Of a stretch of 64,000 bases of DNA, positions 1 through 64,000 are shown piece by piece. The DNA comes from Brachyspira hampsonii (lineage in GTDB: Bacteria > Spirochaetota > Brachyspiria > Brachyspirales > Brachyspiraceae), in assembly GCF_002214805.1 (NCBI RefSeq), contig NZ_CP019914.1, forward strand, positions 1,612,001 through 1,676,000, read 5' to 3'. The position numbers and the translations under genes are program-made. How positions within the stretch are numbered: the stretch's first letter is position 1; each line of letters starts with the position of its first letter. Below the pieces are notes generated by a model, which worked only from the letters and a program-made list of their open reading frames with translations, made no database searches and was not told the DNA's origin.

Positions 1-2
1 AA

Positions 3-683
3 TGTAAAAAATTATTATTAATATTACTTATATTTATATTATCTATATATTCTGTAATAAATATAAATAGATTTAATGAATATAATTCTAAATTAGTTCA
101 AAATCAATTTGTGGATAAAAGTGCATATATATACACTCAAGGTGAATGGGAATGGAAACTTGCATTTTATGGATTTAATGCTTACCGAATATCAGATATA
201 ATGAATATGGCTTATAAAACAGAGGAGATTTGGGAGAGTGTATCTTATTGGTCTAGGAATGTGCAGATGCTAAAAAGATTAATTAAGCAGGTAGAAATAA
301 AAAACAATTCATTATCATATACTTCTATTGCAAATACAAATTCGATTATAAGTCACAATTCTGATGTTATTTCAAGTATAGATAATAATATAAAGGGAGG
401 AATTCTTATACCTCTTACTGATATTTCTAATAATGTATATTTAAGAGCTGATTATGATTTTTATTATATATCAGATAAAGAATATAATAAAGAGGATACA
501 AGAATGACATATTTAGACTATGATTTTTCTGTCAATGGAAATAAATATTTTGTATATAAGCTTAGTATGTCAACTTGGCAGGAATTAAATTTTGGATATA
601 ATGGAGATTTTACATTTATAAAAGATGAAGATTTTACTAATGCTTTTATATTAATAAACGATAAGTTGGCAAAAAAATTATAA
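3..683 (+). CDS. Exported protein of unknown function (5' end outside window)
   Basis: The reading frame is open from the first bases of the window, so the true start lies upstream. The first visible codons give CKKLLLILLIFILSIYSV, a typical hydrophobic signal-peptide core after lysines, so the protein is probably exported. An internal GTG at 111 is the first start codon inside the window but would remove the signal peptide, so I reject it as the start. The remaining ~190 residues are rich in Asn, Tyr, Ser and Asp, with no motif I recognise. It sits 33 bases before a small ORF and ~145 bases before a glycosyltransferase, so it could belong to the same surface-polysaccharide transcript. Function unknown. 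Confidence 0.6.
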   Translation, partial: CKKLLLILLIFILSIYSVININRFNEYNSKLVQNQFVDKSAYIYTQGEWEWKLAFYGFNAYRISDIMNMAYKTEEIWESVSYWSRNVQMLKRLIKQVEIKNNSLSYTSIANTNSIISHNSDVISSIDNNIKGGILIPLTDISNNVYLRADYDFYYISDKEYNKEDTRMTYLDYDFSVNGNKYFVYKLSMSTWQELNFGYNGDFTFIKDEDFTNAFILINDKLAKKL

Positions 684-715
684 TAAATATTCATCAATGA
701 GGTTAATGAAATTTC

Positions 716-898
716 ATGAATTATCAATTTACTAAAGAAGAATTATTAAAAATGAAAAATCAAATATCAAGATATAATAAGTATAAAAAATTTATATTGA
801 AAAGTAATTTTTTAAAAGGATTAAATAAATGGAAAGACAAGTACCTGAATATGAATATAAAGAATATTTTAGTAAGAGAAATGAATATTGTTTATTGA
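716..898 (+). CDS. Possible small basic protein, uncertain
   Basis: This is a 60-residue lysine- and asparagine-rich ORF between the exported protein and the glycosyltransferase. It overlaps the glycosyltransferase start (829) by 70 bases in another frame. Its ribosome site is weak: GAGG lies about 13 bases before the ATG, while the glycosyltransferase has a well-spaced AAAGGA. I recognise no domain. It may be non-coding, a remnant of a longer gene, or a short leader peptide. I list it only because nothing else explains bases 716-828. Confidence 0.2.
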   Translation: MNYQFTKEELLKMKNQISRYNKYKKFILKSNFLKGLNKWKDKYLNMNIKNILVREMNIVY

Positions 899-1605
899 TA
901 CCTACTTGGAATGAAGGTGAAAGAATAAAAATAGAACTTAATCGTTTAAAAAATAAAGACATACCCAAACAAATAGATATATTCATATTAGATGCAGGAA
1001 GTACTGACGGATCTATAAATGATAATTTTCTTAAAGAAATAGGAGTTAGGGCAGTACTTACTATAAGAATGAAAGGTCAAGCTAATGCATATAAGGCAGG
1101 ATTTTCTAAAGTATCCAATGAAAAATATAAAGGAATAGTTACTGTAGACGGAAACAATAAAAATAATGTAGAGCAAACTATGGAATTTGTAGAGCTATTA
1201 GAAAAAGGATATGACTTTGTACAAGGATCAAGATTTATGAAAGGAGGGCATCATGAAAATACCCCGATATTAAGATTGCTAGGAATGAAATTATTCTCAA
1301 ACCCATTAATTTCTATGTCTTCCGGATTTAAATATACAGAAATTATGTCTTCATTTAGAGGCTATAAAATGGATATAATAGATGATGAAAAAATAAATGT
1401 GTTTAGAGATATATTTCAAACTTGGGATCTTCTACTTTATTTATCTAATAGAATACCGCAATTGGGATATAAAGTAATAGAAATACCTCAAATTAGAGTT
1501 TATCCAAAAAAAGGAAAAACACCAACTAAAATCAATGTAATTGGAAATATAAGAATTATAATTCAATTAATAAAAATAGCATTAGGGATTTATAACTATA
1601 AATAA
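829..1605 (+). CDS. Family 2 glycosyltransferase
   Basis: A 258-residue protein with a GT-A fold N-terminus. CLLIPTWNEGERI resembles the nucleotide-sugar-binding strand of GT2 enzymes, DIFILDAGSTDGS the second conserved strand, and GIVTVDGNNKNN is at the position of the metal-binding DXD region of dolichyl-phosphate-mannose-synthase-like enzymes. No transmembrane segment is obvious apart from a modest hydrophobic stretch at the C-terminus (IIIQLIKIALGIYNY). The ATG at 829 has AAAGGA about 7 bases upstream. It directly precedes three GDP-sugar genes, so it probably transfers a sugar in lipooligosaccharide or another surface glycan. Donor and acceptor cannot be told from sequence. Confidence 0.75.
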   Translation: MERQVPEYEYKEYFSKRNEYCLLIPTWNEGERIKIELNRLKNKDIPKQIDIFILDAGSTDGSINDNFLKEIGVRAVLTIRMKGQANAYKAGFSKVSNEKYKGIVTVDGNNKNNVEQTMEFVELLEKGYDFVQGSRFMKGGHHENTPILRLLGMKLFSNPLISMSSGFKYTEIMSSFRGYKMDIIDDEKINVFRDIFQTWDLLLYLSNRIPQLGYKVIEIPQIRVYPKKGKTPTKINVIGNIRIIIQLIKIALGIYNYK

Positions 1606-1622
1606 AAAAGGAGAAAATCATT

Positions 1623-2594
1623 GTGAATAAAGATGATAAAATATATATAGCTGGTCATAGAGGATTGGCTGGTTCTTCTATTGTTAGAAAATTAAAAGAA
1701 AATGGATTTAATAATTTAGTATTAAGAACATCATCTGAAATAAATTTATGTAATTATAATGATACATTAGAATTATTTGAAACAGAAAAACCAAATTATG
1801 TATTTATGTGTGCAGGTACAGTCGGAGGTATAATGGCCAATAAAAAATACCCTGTTGAATTCACTCAAAATAACATATTAATGACTATAAACATTTTGTC
1901 ATTATCTCATAAATATAATGTAAAAAAACTATTGTATTTAGGAAGTTCATGTATATATCCAAAAGAATGTAAACAACCAATAGAGGAAGAGTATTTAATG
2001 TCAGGCAGATTAGAAGATACTAATGAAGGATATGCTTTAGCAAAAGTTACAGGCGTTTATTTAACCTCATATTATCGTAGAGAATATGGAGTTAATTTTA
2101 TATCTTGTATACCATCAAACTTATATGGTATAAATGATAATTATGATGATAATAATTCCCATGTAGTTTCTTCCTTAATTAAAAGATTTCATGAAGCTAA
2201 AATAAAAAATATTAATGAAGTTACTGTATGGGGTGATGGAACACCTTTAAGAGAATTTACATATACTGATGATTTTGCTGATGCATGTATATTTTTGATG
2301 AATAATTATGATGGTGAAAGACATGTACATGTTGGTTCTAATTATGAATATACTATATCTGAATTAGCAAAAATTGTTGCAAAAGTTGTAGATTACAAAG
2401 GGAATATAAAATTTGATACTTCATATCCAAATGGTATGAAAAGAAAGGTATTAAATAGTAATTTTATTTTAAGTATGGGTTGGAAACCAAAAACATCTTT
2501 TGAAGATGGATTAAGATTGACATATAAAGATTATATTGATAATTTAAATAAAAATAATATAAGAAAGAATAATATAAGGAATGATTTAATATGA
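1623..2594 (+). CDS. colC: GDP-L-colitose synthase / GDP-fucose synthase-like SDR
   Basis: A 323-residue extended short-chain dehydrogenase. IYIAGHRGLAGSSIVRKL is the NADP-binding GxxGxxG form specific to the GDP-fucose synthase branch, followed by CAGTVGGIMANK, the catalytic serine in LGSSCIYPKE, and YALAK (YxxxK). Family members epimerise C5 (and C3) and reduce the 4-keto group of GDP-4-keto-6-deoxymannose. The next gene is a ColD-type 3-dehydratase, so I infer this is ColC, which turns GDP-4-keto-3,6-dideoxymannose into GDP-L-colitose. GDP-L-fucose synthase (fcl) is the alternative. Start is GTG, with AAGGAG 9 bases before. The stop overlaps the colD start by 4 bases. Confidence 0.72.
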   Translation: MNKDDKIYIAGHRGLAGSSIVRKLKENGFNNLVLRTSSEINLCNYNDTLELFETEKPNYVFMCAGTVGGIMANKKYPVEFTQNNILMTINILSLSHKYNVKKLLYLGSSCIYPKECKQPIEEEYLMSGRLEDTNEGYALAKVTGVYLTSYYRREYGVNFISCIPSNLYGINDNYDDNNSHVVSSLIKRFHEAKIKNINEVTVWGDGTPLREFTYTDDFADACIFLMNNYDGERHVHVGSNYEYTISELAKIVAKVVDYKGNIKFDTSYPNGMKRKVLNSNFILSMGWKPKTSFEDGLRLTYKDYIDNLNKNNIRKNNIRNDLI

Positions 2595-3760
2595 AAATGA
2601 AATATGAATTGGCAACTTTAAGTTGGGATGAAAAAGAAAAAGAAGCAATAAAAAGGGTTATGGATTCAGATATTTACACAATGGGAGAAAATGTATATAA
2701 ATTTGAAGAAATGTTTGCTCAGTATGTAGGAAGCAAATATGCAGTTATGGTTAATTCTGGCTCATCAGCTAATTTATTGATGATAGCCTCTTTATTTTAT
2801 TCTAAAACATTTAACATAAAAAAAGGAGATGAGGTTATTGTTCCTGCTGTATCTTGGTCAACTACATACATGCCATTACAACAATATGGTCTGAAACTTA
2901 AATTTATAGATATAGATATAAATACATTAAATTTTGATTTGGAAAAACTAAAAAGAGCAATAACAGATAAAACTAAAATAGTGTTTGCTGTTAATTTACT
3001 TGGGAACCCTAATGATTATGATAAAATAAAAGAGTTTATTGGGGATAAAAATATTATTCTCTTAGAAGATAATTGCGAATCTTTAGGTGCAATATATAAA
3101 GGTAAACAGTTAGGTACTATAGGGCTTATGGGGACATACTCTACTTTTTTTTCACATCATATGGCTACTATGGAAGGAGGATTAGTAGTAACATATGATG
3201 AAGAATTATACCATATATTACTTTCTTTAAGAGCCCATGGTTGGACTAGGCAATTACCAAAAAATAATAAATTGTGCGTAAAATCAGATAACCCATTTGA
3301 AGAAAGTTTTAGATTTATTTTACCAGGATATAATGTCAGACCTTTGGAAATGAGTGGAGCTCTAGGAATAGAACAATTAAAAAAACTATCTAAATTTATA
3401 GAAGAGCGTAGAAAAAATGCAACTTATTTCGTAGATAAATTTAAAGATGACAATAGATTCATCATACAAAAAGAAATAGAACAATCTAGTTGGTTTGGAT
3501 TTTCTTTTATAATAAAAGAAAATGTTAAAATTTCAAGAAAAGATATCATAAATAAGTTTTTGTTAAATGATATAGAAGTACGTCCAATAGTTAGCGGTAA
3601 TTTCTTAAAAAATGAAGTTATTAAATACTTTGATTATGAAATATTTGAAGATGTAAATAATGCTGAATTACTAGATAAAAATGGATTTTTTGTGGGCAAT
3701 CATCACTTTGATATAAGAGACAAAATAGATTATTTGGAAAACATATTGGGAGAATTATAA
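2591..3760 (+). CDS. colD: GDP-4-keto-6-deoxymannose 3-dehydratase (ColD-type)
   Basis: A 389-residue PLP enzyme of the DegT/DnrJ/EryC1/StrS fold, almost the length of E. coli Col[11 protein letters not shown] binds the PLP phosphate and [10 protein letters not shown] holds the aspartate that pairs with the PLP nitrogen. Where ordinary sugar aminotransferases carry the Schiff-base lysine, this protein reads [14 protein letters not shown], with histidines at 189-190. Histidine in place of lysine is the hallmark of ColD and related 3-dehydratases, which remove the C3 hydroxyl instead of making a stable amino sugar. It overlaps colC by 4 bases and ends 2 bases before gmd, so translation is probably coupled. 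Confidence 0.85.
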
Positions 3761-3762
3761 AT

Positions 3763-4761
3763 ATGAAAAAAGCACTTATTACAGGAATTACAGGACAAGA
3801 TGGTTCTTATTTAGCAGAACTTTTATTAGAAAAAGGATATGAAGTACATGGTATCATAAGAAGAAGTTCATCACTTAATACTGAAAGAATAGATCATTTG
3901 TATAAAGATCCGCATATTAATGATGTAAAAATGTTTCTTCATTATGGAGATTTATCAGACAGCTCTAATTTATCAAGAGTGTTAGAAAAAGTTCAGCCTG
4001 ATGAAATATATAATTTAGCAGCACAAAGTCATGTAAGGGTAAGTTTTGATATGCCGGAATATACTGCTGATGTTGTAGGTCTTGGCACTATAAGAATACT
4101 TGATGCTATAAAAGATACTCGAATAAAAACTAAATTCTATCAGGCATCAACAAGCGAACTATATGGGAAAGTTGTTGAAACTCCTCAAACAGAAAAAACA
4201 CCTTTCTATCCTAGAAGTCCGTATGCATGTGCTAAATTATATTCATATTGGATAACTGTAAATTATAGAGAAAGCTATGATATGTACGCTTGTAATGGGA
4301 TATTATTTAATCATGAAAGCCCTAGAAGAGGGGAGACTTTTGTTACTAAAAAGATTACTCATGCTATAGCTAGAATACTTAATAAAGAACAGGATAAATT
4401 ATATTTAGGAAACTTGGATTCTAAAAGAGACTGGGGATATGCTAAGGATTATGTTGAAGCTATGTGGCTTATGCTTCAGCAAGAAAAGGCTGATGATTAT
4501 GTTATAGCTACAGGTGAAACTCATTCAGTAAGAGAATTTTTAGATGAAGCTTTCGGACTTGTTGGACTAGATTGGAAAAAATATGTAGAGATAGATCCTA
4601 GATATTACAGACCTGCTGAGGTTGATCTTTTACTTGGAGATCCTACAAAGGCAAAAGAAAAATTAGGATGGAAACCAAAAACTACTTTCAAAGAATTAGT
4701 AAAAATAATGCTTGAATATGATTTAAATAAGGTTAATTTAAGTTTAAATGATTTTAATTAA
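3763..4761 (+). CDS. gmd: GDP-mannose 4,6-dehydratase
   Basis: A 332-residue extended SDR converting GDP-D-mannose to GDP-4-keto-6-deoxy-D-mannose, the shared precursor of fucose, colitose, rhamnose and perosamine. [15 protein letters not shown] is the NADP-binding motif typical of Gmd, with [15 protein letters not shown] near residue 40, STSELYG around 127, and SPYACAKLY containing YxxxK. It is slightly shorter than the usual 345-370. It follows colD by 2 bases and ends the operon at a strong hairpin (4962-5001). With colD and colC it supplies a complete path from GDP-mannose to GDP-L-colitose. Mannose-activating genes (manB/manC) are not in the window. Confidence 0.93.
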
Positions 4762-4961
4762 AAATCCATAATAAATTATGCAGTATAGATTTATTAATAT
4801 ACATTTTATTTAAGTATTACTATAGAATATTTTAAAACATTAAAAATTACTATATTTACTAACGATATTTTTATTAATATTATATGATTTATATAATAAA
4901 TTAACATCAGAAAATAGAAGATTTATATACAATTTTGCAAAATAATAATAATATTATTAAT

Positions 4962-5001
4962 AAATAAAGCCTAACTATTATTTAATAGCTAGGCTTTATT
5001 T
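4962..5001. terminator. Bidirectional terminator between gmd and gatB
   Basis: The arms AAATAAAGCCTA and TAGGCTTTATTT pair around a short A/T loop, with T-rich sequence on both sides. It lies between the convergent ends of gmd (+) and gatB (-), so it can serve both. Confidence 0.75.
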
Positions 5002-5017
5002 ATTAATTTTAATTTAA

Positions 5018-6469
5018 TTATTCGCTTAAAATTTTTCTTAAAACTTCATTAACAAGTTTAGGGTTGCCCTGTCCTTTAGTAGCTTTCATAGTCTGACCTA
5101 CTAAGAATCCGAATGATTTTTCTTTACCTGCCTTGAAGTCAGCAACTGATTTAGGATTTTCTTCTAAAACTTTTCTAATTATTGTTTCAAGCTCTCCTGT
5201 ATCGCTAACTTGTTTTATACCTTTTTTATCTACTATAGAAGAAGGAGCCTCACCTGTTTCACACATATCTTCAAAAATCTCTTTAGCTATTTTACCGCTT
5301 ATAACACCATCATCTATAAGTTTGAAGATTTCAGCAATATGCTCTGGCTTTGGTTTAAAATCTTTTATAGTAAGAAGTTTTTTGTTTAAGTATGCATTAA
5401 CTTCAACCATTATCCAGTTGCTTATTTTTTTAGGCTGTTTAGGATAAGCCTTAACTGCTGCCTCATAATAATCAGCTAAAGCAGCATCTTCTGTAAGCAC
5501 TACTATATCCTGATCTGGTAAATCATAATCTTTTTTAAGTCTTTCGCGTTTTTGCTGAGGAAGTTCCGGAAGCTCTTTTTTAGCATTCTCAATCTCTTCA
5601 TCTTGAAGCACTAAAAGAGGTATATCAGGGTCTGGGAAATATCTGTAATCTGCAGCACCTTCTTTTGAACGCATACCTTTAGTAGTGTTCTCTTTAGCAT
5701 CATAAAGTCTTGTTTCCTGTAAGATTTTCTCTCCATTGTTTAGAGCTTTTATTTGTCTTTTGATCTCATAGTCAATAGCAAGCCTTACATTTCTAAAACT
5801 GTTCATATTTTTTACTTCAGTTTTAACCCCAAGCTCTGTGCTTCCTTTAGGACGGATTGAAACATTCGCATCGCATCTCAAAGAACCTTCTTCCATATTA
5901 CAGTCAGAAACATCAATGTATTTGAATATCTTTTTTAGCTCTGTTAAATATTGATAAGCCTCTTCTCCTGTAGAAATATCAGGTTCGCTTACACATTCTA
6001 TCAAACAGCATCCTGCACGGTTTAAATCTACATAGCTTAAAGGTCTTCCTGTATCATCATGAACAAGTTTACCTGCATCTTCTTCCATGTGTATTCTGTT
6101 TATTCTTACGCTTTTATTATAGGAAGAGCCATCATCATTAAGAACTGTAATATCAAGATGACCTTCTGTACAAATAGGTTCGTCCATTTGAGTAATCTGA
6201 TAGTAGGAAGGTAAATCCGGATAGAAATAATGTTTTCTAGCGAATCTGCTTTTCTTTTGAATAGTGCAGTTAGTAGCAAGTCCTGCTTTGATAGTTTTAT
6301 GCACCATTTCTTTATTAACTATAGGCAAAGTACCAGGGTGAGCCTGACATCTTGGACAAGTAAGAGTGTTTGCAGGAGCACCGAAAGTGTTTGGGCATGA
6401 ACAGAATGCTTTAGTTTTAGTATTAAGCTGAACATGCACTTCTAATCCTATGACTGCTTCATATTCCAT
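5018..6469 (-). CDS. gatB: Asp/Glu-tRNA amidotransferase subunit B
   Basis: A 483-residue GatB, the subunit of GatCAB that binds mischarged Glu-tRNA(Gln) or Asp-tRNA(Asn) and activates the carboxylate with ATP. It begins with the family signature YEAVIGLEVHVQLNTKTKAF, then zinc-type cysteines in CSCPN and TCPRC. DLNRAGCCLIECVSEPD and EEGSLRCDANVSIRP are the conserved catalytic-cradle blocks. The C-terminal ~150 residues form the helical and YqeY-like tRNA-binding tail (GKIAKEIFE, GFLVGQTMK). Length is normal. gatA and gatC are not adjacent. Spirochaetes commonly use this indirect route to Gln-tRNA. Confidence 0.97.
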   Translation of the reverse strand: MEYEAVIGLEVHVQLNTKTKAFCSCPNTFGAPANTLTCPRCQAHPGTLPIVNKEMVHKTIKAGLATNCTIQKKSRFARKHYFYPDLPSYYQITQMDEPICTEGHLDITVLNDDGSSYNKSVRINRIHMEEDAGKLVHDDTGRPLSYVDLNRAGCCLIECVSEPDISTGEEAYQYLTELKKIFKYIDVSDCNMEEGSLRCDANVSIRPKGSTELGVKTEVKNMNSFRNVRLAIDYEIKRQIKALNNGEKILQETRLYDAKENTTKGMRSKEGAADYRYFPDPDIPLLVLQDEEIENAKKELPELPQQKRERLKKDYDLPDQDIVVLTEDAALADYYEAAVKAYPKQPKKISNWIMVEVNAYLNKKLLTIKDFKPKPEHIAEIFKLIDDGVISGKIAKEIFEDMCETGEAPSSIVDKKGIKQVSDTGELETIIRKVLEENPKSVADFKAGKEKSFGFLVGQTMKATKGQGNPKLVNEVLRKILSE

Positions 6470-6515
6470 ATTAATTAATCCTAATTATAAAGTAATTTTA
6501 AAAAATATTATGTTT

Positions 6516-6544
6516 ATTTTATATGAATTTGTATTTTTTTTCAA
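6516..6544 (-). promoter_or_regulatory. Putative gatB promoter
   Basis: On the minus strand TTGAAA (6539-6544) and TAAAAT (6516-6521) are separated by 17 bases, and the leader to gatB is about 40 bases. It fits sigma-70 consensus, but AT-richness makes chance matches possible. Confidence 0.4.
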
Positions 6545-6564
6545 GTACAGCAAAAATTAAAAAA

Positions 6565-8550
6565 TCATTTACCCAAAAACTCATCGCTTCTAAAATGCTC
6601 ATGTACTAAAAGATTATGATTTATAATTATATCAAATAAACATTTTAGTATACTTTGAAAATGCAAGTCTATAAAATCAATAGCATCTTTTTTGTGCTTT
6701 ATAAAATTTTCTATTCCCTTATTCTCATTTATTCTATGAGTTAAAGTATTTCTAATCTGACTAACCGCTATGTAATTAGCAGGCATTTTTTTATTTATCT
6801 GATATGATCTATAATGATAGCATAAAGTATATTCTTTTTCTAAATAATTTACTTTTTCTAAAAACTCATCTTCACGATTTTCCAATTTATCTCCTTCATT
6901 TAAACAATCCTCAGCCGATTCTACAAAATCAAATAATTCTCTTATAAGAATATCTTTTCTTAATATACTCATAATCCTGTATAATTCTATTAATACTTCT
7001 TTATTTAATATTTCAATATCATAATTTAATAATTCAGTTTCTGCTCTTTTATTTATTAAGTCTATTAAAATATTTTTATATACAGAAAAATCTTCCTCTT
7101 CAAATATTTTATTTAACTCATTTATATTATCAGTATTCAAATTATGAATTGAGTTAATCATATATTTAGGAAACTCAAAATTATACTGTTCAAATTTTTC
7201 TTTATCAGCTAATATTACTTTATTATAAATTTCTGATTTTTTAATATCCGATATTATATCAGCACAAACATTATAGTCTTCTATTTCATCATAAGCAAAT
7301 TTATGTGTTCCAATATATTGAAAATAACTATCCTCTTTCTGACTATAATATAAATGTCTAAGCAGAAATTTAGAATATCCTAATGGAGCATGCCCTTTTT
7401 TCTCCATATCTTTAACCTCTTTTATTATATTAAAGATAATATTTAGAGCCACTAGTTTATAATCATAATAGTTAATTCTATCTATTGCAGCTCTAAAATA
7501 TTCACAGGCTGATTTATAATTACTTTCATTATTTTCATCTATTTTATATATTGCCTTTCCAAATAATATTTTATAATAAAAATCGAGCTGAAAATATGAT
7601 TCTTCGCTGAATTTTTCTAATAATTTGTATGCATCATTATACCTTTCGGCTTTCATATAAAGAGAGGATAAATCTAATATGTTATTTTTTTGTGTGTATA
7701 AGTCATCACTGCTATTTATAATTTCTTCATAGCTTTTTATTTTATCATCTATATTTTCATCAAATATTTGATGATATAAATTACGGTATGATTCCAAATT
7801 TGATTCTTCAGATAAATAATTTTCATATTTCCAAAAATACATAATAGTAATTTTATATTCACCATAAATACTTATGAGATAATTATAATAATCTCCATAA
7901 GGCTCCATAGCTTTTATTAAAAAATTACAATATTCTTTTATTTTATCATAGTATTCATTTTTATCTTCCCTATATAAATGAGATATTACAGGAGTAACTA
8001 ATCTTATTATTTCCATATCATCATTGTTGTGATATTTTATTTGAGTGTCTATTATATCAATTGCTTTATCTATATAAATACCTAAATAATTAAAGCTGAG
8101 TAAAAAATATTTGTTGTCAGGATACTTTTTTAATGCCTCATCTGCTATTGCTATAATATATTTTACATCATTAAGTCTATTCAAACAATAAAGTATCAAC
8201 TCATATATATTAACATCTATTTGTTCCTTTTTTTCATCTTTGCATTTTTCTAAATCAAAAAGATATACTAATAATGAAGTAAAATAGTCATTAATATTTG
8301 CCTCATAATCTCTTGGAAAGTAATACTCTAAAATTTTAAATACCTGATTAATTATCTGAAGAAAATTTCCAAGAGATAATTTATTATTTATATATTCATC
8401 TTTAAGAATTTTAAATCCTTCTTTCCAATCATTAAATCTTTTTTTATCATTAAATCTTCTATTTTCATAATCATAATTGATATAAAATAAATTCAAATGC
8501 TCAAATAATATTTTTTCATCAAATTCATAATATAATTCTTTTTTATTCAT
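6565..8550 (-). CDS. Large TPR-like protein with C-terminal RNxxxH (HEPN-like) motif
   Basis: A 661-residue soluble protein with no signal peptide or membrane segment. Residues ~130-400 are helical and TPR-like (for example YNDAYKLLEKF and YKSACEYFRAAIDRI). Near the C-terminus QIRNTLTHRINE places R600, N601 and H605 in the R-x4-H spacing of HEPN ribonucleases, followed by predicted helices. HEPN domains often act as RNases in toxin, abortive-infection and stress systems, so that role is possible here, but the domain call rests on one motif. The gene has a strong AGGAG and a long structured leader containing a repeat stem-loop (8564-8632) and an upstream 34-codon ORF. Confidence 0.6.
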   Translation of the reverse strand: MNKKELYYEFDEKILFEHLNLFYINYDYENRRFNDKKRFNDWKEGFKILKDEYINNKLSLGNFLQIINQVFKILEYYFPRDYEANINDYFTSLLVYLFDLEKCKDEKKEQIDVNIYELILYCLNRLNDVKYIIAIADEALKKYPDNKYFLLSFNYLGIYIDKAIDIIDTQIKYHNNDDMEIIRLVTPVISHLYREDKNEYYDKIKEYCNFLIKAMEPYGDYYNYLISIYGEYKITIMYFWKYENYLSEESNLESYRNLYHQIFDENIDDKIKSYEEIINSSDDLYTQKNNILDLSSLYMKAERYNDAYKLLEKFSEESYFQLDFYYKILFGKAIYKIDENNESNYKSACEYFRAAIDRINYYDYKLVALNIIFNIIKEVKDMEKKGHAPLGYSKFLLRHLYYSQKEDSYFQYIGTHKFAYDEIEDYNVCADIISDIKKSEIYNKVILADKEKFEQYNFEFPKYMINSIHNLNTDNINELNKIFEEEDFSVYKNILIDLINKRAETELLNYDIEILNKEVLIELYRIMSILRKDILIRELFDFVESAEDCLNEGDKLENREDEFLEKVNYLEKEYTLCYHYRSYQINKKMPANYIAVSQIRNTLTHRINENKGIENFIKHKKDAIDFIDLHFQSILKCLFDIIINHNLLVHEHFRSDEFLGK

Positions 8551-8563
8551 ATAGTTAGTCTCC

Positions 8564-8632
8564 TATTATTGTTATACTCACCTTCGCTATTATAAGCCAG
8601 CAACTAAAGTTGCTGGCTGCTTCGGCTCGCTT
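8564..8632 (-). repeat. Stem-loop leader repeat, copy 1 (upstream of the HEPN-like gene)
   Basis: Read on the minus strand it runs AAGCGAGCCGAAGCA, then the hairpin GCCAGCAAC-TTTA-GTTGCTGGC, then TTATAA and AGGTGAGTATAACAATAATA. It ends just before the AGGAG of the 6565-8550 gene. The flanks match copy 2 upstream of pgk (10413-10487), while the hairpin stem has a different sequence, so pairing rather than sequence is kept in the middle. Confidence 0.65.
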
Positions 8633-8827
8633 GTTATTGTTATACTCTCTCATTATTGCTAATAAAAATTGTTCGCCTTTATGCTCTGGCAAGTAAACTT
8701 ACCAAACACTCACAATTTTTATATTTTGATTCTATTGCTAATAAAAATAGTCCGCATTCAGTGTACGATATAAAATACATACAATACCCTAACTTCAAAT
8801 ATTTATAATTAAAAAGTAAAATTAATT
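8633..8827. other. Leader region with degenerate stem-loop repeat copies
   Basis: No gene seen. On the minus strand TTTTTATTAGCAATA occurs twice (near 8660 and 8735). GGTAAGTTTACTTGCC forms an imperfect palindrome near 8688-8703, and AGAGCATAAAGGCGAAC resembles the flank of the stem-loop repeat. It looks like older copies of the repeat at 8564-8632 and would lie in the long 5' leader of the 6565-8550 gene. Confidence 0.4.
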
Positions 8828-8932
8828 TTATGTTGCAAAGAATAATATAATAGATATACTTAAAAGATTTAAGTACCTAATGAGATAAAAAGCCTTAGTA
8901 AATTGACTTTTAATATGATTAATGTTCATCAT
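8828..8932 (-). CDS. 34-residue small protein or leader peptide
   Basis: An ORF of 34 codons beginning with two ATGs (8932 and 8929), with GGAGGT 6-7 bases before the first: one of the best ribosome sites in the window. The peptide has a polar/basic first half (MMNINHIKSQFTKAFYLIRY) and a hydrophobic second half (LNLLSISIILFFAT), compatible with a single membrane helix. A promoter with TTGATT-17-TATAAT lies at 8991-9019. No homology is known to me. It could be a membrane microprotein, a type I toxin-like peptide, or a leader peptide for the HEPN-like gene ~280 bases downstream. Confidence 0.55.
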   Translation of the reverse strand: MMNINHIKSQFTKAFYLIRYLNLLSISIILFFAT

Positions 8933-8990
8933 AGAAACACCTCCGATTTTTAACTCGTATAAAATTCTGAAGTGTCCATATAACTTTTAT

Positions 8991-9019
8991 ATTATAAAAT
9001 ATTTAATATTAAAAATCAA
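8991..9019 (-). promoter_or_regulatory. Promoter for the 34-codon ORF
   Basis: On the minus strand TTGATT (9014-9019) and TATAAT (8991-8996) are spaced by 17 bases. The leader to the ATG at 8932 would be ~50 bases. Both the hexamers and the spacing are good. Confidence 0.6.
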
Positions 9020-9116
9020 TAATATTTTTAGTACCAATAATTATTTTTTATTTTATATATTTAATAAAAAATAATTAATAACTTCTTATATTTAATAGTA
9101 AATTACACAAAAAATC

Positions 9117-9145
9117 TTGACTTAATCGTTTATTTATGTTAGCAT
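9117..9145 (+). promoter_or_regulatory. Promoter of gap
   Basis: TTGACT (9117-9122) and TAGCAT (9140-9145) have a 17-base spacer. The leader is ~50 bases and ends in TTTAGGAG before the ATG at 9204. Confidence 0.6.
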
Positions 9146-9188
9146 AGTAGGTGAATTTTATATGTTCGCGTATAGGATATTATTTTAA

Positions 9189-10253
<1,065 letters not shown>

Positions 10254-10290
10254 TAATTAGTAATAATTAAAATTTTTTAAGCTATAATAA

Positions 10291-10320
10291 AAGGGTGTTA
10301 TATTTCATTATAGCACCCTT
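10291..10320 (+). terminator. Terminator after gap
   Basis: A 12-bp stem (AAGGGTGTTATA with TATAGCACCCTT, one G-U pair) with a 6-base loop, followed by TAAATTTTTA. It lies 37 bases after the gap stop codon. Confidence 0.75.
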
Positions 10321-10412
10321 TAAATTTTTAATGAACATAAAAATTGGCATTAACTTTACAAAAGTTCATAAAGCTAGTAAACAATTTTTATAAGTAATAC
10401 TATAAATATAAA

Positions 10413-10487
10413 AAGCGAGCCAAAGCACATATATATGCAAATAAATTTATTTGCCAATTATAAGCAGAGGCGAGCATAGCAATAATA
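10413..10487 (+). repeat. Stem-loop leader repeat, copy 2 (upstream of pgk)
   Basis: AAGCGAGCCAAAGCAC, then the perfect palindrome GCAAATAAATTTATTTGC (10437-10454), then TTATAAGC and AGGCGAGCATAGCAATAATA. It ends ~10 bases before the pgk AAGGAG. Flanks match copy 1 (8564-8632 on the other strand), while the central stem differs but still pairs, as expected of a structured RNA or a repeat kept for its fold. Confidence 0.65.
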
Positions 10488-10506
10488 AAAAATACACAAG
10501 GAGTTA

Positions 10507-11709
10507 ATGATGAAAAAATCAGTAAAAGACATAGACATTAAAGGTAAAAAAGTAATAATGAGAGTAGACTTTAATGTACCTCTTGACAAAGAAACTAGTT
10601 CAAAAATTACAGACACTACAAGAGTAGATGCTGCTATGCCTACTATAGAATATATACTTTCTCAGGGTGCTTGTCTTATCCTTATGAGCCATTTGGGAAG
10701 ACCTAAAGGCGAAGCTAATCCTAAATATTCTCTTAAACCTGTTTATGATTATTTAAAAACTAAACTTCCTAATAATAAAGTAGAATTTGCTAAAGATTGT
10801 GTAGGAGAAGAAGTAAAAAAACAAGCTGCTGAACTTAAAGCAGGTGATGTACTTTTACTTGAAAATTTAAGATTCCATGCTGAAGAAGAAAAAAATGATG
10901 CAGCATTCTCTAAACAATTAGCTGATTTGGCTGATGTTTATGTTAATGATGCTTTCGGTACTGCACACAGAGCACATGCTTCTACTGCTGGTATAGTATC
11001 TGCTAAAGCCGGTATGCCTGCTGTTGCTGGTTTCTTAATGGAAAAAGAAATTAAATATTTGGGAGATGCTGTTGCTAATCCTGCCCGTCCTTTTGTTGCT
11101 ATAATTGGAGGAGCTAAAGTTTCTTCTAAAATTTCTGTACTTAAAAACTTACTTAATAAAGTAGACACTTTAATAGTTGTAGGTGGTATGGCTTATACTT
11201 TCTTTAAAGCTAAAGGATTAGAAATAGGTACTTCTTTATGCGAAGATGATTATATTGCTACTGCTAAAGAAATTATGGATAAGGCTAAAGAATTAAATAA
11301 AACTTTATACTTACCTGTTGATAATGTTATAGCTGATAAATTTGATAATGATGCTAATATAAAAACAGTAGATTCTAATGCTATACCTGCAGGCTGGATG
11401 GGTATGGATGTTGGACCTAAAACTTTGAAAGAACTTGAAGACATACTTAAAAATGCTAAAACAGTTGTTTGGAACGGACCATTAGGTGTATTTGAAATGC
11501 CTAATTTTGCTAAAGGTACTTTTGAGGTGGCAAAATTCATTGCTAATTCTGAAGCTGTAAGTATAATTGGAGGAGGAGACAGTGTATCTGCTGTTAATAA
11601 ATCAGGTGTTGCTGATAAAATGACACATGTATCTACAGGCGGCGGAGCTTCTTTAGAGTTCCTAGAAGGTATAGAATTACCTGGTATTGCAGTATTGCAA
11701 GATAAATAA
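10507..11709 (+). CDS. pgk: Phosphoglycerate kinase
   Basis: A 400-residue PGK catalysing ATP formation from 1,3-bisphosphoglycerate. KKVIMRVDFNVPL and LMSHLGRPKG are the substrate-binding N-terminal blocks, FGTAHRAHAST follows, and the nucleotide end is marked by WNGPLGVFE and GGGDSVSAV...STGGGASLEFLEG. Two consecutive ATGs (10507, 10510) follow AAGGAG. The second has better spacing (6 bases), so the product may be one residue shorter. The leader contains a stem-loop repeat. The last ~44 coding bases are duplicated downstream at 11804-11857. Confidence 0.97.
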   Translation: MMKKSVKDIDIKGKKVIMRVDFNVPLDKETSSKITDTTRVDAAMPTIEYILSQGACLILMSHLGRPKGEANPKYSLKPVYDYLKTKLPNNKVEFAKDCVGEEVKKQAAELKAGDVLLLENLRFHAEEEKNDAAFSKQLADLADVYVNDAFGTAHRAHASTAGIVSAKAGMPAVAGFLMEKEIKYLGDAVANPARPFVAIIGGAKVSSKISVLKNLLNKVDTLIVVGGMAYTFFKAKGLEIGTSLCEDDYIATAKEIMDKAKELNKTLYLPVDNVIADKFDNDANIKTVDSNAIPAGWMGMDVGPKTLKELEDILKNAKTVVWNGPLGVFEMPNFAKGTFEVAKFIANSEAVSIIGGGDSVSAVNKSGVADKMTHVSTGGGASLEFLEGIELPGIAVLQDK

Positions 11710-11719
11710 TAGCAATTAA
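11666..11719 (+). repeat. Direct repeat, copy 1 (3' end of pgk)
   Basis: 54 bases covering the last codons and stop of pgk. They match 11804-11857 with three mismatches, at an offset of exactly 138 bases. Confidence 0.85.
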
Positions 11720-11731
11720 ATAGTATTTTTT

Positions 11732-11794
11732 AATCAAAATAGTGAGCCCGTAGTAACTTTAGTTGCTGCGGGTTTTTAGCGAACTATTTTGATT
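11732..11794 (+). terminator. Two-tier terminator after pgk
   Basis: An outer stem AATCAAAATAGT / ACTATTTTGATT encloses an inner 11-bp stem CCCGTAGTAAC-TTTA-GTTGCTGCGGG (11747-11772) followed by TTTTT. The inner loop resembles the AACTTTAGTTGCTG hairpin of the leader repeat at 8564-8632. Confidence 0.75.
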
Positions 11795-11803
11795 TTATTA
11801 TAT

Positions 11804-11857
11804 AAGGTATAGAATTACCGGGAATTGCAGTATTGCAAGATAAATAATTGCAATTAA
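11804..11857 (+). repeat. Direct repeat, copy 2 (duplicated pgk tail)
   Basis: A second, non-coding copy of the pgk 3' end lies after the terminator and still contains the equivalent of the stop codon. It is followed by another weak hairpin (AATGTGCTT near 11868 with AAGCATATT near 11906). Confidence 0.85.
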
Positions 11858-12046
11858 TAATAAAAATAATGTGCTTCTAATAGCTTAGCTGTCAGAGTTT
11901 TTTTAAGCATATTGATTTTTAAATATATCATCATAATGATAAATTTAAATAAAGTTTTACTAAATATATTATAATACACTATGTTTTTATATAGTTTATT
12001 TTCTTTTATATTATTAAATAATTTTTAAAATTAAAGATATTTATAC

Positions 12047-12073
12047 TTGACAAAAAAAACTTATGTATTATTA
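12047..12073 (+). promoter_or_regulatory. Promoter of the aspartate-rich protein gene
   Basis: A perfect TTGACA (12047-12052), then TATTAT (or ATTATA one base on) 16-17 bases later. The transcript would start ~20-30 bases before the ORF. Confidence 0.6.
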
Positions 12074-12102
12074 TAGCTTTAAAATTATGAATTATGGAGC
12101 AA

Positions 12103-12501
12103 ATGATGGAAGAATTAGGATCTATCTATTTTTTAGACGAACTAAATATATTAAATAATGGTTATTTTGCCAAACATGATGATGACTTCGATGATGATTA
12201 TGATGACTATGATGATGATTATGATGATGAAGACGAATATGATGATGAAAGCGATTTTGACGACGATGACTTTGATGATGATGATGATTACGATGATGAC
12301 GACGACTATGATGACGATGATGACTATGATGATTATGACGATGATTATGATGACGACTATGACGATGATATAGATGATTTTGACGATGATTTCGACGACG
12401 ATTTTGATGATGATTTCGATGATGACGATGATGATTATGACGATGATTATGATGATGATTTCGATGATAAAGACGATTATGATGATGATTTTGATGAATA
12501 A
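12103..12501 (+). CDS. Extremely aspartate-rich low-complexity protein
   Basis: After an ordinary N-terminus (MMEELGSIYFLDELN, then NILNNGYFAKH) the protein is ~105 residues of Asp broken by single Tyr, Phe, Glu and rare Ser, Ile, Lys, in units such as DDDYDD and DDDFDD. It must be intensely acidic and probably disordered. It could bind Ca2+ or other cations, or nucleic-acid-binding partners, but function is unknown. An ATG at 12094 is in frame, but GGAG at 12096-12099 lies inside that start and serves the ATGs at 12103 and 12106. It has its own promoter and a hairpin after the stop. The DNA is a near-continuous GAT/GAC repeat and could change length. Confidence 0.75.
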   Translation: MMEELGSIYFLDELNILNNGYFAKHDDDFDDDYDDYDDDYDDEDEYDDESDFDDDDFDDDDDYDDDDDYDDDDDYDDYDDDYDDDYDDDIDDFDDDFDDDFDDDFDDDDDDYDDDYDDDFDDKDDYDDDFDE

Positions 12502-12521
12502 TTAATTGTTAATTTATAATT

Positions 12522-12552
12522 AAAGCAATACTTCAATAATGAGTATTGCTTT
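12522..12552 (+). terminator. Hairpin between the Asp-rich gene and the zinc-finger-like gene
   Basis: A perfect 11-bp stem AAAGCAATACT / AGTATTGCTTT lies directly after the Asp-rich ORF. The following T-run is short, so termination may be partial. An ATG at 12539 lies inside the hairpin and is unlikely to be a gene start. Confidence 0.6.
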
Positions 12553-12571
12553 ATTATGCAAAAGGCTTAAG

Positions 12572-13069
12572 ATGTCAGAAAAGAAATTCAAAAAATTTAA
12601 TAATAATAACAATAAAGAAAATAACAAGAAGTTTTGCGGCAAGAAAAATAAAACTAAATTTTACAAAAAAAAATATAATAATCAATATAAATATCAGGAA
12701 AAAAGCATAGAGGAATATGAAAAAAATTATCTCAAAAAGCGTATGAGAGAAGAGATTGAAAGACCTATATGTCCTATATGTAATGAACCTATTTATATAA
12801 TAGAAGAAGCTATAAGACATAATGCAAGCGGAGAGCTGGCACATTTTGAATGTATATTAAATGAAATTAAAGAGAATAATATTTCTGATATGGAAGAAGA
12901 AGATAAAATAGTTTATCTTGGTTCTGGAACTTTTGGAATTATACAGGAAAGACAAAATGGAAAGAATACAAGATTTTTTGTGCGAAAAAGAATAAATTAT
13001 GAAAATAGAAAAGTGAAAAAAATAGAAGATGATGCTGATCCGGAAGAGGAGGATTTATTTAATGTGTGA
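12572..13069 (+). CDS. Lysine/asparagine-rich protein with CxxC...HxxxC zinc-finger-like motif
   Basis: 165 residues from ATG 12572, which has AAAGG ~7 bases upstream. The in-frame ATG at 12539 falls in a terminator hairpin and has no ribosome site. The first ~60 residues are Lys/Asn-rich and probably disordered. Then RPICPICNEPIY and AHFECI supply three cysteines and a histidine in a treble-clef-like arrangement. The C-terminal part (VYLGSGTFGII, RFFVRKRINYE) is basic and could contact nucleic acid. The end overlaps argJ by 8 bases, so they are co-transcribed. I recognise no named family. A small nucleic-acid-binding role is an inference. Confidence 0.65.
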   Translation: MSEKKFKKFNNNNNKENNKKFCGKKNKTKFYKKKYNNQYKYQEKSIEEYEKNYLKKRMREEIERPICPICNEPIYIIEEAIRHNASGELAHFECILNEIKENNISDMEEEDKIVYLGSGTFGIIQERQNGKNTRFFVRKRINYENRKVKKIEDDADPEEEDLFNV

Positions 13070-14225
13070 TATGCCGCTGGGGTTTTCTTCTGCTGCAATG
13101 AAGTCGGGGCTTAAAAATAATGATTATGATTTAGCAATAATTAAAAGCGATCCTCCAAGCGTTGTATCTGCTGTATATACTCAAAATAACTTTCAGGCTG
13201 CTCCTATTATATTTTCTAAAAAGAATGATAAAAATGACATACAGTTATTAATAGTTAATAGTAAAATAGCTAATGCCTTAACAGGTAAAAAGGGATATGA
13301 TGATGTTTTGGATGTGGTTAAATATGCTGCTGAAACCTTTAATATAAAAAAAGATAATATATTAATGGCCTCAACAGGAATTATCGGCGTACCGCTTGAA
13401 ACAGAAAAAATAAAAAAAGCTATAAAGATATCTGATAAATATTTTAATAATAATTTTGACAATATTTCTAAAGCAATTCAAACTAGAGATAAATTCGATA
13501 AAATATATACTGCTCAATTAGAAGTATCTTCAGGAAAGACTGCTAATTTTTATGCTATTGCAAAGGGAAGTTCTATTATACATCCTAATATGGCTACTGT
13601 ACTTCTTTTTATATTTACAGATTTGAATATAGAAAAAGAAACTTTAGATAAAGCATTTAGAGAATCTATAAATAAAACTTTAAATAGAATATCTGTAGAC
13701 GGAGAAACTTCTACAAATGATATGGCTCTTATAATGGCAAACGGAGCATTAAATAATAAAATAATTACAGAAAAAAATAAAAAATTATTTAAAGAGTTAA
13801 AATACAAACTAGATGAAATATGTGCATATCTGGCTAAAATGATAATACTTGACGGAGAAGGAATAACAAAAACTATAATAGTTTCTGTAAAAAGAGCTAA
13901 AACGCAAAGCAATGCTTTTGATATTGCCAAAAAAATAGCGACTTCAAATCTAGTTAAGATATTATTTCTTTCTAAAGATCCTAATTTTGAAAAGATATTA
14001 TCCGTTGTGGGTAATTGTAATATTAATATAAATAATATAGCACTATATGTAAACGATGTTGAAATTTATAAAAACGGTATAATAAATAAATATAATATTG
14101 ATACAGAAAGAAAAGAAAATTATATAACTATAGATTTAGGATATAATACCAAATATGAAGATTATTATTATTTCACTGATCTCACTCAGGAATATATATC
14201 TATACATTCTTCTTACAATATATAA
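13062..14225 (+). CDS. argJ: Bifunctional glutamate N-acetyltransferase / ornithine acetyltransferase
   Basis: A 387-residue ArgJ, which recycles the acetyl group from N-acetylornithine to glutamate in arginine synthesis. ArgJ precursors cleave themselves before a threonine. Here that site is HPNMA-TVLLF (Thr179), preceded by KGSSI, and the sequence SVDGETSTNDM is also conserved. N-terminal blocks GFSSAAMKSG and SAVYTQNNF fit the family. I place the start at ATG 13062, with GAGGAGG ~9 bases before, not at the in-frame 13029. It overlaps the previous gene. No other arg genes lie in the window. Confidence 0.93.
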   Translation: MCDMPLGFSSAAMKSGLKNNDYDLAIIKSDPPSVVSAVYTQNNFQAAPIIFSKKNDKNDIQLLIVNSKIANALTGKKGYDDVLDVVKYAAETFNIKKDNILMASTGIIGVPLETEKIKKAIKISDKYFNNNFDNISKAIQTRDKFDKIYTAQLEVSSGKTANFYAIAKGSSIIHPNMATVLLFIFTDLNIEKETLDKAFRESINKTLNRISVDGETSTNDMALIMANGALNNKIITEKNKKLFKELKYKLDEICAYLAKMIILDGEGITKTIIVSVKRAKTQSNAFDIAKKIATSNLVKILFLSKDPNFEKILSVVGNCNININNIALYVNDVEIYKNGIINKYNIDTERKENYITIDLGYNTKYEDYYYFTDLTQEYISIHSSYNI

Positions 14226-14235
14226 TTTTTTTTAA

Positions 14236-14487
14236 TCCCCACCCTATATACTTATAGTTATAATCTGAAATTTTAACTTTTAATTTCTTTATTATCAAAT
14301 TAGAATTTTTTAGCTGCCCACCCTAGTTAAATAATAATAAATAAAAATCTATTAACCGTGCGTTTAAATATACTCATTATCTAACTAACACTTGGGCGGG
14401 CGTGCTTTTATAAATAAAGCAAAATAGAAAAGTAAAATCATTTATTTTTTAATAAGTAAAAAATATAAAAGGGAGGGGTATGTAATT
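14236..14487. repeat. Intergenic repeat mosaic, locus A
   Basis: Contains a reversed G/C-bracketed module (CCCCACCCTATATAC at 14237 to GCTGCCCACCCTAG at ~14324), a lone CCGTGCGTTT end (14357-14366), and a forward module from CTTGGGCGGGCG (14391) to GGGAGGGGTATGTAATT (14487). Same building blocks as loci B-G. Confidence 0.8.
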
Positions 14488-14500
14488 AAAGCATTATTAT

Positions 14501-14528
14501 TTGACTTATAATATTTTTTGTATATAAT
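14501..14528 (+). promoter_or_regulatory. Promoter upstream of the MATE gene
   Basis: TTGACT (14501-14506), a 16-base spacer, and TATAAT (14523-14528). The 5' leader would be ~120 bases and includes the hairpin at 14585-14638. Confidence 0.6.
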
Positions 14529-14584
14529 TAAAAATATCAATATCTATAAAAAATAATAAAATTTGTCGCCGGATAAATTTTTTT

Positions 14585-14638
14585 AAAACGTTTGTATTCA
14601 TACTGTAGGCCTTAGAAAGTATGAACGCAAACGTTTTT
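14585..14638 (+). terminator. Terminator-like hairpin in the MATE gene leader (candidate attenuator)
   Basis: Twenty base pairs with one mismatch and one G-U (arm starts AAAACGTTTG and its partner ends CAAACGTTTT), a 13-base loop and then TTTTTTT. It sits between a good promoter and an ORF starting 18 bases later, where an unconditional terminator would silence the gene. Confidence 0.65.
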
Positions 14639-14656
14639 TTATTATAGGGTATATTT

Positions 14657-15958
14657 ATGAATGTTTTGAATATGTTTATTAAATATGTATCACTCAATAT
14701 ATTTGGAATGATTGGTTTATCTTGCTATATACTTGCAGATACTTTTTTTGTAGCAAGAGGAATAGGCTCTGACGGACTAACGGCATTAAATATAGCTATA
14801 CCTATTTTTAATTTCATTAATGGAATTGGTTTAATGCTTGGTATGGGCTCTGCTACTAAATACGCTATATTAAAAACTCAAAATAAAAATAATGAAGCTA
14901 ACATTGTATTTACTAACTCTTTAATTTATATATTAATAATATCTGCTTTATTTATCATTGTAAGTATTCTATTTACATCAGGCATAGCATATATTCTAGG
15001 AGCTAGAAATAATATACATAGCATGACAAATATATATATAAAGATGATACTTTTATTTTCACCTATGTTTATGCTAAATAATGTACTTTTAGGATTTGTC
15101 AGAAATGATAATCACCCAAAACTTGCAATGATTGCTATGCTTATGGGAAGTTTATTTAATATTATTTTTGATTATATATTTATATTTCCTTTTAATATGG
15201 GTATATTCGGAGCAGTACTAGCAACTGTTTTCTCTCCTCTTATCAGCATACTCATATTATCATCACTTTTTATTAAAAAGAAAAATACATTTTTCATTGT
15301 TAAGCCTAATGTTAATTTTAAGCAATTTTTTGAAATATCATCTCTTGGAATATCTTTTTTGATAACAGAACTGTCATCAGGTATTGTTATGATAGCTTTT
15401 AATATAATAATATTAAGTATTGCTGGCAATATAGGAGTTGCCGCTTATGGAATAACTGCCAATATAGCATTGGTAATTATAGCAATATTTACAGGAATGG
15501 GGCAAGGTATGCAGCCTATTATAAGTATAAATTACAATAATGAAATGAATATAAATAAAATATATAAGTACGCTTTTGTTTTATCAAGCATCATTTCTAT
15601 TTTAGTTTATATAATCACTTATCTATTTGCAAATGAAATAACTTCAATTTTTAATAGAGATAATATTGAGGAACTTCAAAAAATATCAGTTAATGGACTT
15701 CGTATATATTTCACAGCATTTATATTTGCAGGCTATAATATTATTACATGCGTATATTTTTCTGCTATATATAAAGCTAAACCATCATTTGTAATATCTA
15801 TATTAAGAGGATTTATATTTATAATGCCTTCAATATTTATTTTATCATCGCTTTTTAATATGATAGGAGTATGGCTTTCTTTTCCAATATCTGAAATTTT
15901 AACAAGTATTTTTTCTTTTATATTTTTTATCAATTTTAATAAGTATAAAAGATGCTAA
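14657..15958 (+). CDS. MATE family efflux transporter
   Basis: A 433-residue polytopic protein with about 12 hydrophobic segments. The two MATE halves are visible: SLNIFGMIGLSCYILADTFF with IGSDGLTALNIAIPIFNFI in the first, and GNIGVAAYGITANIALVII with GMGQGMQPIISINYN in the second. MATE proteins export cationic drugs or metabolites against Na+ or H+. The ribosome site is weak (AGGG ~10 bases before the ATG). The strong hairpin directly upstream suggests conditional expression. Substrate unknown. It is a distant paralog of the MATE protein at 20351-21730. Confidence 0.9.
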   Translation: MNVLNMFIKYVSLNIFGMIGLSCYILADTFFVARGIGSDGLTALNIAIPIFNFINGIGLMLGMGSATKYAILKTQNKNNEANIVFTNSLIYILIISALFIIVSILFTSGIAYILGARNNIHSMTNIYIKMILLFSPMFMLNNVLLGFVRNDNHPKLAMIAMLMGSLFNIIFDYIFIFPFNMGIFGAVLATVFSPLISILILSSLFIKKKNTFFIVKPNVNFKQFFEISSLGISFLITELSSGIVMIAFNIIILSIAGNIGVAAYGITANIALVIIAIFTGMGQGMQPIISINYNNEMNINKIYKYAFVLSSIISILVYIITYLFANEITSIFNRDNIEELQKISVNGLRIYFTAFIFAGYNIITCVYFSAIYKAKPSFVISILRGFIFIMPSIFILSSLFNMIGVWLSFPISEILTSIFSFIFFINFNKYKRC

Positions 15959-16103
15959 AATTGATTGGAAATTTAATTTCAAGTAAAATAATAAACTCTG
16001 AAAAAATAAATAATATGGATTATAGTTTAAGAATTTTATATTTTGCTGAATTTTATGTTACACAAGTATATATCTAATTGTTTGAAATTTTATTAATAAT
16101 AAA

Positions 16104-16133
16104 AAGGGTTAAAACAATTAAGCTTTAACCCTT
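16104..16133. terminator. Terminator between MATE and thiolase genes
   Basis: AAGGGTTAAA and TTTAACCCTT form a perfect 10-bp stem between convergent genes, with A/T-rich flanks on both sides. Confidence 0.7.
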
Positions 16134-16156
16134 ATTATTATATAATATTTATTAAA

Positions 16157-17332
16157 TTACATTTCTACAACTAAAGAAGTACCCATACCGCCGCCTATAC
16201 AAAGCGTAGCAAGTCCTTTTTTAGAACCGCGTTTTTTCATCTCATGAAGAAGTGTAGTAAGTATTCTAGCTCCGGAAGCTCCTATAGGGTGTCCTATAGC
16301 AATAGCTCCGCCATTAACATTAACTTTATCCATATTGAATTTTAATTCACGGGCAACAGCTATAGACTGAGCAGCAAAAGCCTCATTACTTTCTATTAAG
16401 TCCAAATCTTCAACTGTAAGATTAGCCATTTTCAAAGCCTTTCTAGTTGCCTCTATAGGTCCTATACCCATTATTCTAGGCTCAACACCATGAGTAGCAT
16501 AACCTACAATTTTAGCCATAGGTTTAATTCCAAGCTCATCAGCTTTTTCTTTAGACATAACAACCACAGCTGAAGCAGCATCATTGATACCAGAAGCATT
16601 ACCAGCAGTAACAGTACCGTCTTTTTTGAATGCAGGTTTTAATTTAGCCAAAGATTCCATAGTAGTACCGAATGTAGGGTGTTCGTCAGTATCTACTACT
16701 ATTTCACCTTTTCTAGTTTTAATTGTAACAGGTACTATTTCATCTTTAAATCTTCCGCTTTTTACAGCTTCTTCTGCCCTGTTCTGACTTCTGCATGCAA
16801 ACTCATCTTGTTCCTGTCTTGTAATACCCCATTGTTCTGCAACATTTTCAGCAGTAACCCCCATATGATAATGCTCAAAAGCACAAATAAGAGCATCATT
16901 AAGTAAAGTATCCTGCATTTTACTTTCACCCATTCTAGCCCCCATTCTCATAGCTGAAGAAGTATATGGAGCCATACTCATATTTTCAGTACCGCCTGCA
17001 ACTACTATATCAGCATCTCCTGATTTAATCATTTGTGCTGCCATTGATACCGCTCTTAATCCTGAACCGCATAATATATTTATAGTTAATGCAGGCTTAT
17101 CTACAGGTATTCCGGCATTAACGGATATCTGTCTTGCGGCATTTGGAAGAAGTGCTGATTGTATAACACAGCCGAAATAAGTTTCATCTACTTGTTCAGG
17201 TTTGATATTTGCTCTTTTTAGTGCTTCTTTTACTGCTACTGTGCCTAATTCCACAGCGGATACATTTGAAAATGATCCTAAGAATTTACCTACAGGTGTT
17301 CTAACAGCACTTGCTATTACTATTTCTTTCAT
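16157..17332 (-). CDS. Acetyl-CoA acetyltransferase (thiolase)
   Basis: A 391-residue biosynthetic-type thiolase joining two acetyl-CoA to acetoacetyl-CoA, used in butyrate formation by fermenting anaerobes. The nucleophilic cysteine is in [11 protein letters not shown] (~residue 88), the catalytic histidine in [10 protein letters not shown], and the second cysteine in [11 protein letters not shown] near the C-terminus. NEAFAAQS is the oxyanion-related block. Family symbols would be thlA or atoB. No other butyrate-pathway gene is in the window. Start ATG has AAGGAG-like sequence upstream (GGAGAGC). Confidence 0.95.
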
Positions 17333-17780
17333 GCTCTCTCCTTAAAAATTATTTTACTATTATAGATTATTTTTTAATGTAAGCTATTATATTATAGTAT
17401 AGCAATTAAAAATTATTTTTACAAGTTTATTTGTAACTTTTTTATTATATATGTTAATCAAGTCACGGAAAATGTACTTTTTATATTGTTTAAATAAAAA
17501 TTATCAATAAATATATATGCTAAATATGATTATAATATACTAATAATTACAAAATAGCATTATCTTCTATTATATGGAGCAAAGAAATATTTAGTTTCAA
17601 TACTAATTAAAAATTATAGTAAACAAGAAAGCCCTATATAATTTTTTATAGGGTAAAATATATTCCAAATATAAACTCATCAAACATAATTACCATATTA
17701 ATCATGTAAAATAGTTTTTTGAGTTTTTTCATTTTACTGACTATATTATATACAGAGAGGAAAAAGTTATATTATGTTAA
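17333..17780. other. AT-rich gap upstream of thiolase
   Basis: No convincing gene. A small hairpin CCCTATA / TATAGGG lies at 17632-17653 without a T-run. The ORF that begins near 17719 runs through the heptamer repeat and has no ribosome site, so I do not call it. Confidence 0.5.
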
Positions 17781-17847
17781 AACAGTCAACAGTCAACAGT
17801 CAACAGTCAACAGTCAACAGTCAACAGTCAACAGTCAACAGTCAACA
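17781..17847 (+). repeat. Heptamer tandem repeat (AACAGTC)x9
   Basis: Nine perfect copies of AACAGTC (17781-17843) plus a partial copy. It lies ~210 bases upstream of the Vsp-like gene. A 7-base unit changes phase with each gain or loss, and such tracts are prone to slippage. Confidence 0.95.
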
Positions 17848-18056
17848 CTTTTAATTCCTTATTATAATCAATTATTATACCATATAATAATACTATTTTC
17901 AATAGTAAAGAAATTTACTCAAAATTATATATGCAAAATCAATAAATATTTTTCTAATAAAAAAAATATAAACAGATATATACATACATCATCATCTATC
18001 TTATATAAAAATAATCTAAATAATAATATTTATAAATTTTTTTTAGGAGAAAAAAT

Positions 18057-19225
18057 ATGAAAAAATATTTCTACTGTTATTAATTTGTGCGGCATCAGTT
18101 TTCGGCTACTATGATTCAGATGACTTTATTGATTTTTTAATTCATAGTAATCAGTTTAGAGCAAGGCTTAATGCACTAGGATTCAAACTTGAAGCCAACA
18201 ATGTACATGTTACAGCAGGTTTCAGAAATCCTACAGCAGGTAAAATATTCAATAATATTTATTCATCAACATCATATGAACAAAATAACTATGAAACAGT
18301 AAATTTTATACCTAAAGTAATAGCCGCTATAGGATATAAAATTCCAAATATTTTTGGTATAGGTCTTGGATATGAATTTTCATATAATAGCAGTGAATAT
18401 CAAGTTCATAGTCCAATAATAACATCTGTAGCTTATAATGATAATTTTAGGATATCAATACCTGTGCATATAGGAATAGGTTCAAAAAATAAAGATGGAC
18501 AAATTGGTATATCTACAGCAATTGAAGCTAGATATTATCTTAATTTACCTTTTATGAGTAACATACGACTATATATAAAATATGGAGAGTTCAATGAAAA
18601 AGGTAAATTAGGATCAACTTTTCAAAATTCAAAGAAAAGCTCAATAGGACTTGCCACAAGAATATATTTCAGAGTAGAAACAGAAGATGTTCTTATAGAA
18701 CCTATAATAAGACTTCAATATGATCAGGCATTGGAAAGTGATGTTGATGGCGTAAAAAGTTTTGGAAATTATTATGATATAACTGCATTTAATCAAGGAA
18801 AATATTCTACAGGATTAGATTATAAAGATAATCCAACAGATGATTTAGGATTAATATTTAGACAAGGTTGGGCTATAGAAAATCCATATAGAATTGGCGT
18901 AGCTTTACCAGTTGGTTTTACAGCAGGTAATGATTATTTTAGTGTTTATCTAGAACCTTCTGTATCTTTCAATGTTATAAATGGAAGCAGAATATATAAA
19001 AGTAATCAAAATAACTCTGATTTAGTAACATTAAGACCAGATGCTTTTTACATTGTTGGATATTTTGTATATGGAGAATTTTACTTAAAACCTTCAAAAT
19101 CTCTTGAATGGTATACAGAAATACAAACAGGCGGTACTTCAACTTTAGCATCATTACAAAAATCTAGTTTTTCTGAATTTGTATTAAATGCATCTACAGG
19201 TATCACATGGTATTTTAATTTATAA
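18057..19225 (+). pseudogene. Vsp-like outer-membrane protein, out of frame at codon 3 (phase-off or broken)
   Basis: ATG 18057 has AGGAG 7 bases upstream but is followed by AAAAAA TATTTC and stops after 8 codons (MKKYFYCY). With seven A instead of six the frame becomes MKKIFLLLLICAASVFG, a perfect signal peptide, then YYDSDDFIDFLIHSNQFRAR, and stays open to 19225 (about 389 residues). Between 18065 and 18464 this frame contains no ATG, GTG or TTG, so no sensible internal start exists. The mature N-terminus and beta-rich, Gly/Tyr-rich body resemble the Brachyspira variable surface protein (Vsp) family. Either a poly-A phase switch in the off state, a dead gene, or a homopolymer sequencing error. 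Confidence 0.8.
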
Positions 19226-19261
19226 TTGCATATTTACAAAATATAATTTAAGGAGATGATA

Positions 19262-20209
19262 ATGAAAAAAATTATACTTTTTTTATCAGTTTTAATTCTT
19301 TCTATTGTAGTTGTAGTATCTTGTAACAATAAAGGTGTAACAGGTTCTAATACAGGTATAACAGGTCAAAATATTGGAAATGGTCCAGCTAAAACAGATA
19401 TACCTACAGGAGAAAATATTGCTTTTAAAGAAGATTTCAATGAAGGAACTATACCAGACGATTTTTGTGGATTATGTGTTACAGAAGAAAGTCCATCTAC
19501 TTGGAATAGATACTTCCAAAATACAGATGGTTATGAAATGGTAAGAATAGAAGATGGTAATTTAGTATTAAAAGCAATTTATGATGGAAGTAAAGGAGGA
19601 GATGACTTTAGAACAGGCGGAGTATACAGTCATAATAATAGATATGGTGTTGGAACTAGATTATCAGTTAGAGCTAAACTAAAAAATCCTAATCCATCAG
19701 GAAATAACGATTTTAATGTTAGAGGAGCTTTCCCTGCTATATGGTATTATCCTTTATTCACTAAAAATCCTTGGCCTGACGATGGTGAAATAGACTTAAT
19801 GGAATGGATTATTGATAACCCTCAAAAAGCTTGGCTTACAGTTCAATATTCTAAAGCATCTGGAGGAAGTACTTCTAAAACAGCAAATTCACCAGGAGTT
19901 AATACAGGCATAGATATGAATGCATATCATGTATATACTTGCGATATAGTAAAAGATAAAGTTATATTATATATTGACGGTAAAAAAGCTTTAGAGTTTA
20001 CTCCTAGTGATCCTGCAGGACAAAAAAGATACCCATATAACGATATGACATATTATATAATATTAAATGCTTCATATCAGAATGGTTCTTGGTGTCCTGC
20101 TCCTAATAAAGACTCATCAGCTAATTATGAAATGTGGGTAGATTGGGTTAAAGTTGAAAAAATAGATCCTGACGATAGTAGTCCAGCTTTACCTAGTACA
20201 ACTTTTTAA
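19262..20209 (+). CDS. Lipoprotein glycoside hydrolase family 16
   Basis: About 315 residues. IILFLSVLILSIVVVVSC ends in a lipobox cysteine, so the protein is probably lipid-anchored at the cell surface or periplasm. The jelly-roll catalytic signature is DDGEIDLMEW, giving the GH16 E-x-D-x-x-E triad at about residues 176-181. FPAIWYYP and YHVYTCDIVKDKVILYIDGKK match other GH16 strands. The family cuts beta-1,3/1,4-glucans, agar, carrageenan or similar. The substrate cannot be set here. AAGGAG overlaps an ATG at 19256 and best serves ATG 19262. It starts 36 bases after the Vsp-like gene, probably in the same transcript. Confidence 0.85.
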   Translation: MKKIILFLSVLILSIVVVVSCNNKGVTGSNTGITGQNIGNGPAKTDIPTGENIAFKEDFNEGTIPDDFCGLCVTEESPSTWNRYFQNTDGYEMVRIEDGNLVLKAIYDGSKGGDDFRTGGVYSHNNRYGVGTRLSVRAKLKNPNPSGNNDFNVRGAFPAIWYYPLFTKNPWPDDGEIDLMEWIIDNPQKAWLTVQYSKASGGSTSKTANSPGVNTGIDMNAYHVYTCDIVKDKVILYIDGKKALEFTPSDPAGQKRYPYNDMTYYIILNASYQNGSWCPAPNKDSSANYEMWVDWVKVEKIDPDDSSPALPSTTF

Positions 20210-20245
20210 TTAATAAATTTTTATATAGTTAGTAAATATGCATTG

Positions 20246-20280
20246 CAGCTGACAGATATAAAATATTTGTCAGCTGTTTT
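20246..20280 (+). terminator. Terminator after the GH16 gene
   Basis: An 11-bp stem (CAGCTGACAGA / TTTGTCAGCTG, one G-U) followed by TTTT. Confidence 0.75.
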
Positions 20281-20318
20281 ATAATTTTTTTTATATTAAA
20301 CTTTTTTCATTTTATATT

Positions 20319-20342
20319 ACCCCATATATTAATGTATGGGGT
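20319..20342 (-). terminator. Hairpin after the second MATE gene
   Basis: ACCCCATA / TATGGGGT pair just beyond the MATE stop codon on the minus strand. The T-run is poor. Confidence 0.5.
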
Positions 20343-20350
20343 TAATACTT

Positions 20351-21730
20351 CTAAATATTTTCTTCCTGCATCTTCTTTAATTTCTTTATTTCTCTGCTAA
20401 CCAATATAACAGTAACGATTAAAGCTGCTCCGTCAGCAACAGGTCCTGCATACATTACTCCGTCTATGCCTAATATTCTAGGAAGTATTATAATAAGAGG
20501 AAGTAAAAATATAATTTGTCTTGTCATAGATATAAAAGCTCCCTTAAATGCTTTGCCCAAAGAGGTAAAGAAAGTACCTGTTACAGGCTGAATGCCATTT
20601 ATTACCATTAATGCCATATATATACGCATATACTCTTCAGCAAAATGAAAATACAATTCGCTTCCGTCTCCGAATATTCCTACAATCTGTCTTGGGAATA
20701 ATTGAAACAATAAAAATGCTGTGAAAGCCATAATTGTAGTAATTGTTATAGTAAGTTTATATGTTTTAATTACCCTGTCATAATTTCTAGCTCCGTAATT
20801 AAAACCTATTATAGGCTGGCTTCCCTGAGATGTTCCTATTATAAATGCCATTACAAGCATATTAACTTTAGAAATAATACCTGCTACTGCTAAAGGTATA
20901 TTTCCGCCGTATATGGAATTAGTTCCGTAATAGCTAAGTACATTATTCATAGTAATTTGTACTATCATCATTGCTAATTGATTAAACCCTGATGATGAAC
21001 CTAATGAAAATATTTTTAATATGTTTTTAGGATCAACTTTAAAATTATATCTTTCAAAAGTTATATGCTTAAATCTGAATAAATATCTAAAAACTATAGC
21101 AAATGAAATAAACTGTCCTATTATTGTTGCAAGTGCCGCCCCTGACATACCCATATCAAATTTAAATATTAAAATAGGATCTAATATAGTATTAACTATA
21201 GCACCTGTAAGTACAGACATCATGGAATATTTAGGGCTTCCGTCTGCCCTTATTATATGGCTCATCATTGTAGAAAATATAAATGGTATAAATCCTATGG
21301 CTGTTATATTGGTATATTCTACTGCATAAGGTAAAACTTCTTTTGTAGAGCCGAACATAGTCATCAAATTTTTATTAAATAGCTTTACTATTACCGTAAA
21401 TATAAATCCTAATATTAAAGCAGATACTACAACATTTCCTATAATTGTTGCTGCCCTCTTATTATTCCCCTGCCCTAATAATATGCTATACATTGAGGCA
21501 CTTCCAAATCCATGAAATAATGCTATAGACATACAAATTATAGTAAGAGGAAAAGCAACATTTGTAGCTGCATTACCATTAATGCCTATACCCTGACCTA
21601 TAAATATTTGATCTACTATATTATATAAAGACCCTACAAGCATTGATATAATACTTGGTGCGGCGTATTTAAATAAAAGTTTATAAGGCTTCTCATAATA
21701 TAGAGGATTAGAAACTACATCATTATTCAT
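20351..21730 (-). CDS. MATE family efflux transporter
   Basis: About 459 residues from ATG 21730 (MNNDVVSNPLYYEKPYKLLF). A TTG 26 codons upstream (21808) is in frame but adds a charged, non-conserved tail without a ribosome site, so I reject it. Twelve hydrophobic segments. The MATE motifs appear as SMLVGSLYNIVDQIFIGQGI in the first half and TSQGSQPIIGFNYGARNYDR in the second, and LIIRADGSPKYSM-type sequence lies between. It is closer to the YoeA/NorM-like subgroup than the exporter at 14657. Substrate unknown. It is transcribed divergently from hisF. Confidence 0.9.
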   Translation of the reverse strand: MNNDVVSNPLYYEKPYKLLFKYAAPSIISMLVGSLYNIVDQIFIGQGIGINGNAATNVAFPLTIICMSIALFHGFGSASMYSILLGQGNNKRAATIIGNVVVSALILGFIFTVIVKLFNKNLMTMFGSTKEVLPYAVEYTNITAIGFIPFIFSTMMSHIIRADGSPKYSMMSVLTGAIVNTILDPILIFKFDMGMSGAALATIIGQFISFAIVFRYLFRFKHITFERYNFKVDPKNILKIFSLGSSSGFNQLAMMIVQITMNNVLSYYGTNSIYGGNIPLAVAGIISKVNMLVMAFIIGTSQGSQPIIGFNYGARNYDRVIKTYKLTITITTIMAFTAFLLFQLFPRQIVGIFGDGSELYFHFAEEYMRIYMALMVINGIQPVTGTFFTSLGKAFKGAFISMTRQIIFLLPLIIILPRILGIDGVMYAGPVADGAALIVTVILVSREIKKLKKMQEENI

Positions 21731-21869
21731 AAGATAAAATCCGTTATAAAAAATAATTTCATTTAAGTATATTTTATTTTTTTGTTTTTTCAATAATATA
21801 ATTTTCAACTTACTTTACGAAATATATTTTTTGCTATATAATTTTATAAATTAAATTAGGTGTTTTTAT

Positions 21870-22625
21870 ATGATAACAAAAAGAATAATTCCATGCTTGG
21901 ATGTAAGAGACGGCAGAGTTGTAAAGGGTACTAATTTTGAAGGATTAAAAGATGTAGATGATCCTGTAGAGCTTGCTAAATATTATAATAACTCTTTAGC
22001 TGATGAGCTTGTATTTTATGATATTACAGCTTCTTATGAAGGAAGAAAATTATTTGTTAATGTACTTGAGAAAGTGGCAAATGAAATATTTATACCGCTT
22101 ACAGTTGGAGGAGGAATAAATACTATAAAAGATTTTGATATGGTTTTAAAATCAGGAGCTGATAAAGTGAGCGTAAATTCCGGAGCTATAAAGAATCCTG
22201 ATTTAATAAGAGAGGCCGCTGAAAAATACGGCAATCAATGTGTTGTACTTTCTATAGATATAAAAAGAGTTAATGGAAAATATTCTGTATTTTCTAAGGG
22301 AGGCAGAGAAGATACAGGAATTGATGCTATTGAATGGGCTGTAAAAGGTGAGAAAAATGGTGCGGGAGAGCTTGTAATAAATAGTATTGATACTGACGGA
22401 GTAAAAAATGGTTTTGATATAGAACTACTTAAAGAAATAGCTGATAATGTTTCTATACCTTTAATAGCTTCAGGCGGAGCAGGAAATATGGAGCATTTCA
22501 AAGATGTATTTCAAGTTAAAGGCGTTGATGCAGGATTAGCTGCTTCTATATTTCATTTTAAAGAAATAGATATTAGAGAATTGAAAGAATATCTTCATAA
22601 GAATAATATTAAAGTAAGGCTTTAA
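21870..22625 (+). CDS. hisF: Imidazole glycerol phosphate synthase cyclase subunit
   Basis: A 251-residue TIM barrel of the expected length. The two catalytic aspartates are Asp11 (IIPCLDVRDGRVVKG) and Asp130 (VVLSIDIKR), and the phosphate-binding loops LTVGGGI and IASGGAG are intact. HisF closes the imidazole ring using ammonia from HisH. No hisH or other his gene is adjacent, and the gene is followed directly by intergenic repeat mosaic B. Confidence 0.96.
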   Translation: MITKRIIPCLDVRDGRVVKGTNFEGLKDVDDPVELAKYYNNSLADELVFYDITASYEGRKLFVNVLEKVANEIFIPLTVGGGINTIKDFDMVLKSGADKVSVNSGAIKNPDLIREAAEKYGNQCVVLSIDIKRVNGKYSVFSKGGREDTGIDAIEWAVKGEKNGAGELVINSIDTDGVKNGFDIELLKEIADNVSIPLIASGGAGNMEHFKDVFQVKGVDAGLAASIFHFKEIDIRELKEYLHKNNIKVRL

Positions 22626-22637
22626 ATTTTAATAAAA

Positions 22638-23078
22638 ACTTGGGCGGGTGCTTTAAATTTCTAATTAGGCATTTAAGAAAATTTAAATATTATCTTCTAA
22701 ATGAATCGAAAAATATAAAGGGCGGGGTATGTAAATAATTTTTTAAATTTAATTACACTTGCCCACCCTATAACTTTATAACATAAATCTGGAATTCATA
22801 TCTTTTATTTCTTTGTTATTAAAATTAGACTTTTTAATTCCCACCCTATTTTATTTAAATTTATAATGATTTAAACGCACGCATAATAAAACTTAAAATA
22901 TAAATCAATTAATAATCATCATTTAAATAATATATAAAATCATATTAACCGTGCGTTTAGTAGATTACAAATTTAAATAATGCTTGGGCGGGTGCCTTAA
23001 ATTTCTAATTAAGCATTTAATAAAATTCAAATATAATCTTCTAAATGAATTGAAAAATATAAAGGGCGGGGTATGTAA
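22638..23078. repeat. Intergenic repeat mosaic, locus B
   Basis: Two forward copies of the 97-base G-bracketed module (22638-22734 and 22982-23078, about six mismatches). Between them lie a reversed C-bracketed copy (GCCCACCCTATAAC to TTCCCACCCTATTTT, ~22761-22853) and the inverted-repeat element at 22873-22958. It is the richest locus apart from G. Confidence 0.9.
22873..22958. mobile_element. MITE-like element in locus B (86 bp)
   Basis: Ends AAACGCACG and CGTGCGTTT are perfect inverted repeats around an AT-rich core with no ORF. Confidence 0.65.
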
Positions 23079-23298
23079 ATGATTTTTTTATTTTTAATAT
23101 TACAATTTTTAATCAAAATTTCCAATTTATTTCTAATTTTCATAGTAAAATCCTGTATTTACAGCTAATTTTATAATATTTGTAAATATATTTTACATTG
23201 ATTTGTTATACACAGCTTATTTATGTATTATATGTATTAATAACTAATAAATATTTATATATTTTGTAAATTTATTGTAAATTATTTGTAAATAAATA
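23079..23298. other. AT-rich upstream region with repeated TGTAAA/TTTACA words
   Basis: TGTAAATATATTTTACA near 23180-23197 is palindromic, and TTGTAAAT recurs several times before the promoter at 23299. It could be an operator region for the PepSY-like gene, or simple AT-rich sequence. Confidence 0.3.
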
Positions 23299-23326
23299 TT
23301 GCTTAATTTTTACATTCTGCTATAAT
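23299..23326 (+). promoter_or_regulatory. Promoter of the PepSY-like gene
   Basis: TTGCTT, a 16-base spacer, then a perfect TATAAT. The leader is ~40 bases and carries AAGGAG before the ATG at 23373. Confidence 0.6.
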
Positions 23327-23372
23327 TATAAATGTAAAGAGATTTTACAATATAAACCTAAGGAGATACACT

Positions 23373-23753
23373 ATGAATAACAGCTTAAACCTTTTTATTA
23401 AAATTACACCTAGCAAATTACCTGAAAATATTAGAAAATTTATCGCTTCTAATTACAGCAAAGCTAAAATCGTTTATATTGACATAAGAAAAGAACAATA
23501 TGAGATTAAATTAAATAATGGAATTTATATCAATTTCGACAAAAACGGAGCTTGGAATTATATAAGCAGCGATGACAAATTATCTGAAAATATACTCCCA
23601 AAAAATATATCAAGCAAAATAAAAAACATAATGAAAAAATATAATAATGCTTATATTTTTGAAGTTAGTAAAAGAATAGAATTCTACAAAATAAGATTGA
23701 CTAATTCTTTGGAAATATGCATAGGAAATAACGGACAATTAATAATGGCATAA
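23373..23753 (+). CDS. PepSY-like (BLIP-fold-like) small protein
   Basis: 126 residues with two similar halves: LPENIRKFIASNYSKAKIVY followed by YEIKLNNGIYINFDKNGAW, and LPKNISSKIKNIMKKYNNAY followed by YKIRLTNSLEICIGNNGQL. That repeat plan (LP-x-xI helix, then a beta hairpin ending in a D/N-x-x-G turn) matches PepSY-like domain proteins often found as secreted or periplasmic inhibitors. This one has no signal peptide, which is unusual. AAGGAG lies 9 bases before the ATG, and it has its own promoter. Function unknown. Confidence 0.65.
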   Translation: MNNSLNLFIKITPSKLPENIRKFIASNYSKAKIVYIDIRKEQYEIKLNNGIYINFDKNGAWNYISSDDKLSENILPKNISSKIKNIMKKYNNAYIFEVSKRIEFYKIRLTNSLEICIGNNGQLIMA

Positions 23754-23836
23754 CTCTTATCACTTTGTATCTCCTAAAAGTAATTAAATAAAGGCTTGGA
23801 TATTTATATATTCAGGTCTTTTCATTTTTTAAACTT

Positions 23837-24044
23837 AATTACATACCGCGCCCCTAGGATTATTATTTAAATCTGCAATCAAAGTTTTTTGTTTTTTTAT
23901 TGTATAATTAGAATTTGTCAGCACCCGCCCAAGTTTTTTTAAATTTTAAAAAATATATAACCGCACGCAGAATAATATTAAAAATATATGCTAATACAAA
24001 ATCATAATTTAAATTATAAATAAAGAACCTTTTACCGTGCGTTG
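23837..24044. repeat. Intergenic repeat mosaic, locus C
   Basis: A reversed module (ATTACATACCGCGCCCC at ~23838 to GCACCCGCCCAAGTTT at 23921-23936) followed by an inverted-repeat element (23959-24044). Confidence 0.85.
23959..24044. mobile_element. MITE-like element in locus C (86 bp)
   Basis: Ends AACCGCACG and CCGTGCGTTG are imperfect inverted repeats, with an AT-rich core and no ORF. Confidence 0.55.
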
Positions 24045-24075
24045 GAAAAAGCATCAAAATAAATAAAAACTTATT

Positions 24076-24104
24076 TTGACAAAATACATTCATTCAAGTA
24101 TAAT
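24076..24104 (+). promoter_or_regulatory. Consensus promoter of the AddB-like gene
   Basis: Perfect TTGACA and TATAAT with a 17-base spacer. Transcription should start ~18 bases before the ATG, so the leader is very short. Confidence 0.75.
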
Positions 24105-24128
24105 TAAACAAAAAAGAGATACATATAT

Positions 24129-27100
24129 ATGCAAGAATTATTTTTATTTCCTAACTATAAAGCAAAGAATAATTATCTAAAAAATAATTTCAAAAAATAT
24201 ACCTTGGATATAACTAATTATCAGACTCTGCATCAATACTATAAAAGCAGCAAAGAAATATTTTTTGAAAATTATAGAATAGAACATAATGTTCAGGATA
24301 TAGATGAGTCAATAGCAATAATAAATATTCATAATATATTATTCCAATATAAAACAAAAAATAAAGATGCACTAATATCAAAACAAAATACAACTTATGA
24401 ATTAGCATATACTTTATATAAACTAATAGAAGAAATAACATTAGCTAAATTCTACGGATTTAAATTAGATGAATATGATAATCTTAAAGATATAAATGAA
24501 ATAATAAATCTATATAAAGAATACAATAAAGAAAATAATTTATTAGATGAATTTGATATTTTCGAGCTTTTTATAAAATCTATAGAAAATAAAGAATTAG
24601 AATTTTTAAATACTTATGAATATATAACAATTTATAATTTTGAAAAAATACCGCCTTTGCATTTGATATTTCTTGAATCCATAAAAAAACATTATAATAA
24701 AAATATAAAAGTTATAATGCCTTATAATATGGAAAAACATTTTAATAATTATAAATCATTCTATCAAGGTATTGATAATTTTGAAGTAAATAAAAATTCA
24801 AATCTGGCAAAAGCACTGCTGGGAGAAAATAATGATATAAATAAATATAAAAACAAAATAAAGTTCATATCCGGATTCGGTGCCAAACAGGAAGCTGATA
24901 CAGTCATTGATGAGATAATTAAATTGATAGAAAATGGAGTTAATCCCTATGATATAGGAATAATATTTTCAGATATTCAGTTATACAGCGATATTGTTTC
25001 AAATAGATTAAAAGAATGCCAAATAAAATTTAATGAAAGAAGAGCTAACTTTATATGGAAAGTACCTATAATACCTGTACTCACTTCAATATTTTTAATA
25101 TTAGATAAATATAATGGAGAAATAGATGTAGATACTTTAATAAAAATATTATCAAGCTCATATATAAAACTTAATGGCATCAATACTTATAATATAAGAG
25201 ATTTAATATATTCTTATGAAGATTATAACTCTATAGAAATATTTTCAAAAATGTCTTTCAAAGATTTTAAAAATAAGATTTCTAAAAAATTTGAATATAA
25301 TGATGCTTCAAAATCAATAATAGATTTTTTGGATTTATTGAACAATCTGGTATCAAAGAAAAGTTATAAAGAAATAGGACTTGCATATATAAATATTTTA
25401 AAATTTTTAGATGTAGGAAATACAGAAGATACAGACGATAATAAGAATGAATATTTCTATAGAGATAATGAGGCATTAGCTTTATTTATTAATCTCATAC
25501 TAGAAATAGCATATACAGAAAAACTTGATAATATAGATAATCAGGAAATAAGCCATTTTGATTTTCATGCGGCTTTAAATACAATTTTAAGAGACAAATC
25601 TATAGGCGAAAATGAAAATAAAGATATAACTCTTACAGTAAGCAATTTATATGATGCTAGAGGATTAAAATTAAAACATATATTTATATTAGGAATGAAT
25701 AATGATTTTATAAACATAAGACCTAATGCATTTTTTATAAGTGCTAAATTAAGAGAGTATATAAATAAAAAAATAGTTTTTAATACTCAAAGCTATTTAT
25801 CAGATATTCATTATGCTTTATTTTTAAATATATTATCAGGATGCTATGAAGATAGTAATATTTATTTCTCATTCAGATTTAAAGATGAAAAAGGTAATTT
25901 AGAGATTCCATTTTATTATTTAGAGAATATATACAGAAAATTGTATAATGAGGATTTTAAATTTGAAAATTTAGAGAAAAACGGACTTATATACAGAAAA
26001 GAATATATACAAAGAGAAGATAATATACATACAGATAAAGAAAATCTTATGAGTTTATTTTTATATAATACTATAGCCTATAAAATAGATAATGCAGAAA
26101 ATATTATAGATACAGTTTATCATAAACACAATAAAAATATTCATCATGATTTTAATAATAAAGAAGATATAAAAAATTTCTTTTTAAATGTTTTAAAAGA
26201 AAAAATATCCGTTACAACTTTGCAGGCTATAATGGAATGTCCAGCCAAATTCTTCTATTCAAGATTGTACTCAAAAGAATCTGTTGAATCTAAAATACAA
26301 GGTGTAAATTACATGGATAGAGGAAGGGCATATCATAAATTCTTTCAGGATTTCTATGAAGAAGTAAAAAATCAATATTCTGATGAAGGATGCCGTTTAA
26401 TAGAAAGCGAATTTAATAATTACTGCAATATAGCAAATCATGTTGTAGATAATCATATAAATGACTTAATAAATATGTATTCATCAAAAGATTTAGAAGA
26501 AAAATATTTATTAGAATATAAATTTGATTATAATGTTATAAGAGAAGAAGCATTAAATGTAATGTCATATTTTATCAAAAAAGAAATCATCAATAACAAA
26601 CTAAAAGAAGAAGATGAGGGCTGTTTTTATATACCTACATATTTTGAAAGATATATAGGAAGTAAAGAAGATTTTATTATATACAAAAATAAAGATATAT
26701 CTATAAAAATAAAAGGTATAGTTGATAGAATAGATTTAAGCTACTCTGATAAAGAACATAAAAATATAAATGGAATAAGAATTGTTGATTACAAGTCAAG
26801 ATACAAAGCAGAGGAAGCGAAAGGAGAAACTCAAAAAGATATTATAAGAGAAACTATAAGAATATATTTGCAGCCTATTTTATATTTAAAATATATACTT
26901 AATCAATATATACAAAAAAATATACCAGAGAAAATAAAGCATTGCGAAGTAGTTTTTACGGTATACAGAGAAAAAGATATTATAAATGAATCGCAGAAAA
27001 TAAATCAGATGTATAATGACAGGGATATGCTTTTATCTATATGCGGTTATATTGACAGTGAATATAATTTGAAAGATTATTTTGATGAGGTTTTTAATAA

Positions 27101-27215
27101 AATTTTAGAAGGGGAATTAGTTTATATACAAAATAGTACAAATTGTATAAACTGTTATAATGCTCCTTACTGCGAGAATGCTTATAAAAAAGATAATGAT
27201 GAATATTCATTATAA
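24129..27215 (+). CDS. AddB/RecB-type PD-(D/E)XK nuclease with inactive helicase-like N-terminus
   Basis: 1028 residues. The C-terminal ~330 residues carry a RecB-family nuclease: VTTLQAIMECPAKFFYSRLY, GRAYHKFFQDF, GIVDRIDLSY, then IVDYKSRYK as the D...DxK core, and LQPILYLKY. One cysteine before the core (MECP) and three after it (NCINCYNAPYC) match the Fe-S cluster spacing of AddB and Cas4. The middle contains LYDARGLKLKHIFILGMN, similar to helicase motif V/VI regions. No Walker A is seen, as in AddB. AddB works with AddA in double-strand-break repair. No addA lies nearby in the window. It might instead be a stand-alone relative. Confidence 0.75.
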   Translation: MQELFLFPNYKAKNNYLKNNFKKYTLDITNYQTLHQYYKSSKEIFFENYRIEHNVQDIDESIAIINIHNILFQYKTKNKDALISKQNTTYELAYTLYKLIEEITLAKFYGFKLDEYDNLKDINEIINLYKEYNKENNLLDEFDIFELFIKSIENKELEFLNTYEYITIYNFEKIPPLHLIFLESIKKHYNKNIKVIMPYNMEKHFNNYKSFYQGIDNFEVNKNSNLAKALLGENNDINKYKNKIKFISGFGAKQEADTVIDEIIKLIENGVNPYDIGIIFSDIQLYSDIVSNRLKECQIKFNERRANFIWKVPIIPVLTSIFLILDKYNGEIDVDTLIKILSSSYIKLNGINTYNIRDLIYSYEDYNSIEIFSKMSFKDFKNKISKKFEYNDASKSIIDFLDLLNNLVSKKSYKEIGLAYINILKFLDVGNTEDTDDNKNEYFYRDNEALALFINLILEIAYTEKLDNIDNQEISHFDFHAALNTILRDKSIGENENKDITLTVSNLYDARGLKLKHIFILGMNNDFINIRPNAFFISAKLREYINKKIVFNTQSYLSDIHYALFLNILSGCYEDSNIYFSFRFKDEKGNLEIPFYYLENIYRKLYNEDFKFENLEKNGLIYRKEYIQREDNIHTDKENLMSLFLYNTIAYKIDNAENIIDTVYHKHNKNIHHDFNNKEDIKNFFLNVLKEKISVTTLQAIMECPAKFFYSRLYSKESVESKIQGVNYMDRGRAYHKFFQDFYEEVKNQYSDEGCRLIESEFNNYCNIANHVVDNHINDLINMYSSKDLEEKYLLEYKFDYNVIREEALNVMSYFIKKEIINNKLKEEDEGCFYIPTYFERYIGSKEDFIIYKNKDISIKIKGIVDRIDLSYSDKEHKNINGIRIVDYKSRYKAEEAKGETQKDIIRETIRIYLQPILYLKYILNQYIQKNIPEKIKHCEVVFTVYREKDIINESQKINQMYNDRDMLLSICGYIDSEYNLKDYFDEVFNKILEGELVYIQNSTNCINCYNAPYCENAYKKDNDEYSL

Positions 27216-27250
27216 TAGATAAATAAAAAAATAATAATTATATATTAAAA

Positions 27251-27280
27251 AAGCATGAGATTTATTATTATCTCATGCTT
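27251..27280. terminator. Terminator between the AddB-like gene and the metQ array
   Basis: A perfect 10-bp stem AAGCATGAGA / TCTCATGCTT between convergent genes, flanked by A-run and T-rich sequence. Confidence 0.75.
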
Positions 27281-27306
27281 TCATATTATTTAAATATTTT
27301 TAATTA

Positions 27307-28122
27307 TTATTTCCAAGTAGGAAGATAAGAACCTAAAAAGTTTTCATTATAAACTTTTTCTACTATATCAGATTGATAAGTTTCTACAACTTTTTTGTAT
27401 AATTCATTATCTTTATCTTTAGTTCTTGCAGCTATTAAATTAACAAAAGATTTTCCGCTGTAAATAGAAGGGTCATCTTTAAATATATAATCAGAACCCG
27501 GATTCAAGCCGAAATCTATAGCATAGTTTCCGTTTATAACAGCACAAGCAACATCAGGAAGAACACCGTAAATAGCACCGGCATCCATTTCCACTATTTC
27601 AATATTCAAAGGATTTTCTATTATATCGCTTACACTAGGAGTATCTCCTGCCTCAGGTCTTACTTTAATAATTCCTGCAGCCTGAAGAACTTTTAAAGCT
27701 CTTCCTCCATTAGAAGGATCATTAGGTATAGCTATTTTATCTCCGTTTTTTAATTCTTTTACATCTGTAATATTAGTAGAATAAATATTCATAGCAGATA
27801 TATAAGTATCAGCAATAGCAGTTAAATCATATCCTTTATTTGATACTTCATCATTAAAGTATGCATAATGCTGAAAAGCATTCAAATCAATTTCTCCGTC
27901 ATTTAAAGCCTGATTCGGTATAGTATAATCAGAGAAAGAAACTAATTCTACTTTTATTCCTTCTTCAGCTAATTTAGCTACTATAGGATTCCAGATTTGG
28001 TAATCAGACTCTCCGGCAAAACCAACTTTAACCACCTTTTGATCACCAGAAGAATTATTTCCACATGATAATATCATTAATGACAATATAACTGATGATA
28101 TCAATAATAAAAATTTTTTCAT
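27307..28122 (-). CDS. metQ: MetQ/NlpA-type substrate-binding lipoprotein (copy 1)
   Basis: 271 residues. The signal peptide ends in ILSCG (lipobox), so it is a lipid-anchored binding protein of a methionine-type ABC importer. VKVGFAGESDYQIWNPI starts the first lobe, LNDGEIDLNAFQHYAYF is the NlpA family signature, and KNGDKIAIPNDPSNGGRAL lies at the ligand-site hinge. It is the last gene of the metN-metI-ldh-metQ transcript and the best match to canonical MetQ of the four copies, with the standard IAIPNDPSN motif. AAGGAG-type ribosome site present. Confidence 0.9.
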   Translation of the reverse strand: MKKFLLLISSVILSLMILSCGNNSSGDQKVVKVGFAGESDYQIWNPIVAKLAEEGIKVELVSFSDYTIPNQALNDGEIDLNAFQHYAYFNDEVSNKGYDLTAIADTYISAMNIYSTNITDVKELKNGDKIAIPNDPSNGGRALKVLQAAGIIKVRPEAGDTPSVSDIIENPLNIEIVEMDAGAIYGVLPDVACAVINGNYAIDFGLNPGSDYIFKDDPSIYSGKSFVNLIAARTKDKDNELYKKVVETYQSDIVEKVYNENFLGSYLPTWK

Positions 28123-28200
28123 TTTCGCTCCTTTATTAAATTTTAATGAAATTAGTTTATTTAGATTATATTATTTTTTGAATAATTTCAATAAAAAGTA

Positions 28201-28983
28201 CTAATAATTAATAATAATTCCCTGCAATTTTCCAGATTCAACAAGCTCTTTAATCCTCTTTTTATAAGAATCAGCTATAGTTTTATAAACACTATTATTT
28301 TCATCTTCTAATCTTGCAGCTATTAAATTGATATACATATCAGAATCATATTTACTAGGATCATCATAATATAAAATATTTGCATCCTTAACATCAAAAC
28401 TAAGATTGAAATTAATAAAAGCTCCGTCAACAGATGATATAACATAATAAATATTATTTGCATCTATAGCTTCAAACTCTAATTGCAAATAATTTTCTAT
28501 TATATCATTTGTAGTAAAATGATAATTAATATTATTTTTTTTCATCAATTTTATTATACCAATAGATTCCAATATTTTTAAAGCTCTTGAGAAATTTACT
28601 TCATCGTTAGCAACTGCTATTTTAGAATGCATCTGTAATTGAGACAAATTAGTTAAATTTTTTGAATACATATTCATAGAAGCTGTAAAAGTTTTATCTA
28701 TTATAGTTAGGTAATAATCATTTTTATTTGTCTCATTAACAAAATAATCATAATTTTGAAAATGATTCAAATCTATATTCCCGCTATTTAATGCCTTATT
28801 TATTACAGAATAATCAGCAAATTGTATTAATTCTAAAATGATATTTTGTTCTTTCATTTCATTGGATACATATTCCCATATATCTATATCAAACTCGCCT
28901 ATATATCCTATCTTTACTATATTTTCTTTTTTAGAATTACAAGAAACAACAAATAATAATAACATAAATAATACTTTTTTCAT
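28201..28983 (-). CDS. MetQ/NlpA-type lipoprotein (copy 2, divergent)
   Basis: 260 residues from ATG 28983. The ATG nine bases earlier (28992) overlaps the AGGATG ribosome site, so I prefer the shorter form. Lipobox FVVSC. The family core is kept (IVKIGYIGEFDIDIWEYV, LNSGNIDLNHFQNYDYF), but the hinge motif reads KIAVANDEVNFSRALKIL instead of the usual PNDPSN form, and the C-terminal half has diverged. It is most like copy 3. Such changes sit near the ligand site, so its ligand may not be methionine. Confidence 0.8.
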   Translation of the reverse strand: MKKVLFMLLLFVVSCNSKKENIVKIGYIGEFDIDIWEYVSNEMKEQNIILELIQFADYSVINKALNSGNIDLNHFQNYDYFVNETNKNDYYLTIIDKTFTASMNMYSKNLTNLSQLQMHSKIAVANDEVNFSRALKILESIGIIKLMKKNNINYHFTTNDIIENYLQLEFEAIDANNIYYVISSVDGAFINFNLSFDVKDANILYYDDPSKYDSDMYINLIAARLEDENNSVYKTIADSYKKRIKELVESGKLQGIIINY

Positions 28984-29003
28984 TCTATACATCCTAATAA
29001 TTA

Positions 29004-29792
29004 TTAATCAATCATAATAAAACCATTTAATATATTTCCTTCTATCTTTTTTCTCATTTTCTGCCTGTAGCTTTCTGTTATAAACTTGTAAAGATTATAA
29101 TCTTTATCTTTTTCCCGGCATACAATCAAATTGGCATAAGACATCATACCGCGATGTGAATATTTAGATACATCATCATAATATATAATTTTATAATCTG
29201 TATGACCTGAAATAAAACCATAATTTATGACTGCCGCATCTAATTTATCCAGATTATAATAAATGATATTTGCATCCATAGGAATAAATTGAATATTTAA
29301 ATTATTTTCTGTAATATTATATATTTTATAAAATTTTTTATCAGACCTTTCAAGATTAATAATATTTGCCGCTCTTAATATCTGCAATGCTCTTGATAAA
29401 TTTACTTCATCATCAGGAACAGCTATTTTAGCATTCGATGATATTTGATTTATATTTGTAAGAAACTTTGAATATATATTCATAGGAGCAACAAAAGTCC
29501 TTCCCATAACATAAAGATCATAATTATATTTATTAGTTTCATTAACAAAATAAATATAATTTTGAAAAGAATTCAAATCTATATCGCCATCATCCAACGT
29601 CTTATTCAAAATATCATAATCTTCAAAATATATAAGTTCCAATCTAGCATTCTCTATCTTTAACTCTTCATCTATTTGCATCCATATATCATAATCAAAT
29701 TCACCAATATGACCTACTTTTACAACTTCAGTATTAGAATCTTCACAGGAAATTATATTTATTAATAAAAAAAAATTTAATAAATATTTCAT
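29004..29792 (-). CDS. MetQ/NlpA-type lipoprotein (copy 3, divergent)
   Basis: 262 residues with lipobox NIISC. VVKVGHIGEFDYDIWMQI and LDDGDIDLNSFQNYIYF match the family. The hinge motif KIAVPDDEVNLSRALQIL resembles copy 2. Both carry FVNETNKYNY-like sequence, so copies 2 and 3 form a sub-pair distinct from copies 1 and 4. Only 11 bases separate it from copy 2's ORF region. Function is inferred as a binding protein feeding the MetNI transporter encoded upstream in the operon. Confidence 0.8.
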   Translation of the reverse strand: MKYLLNFFLLINIISCEDSNTEVVKVGHIGEFDYDIWMQIDEELKIENARLELIYFEDYDILNKTLDDGDIDLNSFQNYIYFVNETNKYNYDLYVMGRTFVAPMNIYSKFLTNINQISSNAKIAVPDDEVNLSRALQILRAANIINLERSDKKFYKIYNITENNLNIQFIPMDANIIYYNLDKLDAAVINYGFISGHTDYKIIYYDDVSKYSHRGMMSYANLIVCREKDKDYNLYKFITESYRQKMRKKIEGNILNGFIMID

Positions 29793-29819
29793 ATTTCCTC
29801 CAAACTAAAAATTATAAAA

Positions 29820-30626
29820 TCACCAAACTGCTATATATATGCCGTTAAAATTTTTATTGTATATCTCTTTAACTTCATCAGACTGATATGCTTTTACTAT
29901 TTTTTTATATATTTCACTATCTTTATCTTTTGTCCTTACAGCTATAATATTTACATAATTTTTATCTGCATAGTTGCTAGGATTATCTTTAAATATAGAG
30001 TCCGTATAAGGATCAAGTCCGAAACTTAAAGCAAAATTACTGTTAATAACAGCACATGCTATATCCGGAAGCAAACTATATATATTTGCAGCATTAACTT
30101 CAATTATATCCAAATATAATTTATTTTCTTCTATATCATTTATAGTAGGATTCTGCTTGTATATATATTTTAATTTTATAATACCAGCTGCTTCTAATAC
30201 TTTTAAAGCTCTGCCTCTATTAGAATCATCATCTGGTATAGCTATTTTATCATATTCCTTAATCTGATTAATATTTGTTATATTATAGGAATATATATTC
30301 ATAGCGGCAATACATGTATCCGCTATAGCAGTCAATTCATATCCTTTATCTTCTAACTCCTGATTAAAAAAAGCATAATGCTGAAAATTATTTAAATCAA
30401 TTTTTCCTTCATTCAAGTCTTTATTAGGAGAAAAGTAATCAATATAAGAAATTAATTCTATTTCTATATTATCATTAGAAACTTTTTTCATAACCTCCTG
30501 CCAAATAACTTTATCAGATTCTCCTATATATCCCACTTTTACAATATTAGCATTCTTATCTGCATTAGAACATGAAAAAGAAAATATAAAAGTAAAAAGT
30601 AAAATTATTTTTTTCATATTTTTCAT
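29820..30626 (-). CDS. MetQ/NlpA-type substrate-binding lipoprotein (copy 4)
   Basis: 268 residues with lipobox SFSCS. Close to copy 1 in plan: IVKVGYIGESDKVIWQEV, LNEGKIDLNNFQHYAFF, DKIAIPDDDSNRGRALKV, and LPDIACAVINSNFALSFGLD (also almost intact in copy 1). It is the first metQ copy after the dehydrogenase gene. The start is ATG 30626 or the in-frame ATG 30617, and neither has a strong ribosome site. Probably a methionine or related amino-acid binding protein. Confidence 0.85.
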   Translation of the reverse strand: MKNMKKIILLFTFIFSFSCSNADKNANIVKVGYIGESDKVIWQEVMKKVSNDNIEIELISYIDYFSPNKDLNEGKIDLNNFQHYAFFNQELEDKGYELTAIADTCIAAMNIYSYNITNINQIKEYDKIAIPDDDSNRGRALKVLEAAGIIKLKYIYKQNPTINDIEENKLYLDIIEVNAANIYSLLPDIACAVINSNFALSFGLDPYTDSIFKDNPSNYADKNYVNIIAVRTKDKDSEIYKKIVKAYQSDEVKEIYNKNFNGIYIAVW

Positions 30627-30721
30627 AGCATTATCATCTTAATATAATCATTTTTAAAAAATTTATCTAATTAATTTAATAATCTAATTTATAATAATAC
30701 TATAATTCTCAATAAATATTA

Positions 30722-31675
30722 TTACATATTCAAAGCCAACTCATAATTTTTTTTCATAACACTGCATGATTCAGAAAATAATTTTTTCTCTTCATCATTC
30801 ATTTTAAGTTCAATTATCTCCTCAACTCCGTTTCTTCCAAGCACTGCAGGAACAGAAGCATAAACATCATTTTGTCCGTATTCTCCATTTAAATATACCG
30901 AAACAGGAAGAACCCTATGTTCATCGCAAAGTATAGCACGAGAAACTTCAGCTAAAGCAGTACCTATTCCAAACTCTGTAGATCCTTTACCTTCTAAAAC
31001 ATCCCATCCGCCTCTTCTTCCTTTATTAGCTAATTCTTTCAAATCAAGACCTGAATATTTTTCTTTTTCCTTCATAAGCTCAAATAAAGGCTTTCCTGCT
31101 ATAGTTACAGCCGACCATGCAACCATTTGGCTTTCTCCATGCTCCCCTAAAGCATAAGCATATATAGATTTTTGATCAACATTAATTGCCTCTGATATAG
31201 CCCTTCTTAATCTTGCAGAATCTAATGTTGTGCTTGTAGATATTATTCTCTTAGGATCATAATTTAATTTGTTTTGCAAATAATGAGTAATAACATCGGC
31301 GGGATTAGATATATTTATAATTATTCCTGAAAACTTAGTAGTTTTTATATTGCTTATTACATCTTTCATAACTTCTATAGTAGAGCCTAAAGTATCCATT
31401 CTAGTCTGATTAATATTAGGCAATGGACCTGCACATACCACCATTATATCAGCATCATCAATATCTTTGTAATTTCCTGCTTTAACTTCTACTCTATGAG
31501 GCAGGTAAACAGAAGCATCAAATATATCCAAAGCCTGAGAAAATGCTTTTTTCTCATCTATATCAATATAAACTATTTCTTCAACTAAACCCTGAGAAGC
31601 TAATGCATATCCGGCATGAGAACCCACATGTCCTGCCCCTATTAATACAGCTTTTCTTCTTTTTATATTATTCAT
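30722..31675 (-). CDS. L-lactate / L-2-hydroxyacid dehydrogenase family protein
   Basis: 317 residues from ATG 31675, which has AAAGGA 6 bases before. The in-frame ATG 31690 overlaps that site. KAVLIGAGHVGSHAGYAL binds NAD, NISNPADVITHYL holds the catalytic Asp, DSARLRRAI the substrate Arg region, and GEHGESQMVAWS the catalytic His. The active-site loop CAGPLPNINQTRMD differs from the usual AGAxQKPGETR of lactate dehydrogenases, so the substrate may be another 2-keto acid. It lies inside a methionine-transport operon, and a keto-methionine-like acid is one possible substrate (inference). Confidence 0.85.
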   Translation of the reverse strand: MNNIKRRKAVLIGAGHVGSHAGYALASQGLVEEIVYIDIDEKKAFSQALDIFDASVYLPHRVEVKAGNYKDIDDADIMVVCAGPLPNINQTRMDTLGSTIEVMKDVISNIKTTKFSGIIINISNPADVITHYLQNKLNYDPKRIISTSTTLDSARLRRAISEAINVDQKSIYAYALGEHGESQMVAWSAVTIAGKPLFELMKEKEKYSGLDLKELANKGRRGGWDVLEGKGSTEFGIGTALAEVSRAILCDEHRVLPVSVYLNGEYGQNDVYASVPAVLGRNGVEEIIELKMNDEEKKLFSESCSVMKKNYELALNM

Positions 31676-31712
31676 AAAAATTCCTTTCATTAATATTTTT
31701 TATAATATTTTT

Positions 31713-32393
31713 TTAATGTGTAGCTTTTTTTACAATGAAATTTCCTACAGCCTGTATAATACCTACAAGTATTACAAGAAGTATTACAGACACATATATA
31801 ATATCTAATTTATTTCTATAGTATCCAGACTGTATAGCATAAGTTCCAAGTCCGCCGGCCCCTACAGCTCCAGCCATAGCAGTAAGCCCTATTAAACTAA
31901 TTGCAGTTATAGTAGTACCTCTTGCTATAGGAGCTATACTTTCTTTTAAATATACTCTAAAAATAATTGCTATAGGAGATGACCCCATAGACTGTGCCGC
32001 TTCTACCAAACCCGGATTCACTTCTGCTAAAGCACTTTCTATCTGTCTTGCAAAGAAAGGTACTGTTCCGAATATTAAAGGTATAATAGCCCCTTTTACA
32101 CCTATAGCAGTACCCATTATAAATCTTGTAAGAGGCACAAGCATTGCAAGAAGTATTATAAATGGTATAGCTCTGAAAAAGTTAATTAATTTACTAAGAA
32201 TCTCATATACTAATATATTCTCCATTATTCCGAATCTTTTAGTAACTATTAAAAGTACGCCTAAAAAACCGCCAGCAAAAAATGATATTATACCCGAATA
32301 AAAAAGCATCACAAATGTTTGTATTATGCTTTGATAAAGTCTAGGTAAATCTGCCATAACATTAGGCATTAAATTATTCATCATATCTAGCAT
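31713..32393 (-). CDS. metI: Methionine-type ABC transporter permease
   Basis: 226 residues with about five membrane segments. The EAA-type cytoplasmic loop that contacts the ATPase is ALAEVNPGLVEAAQSMGSSP, and the end GGLGTYAIQSGYYRNK is typical of MetI. The start ATG 32393 has GGAGGT 8 bases before, located inside the end of metN (20-base overlap), so translation is coupled. It forms an importer with MetN and the MetQ-type lipoproteins encoded downstream. Confidence 0.93.
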   Translation of the reverse strand: MLDMMNNLMPNVMADLPRLYQSIIQTFVMLFYSGIISFFAGGFLGVLLIVTKRFGIMENILVYEILSKLINFFRAIPFIILLAMLVPLTRFIMGTAIGVKGAIIPLIFGTVPFFARQIESALAEVNPGLVEAAQSMGSSPIAIIFRVYLKESIAPIARGTTITAISLIGLTAMAGAVGAGGLGTYAIQSGYYRNKLDIIYVSVILLVILVGIIQAVGNFIVKKATH

Positions 32394-33426
32394 CTTTTAT
32401 TACCTCCGCATCAACATTTTGCTCTTGAAAGAACTTTATAGTATTAGTTATTCCGCCTTTTTCTTTTTCATGAAGTATAACTACTAATCCTCCAAGCAAA
32501 CTATCATCTATAAGCTCTACATTCCCAAATATGATATTAACATCCACATTAAATTTTCTGGATACATGAGAAACTAAAGCCTCTCCCACACTATCTCTTT
32601 TGTATTTTAATCTTACTATACATTCGCCAGCTTTAATATTTGTAATCTTATCCTTTTCTTCAACAAGTGTATATATTTTTGAAAGATTTGAAGTAGTATC
32701 TATAAACTCCTGCGTAATTTGATTTTTTGGATGAGAAAATACTTCAAATATATCTCCTTCTTCGATTAAAGTACCCTTATTCATAACAGCAACTCTATGA
32801 CAAAGTTCCTTAACTACATTCATTTCATGCGTTATTACAACTATAGTAATTCCTAAATCTTCATTTAACTTTTTTAATAATTTTAATATAGAAGAAGTTG
32901 TCTGCGGATCCAAAGCACTAGTTGCCTCATCGCATAAAAGTATCTGAGGATCATTGGCTAAAGCTCTTGCAATTGCAACTCTTTGTTTTTGTCCGCCGCT
33001 TAATTGCGAAGGATAAACATTAGCCTTTTCTTTTATATCTACAAGCTCAAGCAAAGACATAACTTTTTTTTCTATTTCTTCTTTTGAAAGCCCTCTGTAT
33101 CTTAAAGGATATGCAACATTTTTAAATACTGTTCTTGAACTAAACAAATTAAACTGCTGAAATATCATACCCATTTTTTTTCTTTTTTCTCTAAGTTCTT
33201 TGGGTTTTAAAGATGTTAATTCCTCTTCATCTACATATACTTTTCCTGATGTAGGTCTTTCTAATAAGTTTATGCATCTTACTAAAGTTGATTTTCCAGC
33301 TCCTGAAAAACCTATTATTCCGTATATCTCACCTTTATTTATTTTTAAAGATACATTATTAACTGCATTAAGCTGTTTATTTTTGGCTGTTTTAAATACC
33401 TTACTGACATTTTCCAAAACTATCAT
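32374..33426 (-). CDS. metN: Methionine-type ABC transporter ATP-binding protein
   Basis: 350 residues. Walker A GFSGAGKSTLVRCIN (~41-55), Q-loop MIFQQFNLF, signature LSGGQKQRVAIARAL, Walker B ILLCDEATSALD and H-loop VVITHEM are all intact. The last ~80 residues form the NIL (ACT-like) domain that senses intracellular methionine in MetN proteins. First gene of a minus-strand operon metN-metI-ldh-four metQ. The leader is only ~35 bases, too short for a SAM riboswitch. Confidence 0.95.
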   Translation of the reverse strand: MIVLENVSKVFKTAKNKQLNAVNNVSLKINKGEIYGIIGFSGAGKSTLVRCINLLERPTSGKVYVDEEELTSLKPKELREKRKKMGMIFQQFNLFSSRTVFKNVAYPLRYRGLSKEEIEKKVMSLLELVDIKEKANVYPSQLSGGQKQRVAIARALANDPQILLCDEATSALDPQTTSSILKLLKKLNEDLGITIVVITHEMNVVKELCHRVAVMNKGTLIEEGDIFEVFSHPKNQITQEFIDTTSNLSKIYTLVEEKDKITNIKAGECIVRLKYKRDSVGEALVSHVSRKFNVDVNIIFGNVELIDDSLLGGLVVILHEKEKGGITNTIKFFQEQNVDAEVIKDARYDE

Positions 33427-33471
33427 CTATTATCCTAAAAATTAGATTATTCAATTTATCGAAATATTATA

Positions 33472-33499
33472 ATTATATATTTTTAAATATATCTGTCAA
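33472..33499 (-). promoter_or_regulatory. Promoter of the metN operon
   Basis: On the minus strand TTGACA (33494-33499, inside the end of the preceding gene), a 16-base spacer and TATAAT (33472-33477). A second TATAAT follows directly downstream. Confidence 0.65.
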
Positions 33500-34001
33500 T
33501 AGTAATAAGAACTTTGGCTAGTGCTAGTATTTCTATTATAGGCATTAAACCAATTATCATATATATTTGTTTTTTTATATTCATAAATTTCTTACTCATA
33601 TTTATAAACATACCCCAATGCATGCCTAAATGTAAAGACATCAATATAAGTCCCCAATAGCAGCAAATTATATGCAGTCTTTTATTAAATACTTTAATTC
33701 CTTCAAGATTAAAAAATTCAACTACATTTCTATTAAATAATATTCCGCTTATAATTAATCCAAGCATACATATAAAGAGCATAGTATTTATAAATGTATT
33801 CAATATTCTATTTAAACTATATTTTCCTTTATTAAGATTTTTATACCAATGAAAATTCAGTATATGATGAAGTATGAAAAATATAAAAATTAAATATCCC
33901 AAATATTCATGCATAGTACGGCCGGTAAAACGATACCCAATTAAAACAAAAAAAAGAATAGTCATTGTTATATCTATAAATATTTTAATTTTATTTTTCA
34001 T
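33483..34001 (-). CDS. DUF4405-like cytochrome b membrane protein
   Basis: 172 residues with four or five membrane helices. Histidines lie in or next to the helices: TMHEYLGYLIFIFFILHHIL, NFHWYK, RLHIICCYWG and LHLGMHWGMF, as expected for a haem-binding four-helix cytochrome b. The HHILNFHWYK block is typical of DUF4405 proteins, which often accompany membrane electron-transfer or flavinylation systems. No partner gene is seen beside it. Its 3' end contains the metN operon -35 box. Confidence 0.65.
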   Translation of the reverse strand: MKNKIKIFIDITMTILFFVLIGYRFTGRTMHEYLGYLIFIFFILHHILNFHWYKNLNKGKYSLNRILNTFINTMLFICMLGLIISGILFNRNVVEFFNLEGIKVFNKRLHIICCYWGLILMSLHLGMHWGMFINMSKKFMNIKKQIYMIIGLMPIIEILALAKVLITIDRYI

Positions 34002-34157
34002 ATATAATTTTCTCCCTATTACAGAATAAGTTTATTTTAAAAAGTAAAATAATATATAGCATGCTATTTAGATTATTAGACGAATTATATGCTTAAAAGT
34101 TTCTGATGATTTCTTATTTTTGTAAAAAAATTATACTTTTATTTATTTTAGTATAGA

Positions 34158-34365
34158 TTACATTCCCCGCCCTTTTATATTTTCTGCTTAACTTAAAATT
34201 AAGAATTTAAATTTATTTTATTGCTTAATAAGAAATTACAGCACCCGCCCAAGTTTTATTTATTTTTTTAGCATTAATTAACGCATGTTAAAATAAAATT
34301 CTATTTTTTAGTAAAATTTGAATTAGAGATTATTATTGTTCATTGTATTTATACTGCATGCGTTT
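34158..34365. repeat. Intergenic repeat mosaic, locus D
   Basis: A reversed module (TTACATTCCCCGCCCTTTTA at 34158 to GCACCCGCCCAAGTTTTA at ~34257) followed by an inverted-repeat element at 34280-34365. Same order as loci C and E. Confidence 0.85.
34280..34365. mobile_element. MITE-like element in locus D (86 bp)
   Basis: Ends AACGCATG and CATGCGTTT are perfect 8-base inverted repeats. The terminal sequence differs from other copies (GCATG instead of GCACG) on both sides, so the two ends changed together. Confidence 0.6.
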
Positions 34366-34381
34366 TTAAAATTAAAAAAAT

Positions 34382-34419
34382 AAGTACATAGAAATTAAAA
34401 ATTAAATCTCTATGTACTT
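34382..34419 (-). terminator. Terminator after copA
   Basis: A 10-bp stem AAGTACATAG / CTATGTACTT. On the minus strand it is followed by ATTTTTTTAATTTT. Confidence 0.75.
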
Positions 34420-34463
34420 TCGAGTATATATGATTGAAAAACTTAGTGTATAAAAAATAAAAT

Positions 34464-36740
34464 CTATTTGCTTGGTTTAAAAAAGTTAAGTCTTAAAGCA
34501 TTAGTAACTACTGACACAGAGCTTAAACTCATGGCAAGAGCAGCAAATATAGGATTCAAAAGTAAATCCTTACCCATAATAGCAACTAAAAAATCTCCTA
34601 TAGAAGAAGCTATTAAAGGCTCTCTAAATACATGCAAAACTCCTGCGGCTATTGGTATGCCTATAACATTGTAGCAAAAAGCCCAAAAAAGATTCTGTTT
34701 AATATCTCTCATAGTAGCTTTACTTAATTCTATTGCAGTTACTACATCATTGGTGTTTGATTTTACCAATACTATATCAGCACTCTCTATCGCAACATCA
34801 GTACCGCTTCCTATAGCAATGCCCACATTAGCCTGAGTTAAAGCTGGAGCATCATTTATACCATCTCCTACCATAGCAGCAATATTTCCTTCGTCCTGAA
34901 GTTTTTTTACTTCTTTTGATTTCTCTTCTGGTAGAACTTCGGCAAATACTATATCAATACCTGCTTCTTTTGCAACCGAATTAGCTGTATTTTTATTGTC
35001 TCCTGTTATCATGGCAGTTTTTATACCCAATTTATGAAGTCTTCTTATAGCATCAATGCTTTCTTTTTTTAATTTATCAGCACAAGCTATAACACCTAAA
35101 AGTTTATTATCATAGGCAACATACATAGGAGTTTTGCCCTCTTTTGAAAGGCTTTCCATATATGAATGATAACTCTCTGTATTAATATTTTCTTTATTCA
35201 TAAGTTTATCATTACCCATTAATACTTTTTTATTATCAATGGATACTTCTATACCAAAACCTGCTATAGCTTTAAAATTTTCTATATCAAGGAGTTTAAT
35301 ATTTTTTTCTTTAGCCTCTCTTACTATGGCCTCCCCTAATGGGTGTTCGCTTCCGTTTTCAGCACTTGCCGCTATTAAAAGAAGTTTATCTTTATCATCA
35401 GAAATAATATCAGTAACATAAGGTTTGCCCTCTGTTAGAGTGCCTGTTTTATCAAACATTACAGCATTTATTTTTTGAGATACTTCCAACGCCTCAGCAT
35501 TTTTAAAAAGTATTCCAAGCTCAGCACCTTTTCCAGTACCAACCATTATAGCAGTAGGAGTAGCAAGCCCCAAAGCACAAGGACAAGCGATAACCAGTAC
35601 AGAAACAAATACGGTTAAAGAAAATACAAAATTATGCAAAGCTATAAACCATATAACAGCTGATATCAAAGCTATAGTAATAACAGCAGGTACAAAATAC
35701 GAAGATACAACATCAGCAATATGTGCTATAGGAGCTTTTGAGCCTTGTGCATCTTCTACAAGTTTTATAATCTGAGCTAATGCCGTATCAGCACCCACTT
35801 TCTGAGCCTTAAACTTAAAACTTCCAGTCTTATTAATTGAAGCACCAACCACCTTATCACCAACACTTTTTTCAACAGGTATGCTCTCTCCTGTAAGCAT
35901 TGATTCATCTACACTGCTGTATCCTTCTATAATCTCTCCGTCAACAGGTATCTTCTCACCCGGGCGTACCAAAACTATATCATCAACTTTTACTTCCGAA
36001 ATTTTTATCTCTTTCTCTTCACCGTCTTTTATTATAGTGGCTGTTTTTGGCTGAAGTCCCATAAGTTTTTTTATAGCCTCTCCAGTTTTTCCTTTGCTTC
36101 TTGCCTCCAAATATTTACCAAACTGTACTAAAGTAATTATAACAGCAGCTGATTCATAATAAAGATTTTCACCATGAGGATTAAGCCCCATAAATGCCAA
36201 AATACTAGAATATACACTATAAACAAATGCCGCAGTTGTACCTATTGCTACAAGCGAGTCCATATTAGGCGAGCCTCTGAAAAGTGCAGGATAACCTAAT
36301 GTATAAAACTTATAGCCTGATATCATAACAGGTACGCATAAAAGTATAGCTACTATAGAAAAGACCTGAGGGTTTATATGATGAACCAAAAAACTAGGTA
36401 TTGGAAACTTTACTATACTAACCATAGGTGCCATAGATATATAAAAAAGAGGTATGGAAAATACTGCTGATACTATTAATCTTATTTTCTGCTCTTTTAT
36501 CTCTCTTGCCTTTCTCTCGGCAGGGTCTTCCTCCTTGCCTACTACCTGATATCCGGCCTTTACTACTACATTTACTATATCATCATACTTTAGTTTTTTT
36601 TCATCGTAATTAAATACAGCTTTTTCTGTAGCTATATTAACATTAGCATCTTCAATGCCTTCAGTCTTTTTTAATGCTCTCTCTACTGCCCTAGAACAAG
36701 CAGCACAGTGCATGCCTCCTATTTTTAAAGTCATTTTCAT
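34464..36740 (-). CDS. copA: Copper-translocating P-type ATPase
   Basis: 758 residues, a P1B-1 ATPase that pumps Cu(I) out of the cytoplasm. One N-terminal heavy-metal domain with [13 protein letters not shown] (Cys12, Cys15), actuator motif LTGES, membrane metal site CPC at 386-388 ([10 protein letters not shown]), phosphorylation site DKTGT at 430, HP motif GSEHPLGEA, and hinge [12 protein letters not shown]. Eight membrane helices are expected. It stands alone: no CopZ or CsoR is adjacent. The start MKMTLKIGG has AGAGGT upstream. Confidence 0.96.
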
Positions 36741-36875
36741 ATATAAATACCTCTATATAAAACATATTTAATTTTACTATTTTTTATAGAATGTTACAAT
36801 AGTCTAACAATATAATTATAATAATTTTTTAATAAAATTCAAGTAGGGTATATAGGTATATATAAAAATAAACAA

Positions 36876-36915
36876 AAAAAATAGTCTTTATATTATTAAT
36901 ATACAGACTATTTTT
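36876..36915. terminator. Terminator after the lipoprotein gene
   Basis: AAAAATAGTCT / AGACTATTTTT is an 11-bp stem next to A/T runs. It serves the minus-strand gene at 36936-37466. Confidence 0.7.
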
Positions 36916-36935
36916 CAATTATTTCTTAATTGTGA

Positions 36936-37466
36936 TTAATTTTTTTGAATTTTTGATAATTTTTCAGATTCAATATAATATTTATAATTTTCTACTTTGC
37001 TAAGTATGATAAATTGAAATTCTGTAATAGAATCATTTCCAACTTTCATAGTCAATGTATAATTACCTTTTTCATCACTTGAATGATATGTATGTTTAGC
37101 ATTATCCAACTGAATATTGCTGAAATCAAAAATATTTGGAATATGTACTCTTGCAATTTTATCTTTTTCATAAATATCAACATATACATTAATATCTTCA
37201 GGTACTCCGACATTAATTTCATCTAAAGTTTTAATAGTTAATTTAGCATTTCCTTCAAACTCTATGGAACCATCATCTATATTAACAGATGGAATACTTT
37301 TAGAATCTCCATAATTATTTATCCCTGTATTTTCATTATCACTTATATTGCTGTCTGAACTCCCTCTTGAGGTATTATTATTTTCAATAGGATTTGACGG
37401 ATTATTCTTTACACATGATACTGCAAATAAAATTGTAATCATTATTAAAAGTATCTTTAATTTCAT
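36936..37466 (-). CDS. Lipoprotein of unknown function
   Basis: 176 residues. The signal peptide ends in FAVSC, a lipobox, so it should be lipid-anchored. A Ser/Asn/Asp-rich linker (residues ~20-60) leads to a compact C-terminal part that looks beta-rich (FEGNAKLTIKTL, YTLTMKVGNDSITEFQFIIL). No family recognised. It has its own terminator and no close neighbour on the same strand. A surface or periplasmic location is likely. Confidence 0.7.
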   Translation of the reverse strand: MKLKILLIMITILFAVSCVKNNPSNPIENNNTSRGSSDSNISDNENTGINNYGDSKSIPSVNIDDGSIEFEGNAKLTIKTLDEINVGVPEDINVYVDIYEKDKIARVHIPNIFDFSNIQLDNAKHTYHSSDEKGNYTLTMKVGNDSITEFQFIILSKVENYKYYIESEKLSKIQKN

Positions 37467-37770
37467 TCTTATTTCCTTTGTTATTATTTTTTATTATTTT
37501 TCATATATAAAAATATAATATTTATATATAAAAATATAAAAAATTTATTTCATATTAAATATTTCCTTAAAATAAAATTAAATTAAATTTACATACAATT
37601 AATATATTAACAAATCTAAGAATTTTATTTAAAATAATAATATAATTATAAAATATTTTTACCAAAAAACATAAATATACCTACTACTGTAAAAATACAT
37701 ATATAATTAAAAAATAAATTATTTTTATTGATTTTATTGTATATGATACGAATAATACATTTATATTATA
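37467..37770. other. Gene-free AT-rich gap
   Basis: About 300 bases of A/T-rich sequence between the lipoprotein start and the end of the UDP-glucuronate decarboxylase gene. I see no ORF, clear hairpin or repeat module in it. Confidence 0.6.
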
Positions 37771-38709
37771 TTATTTGTTTTTTAAATAATTATCAAAATA
37801 TTCTATAGTCTTTTTCAAACCGTCTTCCAATTTGTATTCAGGCTTCCAATTAAGTTTTTCTTTAGCTAATGTTATATTAGGCTGTCTTTTTATTGGATCA
37901 TCTTTAGGAAGATCTTTAAAAACTATTTCGGATTTTGAATTTGTCATTTCTATAATTTTTTGAGCAAATTCTAAAACAGTCATTTCAGCAGGATTTCCTA
38001 AATTTACAGGTCCTATAAAATTGTCTGCATTCATCATTTTTACAGCACCGTCTATTAAATCATCACAATAACAGAAACTTCTGGTTTGGCTTCCGTTTCC
38101 ATAAACTGTTATAGGTATATTCTGAAGTGCCTGCATAATAAAATTTGAAACCACTCTGCCGTCATATTCATTCATTCTAGGACCATAAGTATTAAATATT
38201 CTTATTATCTTTATATCGGTTTTATACTCCCTGTAATAATCCATCATCAAAGTTTCAGCTCCTCTTTTGCCCTCATCATAGCAGCTTCTTATACCATTGG
38301 GATTAACATGTCCCCAATAAGTTTCTCTTTGAGGATGCTCTAAAGGATCGCCGTATACCTCACTAGTTGAAGCTTGAAGTATTCTGGCATTGCAATCTCT
38401 TGCTAAATTAAGCATATTAAGTATGCCTAAAACACTTGTTTTAAAAGTATGTATGGGATTTCTTTGATAATGTATTGGAGAAGCGGGACATGCAAAATTA
38501 TAAATCTCATCGCATTCTATATGTATAGGTTCTGTTATATCATGTCTTATACTTTCAAAATTTTTATTATCTAATAAATGTTTAATATTTTCTTTACTGC
38601 CTGTAAAAAAATTATCTATAGATATTACATAGTTTCCTTCATTTAATAATCTTTCACATAAATGAGAGCCCAAAAATCCAGCTCCGCCTGTTACAATAAT
38701 TCTTTTCAT
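37771..38709 (-). CDS. uxs: UDP-glucuronate decarboxylase (UDP-xylose synthase)
   Basis: 312 residues, the length of soluble [20 protein letters not shown] binds NAD. The family signature runs [20 protein letters not shown], then [17 protein letters not shown] (YxxxK with the Arg), and later [16 protein letters not shown] turns UDP-glucuronate into UDP-xylose for surface glycans. The gene is isolated from the polysaccharide cluster at 1-4761. AAGGA precedes the ATG at 38709. Confidence 0.9.
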
Positions 38710-38817
38710 GAAAAATCCTTCAAGTTTATTTAATATATATTATAACATATAATTAAATATTTCAATTAAAATTATCATATATTATTTAAATATATTTTTA
38801 TATTTTAAAAATTAATT

Positions 38818-39019
38818 CACACACCCCGCCCTTTTATATTTTTTGCCTAAATTTAAAATTAAAGCTTTACTAATATTCAGCACTCATATTACAAAAAGCA
38901 TGCTCGCCCTAGATTTAATTATATTTTTAATACAATTCACGCACGGTAAAAATATCTTTTAATATAATCAAAATTATATCATTAATAAATTTAAATTATT
39001 TGCTTAGTTTACCGTGCGT
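38818..39019. repeat. Intergenic repeat mosaic, locus E
   Basis: A reversed module, CACCCCGCCCTTTTATA (38822) to GCTCGCCCTAGATTT (~38902-38916, degenerate), then the inverted-repeat element 38939-39019. Confidence 0.8.
38939..39019. mobile_element. MITE-like element in locus E (81 bp)
   Basis: Perfect 12-base terminal inverted repeats: ACGCACGGTAAA and TTTACCGTGCGT. AT-rich core, no ORF. The best preserved copy in the window. Confidence 0.75.
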
Positions 39020-39109
39020 TCTAAAGATTAAAAATATATAAAAGTTTTTATTATAACATATATAAATGACAAAAATTGTCGCTTTTATTAAATTATAAAA
39101 AATAAATAG

Positions 39110-39147
39110 CCTTAAATGAATTAAATAAAATCCTTAAGGTTTTTTTT
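39110..39147 (+). terminator. Weak terminator-like hairpin upstream of a small gene
   Basis: CCTTAA / TTAAGG followed by eight T. It lies ~50 bases before the ORF at 39198 and has no annotated gene upstream on the same strand, so it could end a short non-coding transcript. Confidence 0.3.
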
Positions 39148-39197
39148 ATATTACCGTTAATATCAGCAGTTAATTACTAAATAAAGGAGTTATTAGT

Positions 39198-39437
39198 ATG
39201 ACTATCAATGGAATAAATAATAATATACAGCAGACATCACAAGTTCAAATGCCTGTCCCTAAAGAAAATAACTCAGCTCAAAATCCCTCTAATATACAAA
39301 GGATAAGCCAGCAAGGAAGCGGCATATCTCCTCTTTCAAGCAGATACACTTATGCTATAGGACGCGATGGTAAAAGATATGTTTTGCAGCTTAGAATAGA
39401 TATATCTTCTGTAAGAGCTTTCAGTTCATTAGCATAA
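39198..39437 (+). CDS. 79-residue protein of unknown function
   Basis: ATG 39198 has AAAGGAG 9 bases upstream, a strong site. The first ~50 residues are Gln/Asn/Ser-rich and probably disordered (MTINGINNNIQQTSQVQMP). The end YTYAIGRDGKRYVLQLRIDI resembles the Y-x-x-GPDGKRYAVGGEV-x-ID stretch of SprA-related putative metalloproteases, but the catalytic helix of those proteins is absent. It may be a truncated relative or an unrelated small protein. The start also looks similar to the FlgM-like protein at 63065 (MTIDKIGGTSNIQQ), which is short similarity only. Confidence 0.6.
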   Translation: MTINGINNNIQQTSQVQMPVPKENNSAQNPSNIQRISQQGSGISPLSSRYTYAIGRDGKRYVLQLRIDISSVRAFSSLA

Positions 39438-39511
39438 GTATATTTTTTATAAAATACTTATGCTATAAATATATTTCTATTCTAAATTAGAAATTTAAAT
39501 ACAAATTAATA

Positions 39512-40855
39512 TTAATTAGATTTCTTAACTACTATTCTGTTTCCCTCTACAAGAATAACTTTTAAACTGCTGCCTTTATCTATAAACTCGCCTTCGCTTA
39601 CGGCATCATATCTCTTTCCATCTATAACTATATAGCCTGAAGGTCTGAAAAAAGTATCAGCAATGCCCTCTTTACCAATTAAATCCTCATAAGAAATACT
39701 TGAATGATATCCTGAAGTATCACTGTCTAATGTAATCTTATTTTTAAAATCTTTTGACTTACTCATAAACCTTGCAATTAATACTACAAGTATAATATCT
39801 ATTATTAAAGATACAAATATCACAAAAGAAGCTACAGCTATATTATGTATTCCGAAAGAAATAAATATTCCAGCTACAATTCCTATTATCCCAAGTATAC
39901 CTGTGATTCCAAAGCCCGGAATAAGAAATATTTCTACGCAAAGAAGAATAACTCCAAGAAGGAATATTGCTGGTGATAAAAAATTACTGCTTCCGGAAAA
40001 AAACTGAACAAAGAAAAATACAGCAAAAGCTATTATCGCTGTTACGCCTCCCACACCAAAGCCCGGAGTTTTCATTTCAATATATATTCCCGCTATTCCT
40101 ATAGACATTATAATACTTAAAATAAAAGGATTAAGCAGAACCTTCAATACGGAATCATATCCTTCTTCTTCTATATTAACTATTTCTGCATTATTCATAT
40201 TTTTTAATTCTAATATATCATTTATAGAATTTGCTTTCTTATCTGCAATATTTATAGATACTGCCTCATCCGCACTTAATGTTAATAAAGTCTTATCATC
40301 TAAATCAATACCGTCACTTTTTTTAGTTAAAACTATAGTTTCATCAACCATAGCCTCAGCAGCTTTAATATTCTTTTTAGTAGTTTCTGCAGAAGATCTC
40401 ATTGCCGCACGCATTGCACTCACCTCTTTTTCTCCTGCTTTTTTAGGTTCATTCCCATTTAAATATACAGGAGTTGCTGCCCCTATTACACTGCCGTCAG
40501 ACATGTAAATTTCTTTAGCACTCAATGATATTAAAGCCCCAGCAGATAATGCATTCTTATTGATATAAACAACTACAGGTACATCACTTTCCATAATATA
40601 ATTCTTTATGGATAAGGCCGATGAAAGAAGTCCGCCAGGAGTATCAAGCTCTAATATAATCAAATCTGCTTTTTCATCATTTGCTTTATCTATAGCCTTT
40701 TTTAAATATCCTGCATACCATCTGTCTATCTCTTGAAATTCATGTTTTTTTATAACATAAACTTTATTATCTTTTGAATATAAATAATTAGAAAAGATAA
40801 AAATGCTCAAAAAAAGTATTATTAATATATTATTAAATTTTTTCATTGACCTCAC
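39512..40855 (-). CDS. NfeD-type membrane serine protease (ClpP class)
   Basis: 447 residues. A signal sequence (IILFLSIFIFSNYLY), then a periplasmic ClpP/SppA-like protease domain with ELDTPGGLLSSA and the nucleophile serine in NALSAGALISLSA, with the general-base lysine expected about 50 residues on. Next come four membrane helices (~230-350) and a C-terminal OB-fold NfeD domain (LIGKEGIADTFFRPSGYIVI). These proteins work beside stomatin/SPFH proteins in membrane quality control. No stomatin gene is adjacent. The start is GTG 40855 or ATG 40846, and the ribosome site does not decide between them. Confidence 0.88.
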   Translation of the reverse strand: MRSMKKFNNILIILFLSIFIFSNYLYSKDNKVYVIKKHEFQEIDRWYAGYLKKAIDKANDEKADLIILELDTPGGLLSSALSIKNYIMESDVPVVVYINKNALSAGALISLSAKEIYMSDGSVIGAATPVYLNGNEPKKAGEKEVSAMRAAMRSSAETTKKNIKAAEAMVDETIVLTKKSDGIDLDDKTLLTLSADEAVSINIADKKANSINDILELKNMNNAEIVNIEEEGYDSVLKVLLNPFILSIIMSIGIAGIYIEMKTPGFGVGGVTAIIAFAVFFFVQFFSGSSNFLSPAIFLLGVILLCVEIFLIPGFGITGILGIIGIVAGIFISFGIHNIAVASFVIFVSLIIDIILVVLIARFMSKSKDFKNKITLDSDTSGYHSSISYEDLIGKEGIADTFFRPSGYIVIDGKRYDAVSEGEFIDKGSSLKVILVEGNRIVVKKSN

Positions 40856-40918
40856 TCTCTTTTTTATTATATATTATCATTTTAGTATAACTTATATTTT
40901 TTTCAAGCGGAAATTTTT

Positions 40919-41002
40919 AACGCCGTTTAATAGCATATCATTCATTGTTTAAATTATAATAAAAAAATAGTATATATTTTAAGCATATCATATAACGGCG
41001 GT
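40919..41002. mobile_element. MITE-like element variant beside locus F (84 bp)
   Basis: CGCCGTT (40921-40927) and AACGGCG (40994-41000) are perfect 7-base inverted repeats enclosing an AT-rich core. Size and position next to a G-bracketed module match the other elements, but the end sequence is CGCCGTT rather than CGCACGG. Confidence 0.45.
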
Positions 41003-41026
41003 ATAAACATAATAAAATTAAAAAAC

Positions 41027-41239
41027 ACTTGGGTGGGTAATTATAGATTCTAATTTAGCAATAAAAAAATTAAAAGTTTTAATCCAGATTTAAATTATAA
41101 AACTAAAGGGTGGGCATGAAAATAAAGCTTTAAAATTTAATTACATACCCCGCCCTTTTTTCCATAAAAACTATTCAGAAATTTCTGCTTATTATTTTTT
41201 ATATACTAATGCTGCAATAATAAAACCCGCCCAAGTTTT
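41027..41239. repeat. Intergenic repeat mosaic, locus F (complete inverted pair)
   Basis: A forward module (ACTTGGGTGGGTAAT to AAAGGGTGGGCATG) and a reversed one (CATACCCCGCCCTTTT to ACCCGCCCAAGTTTTG) are placed head to head. The outer ends ACTTGGGTGGGT / ACCCGCCCAAGT are inverted repeats, so ~210 bases could fold as one long hairpin. Confidence 0.85.
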
Positions 41240-41259
41240 GTTTATATTGTAAAATTTTT

Positions 41260-41697
41260 TCATGACTGAAAACTTATTATCAATGTACCTGCCGCTATAA
41301 ACAGCATGCCTATAATAACTTTTATATTCAAGGCCTCTTTTAAAAAGACGGCCGCTAATATTATAGTAAAAACTATAGAAAGTTTATCTATAACTATTAC
41401 CTTATTAACATTTCCAATCTGAAGTGCTTTAAAATAAAAAATCCAAGATAAACCTGTAGCTATACCAGATAATACTATAAATATAACAGTCTTTGTATTT
41501 AGATTTTTTATAGTTTCAATTGTATTTATAGAGTTTAATGAATTAGTATAAAAAACTATAATCCAAGACATTATTAATATAATAATAGTTCTTATGGCAG
41601 TTGCTAAATTAGAATTAATATTTGATAATCCTATCTTTATAAGTATAGCAGTAAGGGATGCAAATATTGATGATAATAATGCAAAAATAATATCCAT
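41260..41697 (-). CDS. Single-domain EamA-type transporter
   Basis: 145 residues with four or five membrane helices, i.e. one EamA unit. Begins DIIFALLSSIFASLTAILIK and ends IIGMLFIAAGTLIIS, both typical of half-size EamA/DMT proteins, which probably act as dimers. EamA members export amino acids, sugars or other metabolites. The substrate is unknown. It lies 44 bases after folD on the same strand. Confidence 0.8.
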   Translation of the reverse strand: MDIIFALLSSIFASLTAILIKIGLSNINSNLATAIRTIIILIMSWIIVFYTNSLNSINTIETIKNLNTKTVIFIVLSGIATGLSWIFYFKALQIGNVNKVIVIDKLSIVFTIILAAVFLKEALNIKVIIGMLFIAAGTLIISFQS

Positions 41698-41741
41698 AAA
41701 AATCTCTTAATTTTTAATATAGTGTTTTATTTTTTATAAAA

Positions 41742-42587
41742 TTAGTTTTTATTTATCATATTTTTATGAAGATAAAGCACATTATCTAAAAGCATAGAAA
41801 CTGTAACACTTCCAACTCCATTCGGTACAGGAGTAATATAAGAAGCTATCTTAGAAGCCTCCTCAAAATCAACATCTCCTTTTAAAGAACCGTCTTCTAA
41901 TACATTTATACCTATGTCTATAACAACAGCATCTTTCTTTATATACTCACCCGTAATAAATTCAGGCTTTCCAATAGATACACATAATATATCAGCATTT
42001 TTGCAAATATCTTTTAAATTTTTAGTTTTTGAATGTGCTATTGTTACAGTAGCTGATTTCTGTAAAAGTAAATGTGCTAAAGGCTTACCAACTATCTCAC
42101 TCCTTCCTATAACAACAGCATTAGCACCTTCTATATTGATACCTGATTTCTCTATTAAAGCCATAGCACTCTTTGCTGTACAAGGAACTAAATTGCTGTC
42201 TCCTATAAATATCCTGCCTAAATTGACATGCGATATTGCATCAGCATCTTTTTCTATTGAAATTGTTTCATAAACTTTTTTCTTGTTTATATGTTTAGGA
42301 AGAGGCATCTGAATCATTATTCCGCTTGTCTCAGCTTCTTCATTTAAATATTCTATCAATGTCAAAAAATCTTCTTCTGTTGTGTTTACAGAAAGGTTAT
42401 GCAAAGATCCTATCATTCCGACACTTTCAGCCTGCTTCTTTGCTCTTGTAAAATAAACTTCTGTAGACTTATCATCTTCAAAATATATAAAATCTATTCT
42501 TGGTTTTCTTTCAAGAAGTTCTGTTTCCTTTTTTATTCTTTCTTTTATCTCTTTGGCTAATTCTCTGCCGTCTAAAATATTAAACAT
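41742..42587 (-). CDS. folD: Methylene-THF dehydrogenase / methenyl-THF cyclohydrolase
   Basis: 281 residues, normal FolD length. FNILDGRELAKEIKERI starts the family pattern. The catalytic Tyr-x-x-x-x-x-Lys lies in STEVYFTRAKKQ (Tyr45, Lys51). MIQMPLPKHINKKKV and VIGRSEIVGKPLAHLLL are conserved, and YITPVPNGVGSVTVSML closes the active site. It interconverts one-carbon folates with NADP. One motif is less usual: PCTAKSAMAL where most enzymes read PCTPxGxxxL. Divergent from the TPR gene at 42701. Confidence 0.95.
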   Translation of the reverse strand: MFNILDGRELAKEIKERIKKETELLERKPRIDFIYFEDDKSTEVYFTRAKKQAESVGMIGSLHNLSVNTTEEDFLTLIEYLNEEAETSGIMIQMPLPKHINKKKVYETISIEKDADAISHVNLGRIFIGDSNLVPCTAKSAMALIEKSGINIEGANAVVIGRSEIVGKPLAHLLLQKSATVTIAHSKTKNLKDICKNADILCVSIGKPEFITGEYIKKDAVVIDIGINVLEDGSLKGDVDFEEASKIASYITPVPNGVGSVTVSMLLDNVLYLHKNMINKN

Positions 42588-42700
42588 ATAAACTCCTAAT
42601 GAAATTTTAAATTTTCTTATTATTTTTTATAATAATATAATGCCGCAAAATAAAATACAAGTATAGATTTTTTAATATTTATATTGTATATTATTAAGCT

Positions 42701-43900
42701 ATGATAAAAAAAATATTCATTATCTTTTTTACAATCTTAACTATAAACAGCATATCCTTTGCTCAGAAAAAAATAATAATATTTGAAACAGAATACAGTA
42801 ATAATTATAACTCTTATGCAGTGAAAGATTTAATAATAAAAAATTTATTCGTTAATTCTGACTTTCATATAATACCTTATATGCCGTATAAAAAAAGTGA
42901 TTATAAAGAAATAAAATCAAAAATTAAAGAACTTACTTTAAATAATAATGCCGATTTATCAATAACTTATGATCTGTTTAAATATAAAAACGGACTTGTA
43001 CTTAATTATGTAATATTTGACAGAGAAAAACCTAATGAATGGAAAGAAAAAAATATTTATTCAAAAGAAGAAAATTTATTTGAATCTATTAATAAAGTAT
43101 TAGAAGATATATATTCCTATTCCAAGAAAAATAATAATCTTATAACAGAAGATGAATACATTTCTCTTATAGGTTATTACAGCCAAATAATAAACAGTAA
43201 TGATAAGAACAAAGTTTATGAAATGTTTTTTAATTTCTACAAAGATAATATTTATTTCAATATGGATTATTTAGAATATCTTACAGAAAAAGGAAATAAA
43301 AATTCTATTAATGATATGACTGCAATAATAGATAATATAAAAAAGTACTTGGATAAAAATAATCATTATTATCTGTCTGCTTTAGGAGATTTATATTACA
43401 GCAGATATAAAGTTAATGTAGAAAATGATGATATAGAAAAAAGTATAGAAAATTATAACAAAGCAATAAATACTAAAAAAGATAATTATATATATTATAG
43501 AAAACTTGCTGATGCTTATATATTAAAAAATGATTATGACAATGCTTCAAAGTGTTATAATGCCGCTATAGAAATTTATGATAAAGATATAAATTTAATA
43601 AAAGATGCTGTGTATTTGCTTAAGAGAGATATGAATCAGAATGGGAATTTAGTAATAGGATATTTGAAAAAGATTATTGATATAAATAAAAATGATGATG
43701 AGGCTTTAGAAGAATTAGCGGGCATATATGAAAATTTGGGCGATAAATATAATTCTCAAATCTATTATAGTAAATTACTTGAAGCTGTTAATTATAATCT
43801 TTACATAATCAATAATGAAAAACCTAATCCTGTATTATATGATAAATACATAAAAAAGCGAAATGAAATAACAAAAAAACTAGAAAAATTACAAATATAA
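42701..43900 (+). CDS. Exported TPR-repeat protein
   Basis: 399 residues. Signal peptide KKIFIIFFTILTINSISFAQ, then an N-terminal domain of ~130 residues without a recognised family, and several tetratricopeptide repeats from ~230: SIENYNKAINTKKDNYIYY, LADAYILKNDYDNASKCYNA, LAGIYENLGDKYNSQIYYS. TPR proteins act as scaffolds in periplasmic or outer-membrane assembly. No clear ribosome site precedes the ATG, and a TATTAT-type -10 lies ~15 bases upstream. Divergent from folD. Function unknown. Confidence 0.75.
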   Translation: MIKKIFIIFFTILTINSISFAQKKIIIFETEYSNNYNSYAVKDLIIKNLFVNSDFHIIPYMPYKKSDYKEIKSKIKELTLNNNADLSITYDLFKYKNGLVLNYVIFDREKPNEWKEKNIYSKEENLFESINKVLEDIYSYSKKNNNLITEDEYISLIGYYSQIINSNDKNKVYEMFFNFYKDNIYFNMDYLEYLTEKGNKNSINDMTAIIDNIKKYLDKNNHYYLSALGDLYYSRYKVNVENDDIEKSIENYNKAINTKKDNYIYYRKLADAYILKNDYDNASKCYNAAIEIYDKDINLIKDAVYLLKRDMNQNGNLVIGYLKKIIDINKNDDEALEELAGIYENLGDKYNSQIYYSKLLEAVNYNLYIINNEKPNPVLYDKYIKKRNEITKKLEKLQI

Positions 43901-43987
43901 TATTTTATACATCTAGTATACAAAAAATATATTTACTGTATAATTCTGTAGCTATAGAAAATATTTTATATAAAAAAAGGGAAAAAA

Positions 43988-45397
43988 ATGAAAATTATTA
44001 ATAGTATAATAACAAATACTAATAATGTAATGTATGGTTATCTTCTTCTTGCTGTATTTTTTGTTATTTCTGTTTTCTTTACCATAAGATTAAGAGGTAT
44101 ACAAATTTCTCATTCTATACATGCTTTAAAACTTTTATTTTCAAAGCATGAAAAAGGAGACGGAATTCCAGGATTTGTAAGTTTTTGTATAAGTACCGCT
44201 TCAAGAGTTGGTACAGGAAATATTACAGGGGTTATGGGAGCTGTATCTGCAGGAGGACCGGGAGCTTTATTTTGGATGTGGATAATGGCTATTTTAGGCG
44301 GAAGTTTAGCTTTTTCGGAAAGTACATTAGCTCAGCTTTATAAAGAAAAAGATTCTCAAGGAAAATTTATAGGAGGGGCTTCTTTTTATATAAAAAGCAA
44401 ATTAAAAAAACCTGTAATAGCAGTATTATTTGCTTTATGTATGATATTCACATATACAACTTTTAATGGCGTTCAGGCCAATACAATATCAAGTGCTTTA
44501 TCAAAATATAATGTATCATTTATTATAACTGCTATTATATTAACAGTAATTACAGGAATAATATTATTCAGTAAAAAAAGAGATACTATAACTCATGCCT
44601 GCGTATTCATAGTACCTGTTATGGCAATACCTTATATATTAATGGGACTTTTTATATTTTTTACTAATTTGCCTTCAGTACCTTCAGTATTTCAAAATAT
44701 ATTTGTACAGGCATTTAAGCCTAGTGCTGTTTTTGGAGGTGCTATAGGAATTACAATTTCAAACGGATTAAAAAGAGGTTTATTCTCAAATGAGGCAGGT
44801 ATGGGAGGGGCTCCGCATGCCGCTGCTGCTGCTCATACTTCTCATCCTTGTAAACAGGGTTTAATACAGATGTTCTCAGTATTTACTGATACTATATTAA
44901 TATGTTCTATTTCGGGATTCATACTTCTATTATCTCCGGAAGCTATGAAAGAAGTTAAAAATATAGAAGGTATTAATTTATTCCAATATGCTATGGAATC
45001 TCATTTGGGAAGTTTCGGTTCTATATTTATTACTGTATGTATATTGTTTTTCTCTTACAGTTCTATACTAGGAAATTTTTTCTATATAAAAACAGGTGCA
45101 GCTGCTGTAAAAGATAATTTTATATCTTATATAATAGTTGGGCTTATGACTATAGTAATGGTATTTGCTGGTTCATTAGCTGAATTCAAAACTATATGGG
45201 GTGCAGGAGATATGTTTATGGGATTTATGGCTTTATTGAATATTATAGTTATGGTGATACTTAATAAACCTGTATACCTGCTTACTAAACATTATGTAAG
45301 TCAATTAAAAGAACATAAAGAACCTAAATTTAGTAAAGATATAATTGAAGAACTAAAAAATGATGATGCTATCACCCAATGGGATAATAAAAATTAA
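43988..45397 (+). CDS. Sodium:alanine/glycine symporter (AGCS family)
   Basis: 469 residues with ~10 membrane helices. AGCS signatures: GFVSFCISTASRVGTGNITG, AVSAGGPGALFWMW, GGASFYIK, and GLKRGLFSNEAGMGGAPHAA. It imports alanine and/or glycine with Na+. AAGGGA precedes the ATG. It stands between the TPR gene and a convergent operon, with a terminator after it. Confidence 0.94.
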   Translation: MKIINSIITNTNNVMYGYLLLAVFFVISVFFTIRLRGIQISHSIHALKLLFSKHEKGDGIPGFVSFCISTASRVGTGNITGVMGAVSAGGPGALFWMWIMAILGGSLAFSESTLAQLYKEKDSQGKFIGGASFYIKSKLKKPVIAVLFALCMIFTYTTFNGVQANTISSALSKYNVSFIITAIILTVITGIILFSKKRDTITHACVFIVPVMAIPYILMGLFIFFTNLPSVPSVFQNIFVQAFKPSAVFGGAIGITISNGLKRGLFSNEAGMGGAPHAAAAAHTSHPCKQGLIQMFSVFTDTILICSISGFILLLSPEAMKEVKNIEGINLFQYAMESHLGSFGSIFITVCILFFSYSSILGNFFYIKTGAAAVKDNFISYIIVGLMTIVMVFAGSLAEFKTIWGAGDMFMGFMALLNIIVMVILNKPVYLLTKHYVSQLKEHKEPKFSKDIIEELKNDDAITQWDNKN

Positions 45398-45429
45398 TTG
45401 TAAAAAAATTGATTAATAGTAATAAATTA

Positions 45430-45470
45430 AATAAGGGCTTACACTTGATTAAAAGTAAAGCCCTTTATTT
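45430..45470. terminator. Terminator between the symporter and the AAA operon
   Basis: AAGGGCTTAC and GTAAAGCCCTT pair around a 12-base loop with A/T runs on both sides. It can end both converging transcripts. Confidence 0.7.
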
Positions 45471-45491
45471 TTAATATCATAAAAATATATG

Positions 45492-46502
45492 CTATTTTTT
45501 AGAAGCATCTTTCATATAGTATTTATCCAAATTCTCTTTCATCTTTTTCAGTTTATCTTCAAATACTTTTGATATTCCTTTAATCTCTGATAAAGCATCT
45601 TCCAAATATTTTTTTTCTAGTCTTTTGCAACCTTCTACAAAACATTTCTCTATGGCATACTTGACAACAGCTTCAATATCAGCACCAGAATAACCTTCTG
45701 TTTTATCAAGAATACTAATAATATCCAATTTTGAAATATCCTGATTTCTTTTCTTTAGATGAAGCTCAAAAATCTCTTTTCTTTCTTTGGCATTAGGGAG
45801 ATCCAATCTAAATGTTTCATCAAACCTTCCCTTTCTAAAAAACTCTGAAGGAAGTGAATTGATATCATTTGAGGTAGCAACAACATAAACAGCAGATTTT
45901 TTTTCCTGAAGCCATGTAAGTATATATCCCAAAAGCCTAGTAGTTATATCGCTTGCACCTCCTGTTCCGCCAATACCAGCAAAAGCCTTTTCAATTTCAT
46001 CAATCCATAAAACACAAGGGGCGACTGCCTCAGATATTTTTATTGCCTCTCTTAAATTCTCTTCACTCTCTCCCACATATTTACCCATTAACTTACCGAT
46101 ATCAAGCCTTAAAAGAGGCATTTTAAAAATATTGGCTATTGCTTTTGAAGCTAAAGATTTTCCGCATCCCGGAAGCCCTACAAGTAAAATACCTTTTGGA
46201 ATATCCACTCCGAATTTAATTGCCTTTCCTAAATTCTTAAATATATATTCCTTATTTCTAATATAATCTTTTAAATTGTCAAGCCCGCCTATATCATCAA
46301 GACTGCTTTCATCATTTACCATTTCTATAATGCCTGATTTTTTTATTATCTGTTCTTTTTCTTTTAATATAAAAGTTTTATCTTCTAAAGATAAAGAGCC
46401 TCCTTTATTATAGGCTAAATTTAATATCTGTTTAATTTCAAATTCGCTTAGTCCTTTAAGTGAAGATATAATCTCTAATTTTTCTGTATCTTTCATTTCC
46501 AA
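45492..46502 (-). CDS. Ycf46-like AAA ATPase, C-terminal part (frameshifted gene)
   Basis: 336 residues as an independent ORF. A helical lead-in (LSEFEIKQILNLAYN), then an AAA module: Walker A GLPGCGKSLASKA, pore-type KLMGKYVGESEENL, Walker B VLWIDEIEKAF, sensor-1 ATSND, arginine fingers in FFRKGRFDE, and sensor-2 YSGADIEAVV. This is the second half of Ycf46-like ATPases. Reading upstream past the ATG in the same frame gives FPTEDDINFILDEYIKAYGL, which continues the end of the 46543-47016 ORF after a one-base change. So the two ORFs were one gene of ~505 codons. Last in the operon starting at 51513. Confidence 0.85.
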   Translation of the reverse strand: MEMKDTEKLEIISSLKGLSEFEIKQILNLAYNKGGSLSLEDKTFILKEKEQIIKKSGIIEMVNDESSLDDIGGLDNLKDYIRNKEYIFKNLGKAIKFGVDIPKGILLVGLPGCGKSLASKAIANIFKMPLLRLDIGKLMGKYVGESEENLREAIKISEAVAPCVLWIDEIEKAFAGIGGTGGASDITTRLLGYILTWLQEKKSAVYVVATSNDINSLPSEFFRKGRFDETFRLDLPNAKERKEIFELHLKKRNQDISKLDIISILDKTEGYSGADIEAVVKYAIEKCFVEGCKRLEKKYLEDALSEIKGISKVFEDKLKKMKENLDKYYMKDASKK

Positions 46503-46542
46503 ACCGTATGCTTTTATATATTCATCTAATATAAAATTAATA

Positions 46543-47016
46543 TCATCTTCTGTTGGAAAAGGTATATCTATAAACGGCAGTATATTTTTCTATTTCTTTT
46601 GGTAAATAAAATATAGGAGATACTATAAAAAGTGTTACATTATAATCATCTTTTTCTATTATTTCACGGCAAATATCCAAAATCCAAGACATAACTTCAG
46701 GATCTTTTAAATATTCATTAATATTTTTTAATACTATGAAACATTTTTGCGATGTTTTATGATATTGTTTCAAAAAAGATTTTATATCATTTTCACTTTT
46801 ATAGTTTTTAATTATTCTATCTTCATTTTTAGCCCACTCATAAATAAGCTCACTGTTCAGCCATTCATAAACTTTATAATTTTCTTCAGTTGAAGCATCA
46901 AAAATTATTTTATCAATCTTCTCAAAATCAAAATGATTAATATAAATAATAGGTCTTAAAGCATCAACATAAGATAAAATATCATTTTTTAAATCTTTTT
47001 TATTTTCTTTTTTCAT
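46543..47016 (-). CDS. Ycf46-like AAA ATPase, N-terminal part (frameshifted gene)
   Basis: 157 residues. LRPIIYINHFDFEKIDKIIF resembles the Ycf46 N-terminal domain (a non-hydrolysing P-loop-like fold), with KCFIVLKNINEYLKDPEVMS and LFIVSPIFYLPKEIEKYTAV matching its strand-helix pattern. It ends abruptly as YRYTFSNRR at a stop. If the TTTT at 46557-46560 were TTT, the frame would read YRYTFPTEDDI and run into the AAA ORF. AAGGAG precedes the ATG at 47016. Either a broken gene, a +1 frameshift, or a sequencing error. As a separate peptide it would lack ATPase motifs. Confidence 0.75.
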   Translation of the reverse strand: MKKENKKDLKNDILSYVDALRPIIYINHFDFEKIDKIIFDASTEENYKVYEWLNSELIYEWAKNEDRIIKNYKSENDIKSFLKQYHKTSQKCFIVLKNINEYLKDPEVMSWILDICREIIEKDDYNVTLFIVSPIFYLPKEIEKYTAVYRYTFSNRR

Positions 47017-47032
47017 AAATTCTCCTTAAATA

Positions 47033-47974
47033 TTAAATCTCCATATAAACTAAAGTATTTTTTTCATTAGTATTTTTTTCAACTTTAGCATTATAGTCAT
47101 TTCTATATTTTATACCATTTAATATAGGACACAATTGCCAATGATAGCCAAATAAAACTTTAAAGCATTTATTACTATCTATAGAATCCATTATAAGAGC
47201 ATTATCAGAGTATTGAGCAAAAAATAATATTAAACTTTTTTTATCTGTTAAAGTATAAAATTCACCTTTAGTATCAAAGGCACTATAAAATTTTAATTTT
47301 TCACTTAAATATGCATATTCTTCTTTTTCCCACCCAGGAGAAAAATATGATTGTTGAATGTCACCAGCTACCATTTTTTGAATATCATATTTAAATTCTT
47401 CAAGATACATTCTTATATTTTCATTTGCCAAAACTGATAGTATACCAAAAAGACATCTGCTTTCTTTAAATTTATTAAATACATCTACATAGCTATATTT
47501 GAATATATTGTAAAATTTATCCGATATTATCCTTACTCCTTCTTTTACAATATCATAATTTTTCTTATTATCTATTATATGCTGTATTAAATCATCATAC
47601 TCTTTAAAATAAGAATCAATGATTTTTTCTTTTTCTATATTAAAATTATTAATATTTTCAAGCTCTGATTTTCTTCCGCTCTCATAATCAATTACTGATA
47701 AAGCATCACGGCAAATATTATTAATAAAATCTTCGTTTTCATCTTCATAAATAATTTTTATTAAACTTTCTAACTTTTGAGAATCACTTGCCAACTTATC
47801 TATACTTAAAACCTTATTATAAATATCATCTAATTTCTGAGATAAAAACCATTTTTCTAATATTCCATTTTCAAATGCATTCAAAACATCATGAATATTA
47901 AAATTTTCTTTTAAATCACTTATGTTTCTGCAATGAACATTTCCAGACATAATATTGAATTTAATCTGCTTCAT
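47033..47974 (-). CDS. Paralog family protein 3 of the AAA operon
   Basis: 313 residues, soluble. N-terminal module: IKFNIMSGNVHCRNISDLKE, NFNIHDVLNAFENGILEKWF, shared with the next two upstream genes. A long helical middle follows. The C-terminal module is beta-rich: YTLTDKKSLILFF, ILNGIKYRN, ending VYMEI, also shared. The bases around its start (GGAGATTTAATATTTAAGGAG) are almost identical to those before the following ORF, as expected after tandem duplication. No family name known to me. It lies 16 bases before the Ycf46-like ORF. Confidence 0.7.
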   Translation of the reverse strand: MKQIKFNIMSGNVHCRNISDLKENFNIHDVLNAFENGILEKWFLSQKLDDIYNKVLSIDKLASDSQKLESLIKIIYEDENEDFINNICRDALSVIDYESGRKSELENINNFNIEKEKIIDSYFKEYDDLIQHIIDNKKNYDIVKEGVRIISDKFYNIFKYSYVDVFNKFKESRCLFGILSVLANENIRMYLEEFKYDIQKMVAGDIQQSYFSPGWEKEEYAYLSEKLKFYSAFDTKGEFYTLTDKKSLILFFAQYSDNALIMDSIDSNKCFKVLFGYHWQLCPILNGIKYRNDYNAKVEKNTNEKNTLVYMEI

Positions 47975-47992
47975 AAAATTACTCCTTAAATA

Positions 47993-49330
47993 TTAAATCT
48001 CCATATAAACCAGCTCATTATAATGTTTATTTCCTTTATAATTAATGCCGTTAAAAATAGGAAAATAACCATTAACTGAATCTATATCATATTCTTTATC
48101 ATTATCCAAACTTTTTATTACAGCGTTTTTATCCAAATGAAGTATAAGACATTTTTTATCTGTTACAGTTTTAAAATTATCTTCTGTATATTCTTTATAT
48201 ATTTTTATATTTTTTAACCAATAAAAATTTGAAATCTCCACTTCAAATATTCTAAATTCATAAAAATCAAATAAATGTTTTATACCTGTTTTTTCTCCAA
48301 GATATTCTCCAATATACTTAACTGTATCTTTTATATATTTTTCAAGTGTACTAATGATTTTATTTTGTAATGTATCTATATCATCTACACCAAAATTATT
48401 TATAATTACAGTTTTTATATCTGAATGAATATCTTTAAACATATCTTTATTGTTAATAATATTATTATTTATACATCTTGCATAATCATCAGCCTTTATA
48501 AGCTCTATATCATCTCCTAATAAATCAAAAATATAATTATCTACTTCCTTTGCAAAATTATTATTAACAAATTGGCAACAGTCCCTAATTAATTCATATT
48601 TACTTTCATTATGAACTTTATCTATATTATTGTTAAAAAAACTAAATGCAGGTGTTACAGTAAGATATAATGGAAAACCATATCTATTTAAATTTTCTTT
48701 AAATTGTTTAAAATTATATTTATGTTCTTTTTTATGAGTAAACATTTTATCTATATCTGATTTTATTTTTTCATTTTGCAGAAATATTCTTCTAATATCT
48801 TCATTAGCCAAAATAGATAATATTACATAATAATTTTTTTTATTATAAAATTTATAGAAAAAATCTTCATAATAATAATTAAATAAGCCATTATTTCCAT
48901 AATACAATATTCCTACTGCGTTTTTTATATTCTCATAATCATCTATTGCTATTTCAAAACTAAACAAACTATCATTTATTGAATTATATTGATTAATATA
49001 ATCTTCTAGCTCTGATTCTATATTTTTATTTTTTATATCAACAGTATTCTCTACAATAAAGCATGCATCTTTTACTATTGCCTCTAAATTTTCATCATCT
49101 TTAAAAAATATTCTTATAATATCTTCTATTATTTTTTTTGGACTTTCTGATTCATCTATTTTTTTTAATTCTTGAGCTAAATCATTATATTTATGAGAAA
49201 GCCATATTTTCAAATTACCATTTTTATAACTTGAAAGTATATCATTAACATTGAAATCATTCTTTAAATCTTCTATATTAGAAAATTTTTTATCTCCAAG
49301 TATTAAAGGAATATTTCTGACCTTTTTCAT
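47993..49330 (-). CDS. Paralog family protein 2 of the AAA operon
   Basis: 445 residues, the longest of the three. N-terminal module NIEDLKNDFNVNDILSSYKN followed by GNLKIWLSHKYNDLAQELKK. C-terminal module TVTDKKCLILHLDKNAVIKS, FPIFNGINYKG, VYMEI. An extra ~130-residue helical insert (~220-350) distinguishes it. The N-terminal pattern (D/N-F-N-x-D-D-I ... G-x-L-x-x-W-L) recalls a short helical module I have seen in front of many different bacterial effector-like proteins, but I cannot name it securely. Gap to neighbours 18-32 bases. Confidence 0.7.
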   Translation of the reverse strand: MKKVRNIPLILGDKKFSNIEDLKNDFNVNDILSSYKNGNLKIWLSHKYNDLAQELKKIDESESPKKIIEDIIRIFFKDDENLEAIVKDACFIVENTVDIKNKNIESELEDYINQYNSINDSLFSFEIAIDDYENIKNAVGILYYGNNGLFNYYYEDFFYKFYNKKNYYVILSILANEDIRRIFLQNEKIKSDIDKMFTHKKEHKYNFKQFKENLNRYGFPLYLTVTPAFSFFNNNIDKVHNESKYELIRDCCQFVNNNFAKEVDNYIFDLLGDDIELIKADDYARCINNNIINNKDMFKDIHSDIKTVIINNFGVDDIDTLQNKIISTLEKYIKDTVKYIGEYLGEKTGIKHLFDFYEFRIFEVEISNFYWLKNIKIYKEYTEDNFKTVTDKKCLILHLDKNAVIKSLDNDKEYDIDSVNGYFPIFNGINYKGNKHYNELVYMEI

Positions 49331-49362
49331 TTTTATTCTCCAAATAAATAATCTGATAATAC

Positions 49363-50295
49363 TTACATTTCTATATAAACTATTTTATTATTATATTGCC
49401 AATTATATCTTATTCCGTTAATTTTTATGAATTTATTGTTTATTTTATCTTTATTGTATACCTTTTCTTTATTATTAATACTTGTAACAGATGCATTTTC
49501 TATATATAAAATAATACATTCTTTATTTGATATTTCTATAAAATGACCATCAGAATTACTTTCGCTTTTTGAATAGTATTTTACATAACTAAAATCATTG
49601 TTTACTTTTTCTGATATATTTTTTATAATTTTTTCATTAATAAAATTTGATACATTATCATCTTCTTTTAAATAGTATCTCATAAAATCATTATAAAACA
49701 TACAAAATAATGCATAATAATTTTTATTCTCCATTATCTTCTTTATAAAATTTTTATAATCATAATAAAAAAAATAACTGTACCTTTCTGCAAGCAAATC
49801 TATATATGATTTTATATAGTCAGTACTATCATTAATAATAACATTTACTATCTTTTTATAATTATAAAAATACTCATCTGCTGTAGAATAATTTTTATAA
49901 TCATTGTAATTATAGTGATCATCATAATATGATATAGTAAATGCTGGAAATATTTTATCCTTTTTATATTCTGGAAAAAATGTATCTTTAAGTTCTTGTT
50001 TTACATTAACTAGCATTACCGGATGTGCCTTCAAAGGACCAATCGTATGATCAAAAATATATTTTGATTTTAATGCTTGAATTTTAGAACATAAATCTTT
50101 ATAATCATTATTTAAAAGCCATCTCTCTAATAAATCCGAATCATAATATTTTTTTATGTCATCAATATTAAAATTCTCTTTAACTTCTTCTAAAGTTCTG
50201 CATTCTTTACCGCCTATTAAAAGATTAAATTTTAATTTATTTGTTTTAATATCATCAATAGTATCTAGCATAGAATTAATTCCTATTTCACTCAT
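49363..50295 (-). CDS. Paralog family protein 1 of the AAA operon
   Basis: 310 residues. N-terminal module TLEEVKENFNIDDIKKYYDS, LLERWLLNNDYKDLCSKIQ. C-terminal module EISNKECIILYIENASVTSI, INGIRYNW, VYIEM. It has an extra ~20 residues before the module. The middle is Tyr/Asn/Lys-rich and helical. It is the first of the three tandem paralogs and follows the amphipathic helical protein by 23 bases. Confidence 0.7.
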   Translation of the reverse strand: MSEIGINSMLDTIDDIKTNKLKFNLLIGGKECRTLEEVKENFNIDDIKKYYDSDLLERWLLNNDYKDLCSKIQALKSKYIFDHTIGPLKAHPVMLVNVKQELKDTFFPEYKKDKIFPAFTISYYDDHYNYNDYKNYSTADEYFYNYKKIVNVIINDSTDYIKSYIDLLAERYSYFFYYDYKNFIKKIMENKNYYALFCMFYNDFMRYYLKEDDNVSNFINEKIIKNISEKVNNDFSYVKYYSKSESNSDGHFIEISNKECIILYIENASVTSINNKEKVYNKDKINNKFIKINGIRYNWQYNNKIVYIEM

Positions 50296-50318
50296 AATAT
50301 TTTATTTTTCCTTTAGTT

Positions 50319-51116
50319 TTAATTAAAAATTTTTTCTTTTACCAAATTTATTCCGTATTCTAGTTTTTCTTTTGCCCAGTTAACTGCTTCTTTTCCTTTT
50401 TCAAAAGCTTTTTTTATAAGAGGCTTAACATATTTATTTATGGTTTTTACTCCCAAATCAATAGCTTCAGCAATAATATTTCCAGCAAACTGACCTATGA
50501 GTTTTCCTACCATACCGCATATTTTTTTTACAGCAGGTTCGGATATAGAAACTATACTCTTCAATATGGGTGCTGCTAATGGAATATTATAAGATGCAAA
50601 TTTCTCAGCAACTTTAAAAACTGCAGCACCAGCAACTTCTCCTGCTTTCTCCATAGTGTTTTCAATGGCTATTCTTATCTTTTCCTTTACCAAAAAAGCA
50701 AGTCCTGCTGCATTTCTATCTATAACCGCAGCAACATATTCATCGGCCTCAATTTCACCTTTTCCAACTTTATATGCTAATTTTACAGCTATTAAATAAC
50801 CATCAACTATATGGGCAATTTCATCTTCTGTCTTTTCTTTGAAACTATCTCCTAATACTCCTTTTTTTGAGGCTATATACATTATAGTGGAAAATAATTT
50901 TTTCATATTAATATCATTTTCACTGTCTATCTCAGATTTCATAAAATCATTCAAAGATTTTTTCTCTCCATTAATTCCATTTATCTCAAATGATTCATCA
51001 TCTAAAATTCCAAACAATGTAAAGTTTTTAATATCTTCCATTATGTCCTGGAATAATTTCTCTCTCTCATAATCATCAGTTAAATCGTATCTATTACTTT
51101 TATTTGAATTTTCCAT
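50319..51116 (-). CDS. Helical protein with amphipathic, Gly/Ala-rich C-terminal half
   Basis: 265 residues. Residues 1-95 are acidic and helical. KKLFSTIMYIASKKGVLGDS and IVDGYLIAVKLAYKVGKGEI resemble the fold of small helical proteins. From ~130 the sequence alternates hydrophobic/glycine stretches and charged helices (VAGAAVFKVAEKFASYNIPL, KKICGMVGKLIGQFAGNIIA) and ends in a Lys-rich tail (AVNWAKEKLEYGINLVKEKI). It has no signal peptide. Such amphipathic stretches are seen in membrane-active or pore-forming proteins, but a soluble helical bundle is equally possible. Second gene of the operon. Confidence 0.7.
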   Translation of the reverse strand: MENSNKSNRYDLTDDYEREKLFQDIMEDIKNFTLFGILDDESFEINGINGEKKSLNDFMKSEIDSENDINMKKLFSTIMYIASKKGVLGDSFKEKTEDEIAHIVDGYLIAVKLAYKVGKGEIEADEYVAAVIDRNAAGLAFLVKEKIRIAIENTMEKAGEVAGAAVFKVAEKFASYNIPLAAPILKSIVSISEPAVKKICGMVGKLIGQFAGNIIAEAIDLGVKTINKYVKPLIKKAFEKGKEAVNWAKEKLEYGINLVKEKIFN

Positions 51117-51129
51117 AATTTCTCCTTAA

Positions 51130-51513
51130 TTAATTTTTCTTTTCATATTCATTTATATATTTAGACTGAGTTTCTTTAAGAGCATATTCCACACCAGCCA
51201 TTATTATAGATTTATCCTCTTCATTCAAATCTTTCATACTTTCCTGCAAATCTTGTTCAAGCCATTGAGAAGTTGACTTTCCTTTTTTCTTAAAATTAAT
51301 AAGGCTTTTGAATTTATCTGCTATGCCATTTAATGTAGTACCAAACTTAGATATTATAGATTTTCTCTCTTCTTCGCTTTCTCCCACTTCATACTCTTTT
51401 AGTTTTTCTTGCAAATATGTATCTAAATCCTGTTTATTTTCTAGTTTCTCATAGCCTTCAAGTATATCAGCCATAATTTTTTTAAACTCTTCAGTGTTTA
51501 TTTTTTCTGACAT
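51130..51513 (-). CDS. Small charged helical protein, first gene of the AAA operon
   Basis: 127 residues, rich in Lys and Glu, predicted all-helical (FKKIMADILEGYEKLENKQD, YALKETQSKYINEYEKKN), with a Ser/Lys-rich hinge at ~72-82. No family recognised. The ATG at 51513 has AAAGGAGG ~6 bases before, the strongest ribosome site of the operon, and a TATAAT lies ~20 bases farther upstream (near 51533-51543), marking the probable operon start. Confidence 0.7.
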   Translation of the reverse strand: MSEKINTEEFKKIMADILEGYEKLENKQDLDTYLQEKLKEYEVGESEEERKSIISKFGTTLNGIADKFKSLINFKKKGKSTSQWLEQDLQESMKDLNEEDKSIIMAGVEYALKETQSKYINEYEKKN

Positions 51514-51600
51514 AAAAACCTCCTTTATAATGATTATTATATTTAAGTATATATTAAATAATGCTAAAACTCAAGTTTTAATGTATTTTAAAAATAAAAA

Positions 51601-51633
51601 CCCCAAGCATTATTATATAAATAACACTTGGGG
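51601..51633 (-). terminator. Terminator after tsaC
   Basis: CCCCAAG / CTTGGGG stem, with partial extension through GTGTTAT, followed on the minus strand by TTTTTATTTTT. It separates tsaC from the AAA operon. Confidence 0.75.
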
Positions 51634-51701
51634 AATTTATTAGACAAAAATTTTTTACAATATTATATTTATAATACAATTTATTAAATGAAAATATATA
51701 A

Positions 51702-52292
51702 TTACAAATGAACATAACCCTGACGAAGAACTTTATTTTCTAAGCAGTCATAAAGTGTTGAAGGCATCTTATTTTCTAATATACCGGCATTAATTATTAA
51801 GTCAGCTTTGTCTTTATAAAGCCCTGCTAATTCATTGCCGTCAAGTATAATACCGTAACCGCTAGGATTGGCGGAAGGAGCTACCAAAGGATTAGTTCCT
51901 TTTAGTATAAGCTGCATATATTTATCGTTAGGTATTCTTAAAGCTACCGTATCTTTCAAATATGAGAATTGATTTTTTAATTCATCTAAAAGAGGCATGA
52001 TAAAAGTTAATTCACCCGGTATATTTTTTTTTATGATTTCAGGTACTTCTTTATTTGAGAATTTTTTCACACTTTCTAAATTTTTTGACAGTATTAAAAG
52101 AGGCTTATTTTTTTCTCTTTCTTTTATGGAATATATTCTATTTACAGCATCAGTATTAAAAGCATCGGCAAGCATTCCATAAACTGTATCTGTTGGGGAA
52201 ACTACTATTCCGCCTTCATTAATAACTTTTATAACCTCATTAGCAGCATACTCTAAACTTTCTAAATTATTTTTTTCAAGATTAATTATCAT
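51702..52292 (-). CDS. tsaC: Threonylcarbamoyl-AMP synthase (Sua5/YrdC family)
   Basis: 196 residues, the YrdC-domain-only form. GGIVVSPTDTVYGMLADAFN is the signature (with the SPTDTVYG core), KEREKNKPL binds the phosphate/bicarbonate side, and VALRIPND and LVAPSANPSGYG complete the pocket. It makes threonylcarbamoyl-AMP for t6A37 of tRNAs reading ANN codons. It ends 9 bases after the preceding REC-GGDEF gene, so the two are probably co-transcribed. Confidence 0.93.
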   Translation of the reverse strand: MIINLEKNNLESLEYAANEVIKVINEGGIVVSPTDTVYGMLADAFNTDAVNRIYSIKEREKNKPLLILSKNLESVKKFSNKEVPEIIKKNIPGELTFIMPLLDELKNQFSYLKDTVALRIPNDKYMQLILKGTNPLVAPSANPSGYGIILDGNELAGLYKDKADLIINAGILENKMPSTLYDCLENKVLRQGYVHL

Positions 52293-52301
52293 AAATAATT
52301 A

Positions 52302-53324
52302 TTACCTTTTAATAAGTGTAGGATGTACAAATAAACTTGCAAATCCTCTCCTTTTAGCATTATGAAGTGCTAGTAATACAGGAGCTATTTCTTTTTCCAT
52401 ACCCTCTATATGATAATTCTTTTTATATGCTGTGTATGATATGCCAACAGATATTGTGTATTTAATTATAACGCCATTGTATTCAAGTTCATTTTTATCA
52501 ACAAAACTTTTTATTTCTTCAATCTTCTTATCATATAATTTTATATTCATTCTATTGAAAGCAACCATAAACTGATTATTATCAAATCTTGCCAGAATAT
52601 CTTCTCTTCTTGTTGTTTTTTTAAGAACCTCTGTAAACTTAAGCATTATTTCTTCAGCAGCTATGATTCCATACTCGCTTATAATACTATCAAGCCCGTC
52701 TATACAAAAGCATGCAAGCACTATAGTTTCTTCATGCCTTACTGTCTCATAAAGAAGCCTTGTAAACTGCTCATAAAACTCTTTTTTATTCCAAAGCCCT
52801 GTTTCTAAATCTACATTAAGTATATCATCATATTTTTTCTGAGCATCTTTATATGACTGATAATTTCTATTAGAAACTTCTGTCATATCATTTAAAGAAT
52901 TCTGAAGATAATCTGCCTGTTTAATTAATTTCTGATGTTCTAAATAAAGTCTTCTATATTTCAAACAGCTATTAACTCTTACTACAAGCTCCATCTCATC
53001 AAATGGAATAAATATAAGTCCGTCAATACCTAAATTTATAGCTTCTTCTATAAACTCCATTTTTCTATACGGCGTACTTAAAAGAATTACAGGAGTTCCT
53101 TTAGTAGATTCCTGATTTTTAAAAGTATCAAGAAGCTGCAAACCTTGCGAGTCCCCTATATCTGCATCTAAAAGTATTAAATCCAATGTACTTTCATTGG
53201 AAATATTAACTGCCTGAGATCTGGATTTTGTTGCTATCGGATTATAATGTCTTCCTCTTAATAGATCAACAAACCTGTCTAAAAGGTCTGCTCTATGCTC
53301 TACTACTAAAATATTCTCATTCAT
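52302..53324 (-). CDS. REC-GGDEF protein with degenerate active sites
   Basis: 340 residues. Residues 1-120 are a receiver domain: LILLDADIGD holds the phospho-accepting Asp (~54), but the acidic pocket reads VEHR instead of V-D-D and the conserved lysine before the last Pro is missing (IFIPFD). A coiled region (~125-170) links to a GGDEF-fold domain (~175-335). Its signature is RFDNNQFMVA where active enzymes have RxGGDEF, so it probably cannot make cyclic-di-GMP. YTISVGIS is conserved. It may work as a binding or signalling scaffold. Upstream of tsaC on the same strand. Confidence 0.85.
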   Translation of the reverse strand: MNENILVVEHRADLLDRFVDLLRGRHYNPIATKSRSQAVNISNESTLDLILLDADIGDSQGLQLLDTFKNQESTKGTPVILLSTPYRKMEFIEEAINLGIDGLIFIPFDEMELVVRVNSCLKYRRLYLEHQKLIKQADYLQNSLNDMTEVSNRNYQSYKDAQKKYDDILNVDLETGLWNKKEFYEQFTRLLYETVRHEETIVLACFCIDGLDSIISEYGIIAAEEIMLKFTEVLKKTTRREDILARFDNNQFMVAFNRMNIKLYDKKIEEIKSFVDKNELEYNGVIIKYTISVGISYTAYKKNYHIEGMEKEIAPVLLALHNAKRRGFASLFVHPTLIKR

Positions 53325-53433
53325 AATTAATTACATCTTCAAAATATATAAATTCTTATATTAAAGTATCGTAAATTTATAGAATTTATTAAATAAAAAA
53401 TAGGTATGAAGCTATAAAAGATATATTAACATT

Positions 53434-53462
53434 TTGACAAATTTTGTTTATATTTATATAAT
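53434..53462 (+). promoter_or_regulatory. Consensus promoter of the methyltransferase gene
   Basis: Perfect TTGACA (53434-53439), 17-base spacer, perfect TATAAT (53457-53462). The leader is ~18 bases. Confidence 0.75.
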
Positions 53463-53485
53463 CTAGTAAAGATACGGATACATAT

Positions 53486-54451
53486 ATGAATTTGGATAAA
53501 ATTATAGAAAACTCATTAAAATCAAATAAAGACGATTATTGTCATAAAAATAATGAAGATAGCAGTTACTATATATTTAATAATGACTGCCGTGAAGGTT
53601 TAAAAAAAATACCTGACAATAATATAGATTTCATAGTAACAGATCCCCCATATTTTATTGACGGAATGGATAATAATTGGAATGACGGAGAATTAAAAAG
53701 AAGAAGTAAATACTCCAATGTAATAGTCGGAATACCAGCCGGAATGAAATTTGACAGAAAACAAGGTGAAAATCTTCAAAAATTTTTAGAACCTATATGT
53801 CAGGATTTTTTTAGAATATTAAAGCCCGGCGGATTTTGTATAATATTTTCTCAAGGAAGATTATATCATAGAACAGCTATGGCTTTAGATTTAGCAGGTT
53901 TTGAAATTAGAGATTTAATGGCTTGGAAATATGAGGGACAGGCTAAAGCATTTTCTCAGGATCATTTCATAAAAAAAGATAAAAATAAAACAGAAGAAGA
54001 AAAAGAAAAACTCATTGCTGAACTTAAAGGACTTAAAACTCCCCAGCTTAAACCTCAAATGGAACCTATGGTTTTAGCTCAAAAACCAAGAGAAGGAACA
54101 TTCGTTGAAAATTGGGAAAAATATCAAGTAGGTTTAATGAATACAAATGAATCTTTAGACGGTAAATTTCCCGGTACTGTTATGGAAGTATCTAAAAAGA
54201 TAAGAAAAAATGAAACAGATGAAAAGATTGAACATATGACTGTAAAACCAGTGCATTTAATTTCACATCTGATTAGACTTTTTACAAGAGAAGGTCAAAC
54301 AGTATTAGATCCTTTTGTGGGAAGCGGCTCTCATGCACTTGCTGCTCTTATGAATAACCGTAATTTTATAGGATACGAAATAGAAAAAAAATATTTTGAT
54401 ATTGCAAAAAATAGATTAGAAAAAGAAGTATCTCAAAAATCACTTTTTTAA
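53486..54451 (+). CDS. Type II DNA methyltransferase (beta class, probably N6-adenine)
   Basis: 321 residues. Catalytic motif IV DPPY is at 53-56 (FIVTDPPYFID). The SAM-binding motif I, DPFVGSGSHALAAL, lies near the C-terminus (~285), after a target-recognition region. This IV-then-I order marks the beta class (N6-adenine or N4-cytosine). DPPY rather than SPPY favours adenine. RILKPGGFCIIFSQGR is motif V/VI. It has a consensus promoter and overlaps by 12 bases the 3' end of a convergent HNH endonuclease gene, the usual partner in a restriction-modification system. Recognition site unknown. Confidence 0.9.
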   Translation: MNLDKIIENSLKSNKDDYCHKNNEDSSYYIFNNDCREGLKKIPDNNIDFIVTDPPYFIDGMDNNWNDGELKRRSKYSNVIVGIPAGMKFDRKQGENLQKFLEPICQDFFRILKPGGFCIIFSQGRLYHRTAMALDLAGFEIRDLMAWKYEGQAKAFSQDHFIKKDKNKTEEEKEKLIAELKGLKTPQLKPQMEPMVLAQKPREGTFVENWEKYQVGLMNTNESLDGKFPGTVMEVSKKIRKNETDEKIEHMTVKPVHLISHLIRLFTREGQTVLDPFVGSGSHALAALMNNRNFIGYEIEKKYFDIAKNRLEKEVSQKSLF

Positions 54452-55162
54452 TATTTTAATAAGCAACTTAAATAATTTCTCATTAGTTTCCTCTGATGAA
54501 TTTTTTATAAACTTTTCCACTATTCTAAAACCATCTTCTGTATTAGCAACTCCAATAACTCTTCCTGTCTTATCATAAATCCATTTATTTCTATCAGGTC
54601 TGTTGCAAATTTGACATTGAGGAATAATATTTCCTTCCTCTAAAGGTAAAGCAGGATTCATATGTCCTTTCTGTAAACTTACTTTAACACCTTTTCTAAA
54701 TAAATGCTCCTCTCCTTCTTTTGAACCACAAGTAGCACAGCAATAACCATAATGCTCCTTTATTTTTTCCCAATCACCTGAAAATCCTTCTCTCCTTTTT
54801 GAAGAAAAAGCAGGATACGAATTTTCTAAATCTATAAGTTTATAAGATCCAGAAGGAATATTGTAACTGCTATCTCCCCTAGTTCCTGAAATTATATTCC
54901 AACCTTTTTGCATAGATAAATGTCTTCCCTGCTGCACATCTACAACATCAGGATAATACTGTTTTATGAAATCTGTCAATTCAGATTTTGATACTATATC
55001 TGTATTCGGATAATTTTTTGCTAATCTAACTAAAACCAAAGCATTTTTAGTATATCCATTCTTATCTTTTAAAGCAGGCAATTCAACACCTTTATCAGCT
55101 AGATATTTATTATAATGATATACTATTATTTGCTATATTTTTTCTATTTCTTCATTACTCAT
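54440..55162 (-). pseudogene. HNH-type restriction endonuclease with in-frame stop at codon 10
   Basis: The ORF downstream of the stop (54440-55081, 213 residues from a TTG) contains a zinc-supported HNH site: YCCATCGSKEG, SLQKGHMNPAL, PQCQICNRPDRNKW. In the same frame, ATG 55162 has AAGGA 6 bases before it and reads MSNEEIEKI, then TAG (55133-55135), then QIIVYHYNKYLADKGVELPA into the ORF. So the natural start seems to be 55162, with a nonsense mutation at codon 10. The TTG at 55081 has no ribosome site. It pairs with the methyltransferase at 53486. The enzyme is probably inactive or made at low level by readthrough or restart. Confidence 0.75.
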
Positions 55163-55258
55163 TTTTTATCCTTAATTATTAATATATTATGAAAATCGGA
55201 TTTTTAATAATCTAACTTTTACACTTTTTAATAATTTTTTAATAATTCAAAATTATGC

Positions 55259-55286
55259 TTGCAGAACTTCTAATCTTTGATATACT
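55259..55286 (+). promoter_or_regulatory. Putative argS promoter
   Basis: TTGCAG, 16-base spacer, TATACT. The leader ends in AGGAG before ATG 55326. Confidence 0.45.
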
Positions 55287-55325
55287 CTATATACTACTTT
55301 TCATATAATATCAACAGGAGAGCGT

Positions 55326-56915
55326 ATGCTTAAAAAAATTATCTCAAATATCCTAAAAGAAGCCTTAAAAGAATATTTAAAAAATACTGATATTGAAAAT
55401 ATAGAATCTTATATAGAAATAGGATATGCAGTAGACGATAAATTCGGTGATTATGCTTGCCCTGCTGCTATGAGACTTGCTAAAGTATTAAAGAAAAACC
55501 CTTTAGAAATAGCAAATGAAATAGCTGAAAAAATATATAAAAAATATTTTGACAAAATAGAAGCAGCAAAACCGGGATTCATTAATTTAACTTTATCATA
55601 TAACTACATAAATGAATGTATAAATGACCTTATTAATAATGATAACTACGGAAAAAATACAGCAGAAGATAAAAAGAAAATTTTAATAGAATATGTAAGT
55701 GCAAATCCAACAGGTCCTCTTCATATAGGTCATGGAAGATGGGCTGCTATAGGAAGTGCATTATCTAATATACTTAAATATGCAGGACATGAAGTTTATC
55801 AGGAGTTCTATGTTAATGATGCCGGCGAACAAATAACTAAATTAAATGAAAGTGTTAAAGCACTAAAAGAAGGAAGAGAAATACCTGAAGACGGTTATCA
55901 TGGCGAATATATAAAAGATATAGCAAAACAGGACGGAGTACCTAAAGACATTATACTAGAAAGTCAAAAAAAATTATTAGAAAGATTCGGAACCCACATG
56001 GATAATTATGCATCTGAATTGAAAATACGCGAAGGCGGAGAATTAGAAAAAACTATGGACTTTCTTGATAAGGAAGGGCTTTTATTTGAAGAGGATAATG
56101 CTGTTTGGTTTAGAAGTACTAAATACGGAGATGATAAAGATAGGGTTGTAAAAAAAAGTAACGGAACATACACATACTTCGCTCCGGACATTACATATCA
56201 TAAAAATAAAATCGACAGAGGGTATCATTATTTAATAGATATATTAGGTGCTGATCATCATGGTTATGTACCTAGAATCACTGCTGCTGTTAGGGCTGTT
56301 AGTAAGGATACTGCTTCTTTGAAAGTTATACTAGGACAGTTAGTTCGTCTTTACAGAGGAAATGAACTTGTTAGAATGAGCAAAAGAACAGGTGACATGA
56401 TTAGTCTTGAAGATGTTATTGATGAGATAGGGGTTGATCCCACTAGATATTTCTTACTTATGCGTTCATATTCAAGCTCTCTTGATTTTGATTTGGAGCT
56501 TGCTAAGAAAAAGGATAATGATAATCCTGTTTATTATGTTCAATATGCTTATGCTAGAATTTGTAATATATTCTTTAAATTAGAAGAAAAAAATATGTCT
56601 TATGATGATAATAAGCCTTTTGATATTTCAAAAATTGCTAATGAAAGCTCTTTAAAGCTTGCTAAAATAATACTAAGATTCCCTGATGAAATAAATGAAT
56701 CGGCTAAATCTTTAGAAGTTTATACTCTTATTAATTATACTTATGAAATAGCTGGTGCATTGCATAGATTTTACTACGACAATATTGTACTAGAAGAAAA
56801 TGCAGAAATAAGACAGGAAAGACTTACTCTAATTAAAGCTGTTAAAAAAATACTTGGTATATGCTTTGATATAATAGGAATAACTAAAATAGAGAGAATG
56901 TGGTCTGAAGAATAA
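55326..56915 (+). CDS. argS: Arginyl-tRNA synthetase
   Basis: 529 residues, class [20 protein letters not shown] contains the HIGH motif at 133-136. [17 protein letters not shown] is the KMSKS-type loop. The N-terminal additional domain ([20 protein letters not shown]) binds the tRNA D-loop, and the C-terminal anticodon domain ends [20 protein letters not shown]. Length is close to the bacterial norm. AGGAG precedes the ATG. Monocistronic as far as can be seen, followed by repeat locus G. Confidence 0.96.
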
Positions 56916-57176
56916 TTATATATTTTTTAAATTTAAAAAAAACTTGGGTAGGCAGCTAATAAACTCTAATCAGATTATAAAAAACTGAAAGTTATCATAA
57001 TAATAGAACTTTAAATATAAAGGGCGGGCAAATGTAATTAAGTTTTAAAACTTTATTATCACTACCCCTCCCTCTATACTTTTTAATATTTCAAGATATT
57101 TTTATACTGTTTTTCTTTAAAACTTTTTCTGTAATTACAGCACCCACCCAAACTAATTTAAATTTGCAGTCTATTC

Positions 57177-57262
57177 ACCGCACGGTAAACAAAATTCTTA
57201 AATATAAATCGATTAACAATACAATTTTAATCATGTTTAAAAATAAAATCTTGCGTGCGTTG
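57177..57262. mobile_element. MITE-like element 1 in locus G (86 bp)
   Basis: Begins ACCGCACGGTAAAC and ends CTTGCGTGCGTTG. Imperfect inverted ends, AT-rich core. Confidence 0.55.
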
Positions 57263-57527
57263 TAAAGATTAAAAACCTAATTAACACTTGGGTGGGCATT
57301 AATAAGTTAGAGAAAAATAGAAAGACAAATAAAATATTAATTTCAAAATAAAACAATAAGCCTATAGGGTGGGAATTAGAATAAAGCCAAAAATTTAAAA
57401 ACTTTTTCTCGCTCCCCACCCTTTAGAAATTATTACTTCAGTTTGAATTTTAGCTTTGTATTATTTTGTTATTTAATTTACACCTATTAGCACCCGCCCA
57501 AGTTTTATTTAAATTTATAGCTTATAT

Positions 57528-57609
57528 ACCGCACGATAGATGGTATTATATTTTTAATCAATTTATAACTAAAGTAAAAATTAAATATTATAATCTTCTT
57601 ACCGTGCGT
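57528..57609. mobile_element. MITE-like element 2 in locus G (82 bp)
   Basis: Begins ACCGCACGATAG and ends CTTACCGTGCGT. Imperfect inverted ends, AT-rich core. Confidence 0.55.
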
Positions 57610-57723
57610 TAATTATATATAAATATTTTTTATTATAATAAGAAATAATTTTATACAATTCCTTGATTTTTTAACTAAAATGTTATAGCCTATTATTAGT
57701 AATAAAATATAGGGGTGATTACT

Positions 57724-58254
57724 ATGGGCAAAAAACTTCCTCTAATCATTTTAAGCAGTACAATCGTCACAGTTTCAGCAGCTTTAATAGTATTAAAAAA
57801 AAGAAACAGCAAAGGCGAATTTTTTATCAAAAGTTATGACGGAAAATTTGCTTTTATATTTAATAATGAATGGAAATTGTCTAAAGAAAAAAATGAGCTT
57901 AATGAAAATTCTAATTTGGAAGCTATAAATAATAAAAAAGGCATATGTTTTATAATGTTCTCGAAATCTAAAGATGAATTAAATAATATAGGTTTGGAAG
58001 AATATAATACAAGTATTTTAAATGGAATGAATGGAGAAAATATTATATCTTCTAATAAAATAAAAATTAATAATAAAGAAATGTATATAACAGAATTTGA
58101 TTCATACTATGAAAATACATTGGTTCATTATCTTTTATATACTTTGGAAACAAAAAATTATTATCATCAGGTTATGGTTGCTTTGATAAAAAATGATTAT
58201 AAAAGACAATATAAACAGATTAATAATATTTTATCTACAATAAGAGAGTTATAA
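57724..58254 (+). CDS. Membrane-anchored protein of unknown function
   Basis: 176 residues from ATG 57724. The GTG at 57715 overlaps AGGGGTG, which is the ribosome site for 57724. One N-terminal membrane helix (LPLIILSSTIVTVSAALIVL), then a soluble domain with FAFIFNNEWKLSKEK and a later YYHQVMVALIKNDYKRQYKQ, a pattern similar to PsbP/DUF1795-like domains. I do not press that. Most of the protein would face outward. It precedes a small exported protein by 13 bases. Confidence 0.7.
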   Translation: MGKKLPLIILSSTIVTVSAALIVLKKRNSKGEFFIKSYDGKFAFIFNNEWKLSKEKNELNENSNLEAINNKKGICFIMFSKSKDELNNIGLEEYNTSILNGMNGENIISSNKIKINNKEMYITEFDSYYENTLVHYLLYTLETKNYYHQVMVALIKNDYKRQYKQINNILSTIREL

Positions 58255-58267
58255 TATAAAACTTTAA

Positions 58268-58687
58268 ATGAAAAAAACAGTATTAATATTTTTACTTATT
58301 ATTCATACAATAGCTGTAGCCGAACAGAAAATATTTGTATCTACCAAATTAAAAGGAAATAATTTAAGAAAAGAAATTCTAAAATGGGTAAAAAATGAAG
58401 CTGCCAATAATAAATTCAGCAGTTATGATAATGGATTAGTATATTTATTTTTTGTGTCTAATAATGTTGTAAATAATAATTCTCTATGTTTTGATATAAG
58501 CTTTCATTTAGAATACGACAAATTTATAGTAAACTTTTCTAATACCAAACTTTTAGATAATAATACAGGAAATACTAAGGATTTAAAATTCAGCATTTGG
58601 GATACTCTCACTAATAGCGGCTGGTTCAAAGAATATAATGAAATAATATCCAATATCATAGAAGAGCTTGAAAATATAGTAAGCTGA
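58268..58687 (+). CDS. Small exported protein of unknown function
   Basis: 139 residues. Signal peptide KKTVLIFLLIIHTIAVAEQK with likely cleavage after AVA. The mature part has a basic helix (LRKEILKWVKNEAANNKF) and beta-rich segments (FDISFHLEYDKFIVNF). No family recognised. It probably shares a transcript with the anchored protein 13 bases upstream. It ends 7 bases before the convergent rubrerythrin-VIT gene, with no obvious terminator between. Confidence 0.65.
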   Translation: MKKTVLIFLLIIHTIAVAEQKIFVSTKLKGNNLRKEILKWVKNEAANNKFSSYDNGLVYLFFVSNNVVNNNSLCFDISFHLEYDKFIVNFSNTKLLDNNTGNTKDLKFSIWDTLTNSGWFKEYNEIISNIIEELENIVS

Positions 58688-58694
58688 TAATTTT

Positions 58695-59576
58695 TTAAAT
58701 ATCGATACCTAAAAACTGCTTTACCAAAAGACCTATTAAAAAACTTATACCTGCAACAGTTAAACTAATTCCAGCCATCTCAATAAATCTCTTTTTGAAA
58801 GGAAGGCTTTTAGCAACGGATATATAGTATGTAAAGAAAAATATTATAAATACAACTATACAAAGCATAGTAATCAAAGCATATAAATAATGATTGCTTG
58901 GAAAAATGAGATAAGGCAGTATTAAGAGTGTTACTGTTATTAAATACATTATTCCTGTATATGAACATGATTTAAAAGCGTTTTTATCCCCTTCAGCTTT
59001 AGCAGATAAATACTCAGAAGAAGCCATTGATAATGTAGCAGAGATGCCTGTTATAATTCCCGATAATGCTACTAATTTGTTATTTTGCAAAGCAAAACTT
59101 AAACCTGCCAATGTACCGCTTATCTCAACTAAAGCATCGCTTAATCCTAAAACCATAGAACCTGCATATTTAAGCCTATCTTCATCTAATATAGATATAA
59201 GTTTATTTTCATGCTCATCTTCATCAAAGGCTATTTTATTGGCATCAGGTACTTCTGATACTATTCTTGAATAAATATTTTCAGCGTTTTTCTCACCGCC
59301 TTCCATTATCTTTATTACAAATGTGTATCCTAATATGAAACTTAGTATAAAATATTTTAATACTTTTAATCTTTGAGGTTTTAATTTTTTATTTGTATAC
59401 TTTTCTAGTATCTTTGAATGAGCATACTCTTCTTTTGCAATACTTTCTAATATTTTTCTGTCATCTTCTTTTTTTACAAATTTTACAAGATTTAAATAAA
59501 CAGCATGCTCAGTTACCTCATTTTGCTGCATCTCTAATAAAATCTTCATAGTGTTTTTAGAAATATTATTACTCAT
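58695..59576 (-). CDS. Rubrerythrin-VIT1 fusion membrane protein (iron handling)
   Basis: 293 residues from ATG 59576. The TTG 12 bases upstream lies in the ribosome-site region. Residues ~5-70 form a rubrerythrin/ferritin-like helical domain with di-iron ligands in EVTEHAVYLNL and AKEEYAHSKIL. The rest is a VIT1/CCC1 domain: LGLSDALVEISGTLAGLSFA, ASSEYLSAKAEGDKNAF, and further membrane helices. This architecture is known from membrane erythrin/MbfA proteins, which move Fe2+ or Mn2+ across membranes. Direction here is not shown. It stands alone. Confidence 0.88.
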   Translation of the reverse strand: MSNNISKNTMKILLEMQQNEVTEHAVYLNLVKFVKKEDDRKILESIAKEEYAHSKILEKYTNKKLKPQRLKVLKYFILSFILGYTFVIKIMEGGEKNAENIYSRIVSEVPDANKIAFDEDEHENKLISILDEDRLKYAGSMVLGLSDALVEISGTLAGLSFALQNNKLVALSGIITGISATLSMASSEYLSAKAEGDKNAFKSCSYTGIMYLITVTLLILPYLIFPSNHYLYALITMLCIVVFIIFFFTYYISVAKSLPFKKRFIEMAGISLTVAGISFLIGLLVKQFLGIDI

Positions 59577-59648
59577 TTTCTTTTCCAATAAAATATTTTA
59601 TATATCTATTATATAATAATATGAAATAAAAATATACTAACTAATAAA

Positions 59649-60524
59649 TTAATTTTTAATATAAATTTTATTTTTATAAAAATATACTAATAATGCAGCA
59701 AATATTGTAAGAATCATTCCTATTATAGAATAAAAATCTACTCTTTCTTTAAATAAAAACACACTGAAAATATATGAAAATATTACACCTGTATAATTAT
59801 ATATACTTACAGCAGAAACAGGTGCCTTTTTATATGCTGCAGTTAAAAAGAATTGTCCAAATCCTGCAAATATTCCTATAAGCAAAAGCAATAATATTTC
59901 AAATAAATTAGGTACTACAAAACTATTGACAAAAAATAAAGAAAATATACAAGAAAACAAAGAAAAATAAAATATTATTAAAGAATTACTCTCTTTTCCT
60001 TTTAAAGATCCTATTATAGCATAAGATATACCCGCAAACATAGCAGCAGACAAAGCAATAACGGCAGGAAATACATTTGAGTTCATAGTAGGTTTTATTA
60101 TAAATATAGAACCTATTGCAGCAATAATCATTCCAAGCCACTGTATTTTTAGAACTTTTTCTTTAATTAAAATAAAAGCAAAAAAACTAGACCAGAATGG
60201 AGATGTTTTCTGAAGTACCGATGCATCAGCAAGAACCATATTATTAGTAGCATAAAAATAGCATATAATACCTAAATATCCTGAAATACTTCTGCATACT
60301 ATTGATAAGATATTGCTTTTATTAGGAAATAGTTTTTCTTTATCTCTAATCATAATAAAAGCACTTATAAACAATGTTATAAAATTACGGGCAAAAACCT
60401 GCTCCATTATTGGTATATTAGAACCTGAAATTTTTACTGCTATTTCCATTATACTAAATGAAAGAGCAGAAAATATTATAAATAAAGAACCTAATTTTAT
60501 ATTATTATTCGAATCATTAATCAT
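59649..60524 (-). CDS. EamA-family DMT transporter
   Basis: 291 residues with ten membrane helices in two EamA halves. The first begins LGSLFIIFSALSFSIMEIAV with EQVFARNFITLF, and the second has VIALSAAMFAGISYAIIGSL and ends FSVFLFKERVDFYSIIGMIL, where the -FKER- motif is typical of the family. Likely an exporter of small metabolites. No neighbour suggests a substrate. Divergent from the kinase-like gene across a 690-base AT-rich region. Confidence 0.88.
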   Translation of the reverse strand: MINDSNNNIKLGSLFIIFSALSFSIMEIAVKISGSNIPIMEQVFARNFITLFISAFIMIRDKEKLFPNKSNILSIVCRSISGYLGIICYFYATNNMVLADASVLQKTSPFWSSFFAFILIKEKVLKIQWLGMIIAAIGSIFIIKPTMNSNVFPAVIALSAAMFAGISYAIIGSLKGKESNSLIIFYFSLFSCIFSLFFVNSFVVPNLFEILLLLLIGIFAGFGQFFLTAAYKKAPVSAVSIYNYTGVIFSYIFSVFLFKERVDFYSIIGMILTIFAALLVYFYKNKIYIKN

Positions 60525-61212
60525 AGTTATTTACTTTTGGTTTATGAATATCGGCAAATATTATATTAAAATAATATAAAAATCAATTTATATTTTTACT
60601 TTATATTTTTTATTATAATTTTTAGCATCAGTACAATTTTTTTAATAAGCTCATATAAAAAATAATATTGGATTTTGTCAAAATAAAATTTGTTAATAAA
60701 ATGTTAATAAATAATGAAAAAATATTAACATTGCAAACAAATTTATATTTTATGAAAATTCTGAATTTCATTATAAAATTTATTGTTTTTACATATTTTA
60801 ATACTTGTTAATATCAACATAGTTATCAACATTATATTCATATATTTTTTCTAATTTCTTCTTATATGCAATAAATTATCAACATATCAACAGCTTAATA
60901 ATAATAAAAAAATTTAAAAATTTAAATATATAATATTATTATATAAAAGAAATTATTATATATTCAAAATTTGAATTTTAGAAATTAAAATATAATGAAT
61001 TCAATTTTTTTAATAATGTTAATAACTTGTTGATAATGTTAATAAATTAAAATAAAAAATACTGTATAAATTTTATTATAAAATTTAATAAAAAAATTTA
61101 TTATATAAATTTAAATTATGAATTCAAAATTTGAATTTATATTATTGGATTGGCATTTTTAATAAATTTATGTTATAATAAAAATAAATATTATGTTTAT
61201 TTTAGGCGTATT
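60525..61212. other. Long AT-rich region with repeated TTATCAACA boxes
   Basis: No gene. TTATCAACA occurs at 60823-60831 and 60876-60884, and inverted at 61028-61036. ATATCAACA occurs at 60811-60819 and 60884-60892. GTTAATA words are scattered at 60690-61050, and TTCAAAATTTGAATTT appears twice (60963 and 61122). The boxes differ by one base from the classic DnaA box TTATCCACA. It may be a regulatory region for the flanking divergent genes or an origin-like site. Confidence 0.5.
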
Positions 61213-61986
61213 ATGAAGCAAAATTTTTATATTAACAGCAAATTAAAAGATCTAATCTCAAATATAATTTATGATGTTCAAAATTATAATAATATAATAT
61301 CTAAATACATAGATATAGAAAGATGTGCCAATAATTACTGCAGTGAATCAAGAGCTACAATAGTAAGACAATCTATTTTAATAAATAGAACTATGGAAGC
61401 TTTGAATGATTTCAATGATATAAACTCTGATTCTTTTAAACTTAATATGAATTTTGAAAACATATCTGTTATTATAAATGAAGCTTTAGATGATATATTT
61501 TTATTATTTAAATCCAAAAGAACTAAAATAACATTAAATGATAAAATATTCAAAGAATGTATAGTTTTAATGGATAGGGACAAGATAAAAAGAAGTATTC
61601 TTAATATATTTACCTTTATTTACAATATAATAAAAGTAAATACATCAATAAATATAACCTATAATTTAATGAATTATTATGATGATAAAGAATTTTTATT
61701 AATAAACGGAGTTGATAACATAAGTAAAAAAGATGAGAAAACACTTGATTTAAATGAGGAATGTATAGATATATCTATAACTTTTGAAAGCGATGATATA
61801 CCTGATGATATAAAAAGAATGCTTTTTAAAACTCCTTTAATATCTTATGATAATTTCAGTTTTAATAATCTATATTTGTATACTGCCTACAGGATAATAA
61901 AAGAACATTATGGTAATATATGGTTTGAATCTGTAAAAAATGAACAGAGAATTAATATAATATTTCCAGCTAAGAATAAATTATGA
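61213..61986 (+). CDS. Histidine-kinase-like ATPase-domain protein
   Basis: 257 residues from ATG 61213, with TTTTAGGCG upstream. The in-frame ATG 61150 adds 21 hydrophobic/basic residues without a ribosome site. The N-terminal ~100 residues are helical (IVRQSILINRTMEALNDF), like a dimerisation region but without a clear phospho-His motif. The C-terminal part ends LYLYTAYRIIKEHYGNIWFE, matching the G2-box end of HATPase domains (normally GLGLYIAKxIVExHGG), though the first glycines are lost. It overlaps the next gene as ATGA. It may be a degenerate sensor feeding the LuxR-type partner. Confidence 0.65.
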   Translation: MKQNFYINSKLKDLISNIIYDVQNYNNIISKYIDIERCANNYCSESRATIVRQSILINRTMEALNDFNDINSDSFKLNMNFENISVIINEALDDIFLLFKSKRTKITLNDKIFKECIVLMDRDKIKRSILNIFTFIYNIIKVNTSINITYNLMNYYDDKEFLLINGVDNISKKDEKTLDLNEECIDISITFESDDIPDDIKRMLFKTPLISYDNFSFNNLYLYTAYRIIKEHYGNIWFESVKNEQRINIIFPAKNKL

Positions 61987-62945
61987 ATTATGTATTAGGA
62001 TATATTCTTTTAATTGCCTATTTATTTTCTTTTATAATAGGTTTCTCTTCAATACTTTTTTCTATTATATATTATATAATAGAAAGAGTTGCATGGCTTA
62101 AATATTATATAATATTTTTATTTACTTTTTCTCTTCTTCTTTTGATAAGGGCTGTAAAAATTCTAAGTTTTTTAACAGTGCCATATTTCATGTCTAATAA
62201 TATATTTAATACATTATACTTCTTTAGTTTTTCTGTAGCTATGTCATTAATGCTATATTTTATACCGGCATTTCTATATAGATTTTTAAATATAAAATGG
62301 AATTTCAAACAAAATATCATATATATCAGCATATCAATAATTCATTTTATATTAAGCATATTAGGAATATTGATAAAGTTTGATATGTATATAATAAGCA
62401 GTATTATTTTTTATATTTCTATAATTGTAATATTTATAATAGGGGCAGTAAATTATAAGAATATAAAAGATAAGACTATGAAATTAATAGTAAAGATACT
62501 TGGACTTATAACTATAATAATATATCCGGTTCTTATATATCAGCTTATTATTTATAGAATTGAAGCATCTGATATAGGTTCTATGGATATAACATTGGTA
62601 TTGTTTTATATATGGTGGAATTTAGTAATGCTTGGTTATTTATCTTGGTATTTTATCAATATTCTTAATAATAAAATATCAAAATCAGGTAATATTAATT
62701 GTGAAAGCACTATAGAAGATGGTATTAAATATAATAATAATGTAGAAAAAAAAGAAATAGATGTGAATTTAACTAAAAGAGAGAAAGAAATATTATCATA
62801 TCTTCTTGATGGAAAAACTAATAAAGAGGTATCATTAATTTTAAGTATATCTCTTAATACGGTAAATAATCATGTAGCCAATATATATGAGAAATCAGGT
62901 GTAAAGAATAGGGTAGAATTAGTAAATAAGTTTTCTAAAAAATAG
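61983..62945 (+). CDS. Membrane-bound LuxR-type transcription regulator
   Basis: 320 residues: about seven membrane helices (residues 1-225), a short Asn/Glu-rich linker, and a C-terminal LuxR/FixJ helix-turn-helix: LTKREKEILSYLLDGKTNKE then SLILSISLNTVNNHVANIYE. The DNA-binding domain is on the cytoplasmic side of a 7-helix sensor, a layout seen in membrane-bound one-component regulators. The start overlaps the preceding kinase-like gene by 4 bases (ATGA), so the pair is translationally coupled. Signal and target genes unknown. Confidence 0.8.
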   Translation: MNYVLGYILLIAYLFSFIIGFSSILFSIIYYIIERVAWLKYYIIFLFTFSLLLLIRAVKILSFLTVPYFMSNNIFNTLYFFSFSVAMSLMLYFIPAFLYRFLNIKWNFKQNIIYISISIIHFILSILGILIKFDMYIISSIIFYISIIVIFIIGAVNYKNIKDKTMKLIVKILGLITIIIYPVLIYQLIIYRIEASDIGSMDITLVLFYIWWNLVMLGYLSWYFINILNNKISKSGNINCESTIEDGIKYNNNVEKKEIDVNLTKREKEILSYLLDGKTNKEVSLILSISLNTVNNHVANIYEKSGVKNRVELVNKFSKK

Positions 62946-62988
62946 CTTTCAATTATGTATATAATTACTTGTTTATGATAACTTAATT

Positions 62989-63025
62989 TTTAAAAATAGT
63001 AAGAATAATAACTTACTATTTTTAA
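62989..63025. terminator. Terminator between the LuxR-type and FlgM-like genes
   Basis: TTAAAAATAGTAAG / CTTACTATTTTTAA is a 14-bp perfect stem with an 8-base loop between convergent genes. Confidence 0.75.
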
Positions 63026-63064
63026 GATTAGATTAAAGATGAGCTAAATATATAAGAGAGTCTA

Positions 63065-63358
63065 TTATTCTATAGGCATAGAATCTATTATAGAATTAGC
63101 CAAAGAGTTTAATACTTCTTCTCTTAATGCACCATCTTGCATGTATAATTCTAATCTTTTTTTAGCTTCTGCAATTTTTTCTTCTCTTACATCTGGAGCT
63201 TCTTTGATGATGTTCATTAGTTTTTCATTTTGCAAAGCTAATCTTGATTCATTAGAAATTTCTATTCTATCTGAACCCATTTTAGAAACTTTTTCATTAT
63301 ACTTAATATTAGATTTTTGTTGTATATTTGATGTGCCGCCTATTTTATCAATTGTCAT
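63065..63358 (-). CDS. flgM: FlgM-like anti-sigma-28 protein
   Basis: 97 residues from ATG 63358 (MTIDKIGGTSNIQQ), with AAGGAG 7 bases upstream. The longer in-frame ORF upstream lies within rsmI and has no ribosome site. The C-terminal half carries the FlgM pattern: DRIEISNESRLAL, then IIKEAPDVREEKIAEAKKRL, then short helices. FlgM binds the flagellar sigma factor FliA until hooks are complete. The N-terminus is longer and disordered, as usual. It overlaps the end of rsmI by 11 bases. Assigned from pattern. The Gly/Lys-rich tail of classical FlgM is altered. Confidence 0.65.
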   Translation of the reverse strand: MTIDKIGGTSNIQQKSNIKYNEKVSKMGSDRIEISNESRLALQNEKLMNIIKEAPDVREEKIAEAKKRLELYMQDGALREEVLNSLANSIIDSMPIE

Positions 63359-64000
63359 AGTCTGACTCCTTACATAAATTATTTTCGGCATTAGCCTTGC
63401 ATACTTTAGATTTTCTATTATCAATTATAATACAAAATTCTCCTTTAGTTAGTATACTACCATCTATAAAAAAATCAAGGATATTTTTAGCTTCTGATCT
63501 TATTATTTGCTCAAATTGTTTGGTGATTTCTCTTCCGATAACAATATCCGTTTTTTCTCCGAATATGTTAACAATATCTTCTATGCATTCTTTTACTCTA
63601 TAAACAGATTCATATATTACTATTATTGTTTTCTGATTATTATATAAGTCCTTTAATTGATTCCTTCTTTTGCCTGATTTATTGGAAAGAAATCCTACAA
63701 ATAAAGTGTTGCCTGAAATTCCTGAAACTGATAGTAAAGAAGTGAATGCTGATATTCCTCCTACAGGCACTATCTTTATATTTTTTTCTATTGCCAATTT
63801 TATGATGCTTACACCGGGATCGCTTATGCATGGAGTTCCTGCATCGCTTATTATGGCAGCTGAGTTTCCATTTAATATTTCATTTATATATTCATTTATT
63901 CTATATTCTGATGAATGGCTATGATAAGAAAACAATTTATTTTTTATATTATAAAAGTTAAGTAGTTTTATGGCAACTCTTGTATCTTCTGCTAATATAA
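63348..64000 (-). CDS. rsmI: 16S rRNA (cytidine-1402-2'-O)-methyltransferase, 5' end outside window
   Basis: The reading frame continues to the window edge: bases 63936-64000 translate as ILAEDTRVAIKLLNFYNIKN, the conserved AEDTR block of RsmI, so the apparent TTG start at 63935 is not real. Then SYHSHSSEYRINEYI, AAIISDAGTPCISDPG (SAM-binding GTP-x-ISDPG motif), VPVGGISAFTSLLSVSG and FVGFLSNKSGKR. RsmI adds the 2'-O-methyl of m4Cm1402 in the ribosomal P site. About the first 45 residues lie beyond the window. It overlaps the flgM-like gene downstream. Confidence 0.93.
   Translation of the reverse strand, partial: ILAEDTRVAIKLLNFYNIKNKLFSYHSHSSEYRINEYINEILNGNSAAIISDAGTPCISDPGVSIIKLAIEKNIKIVPVGGISAFTSLLSVSGISGNTLFVGFLSNKSGKRRNQLKDLYNNQKTIIVIYESVYRVKECIEDIVNIFGEKTDIVIGREITKQFEQIIRSEAKNILDFFIDGSILTKGEFCIIIDNRKSKVCKANAENNLCKESDYDN

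Follow-up and report, generated by a model that had tools for sequence, protein, structure and literature searches.

Intergenic arrays of paired G/C-rich boxes in Brachyspira: candidate docking sites for a DNA-binding factor

The short element with CGCACG inverted ends that recurs in Brachyspira intergenic DNA, here called Y, is one module of a larger three-module array and not a stand-alone element of 80 bp. We propose, with about even confidence, that these arrays are fixed-geometry docking sites for a putative sequence-specific DNA-binding factor of Brachyspira. Docking sites are favored over a jumping element because the boxes and their spacings are kept while the sequence between them drifts. 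The DNA analyzed, hereafter the window, is a stretch of 64,000 nucleotides (positions 1,612,001–1,676,000) of a single-contig Brachyspira genome of 3.19 Mb, with a G+C content of 26%. One window protein has its best relatives in B. hampsonii, B. alvinipulli, B. innocens and B. pilosicoli.

The window reads ACGCACGGTAAA at 38939–38950 and its exact reverse complement at 39008–39019, so that the perfect 12-base inverted ends reported in a preliminary description of this DNA can be read directly from the sequence. The Y module they enclose (CGCACGGT ... ACCGTGCG; 38940..39018, 79 bp core, strand unassigned) is orthologous in B. hampsonii 30446 and in a Brachyspira MAG, the latter carrying one additional X module at this site. 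Five further copies lie where that description had placed them (core starts 22876/22950, 23962/24036, 34282/34357, 57179/57254 and 57530/57603), and its view of a repeat family of almost constant length was borne out, 103 of 107 Y copies measuring 79–81 bp. A degenerate copy at 14.3 kb had escaped it, as had the GGGYGGG/CCCRCCC box pairs that flank every Y copy at ~37 bp. Genome-wide, the pattern CGCAC-N58..85-GTGCG has 123 matches and the reversed control pattern 0; the frequency of the Y element is not due to chance.

The modules follow a fixed cyclic order, seen at ~90 loci: Y, 36 bp, X', 42 bp, X, 37 bp, and then Y again, with a period of ~345 bp. Y can be written CGCACG-74-CGTGCG and X' as CTTGGGYGGG-78-AGGGYGGG, with GGGYGGG core boxes 77–78 bp apart, while X is the reverse complement of X'. 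Six kinds of short G/C-rich box recur in a genome of 74% A+T, and the spacing series through one cycle is 74-36-78-42-78-37 bp. Y modules have terminal inverted repeats; X modules have direct boxes, without inverted ends. Arrays contain one to eight modules and may end in any of the three linkers, the modules rarely being cut. Solitary modules occur, and therefore no module depends on its neighbors. The genome holds at least 117 X + X' pairs (control 1) and at least 123 Y pairs (control 0); the analysis covered pattern searches and the sequence around arrays, with copy numbers taken from whole pattern counts and statistics on position from lists that are either complete or named as partial. 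In an unselected test, the place where the spacing predicts a Y box next to an X module held exact CGCACG in 97 of 135 cases, and both Y boxes were exact in 88, with none within 2 mismatches in the displaced control. Module length (86–88 bp in most X copies) varies by only 1–2 bp although the A/T interiors are almost randomized between copies. Interiors of unrelated copies are 48–53% identical, compared with 39% for shuffles, and units within one array can be 88% identical.

At the 38940 site, the neighboring X module lies on the minus strand (38825..38909), with CCCGCCC at 38825 and a degenerate second box, CTCGCCC, at 38903. The array at 14238..14477 (strand unassigned) consists of X, a single Y box at 14356 and X', whereas relatives keep the full Y at this 14.2 kb array. 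On the plus strand, the array at 22639..23070 runs X' (22642/22720), X (22762/22840), Y (22876–22955) and X' (22986/23064), equivalent to one 344-bp period plus one module; genome G023 retains only X'. Strand is unassigned for the remaining arrays. At 23848..24041, an X with a degenerate outer box precedes Y (23962–24041); at 34166..34362, X (34166/34244) precedes a variant Y (34282–34362); and at 41028..41235, X' (41031/41108) and X (41149/41226) stand without Y. The array at 56942..57608 has six modules here versus eight in B. hampsonii (G003). Its first half is X' (outer box degenerate at ~56945; inner box 57022), X (57066/57143) and Y (57179–57259), and its second half X' (57290/57367), X (57415/57493) and Y (57530–57608).

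Two end variants of Y were found. The copy at 34280 had been described as having changed at both ends together, with pairing preserved. It does carry CGCATG/CATGCG ends, and a second copy with these ends lies at ~1.597 Mb of the source genome. However, pairing is not strictly kept, because relatives share the left end whereas their right end, by drift, reads TGCATGCA or GCATACG. Copies with the ends CACGCG...CGCGTG occur at loci L013, L021, L025, L089, L091 and L094, where the neighboring X modules in several cases have (A)TGCTTTT following their first box; judged by sequence, this type is a second, coherent subfamily.

The window also contains repeats of other kinds. Dense 9/12-bp tandem repeats occupy 12143–12553, within a 135-aa ORF (12094–12501) with no Pfam match, and a tandem 7-bp unit, AACAGTC, lies at 17781–17854, upstream of a variable surface protein gene (PF05540, ORF 18464–19225). 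Four tandem genes at 27307–30626, of which the first two match NlpA lipoproteins, have internal DNA repeats between them (repeats D2/D3) and adjoin an ABC transporter with a NIL domain and its permease.

Within the arrays, facing b boxes are unlike each other. A C-type box (AAAGGGCGGGGTATGTAA) stood opposite a T-type box (GGGTGGGCAAGTG) in 37 of the 39 cases that could be scored C/T (37:2, p = 3e-9), and a perfect palindrome at the X'-X dyad was rejected, as the facing boxes anti-match. In most Y copies one end is CGCACGCAG and the opposite end CGCACGGTT, and these oriented ends are non-complementary beyond a 6-bp core. Module polarity was consistent at 66 of 87 scorable junctions. Judged by the facing boxes, the Y ends and the module polarity, the structure therefore has a direction; it is no palindrome, and this speaks against a role as hairpin or cruciform. 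Linkers between facing b boxes come in two sizes, 39–44 and 46–49 bp, and the array as a whole therefore need not keep strict helical phase.

These results bear on whether the arrays are transcribed 3'-end structures (terminators, mRNA stabilizers or a family of non-coding RNAs), with Y forming a stem-loop and X'-X a long hairpin. Such an origin would account for a preference for convergent gaps (below), for the complementary Y ends, which give Y a fold z-score of −3.4 versus shuffles, and for the few copies whose two ends changed in concert. However, the fold signal comes from the end boxes only: the Y interior alone scored −0.2, and no antiparallel covariation was found in Y interiors. X alone does not fold (+0.6/−0.3), and since neither X nor the Y interior folds better than its shuffles, an RNA structure was rejected for both. 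The systematic mismatch of facing b boxes, the failure of Y ends to pair past their core and the absence of any Rfam match in the window also speak against it, and we regard this explanation as quite unlikely.

The arrays are intergenic and unevenly placed. By simple ORF calls, 235 of 242 modules were intergenic, and in 464 kb of uninterrupted sequence (the window and G009) box density was 4.2/kb in intergenic versus 0.03/kb in coding DNA. In the same two sequences, arrays were present in 18 of 41 convergent but 10 of 59 divergent gaps, and in 26% of co-directional gaps. With the origin taken as the position of dnaA, 48 of 56 X' modules on the plus strand of the source genome (86%) lay in the half of the chromosome distal to the origin. 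The origin-distal fraction of Y was 81% in G009 and 98% in G017, and G007 had no origin-distal bias among the matches listed; the preference thus held in three of the four complete genomes checked, array positions in related genomes not being independent. X' with strict boxes was found in 23 of 26 Brachyspira genomes, with 0 in controls, and was absent by this strict pattern from G006, G010 and G021. A 161-bp query gave no strong match outside Brachyspira.

Between 0.6 and 2.76 Mb of the source genome, array polarity was biased to plus on the left and to minus on the right of ~1.636 Mb (34:13 versus 12:22, permutation p 0.011). The break, near 24 kb of the window, lies near the peak of the window's cumulative GC skew (~28 kb) and is possibly the replication terminus. 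No dif site was found in the window, and the terminus could not be placed by GC skew at sampled loci. Strict replichore polarity was rejected, as there is only a bias and as taking the dnaA antipode (1.36 Mb) as the break gives no difference.

Arrays were orthologous in 8 of 8 comparable gaps with B. hampsonii and in 7–8 of 8 with a third species. Among 31 gaps compared with a fourth species (G009), 24 had arrays in both genomes, five only in the source genome and one only in G009, with one partial. Across four species, arrays occupy orthologous positions, and what sets them apart is the gain or loss of whole modules. Alignment to G009 of five candidate sites, empty or altered, revealed no intact uninterrupted site and no target duplication; the array differences examined look, from these alignments, like decay or deletion and not like precise empty sites. 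In the G009 gap orthologous to source position 1354041, near-identical tandem repeats (TTATTGCTAGCGATAAAGTCGCTGGCAAATAGCTGACAACTTC...) occur instead of an array.

Box G/C bases changed in 5.4% (G003) and 3.2% (G023) of cases, compared with 26% for other array G/C bases and 17–19% for other intergenic G/C bases in the same comparisons. By our own estimate, having defined the boxes from the window sequence could bias this contrast by no more than a factor of about two. Indel events numbered ~8/kb in arrays versus 16–19/kb in other intergenic DNA. Array interiors accumulated substitutions faster than any other class, whereas box G/C bases were among the slowest. Because of the contrasts between box and interior and between indel rates, we infer that the boxes and the module spacing are under selection.

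These contrasts weigh heavily on the idea of a neutral tandem satellite, in which old, functionless 345-bp repeats expand and contract by recombination. Species do differ in copy number by whole modules or periods, and units within an array can be as similar as noted above. However, neutral repeats should not have boxes that resist change next to the fastest-changing interiors, module lengths that resist indels, or box pairs that persist as solitary modules, and we consider a neutral satellite highly improbable.

The preliminary description had interpreted Y as a MITE- or REP-like element; the repeat family stands, but its MITE or REP nature is largely refuted by the lack of a RAYT, the orthologous positions and the lack of clean empty sites. 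The window contains no transposase, as had been stated (Pfam scans, 49 ORFs). The genome search for a RAYT that had been suggested found no Y1_Tnp gene; this whole-genome transposase search covered only Y1_Tnp, whose profile (PF01797) had matches in 5 of 14 control genomes. The suggested comparison of empty and filled sites yielded no precise empty sites, and copies were at orthologous positions in most comparable gaps. Copies fixed at orthologous positions had been named as evidence against mobility, and this is largely what was found, because positions are orthologous and losses resemble decay or deletion. Non-autonomous mobile elements (MITE or REP/REPIN-like), moved by a transposase acting on CGCACGG ends or on box pairs, would explain the high copy number, the intergenic placement, the inverted Y ends, the near-constant length and the subfamilies with coordinated end changes (CGCATG/CATGCG and CACGCG/CGCGTG), and an ancient spread must have happened at some time. 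On the other hand, X modules have no inverted ends, the boxes stay conserved at their sites as the interiors drift, and selection on Y ends in place is not expected of a decaying MITE. Together with the lack of a transposase in the window, of a RAYT in the genome and of target duplications at the sites aligned, this makes mobile elements an unlikely explanation.

Other bacteria offer several systems for comparison. In Escherichia coli, matS, the site of MatP, is a solitary 13-bp palindrome enriched in the origin-distal chromosome; the Brachyspira sites are likewise short and origin-distally enriched, but form multi-box arrays with fixed spacing. The BOX elements of Streptococcus pneumoniae are modular intergenic repeats with different subunits (boxA/B/C) in fixed order and a predicted RNA structure. 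The Brachyspira arrays share the modularity and the fixed order of different subunits, but are set apart, by description, by a cyclic three-module order and no RNA structure signal. The BIMEs of E. coli and other bacteria, built of REP/PU units, are similar in arrangement, being intergenic and modular, with hundreds of boxes per genome, regular spacing, alternating orientation and variable module number; the Brachyspira arrays, too, are extragenic mosaics with regular spacing and alternating orientation. BIME-2 binds DNA gyrase, BIME-1 spacers bind IHF and REPs bind DNA polymerase I (PMC2817692). However, BIME units are palindromes of 20–40 bp, whereas the Brachyspira modules are box pairs 74–78 bp apart, in three-module cyclic order with heterotypic facing boxes, in a genome without a RAYT, concentrated away from the origin in the majority of genomes examined and confined, as far as tested, to one spirochaete genus. 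The consensus boxes, CGCACG and GGGYGGG, contain no GTAG/CGTC tag and no short palindrome. REPIN-type doublets of 89 bp with inverted ends have been described (PMC2817692; PMC3733652), and these GTAG- and CGTC-tagged palindromes resemble Y in having two inverted ends around a short spacer, as homodimers and heterodimers with coordinated end changes; unlike them, the Brachyspira ends are untagged and not themselves hairpins, and they keep orthologous positions over the long term without a RAYT. Our best reading, by analogy, is that the arrays would work like E. coli BIMEs but belong to neither the REP/BIME nor the MITE families.

Returning to docking sites, short boxes with free A/T filler, spacings near 7 and 3.5–4 helical turns, and a fixed box order are what a protein docking array would look like. 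The putative factor might be a nucleoid protein, or a condensin-type or topoisomerase complex, that would read the boxes in pairs ~seven helical turns apart, while modules would be gained and lost by recombination between repeats. The arrays may then serve to organize the chromosome, or to relax it, where transcription units converge; a plausible task, similar to the one E. coli BIMEs perform, would be to manage supercoils or domains in the gaps between converging genes, here away from the origin. Against docking stand G007, without origin-distal bias among the matches listed, the two length classes of the linker between facing boxes, the solitary modules, and 5 of 31 arrays that are absent or degraded in a related species. 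A broader claim, that genus-wide, selected, origin-distal heterotypic arrays structure the Brachyspira chromosome via a putative multi-site DNA-binding complex, is one we offer only tentatively, as a possible but doubtful extension; here the arrays could mark a terminus domain or act as supercoil sinks between converging genes.

The box-array family is large and found throughout Brachyspira, and apparently has not been described previously. In the literature searched, no paper joined Brachyspira with intergenic repeats or with repetitive, palindromic or intergenic DNA, and repeats of this kind go unmentioned in the passages searched of the genome papers on B. hyodysenteriae and B. pilosicoli. 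Little is known of chromosome organization in spirochaetes, and the arrays represent a dense and seemingly selected system of cis-elements in the Brachyspira chromosome. Paired boxes seven turns apart, together with unlike facing boxes, predict a specific multi-site protein complex, and the differences in module number between species suggest natural 345-bp typing markers.

What the first reader, a model, noticed from the sequence alone, without database searches (positions are those of the whole stretch)
54440..55162. Restriction enzyme gene carries a nonsense codon while its methyltransferase is intact
Seen: ATG 55162 with AAGGA starts a frame that hits TAG at codon 10, then continues open into the HNH endonuclease. 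The convergent methyltransferase (53486-54451) has a consensus promoter and all motifs. Known: loss of restriction with retained modification is a common decay path. The genome is probably still methylated at the site.
Basis: partly seen in the sequence, partly recalled or inferred. Interest (0 to 1): 0.55.

Follow-up and report, generated by a model that had tools for sequence, protein, structure and literature searches.

The report
Restriction gene with premature stop codon
In this Brachyspira genome the cutting enzyme of a small DNA restriction-modification pair is interrupted by an early stop codon while its partner DNA-marking enzyme is intact, a common and ordinary way for such systems to decay.

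Summary
The minus-strand frame from ATG 55162 (AAGGA at 55173-55169) meets TAG at codon 10 (55135-55133), then stays open for 230 codons to 54440.

The frame is a winged-helix plus zinc-HNH protein beside a beta-class DPPY methyltransferase (53486-54451), a Type II R-M pair by anatomy. The stop cuts off the N-terminal helix, so loss of restriction is likely but not proven; weak restart at TTG 55081 stays open. No TAG-reading tRNA is among the 33 tRNAs found.

New here: the pair sits between argS and a response regulator in a clade of four genomes (two intact, one nonsense, one with the nuclease gene deleted and a 3' relic left; support 100). The methyltransferase is kept in all four, under purifying selection. 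Two genomes of the neighbouring clade have the site empty. So the nuclease was lost twice by different lesions while the methyltransferase stayed.

This is a known decay path, a new case of a known kind. Other strains of this species, and methylation itself, could not be checked.

The parts
54440..55162 (-). Frame of the restriction nuclease (R), interrupted at codon 10
55133..55135 (-). Premature TAG, codon 10; sense codon in 5 of 5 near relatives
55160..55173 (-). AAGGA ribosome-binding-like site and ATG start
   Evidence: ATG aligned in the five near relatives
54440..55081 (-). Possible fallback ORF of 213 aa from TTG 55081; an AAAGG lies 7 bases upstream of the TTG
   Evidence: none of the relatives aligned starts here
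54821..55144 (-). Predicted winged-helix-like domain of R (residues about 7-114); its first helix (residues 3-24) is cut off by the stop
   Evidence: model of the B. hampsonii 30446 homologue; same numbering, as the two align without gaps
54551..54790 (-). Predicted zinc-HNH nuclease domain (residues about 125-204; C..CG, GHMNP, NIIPQCQxCN), intact in the window
53486..54451 (+). Beta-class DNA methyltransferase (M), 321 aa, intact
53642..53653 (+). Catalytic motif DPPY of M
   Evidence: motif name recalled
54308..54334 (+). AdoMet-binding motif DPFVGSGSH of M
   Evidence: motif name recalled
53434..53462 (+). Consensus promoter of M (TTGACA-17-TATAAT)
   Evidence: both hexamers unchanged in G004 and G005, one change in the second hexamer in G024 (read by eye)
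55326..56915 (+). argS, right flank of the R-M insertion (gene name recalled from its sequence)
52302..53324 (-). Response regulator with GGDEF-like domain, left flank of the R-M insertion (names recalled, not searched)

Best explanation
A Type II restriction-modification pair, M and R convergent and overlapping at their 3' ends, was inserted between argS and a response-regulator gene in the ancestor of a clade that includes B. hampsonii 30446. In this genome the R gene has since taken a nonsense codon at codon 10, which cuts off the start and first helix of its winged-helix-like DNA-binding domain, so restriction is most likely lost. M, with its own promoter and motifs, is intact and most likely still methylates the genome at its (unknown) site. 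Shown: the stop, the conserved upstream segment in relatives, intact M, the same insertion site in four genomes that form a clade, R missing by another lesion in one of them. Inferred: loss of cleavage, continued methylation, one ancestral insertion.
For: Stop and frame. Five intact relatives share the start and the segment. The first helix (residues 3-24) is confidently modelled in the homologue (block pLDDT 93, 97, 89; 97 is the highest of all blocks) and lies in a winged-helix-like domain. A model that starts at residue 28 is less confident, mean pLDDT 78 against 84, with the caveat that the two models are of different proteins. No tRNA with anticodon CTA among the 33 tRNAs found in the genome. 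M kept: window-branch counts 19 synonymous to 6 non-synonymous, beside argS 41:6 and the regulator 14:3. Same site, R gone, M kept in G024; empty site in G006 and G025; G000, G004, G005 and G024 form a clade with support 100 on the regulator-gene tree.
Against: The HNH domain downstream of the stop is intact, and R changes on the window branch (9 synonymous, 11 non-synonymous) are not clearly relaxed: Fisher p 0.06 against M, 0.09 against R of G004, and the intact G005 R has more (6:17). So the lesion is recent or a shorter product still works. TTG 55081 with AAAGG 7 bases upstream could allow restart. A sequencing error at one base cannot be excluded without reads.
Confidence: 0.8

Rival explanations
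1. The gene is still active from TTG 55081: a 213-aa nuclease without the first helix is made by restart after the stop, perhaps at low level.
For: TTG in frame, AAAGG 7 bases upstream; codons after the TTG have 9 synonymous to 6 non-synonymous changes on the window branch while codons 1-27 have 0:5, the nonsense change included (p 0.005); in the 8-row alignment with Thermus all invariant columns lie at residue 39 or later.
Against: None of the relatives aligned starts there. The same N-terminal excess is seen on the branch of the intact G005 gene (0:7 in codons 1-27, 6:10 after), so it marks a fast-evolving N-terminus, not a moved start. L21 is invariant and G25 nearly so in the 10-row alignment, and the helix is modelled with high confidence.
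Confidence: 0.13
2. The TAG is an assembly or sequencing error and the pair is intact.
For: One base decides it; no reads or second strain could be seen.
Against: Single-contig genome, 99.98% complete; the neighbouring argS, M and regulator frames are open; a genome of the same clade shows R loss at the same locus by another lesion.
Confidence: 0.05
3. The stop is read through often enough to give some full-length enzyme (suppression or leaky UAG).
For: The bases after the stop are CAA, which recalls leaky UAG contexts known from plant viruses (recalled, not searched).
Against: No CTA-anticodon tRNA among the 33 tRNAs found; none of the five near relatives has a stop there.
Confidence: 0.02

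Closest known systems
Decayed Type II R-M systems with retained methyltransferase (PabI family in Helicobacter; haloarchaeal Type II MTases)
   Same: R genes broken by nonsense, frameshift or deletion (some H. pylori R.PabI homologues) and an M beside a disrupted R (H. macacae), PMC4615327 passages; decay that begins with the nuclease, PMC6471742 passages.
   Different: Other nuclease family (PabI is a glycosylase); here two losses by different lesions at one locus in one Brachyspira clade.
HpyAV/Hin4II HNH restriction systems (a relative is reported in B. hyodysenteriae)
   Same: HNH-type Type II nuclease beside a methyltransferase, in the same host genus; one H. pylori homologue has a deletion that brings a stop into R (PMC2816704 passages).
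   Different: HpyAV is 419 aa with an M of 823 aa fusing C5 and N6A domains; here R is 240 codons and M a single 321-aa domain. Sequence similarity to HpyAV was not tested.
Thermus plasmid R-M pairs (pTthSNM1-7d, pTCCB09)
   Same: About 41% identical R ('hypothetical protein') beside a 41-43% identical methyltransferase.
   Different: R and M in tandem, R 272-282 aa with a longer N-terminus; site unknown.
Prevotellaceae MAG pair (L037)
   Same: R 66%, M 70% identical, convergent with 3' ends overlapping by a few bases; both frames open.
   Different: Other phylum, other flanks: suggests horizontal transfer (inference).

Membership tests
Type II restriction-modification system (HNH nuclease + beta-class MTase) | Separate MTase gene with motifs DPPY and FxGxG-like | tested here: met
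   PF01555 E 5.7e-37; PADLOC MTase_II E 6.5e-53; DPPY and DPFxGSGSH in 7 of 7 aligned M
Type II restriction-modification system (HNH nuclease + beta-class MTase) | Adjacent gene of a nuclease fold that travels with the MTase | tested here: met
   PHROG 1271 HNH E 1.3e-5; HNH-like fold in residues 124-204, best Z 5.6, which is middling; R beside M in 5 of 5 Brachyspira genomes with R and in L037, L068, L069, L082; but in 8 of 9 viral-contig loci no such M was found in the fetched stretch
Type II restriction-modification system (HNH nuclease + beta-class MTase) | Cleavage of unmethylated site and protection by M | not testable with these tools
   No biochemistry; no PDB relative by sequence for R
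Orphan methyltransferase by R decay | Cognate R gene broken or absent | tested here: met
   TAG at codon 10; R absent beside M in G024
Orphan methyltransferase by R decay | M intact and under purifying selection | tested here: met
   19 synonymous, 6 non-synonymous on the window branch, pN/pS 0.07; 0.16 on the G024 branch
Orphan methyltransferase by R decay | Genome methylated at the site | not testable with these tools
   No single-molecule data

The most novel reading that the evidence does not exclude
R has been lost twice by different lesions in a clade of four genomes while M was kept every time. M may therefore have gained a host role (epigenetic regulation, or protection against R still present in related strains) and is no longer just a relic; the window's shortened R might even act as a weak nuclease or repressor.
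Probability: 0.2. Interest if true: 0.4.

Novelty: new member of a known kind. Interest (0 to 1): 0.22.

Why it matters
It gives a clean natural series at one chromosomal site (empty, intact, nonsense, deletion with relic) for the step-by-step decay of a small R-M system in Brachyspira. It also points to an apparently uncharacterised winged-helix/HNH nuclease group, without a Pfam or NCBIfam model of its own, shared by Brachyspira, a Prevotellaceae MAG, Thermus plasmids and viral contigs.

Tried and rejected
Relaxed selection as proof of decay: counts are too few and the intact G005 gene has more non-synonymous change still. Moved start at TTG: the N-terminal excess of non-synonymous changes is also on an intact branch. 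Suppressor tRNA: none among 33 found (in which 150 of 195 first-look candidates were scored); the window itself has no tRNA. Second close M copy in the genome: the next best match is E 1.1e-15 over 80 residues. Wider distribution: 5 of 392 genomes of the phylum (a sample of a larger group) match R, all in the genus; no match in 50,697 phage records, 2 Thermus plasmids in 72,556 records; a first viral-contig scan found no relative, a second with an alignment found 9 loci. The genome-contig scan gave 2 loci, by six exact peptide patterns, so it is far from exhaustive. PDB by sequence gave nothing for R (one match, E 0.51) and Foldseek nothing at E <= 0.001; VIA-align Z is at most 7.3, so fold names are suggestive only. 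Target site of M: no solved relative close enough, not pursued. Papers: listings and passages of PMC2816704, PMC4615327, PMC6471742, PMC12707154; no title or abstract start in those listings was about this locus, and I read no paper whole. A first DNA alignment mixed strands and was not used, save to see that the G005 start region aligns.

Full report
Observation. On the minus strand an AAGGA (55173-55169) and ATG (55162) start a frame that meets TAG at codon 10 (55135-55133) and then stays open for 230 codons to 54440. The other five frames over the same stretch have runs of at most 47 codons. Convergent to it lies an intact 321-codon methyltransferase, 53486-54451, the two frames overlapping by 12 bp at their ends. 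The promoter upstream of M is a perfect consensus.

Are the first codons really part of the gene? Yes. A search of 26 genomes of the genus with the part after the stop found 5 with a match, the window's own included. The genus is Brachyspira: the contig of G005 has the length and place of B. hampsonii 30446 scaffold00003. The four others and a Prevotellaceae MAG are intact, and all five start at the ATG aligned with 55162 and carry an aromatic sense codon at codon 10. A profile search finds the window's frame over its full length with one TAG inside. Relatives from viral contigs (31-39% identical over the best segments of the eight longer matches) also have an N-terminal segment in the seven that I aligned, with L21 invariant and G25 nearly so (their starts were chosen by me). 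The two Thermus relatives have a longer N-terminus.

What the proteins are. M matches N6_N4_Mtase (PF01555, E 5.7e-37) and PADLOC Type II MTases; DPPY precedes the AdoMet motif, the beta order (class recalled). R has no Pfam, NCBIfam or PADLOC family, one PHROG hit to HNH endonuclease (E 1.3e-5) and the motif set C..CG, GHMNP, NIIPQCQxCN. The model of the B. hampsonii 30446 homologue (mean pLDDT 84, pTM 0.55) shows a first domain like winged helices of Fur-type regulators (residues 7-114, Z up to 7.3) and a second like HNH nucleases (124-204, Z up to 5.6); these Z values are middling and Foldseek itself gave nothing at E <= 0.001. R lies beside M in all five Brachyspira genomes that have R, in the MAG, on two Thermus plasmids and in one viral contig. 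In the other 8 of 9 viral-contig loci no M of this kind was found in the fetched stretch.

What the stop does. It cuts off the start and helix 3-24, which holds the most confident block of the model (blocks 93, 97, 89). A model of the window protein from residue 28 is less sure of itself (mean 78.1, five models 78.1 to 60.0, against 84.2 and 84.2 to 76.5 for the homologue), but the two models are of different proteins, so this is weak. No tRNA with anticodon CTA is among the 33 tRNAs found. A restart at TTG 55081, with AAAGG 7 bases upstream, is possible. Codons before it have more non-synonymous change on the window branch (5 on 67.5 sites, the nonsense included, against 6 on 511, p 0.005), but the intact G005 branch shows the same (7 on 68 against 10 on 510, not tested), so this is no sign of a moved start.

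History of the locus. The response-regulator gene on the left was found in 26 of 26 genomes. M and R stand between it and argS in G000, G004 and G005; in G024 only M does, followed by argS, with a short stretch matching the 3' end of R left (the relic was matched by eye; G024 is 85% complete but one contig spans the site). In G006 and G025 regulator and argS are neighbours without M or R. In the other 20 of 26, no argS match lay in the fetched flank, so nothing is said of them. A tree of the regulator gene puts G000, G004, G005 and G024 in one clade (support 100), beside a clade with G006 and G025 (99; the node joining the two clades has support 40). G011 and G001 have the pair elsewhere. Strong M matches (68% identity or more) are in 6 of 26 genomes, R in 5. 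Thus R was lost in two of four genomes of the clade by different lesions and M kept in four of four. G024's M has lost its last three residues.

Selection. Window-branch changes, synonymous to non-synonymous: M 19:6, argS 41:6, regulator 14:3, R 9:11. M behaves like a working gene; its pN/pS is 0.07, 0.11, 0.12 and 0.16 on the window, G004, G005 and G024 branches (simple parsimony counts). R is higher but not significantly (p 0.06 against M, 0.09 against R of G004), and the intact G005 R is higher still (6:17), so the counts neither date nor prove the decay.

Known or new. Loss of the nuclease with retention of the methyltransferase is described: disrupted R.PabI genes in Helicobacter (PMC4615327, passages), decay that begins with the nuclease in haloarchaea (PMC6471742, passages), lineage-specific orphan modification enzymes (PMC12707154, passages). 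The case is a new member of that kind. My paper searches listed no paper that, by title and abstract start, is about this locus.

Limits. One genome per species is held, so strain variation at codon 10 is untested; there are no reads and no methylation data; the target site is unknown.

Noticed in passing
L038 (G024:C121) 3382-4453: Related genome keeps M but has lost R; M ends three codons early and only a short 3' relic of R remains before argS.
   Followed up: yes
L039 (G004) about 5531-5926: The gap between the response regulator and M is 394 bp in G004 against 161 bp in the window: about 230 bp of extra AT-rich sequence of unknown nature.
   Followed up: no
L046 and L047 (G006, G025), argS-regulator intergenic space: The empty site is about 510-560 bp of AT-rich DNA with short GC-richer blocks (CGCACGGTAA in both, GGGTGGG in G006), which by eye are not seen in the spacers beside the R-M pair; may be the replaced segment.
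   Followed up: no
window 45492-51116, minus strand: Run of genes with an AAA+ ATPase-like protein and several paralogue-like proteins that share an N-terminal pattern around 'FN(L/I)xxGxKxCxxLEDVK' and often end in 'YME(I/M)'; similar genes lie beside the locus in L036.
   Followed up: no
L068 5818-7606 and L069 5713-7493 (Thermus plasmids): Relatives of R annotated only as hypothetical protein, directly before a related methyltransferase: probably unrecognised restriction genes.
   Followed up: partly
L075-L083 (viral contigs): Nine viral contigs carry relatives of R; only L082 has the related methyltransferase within the fetched stretch.
   Followed up: partly
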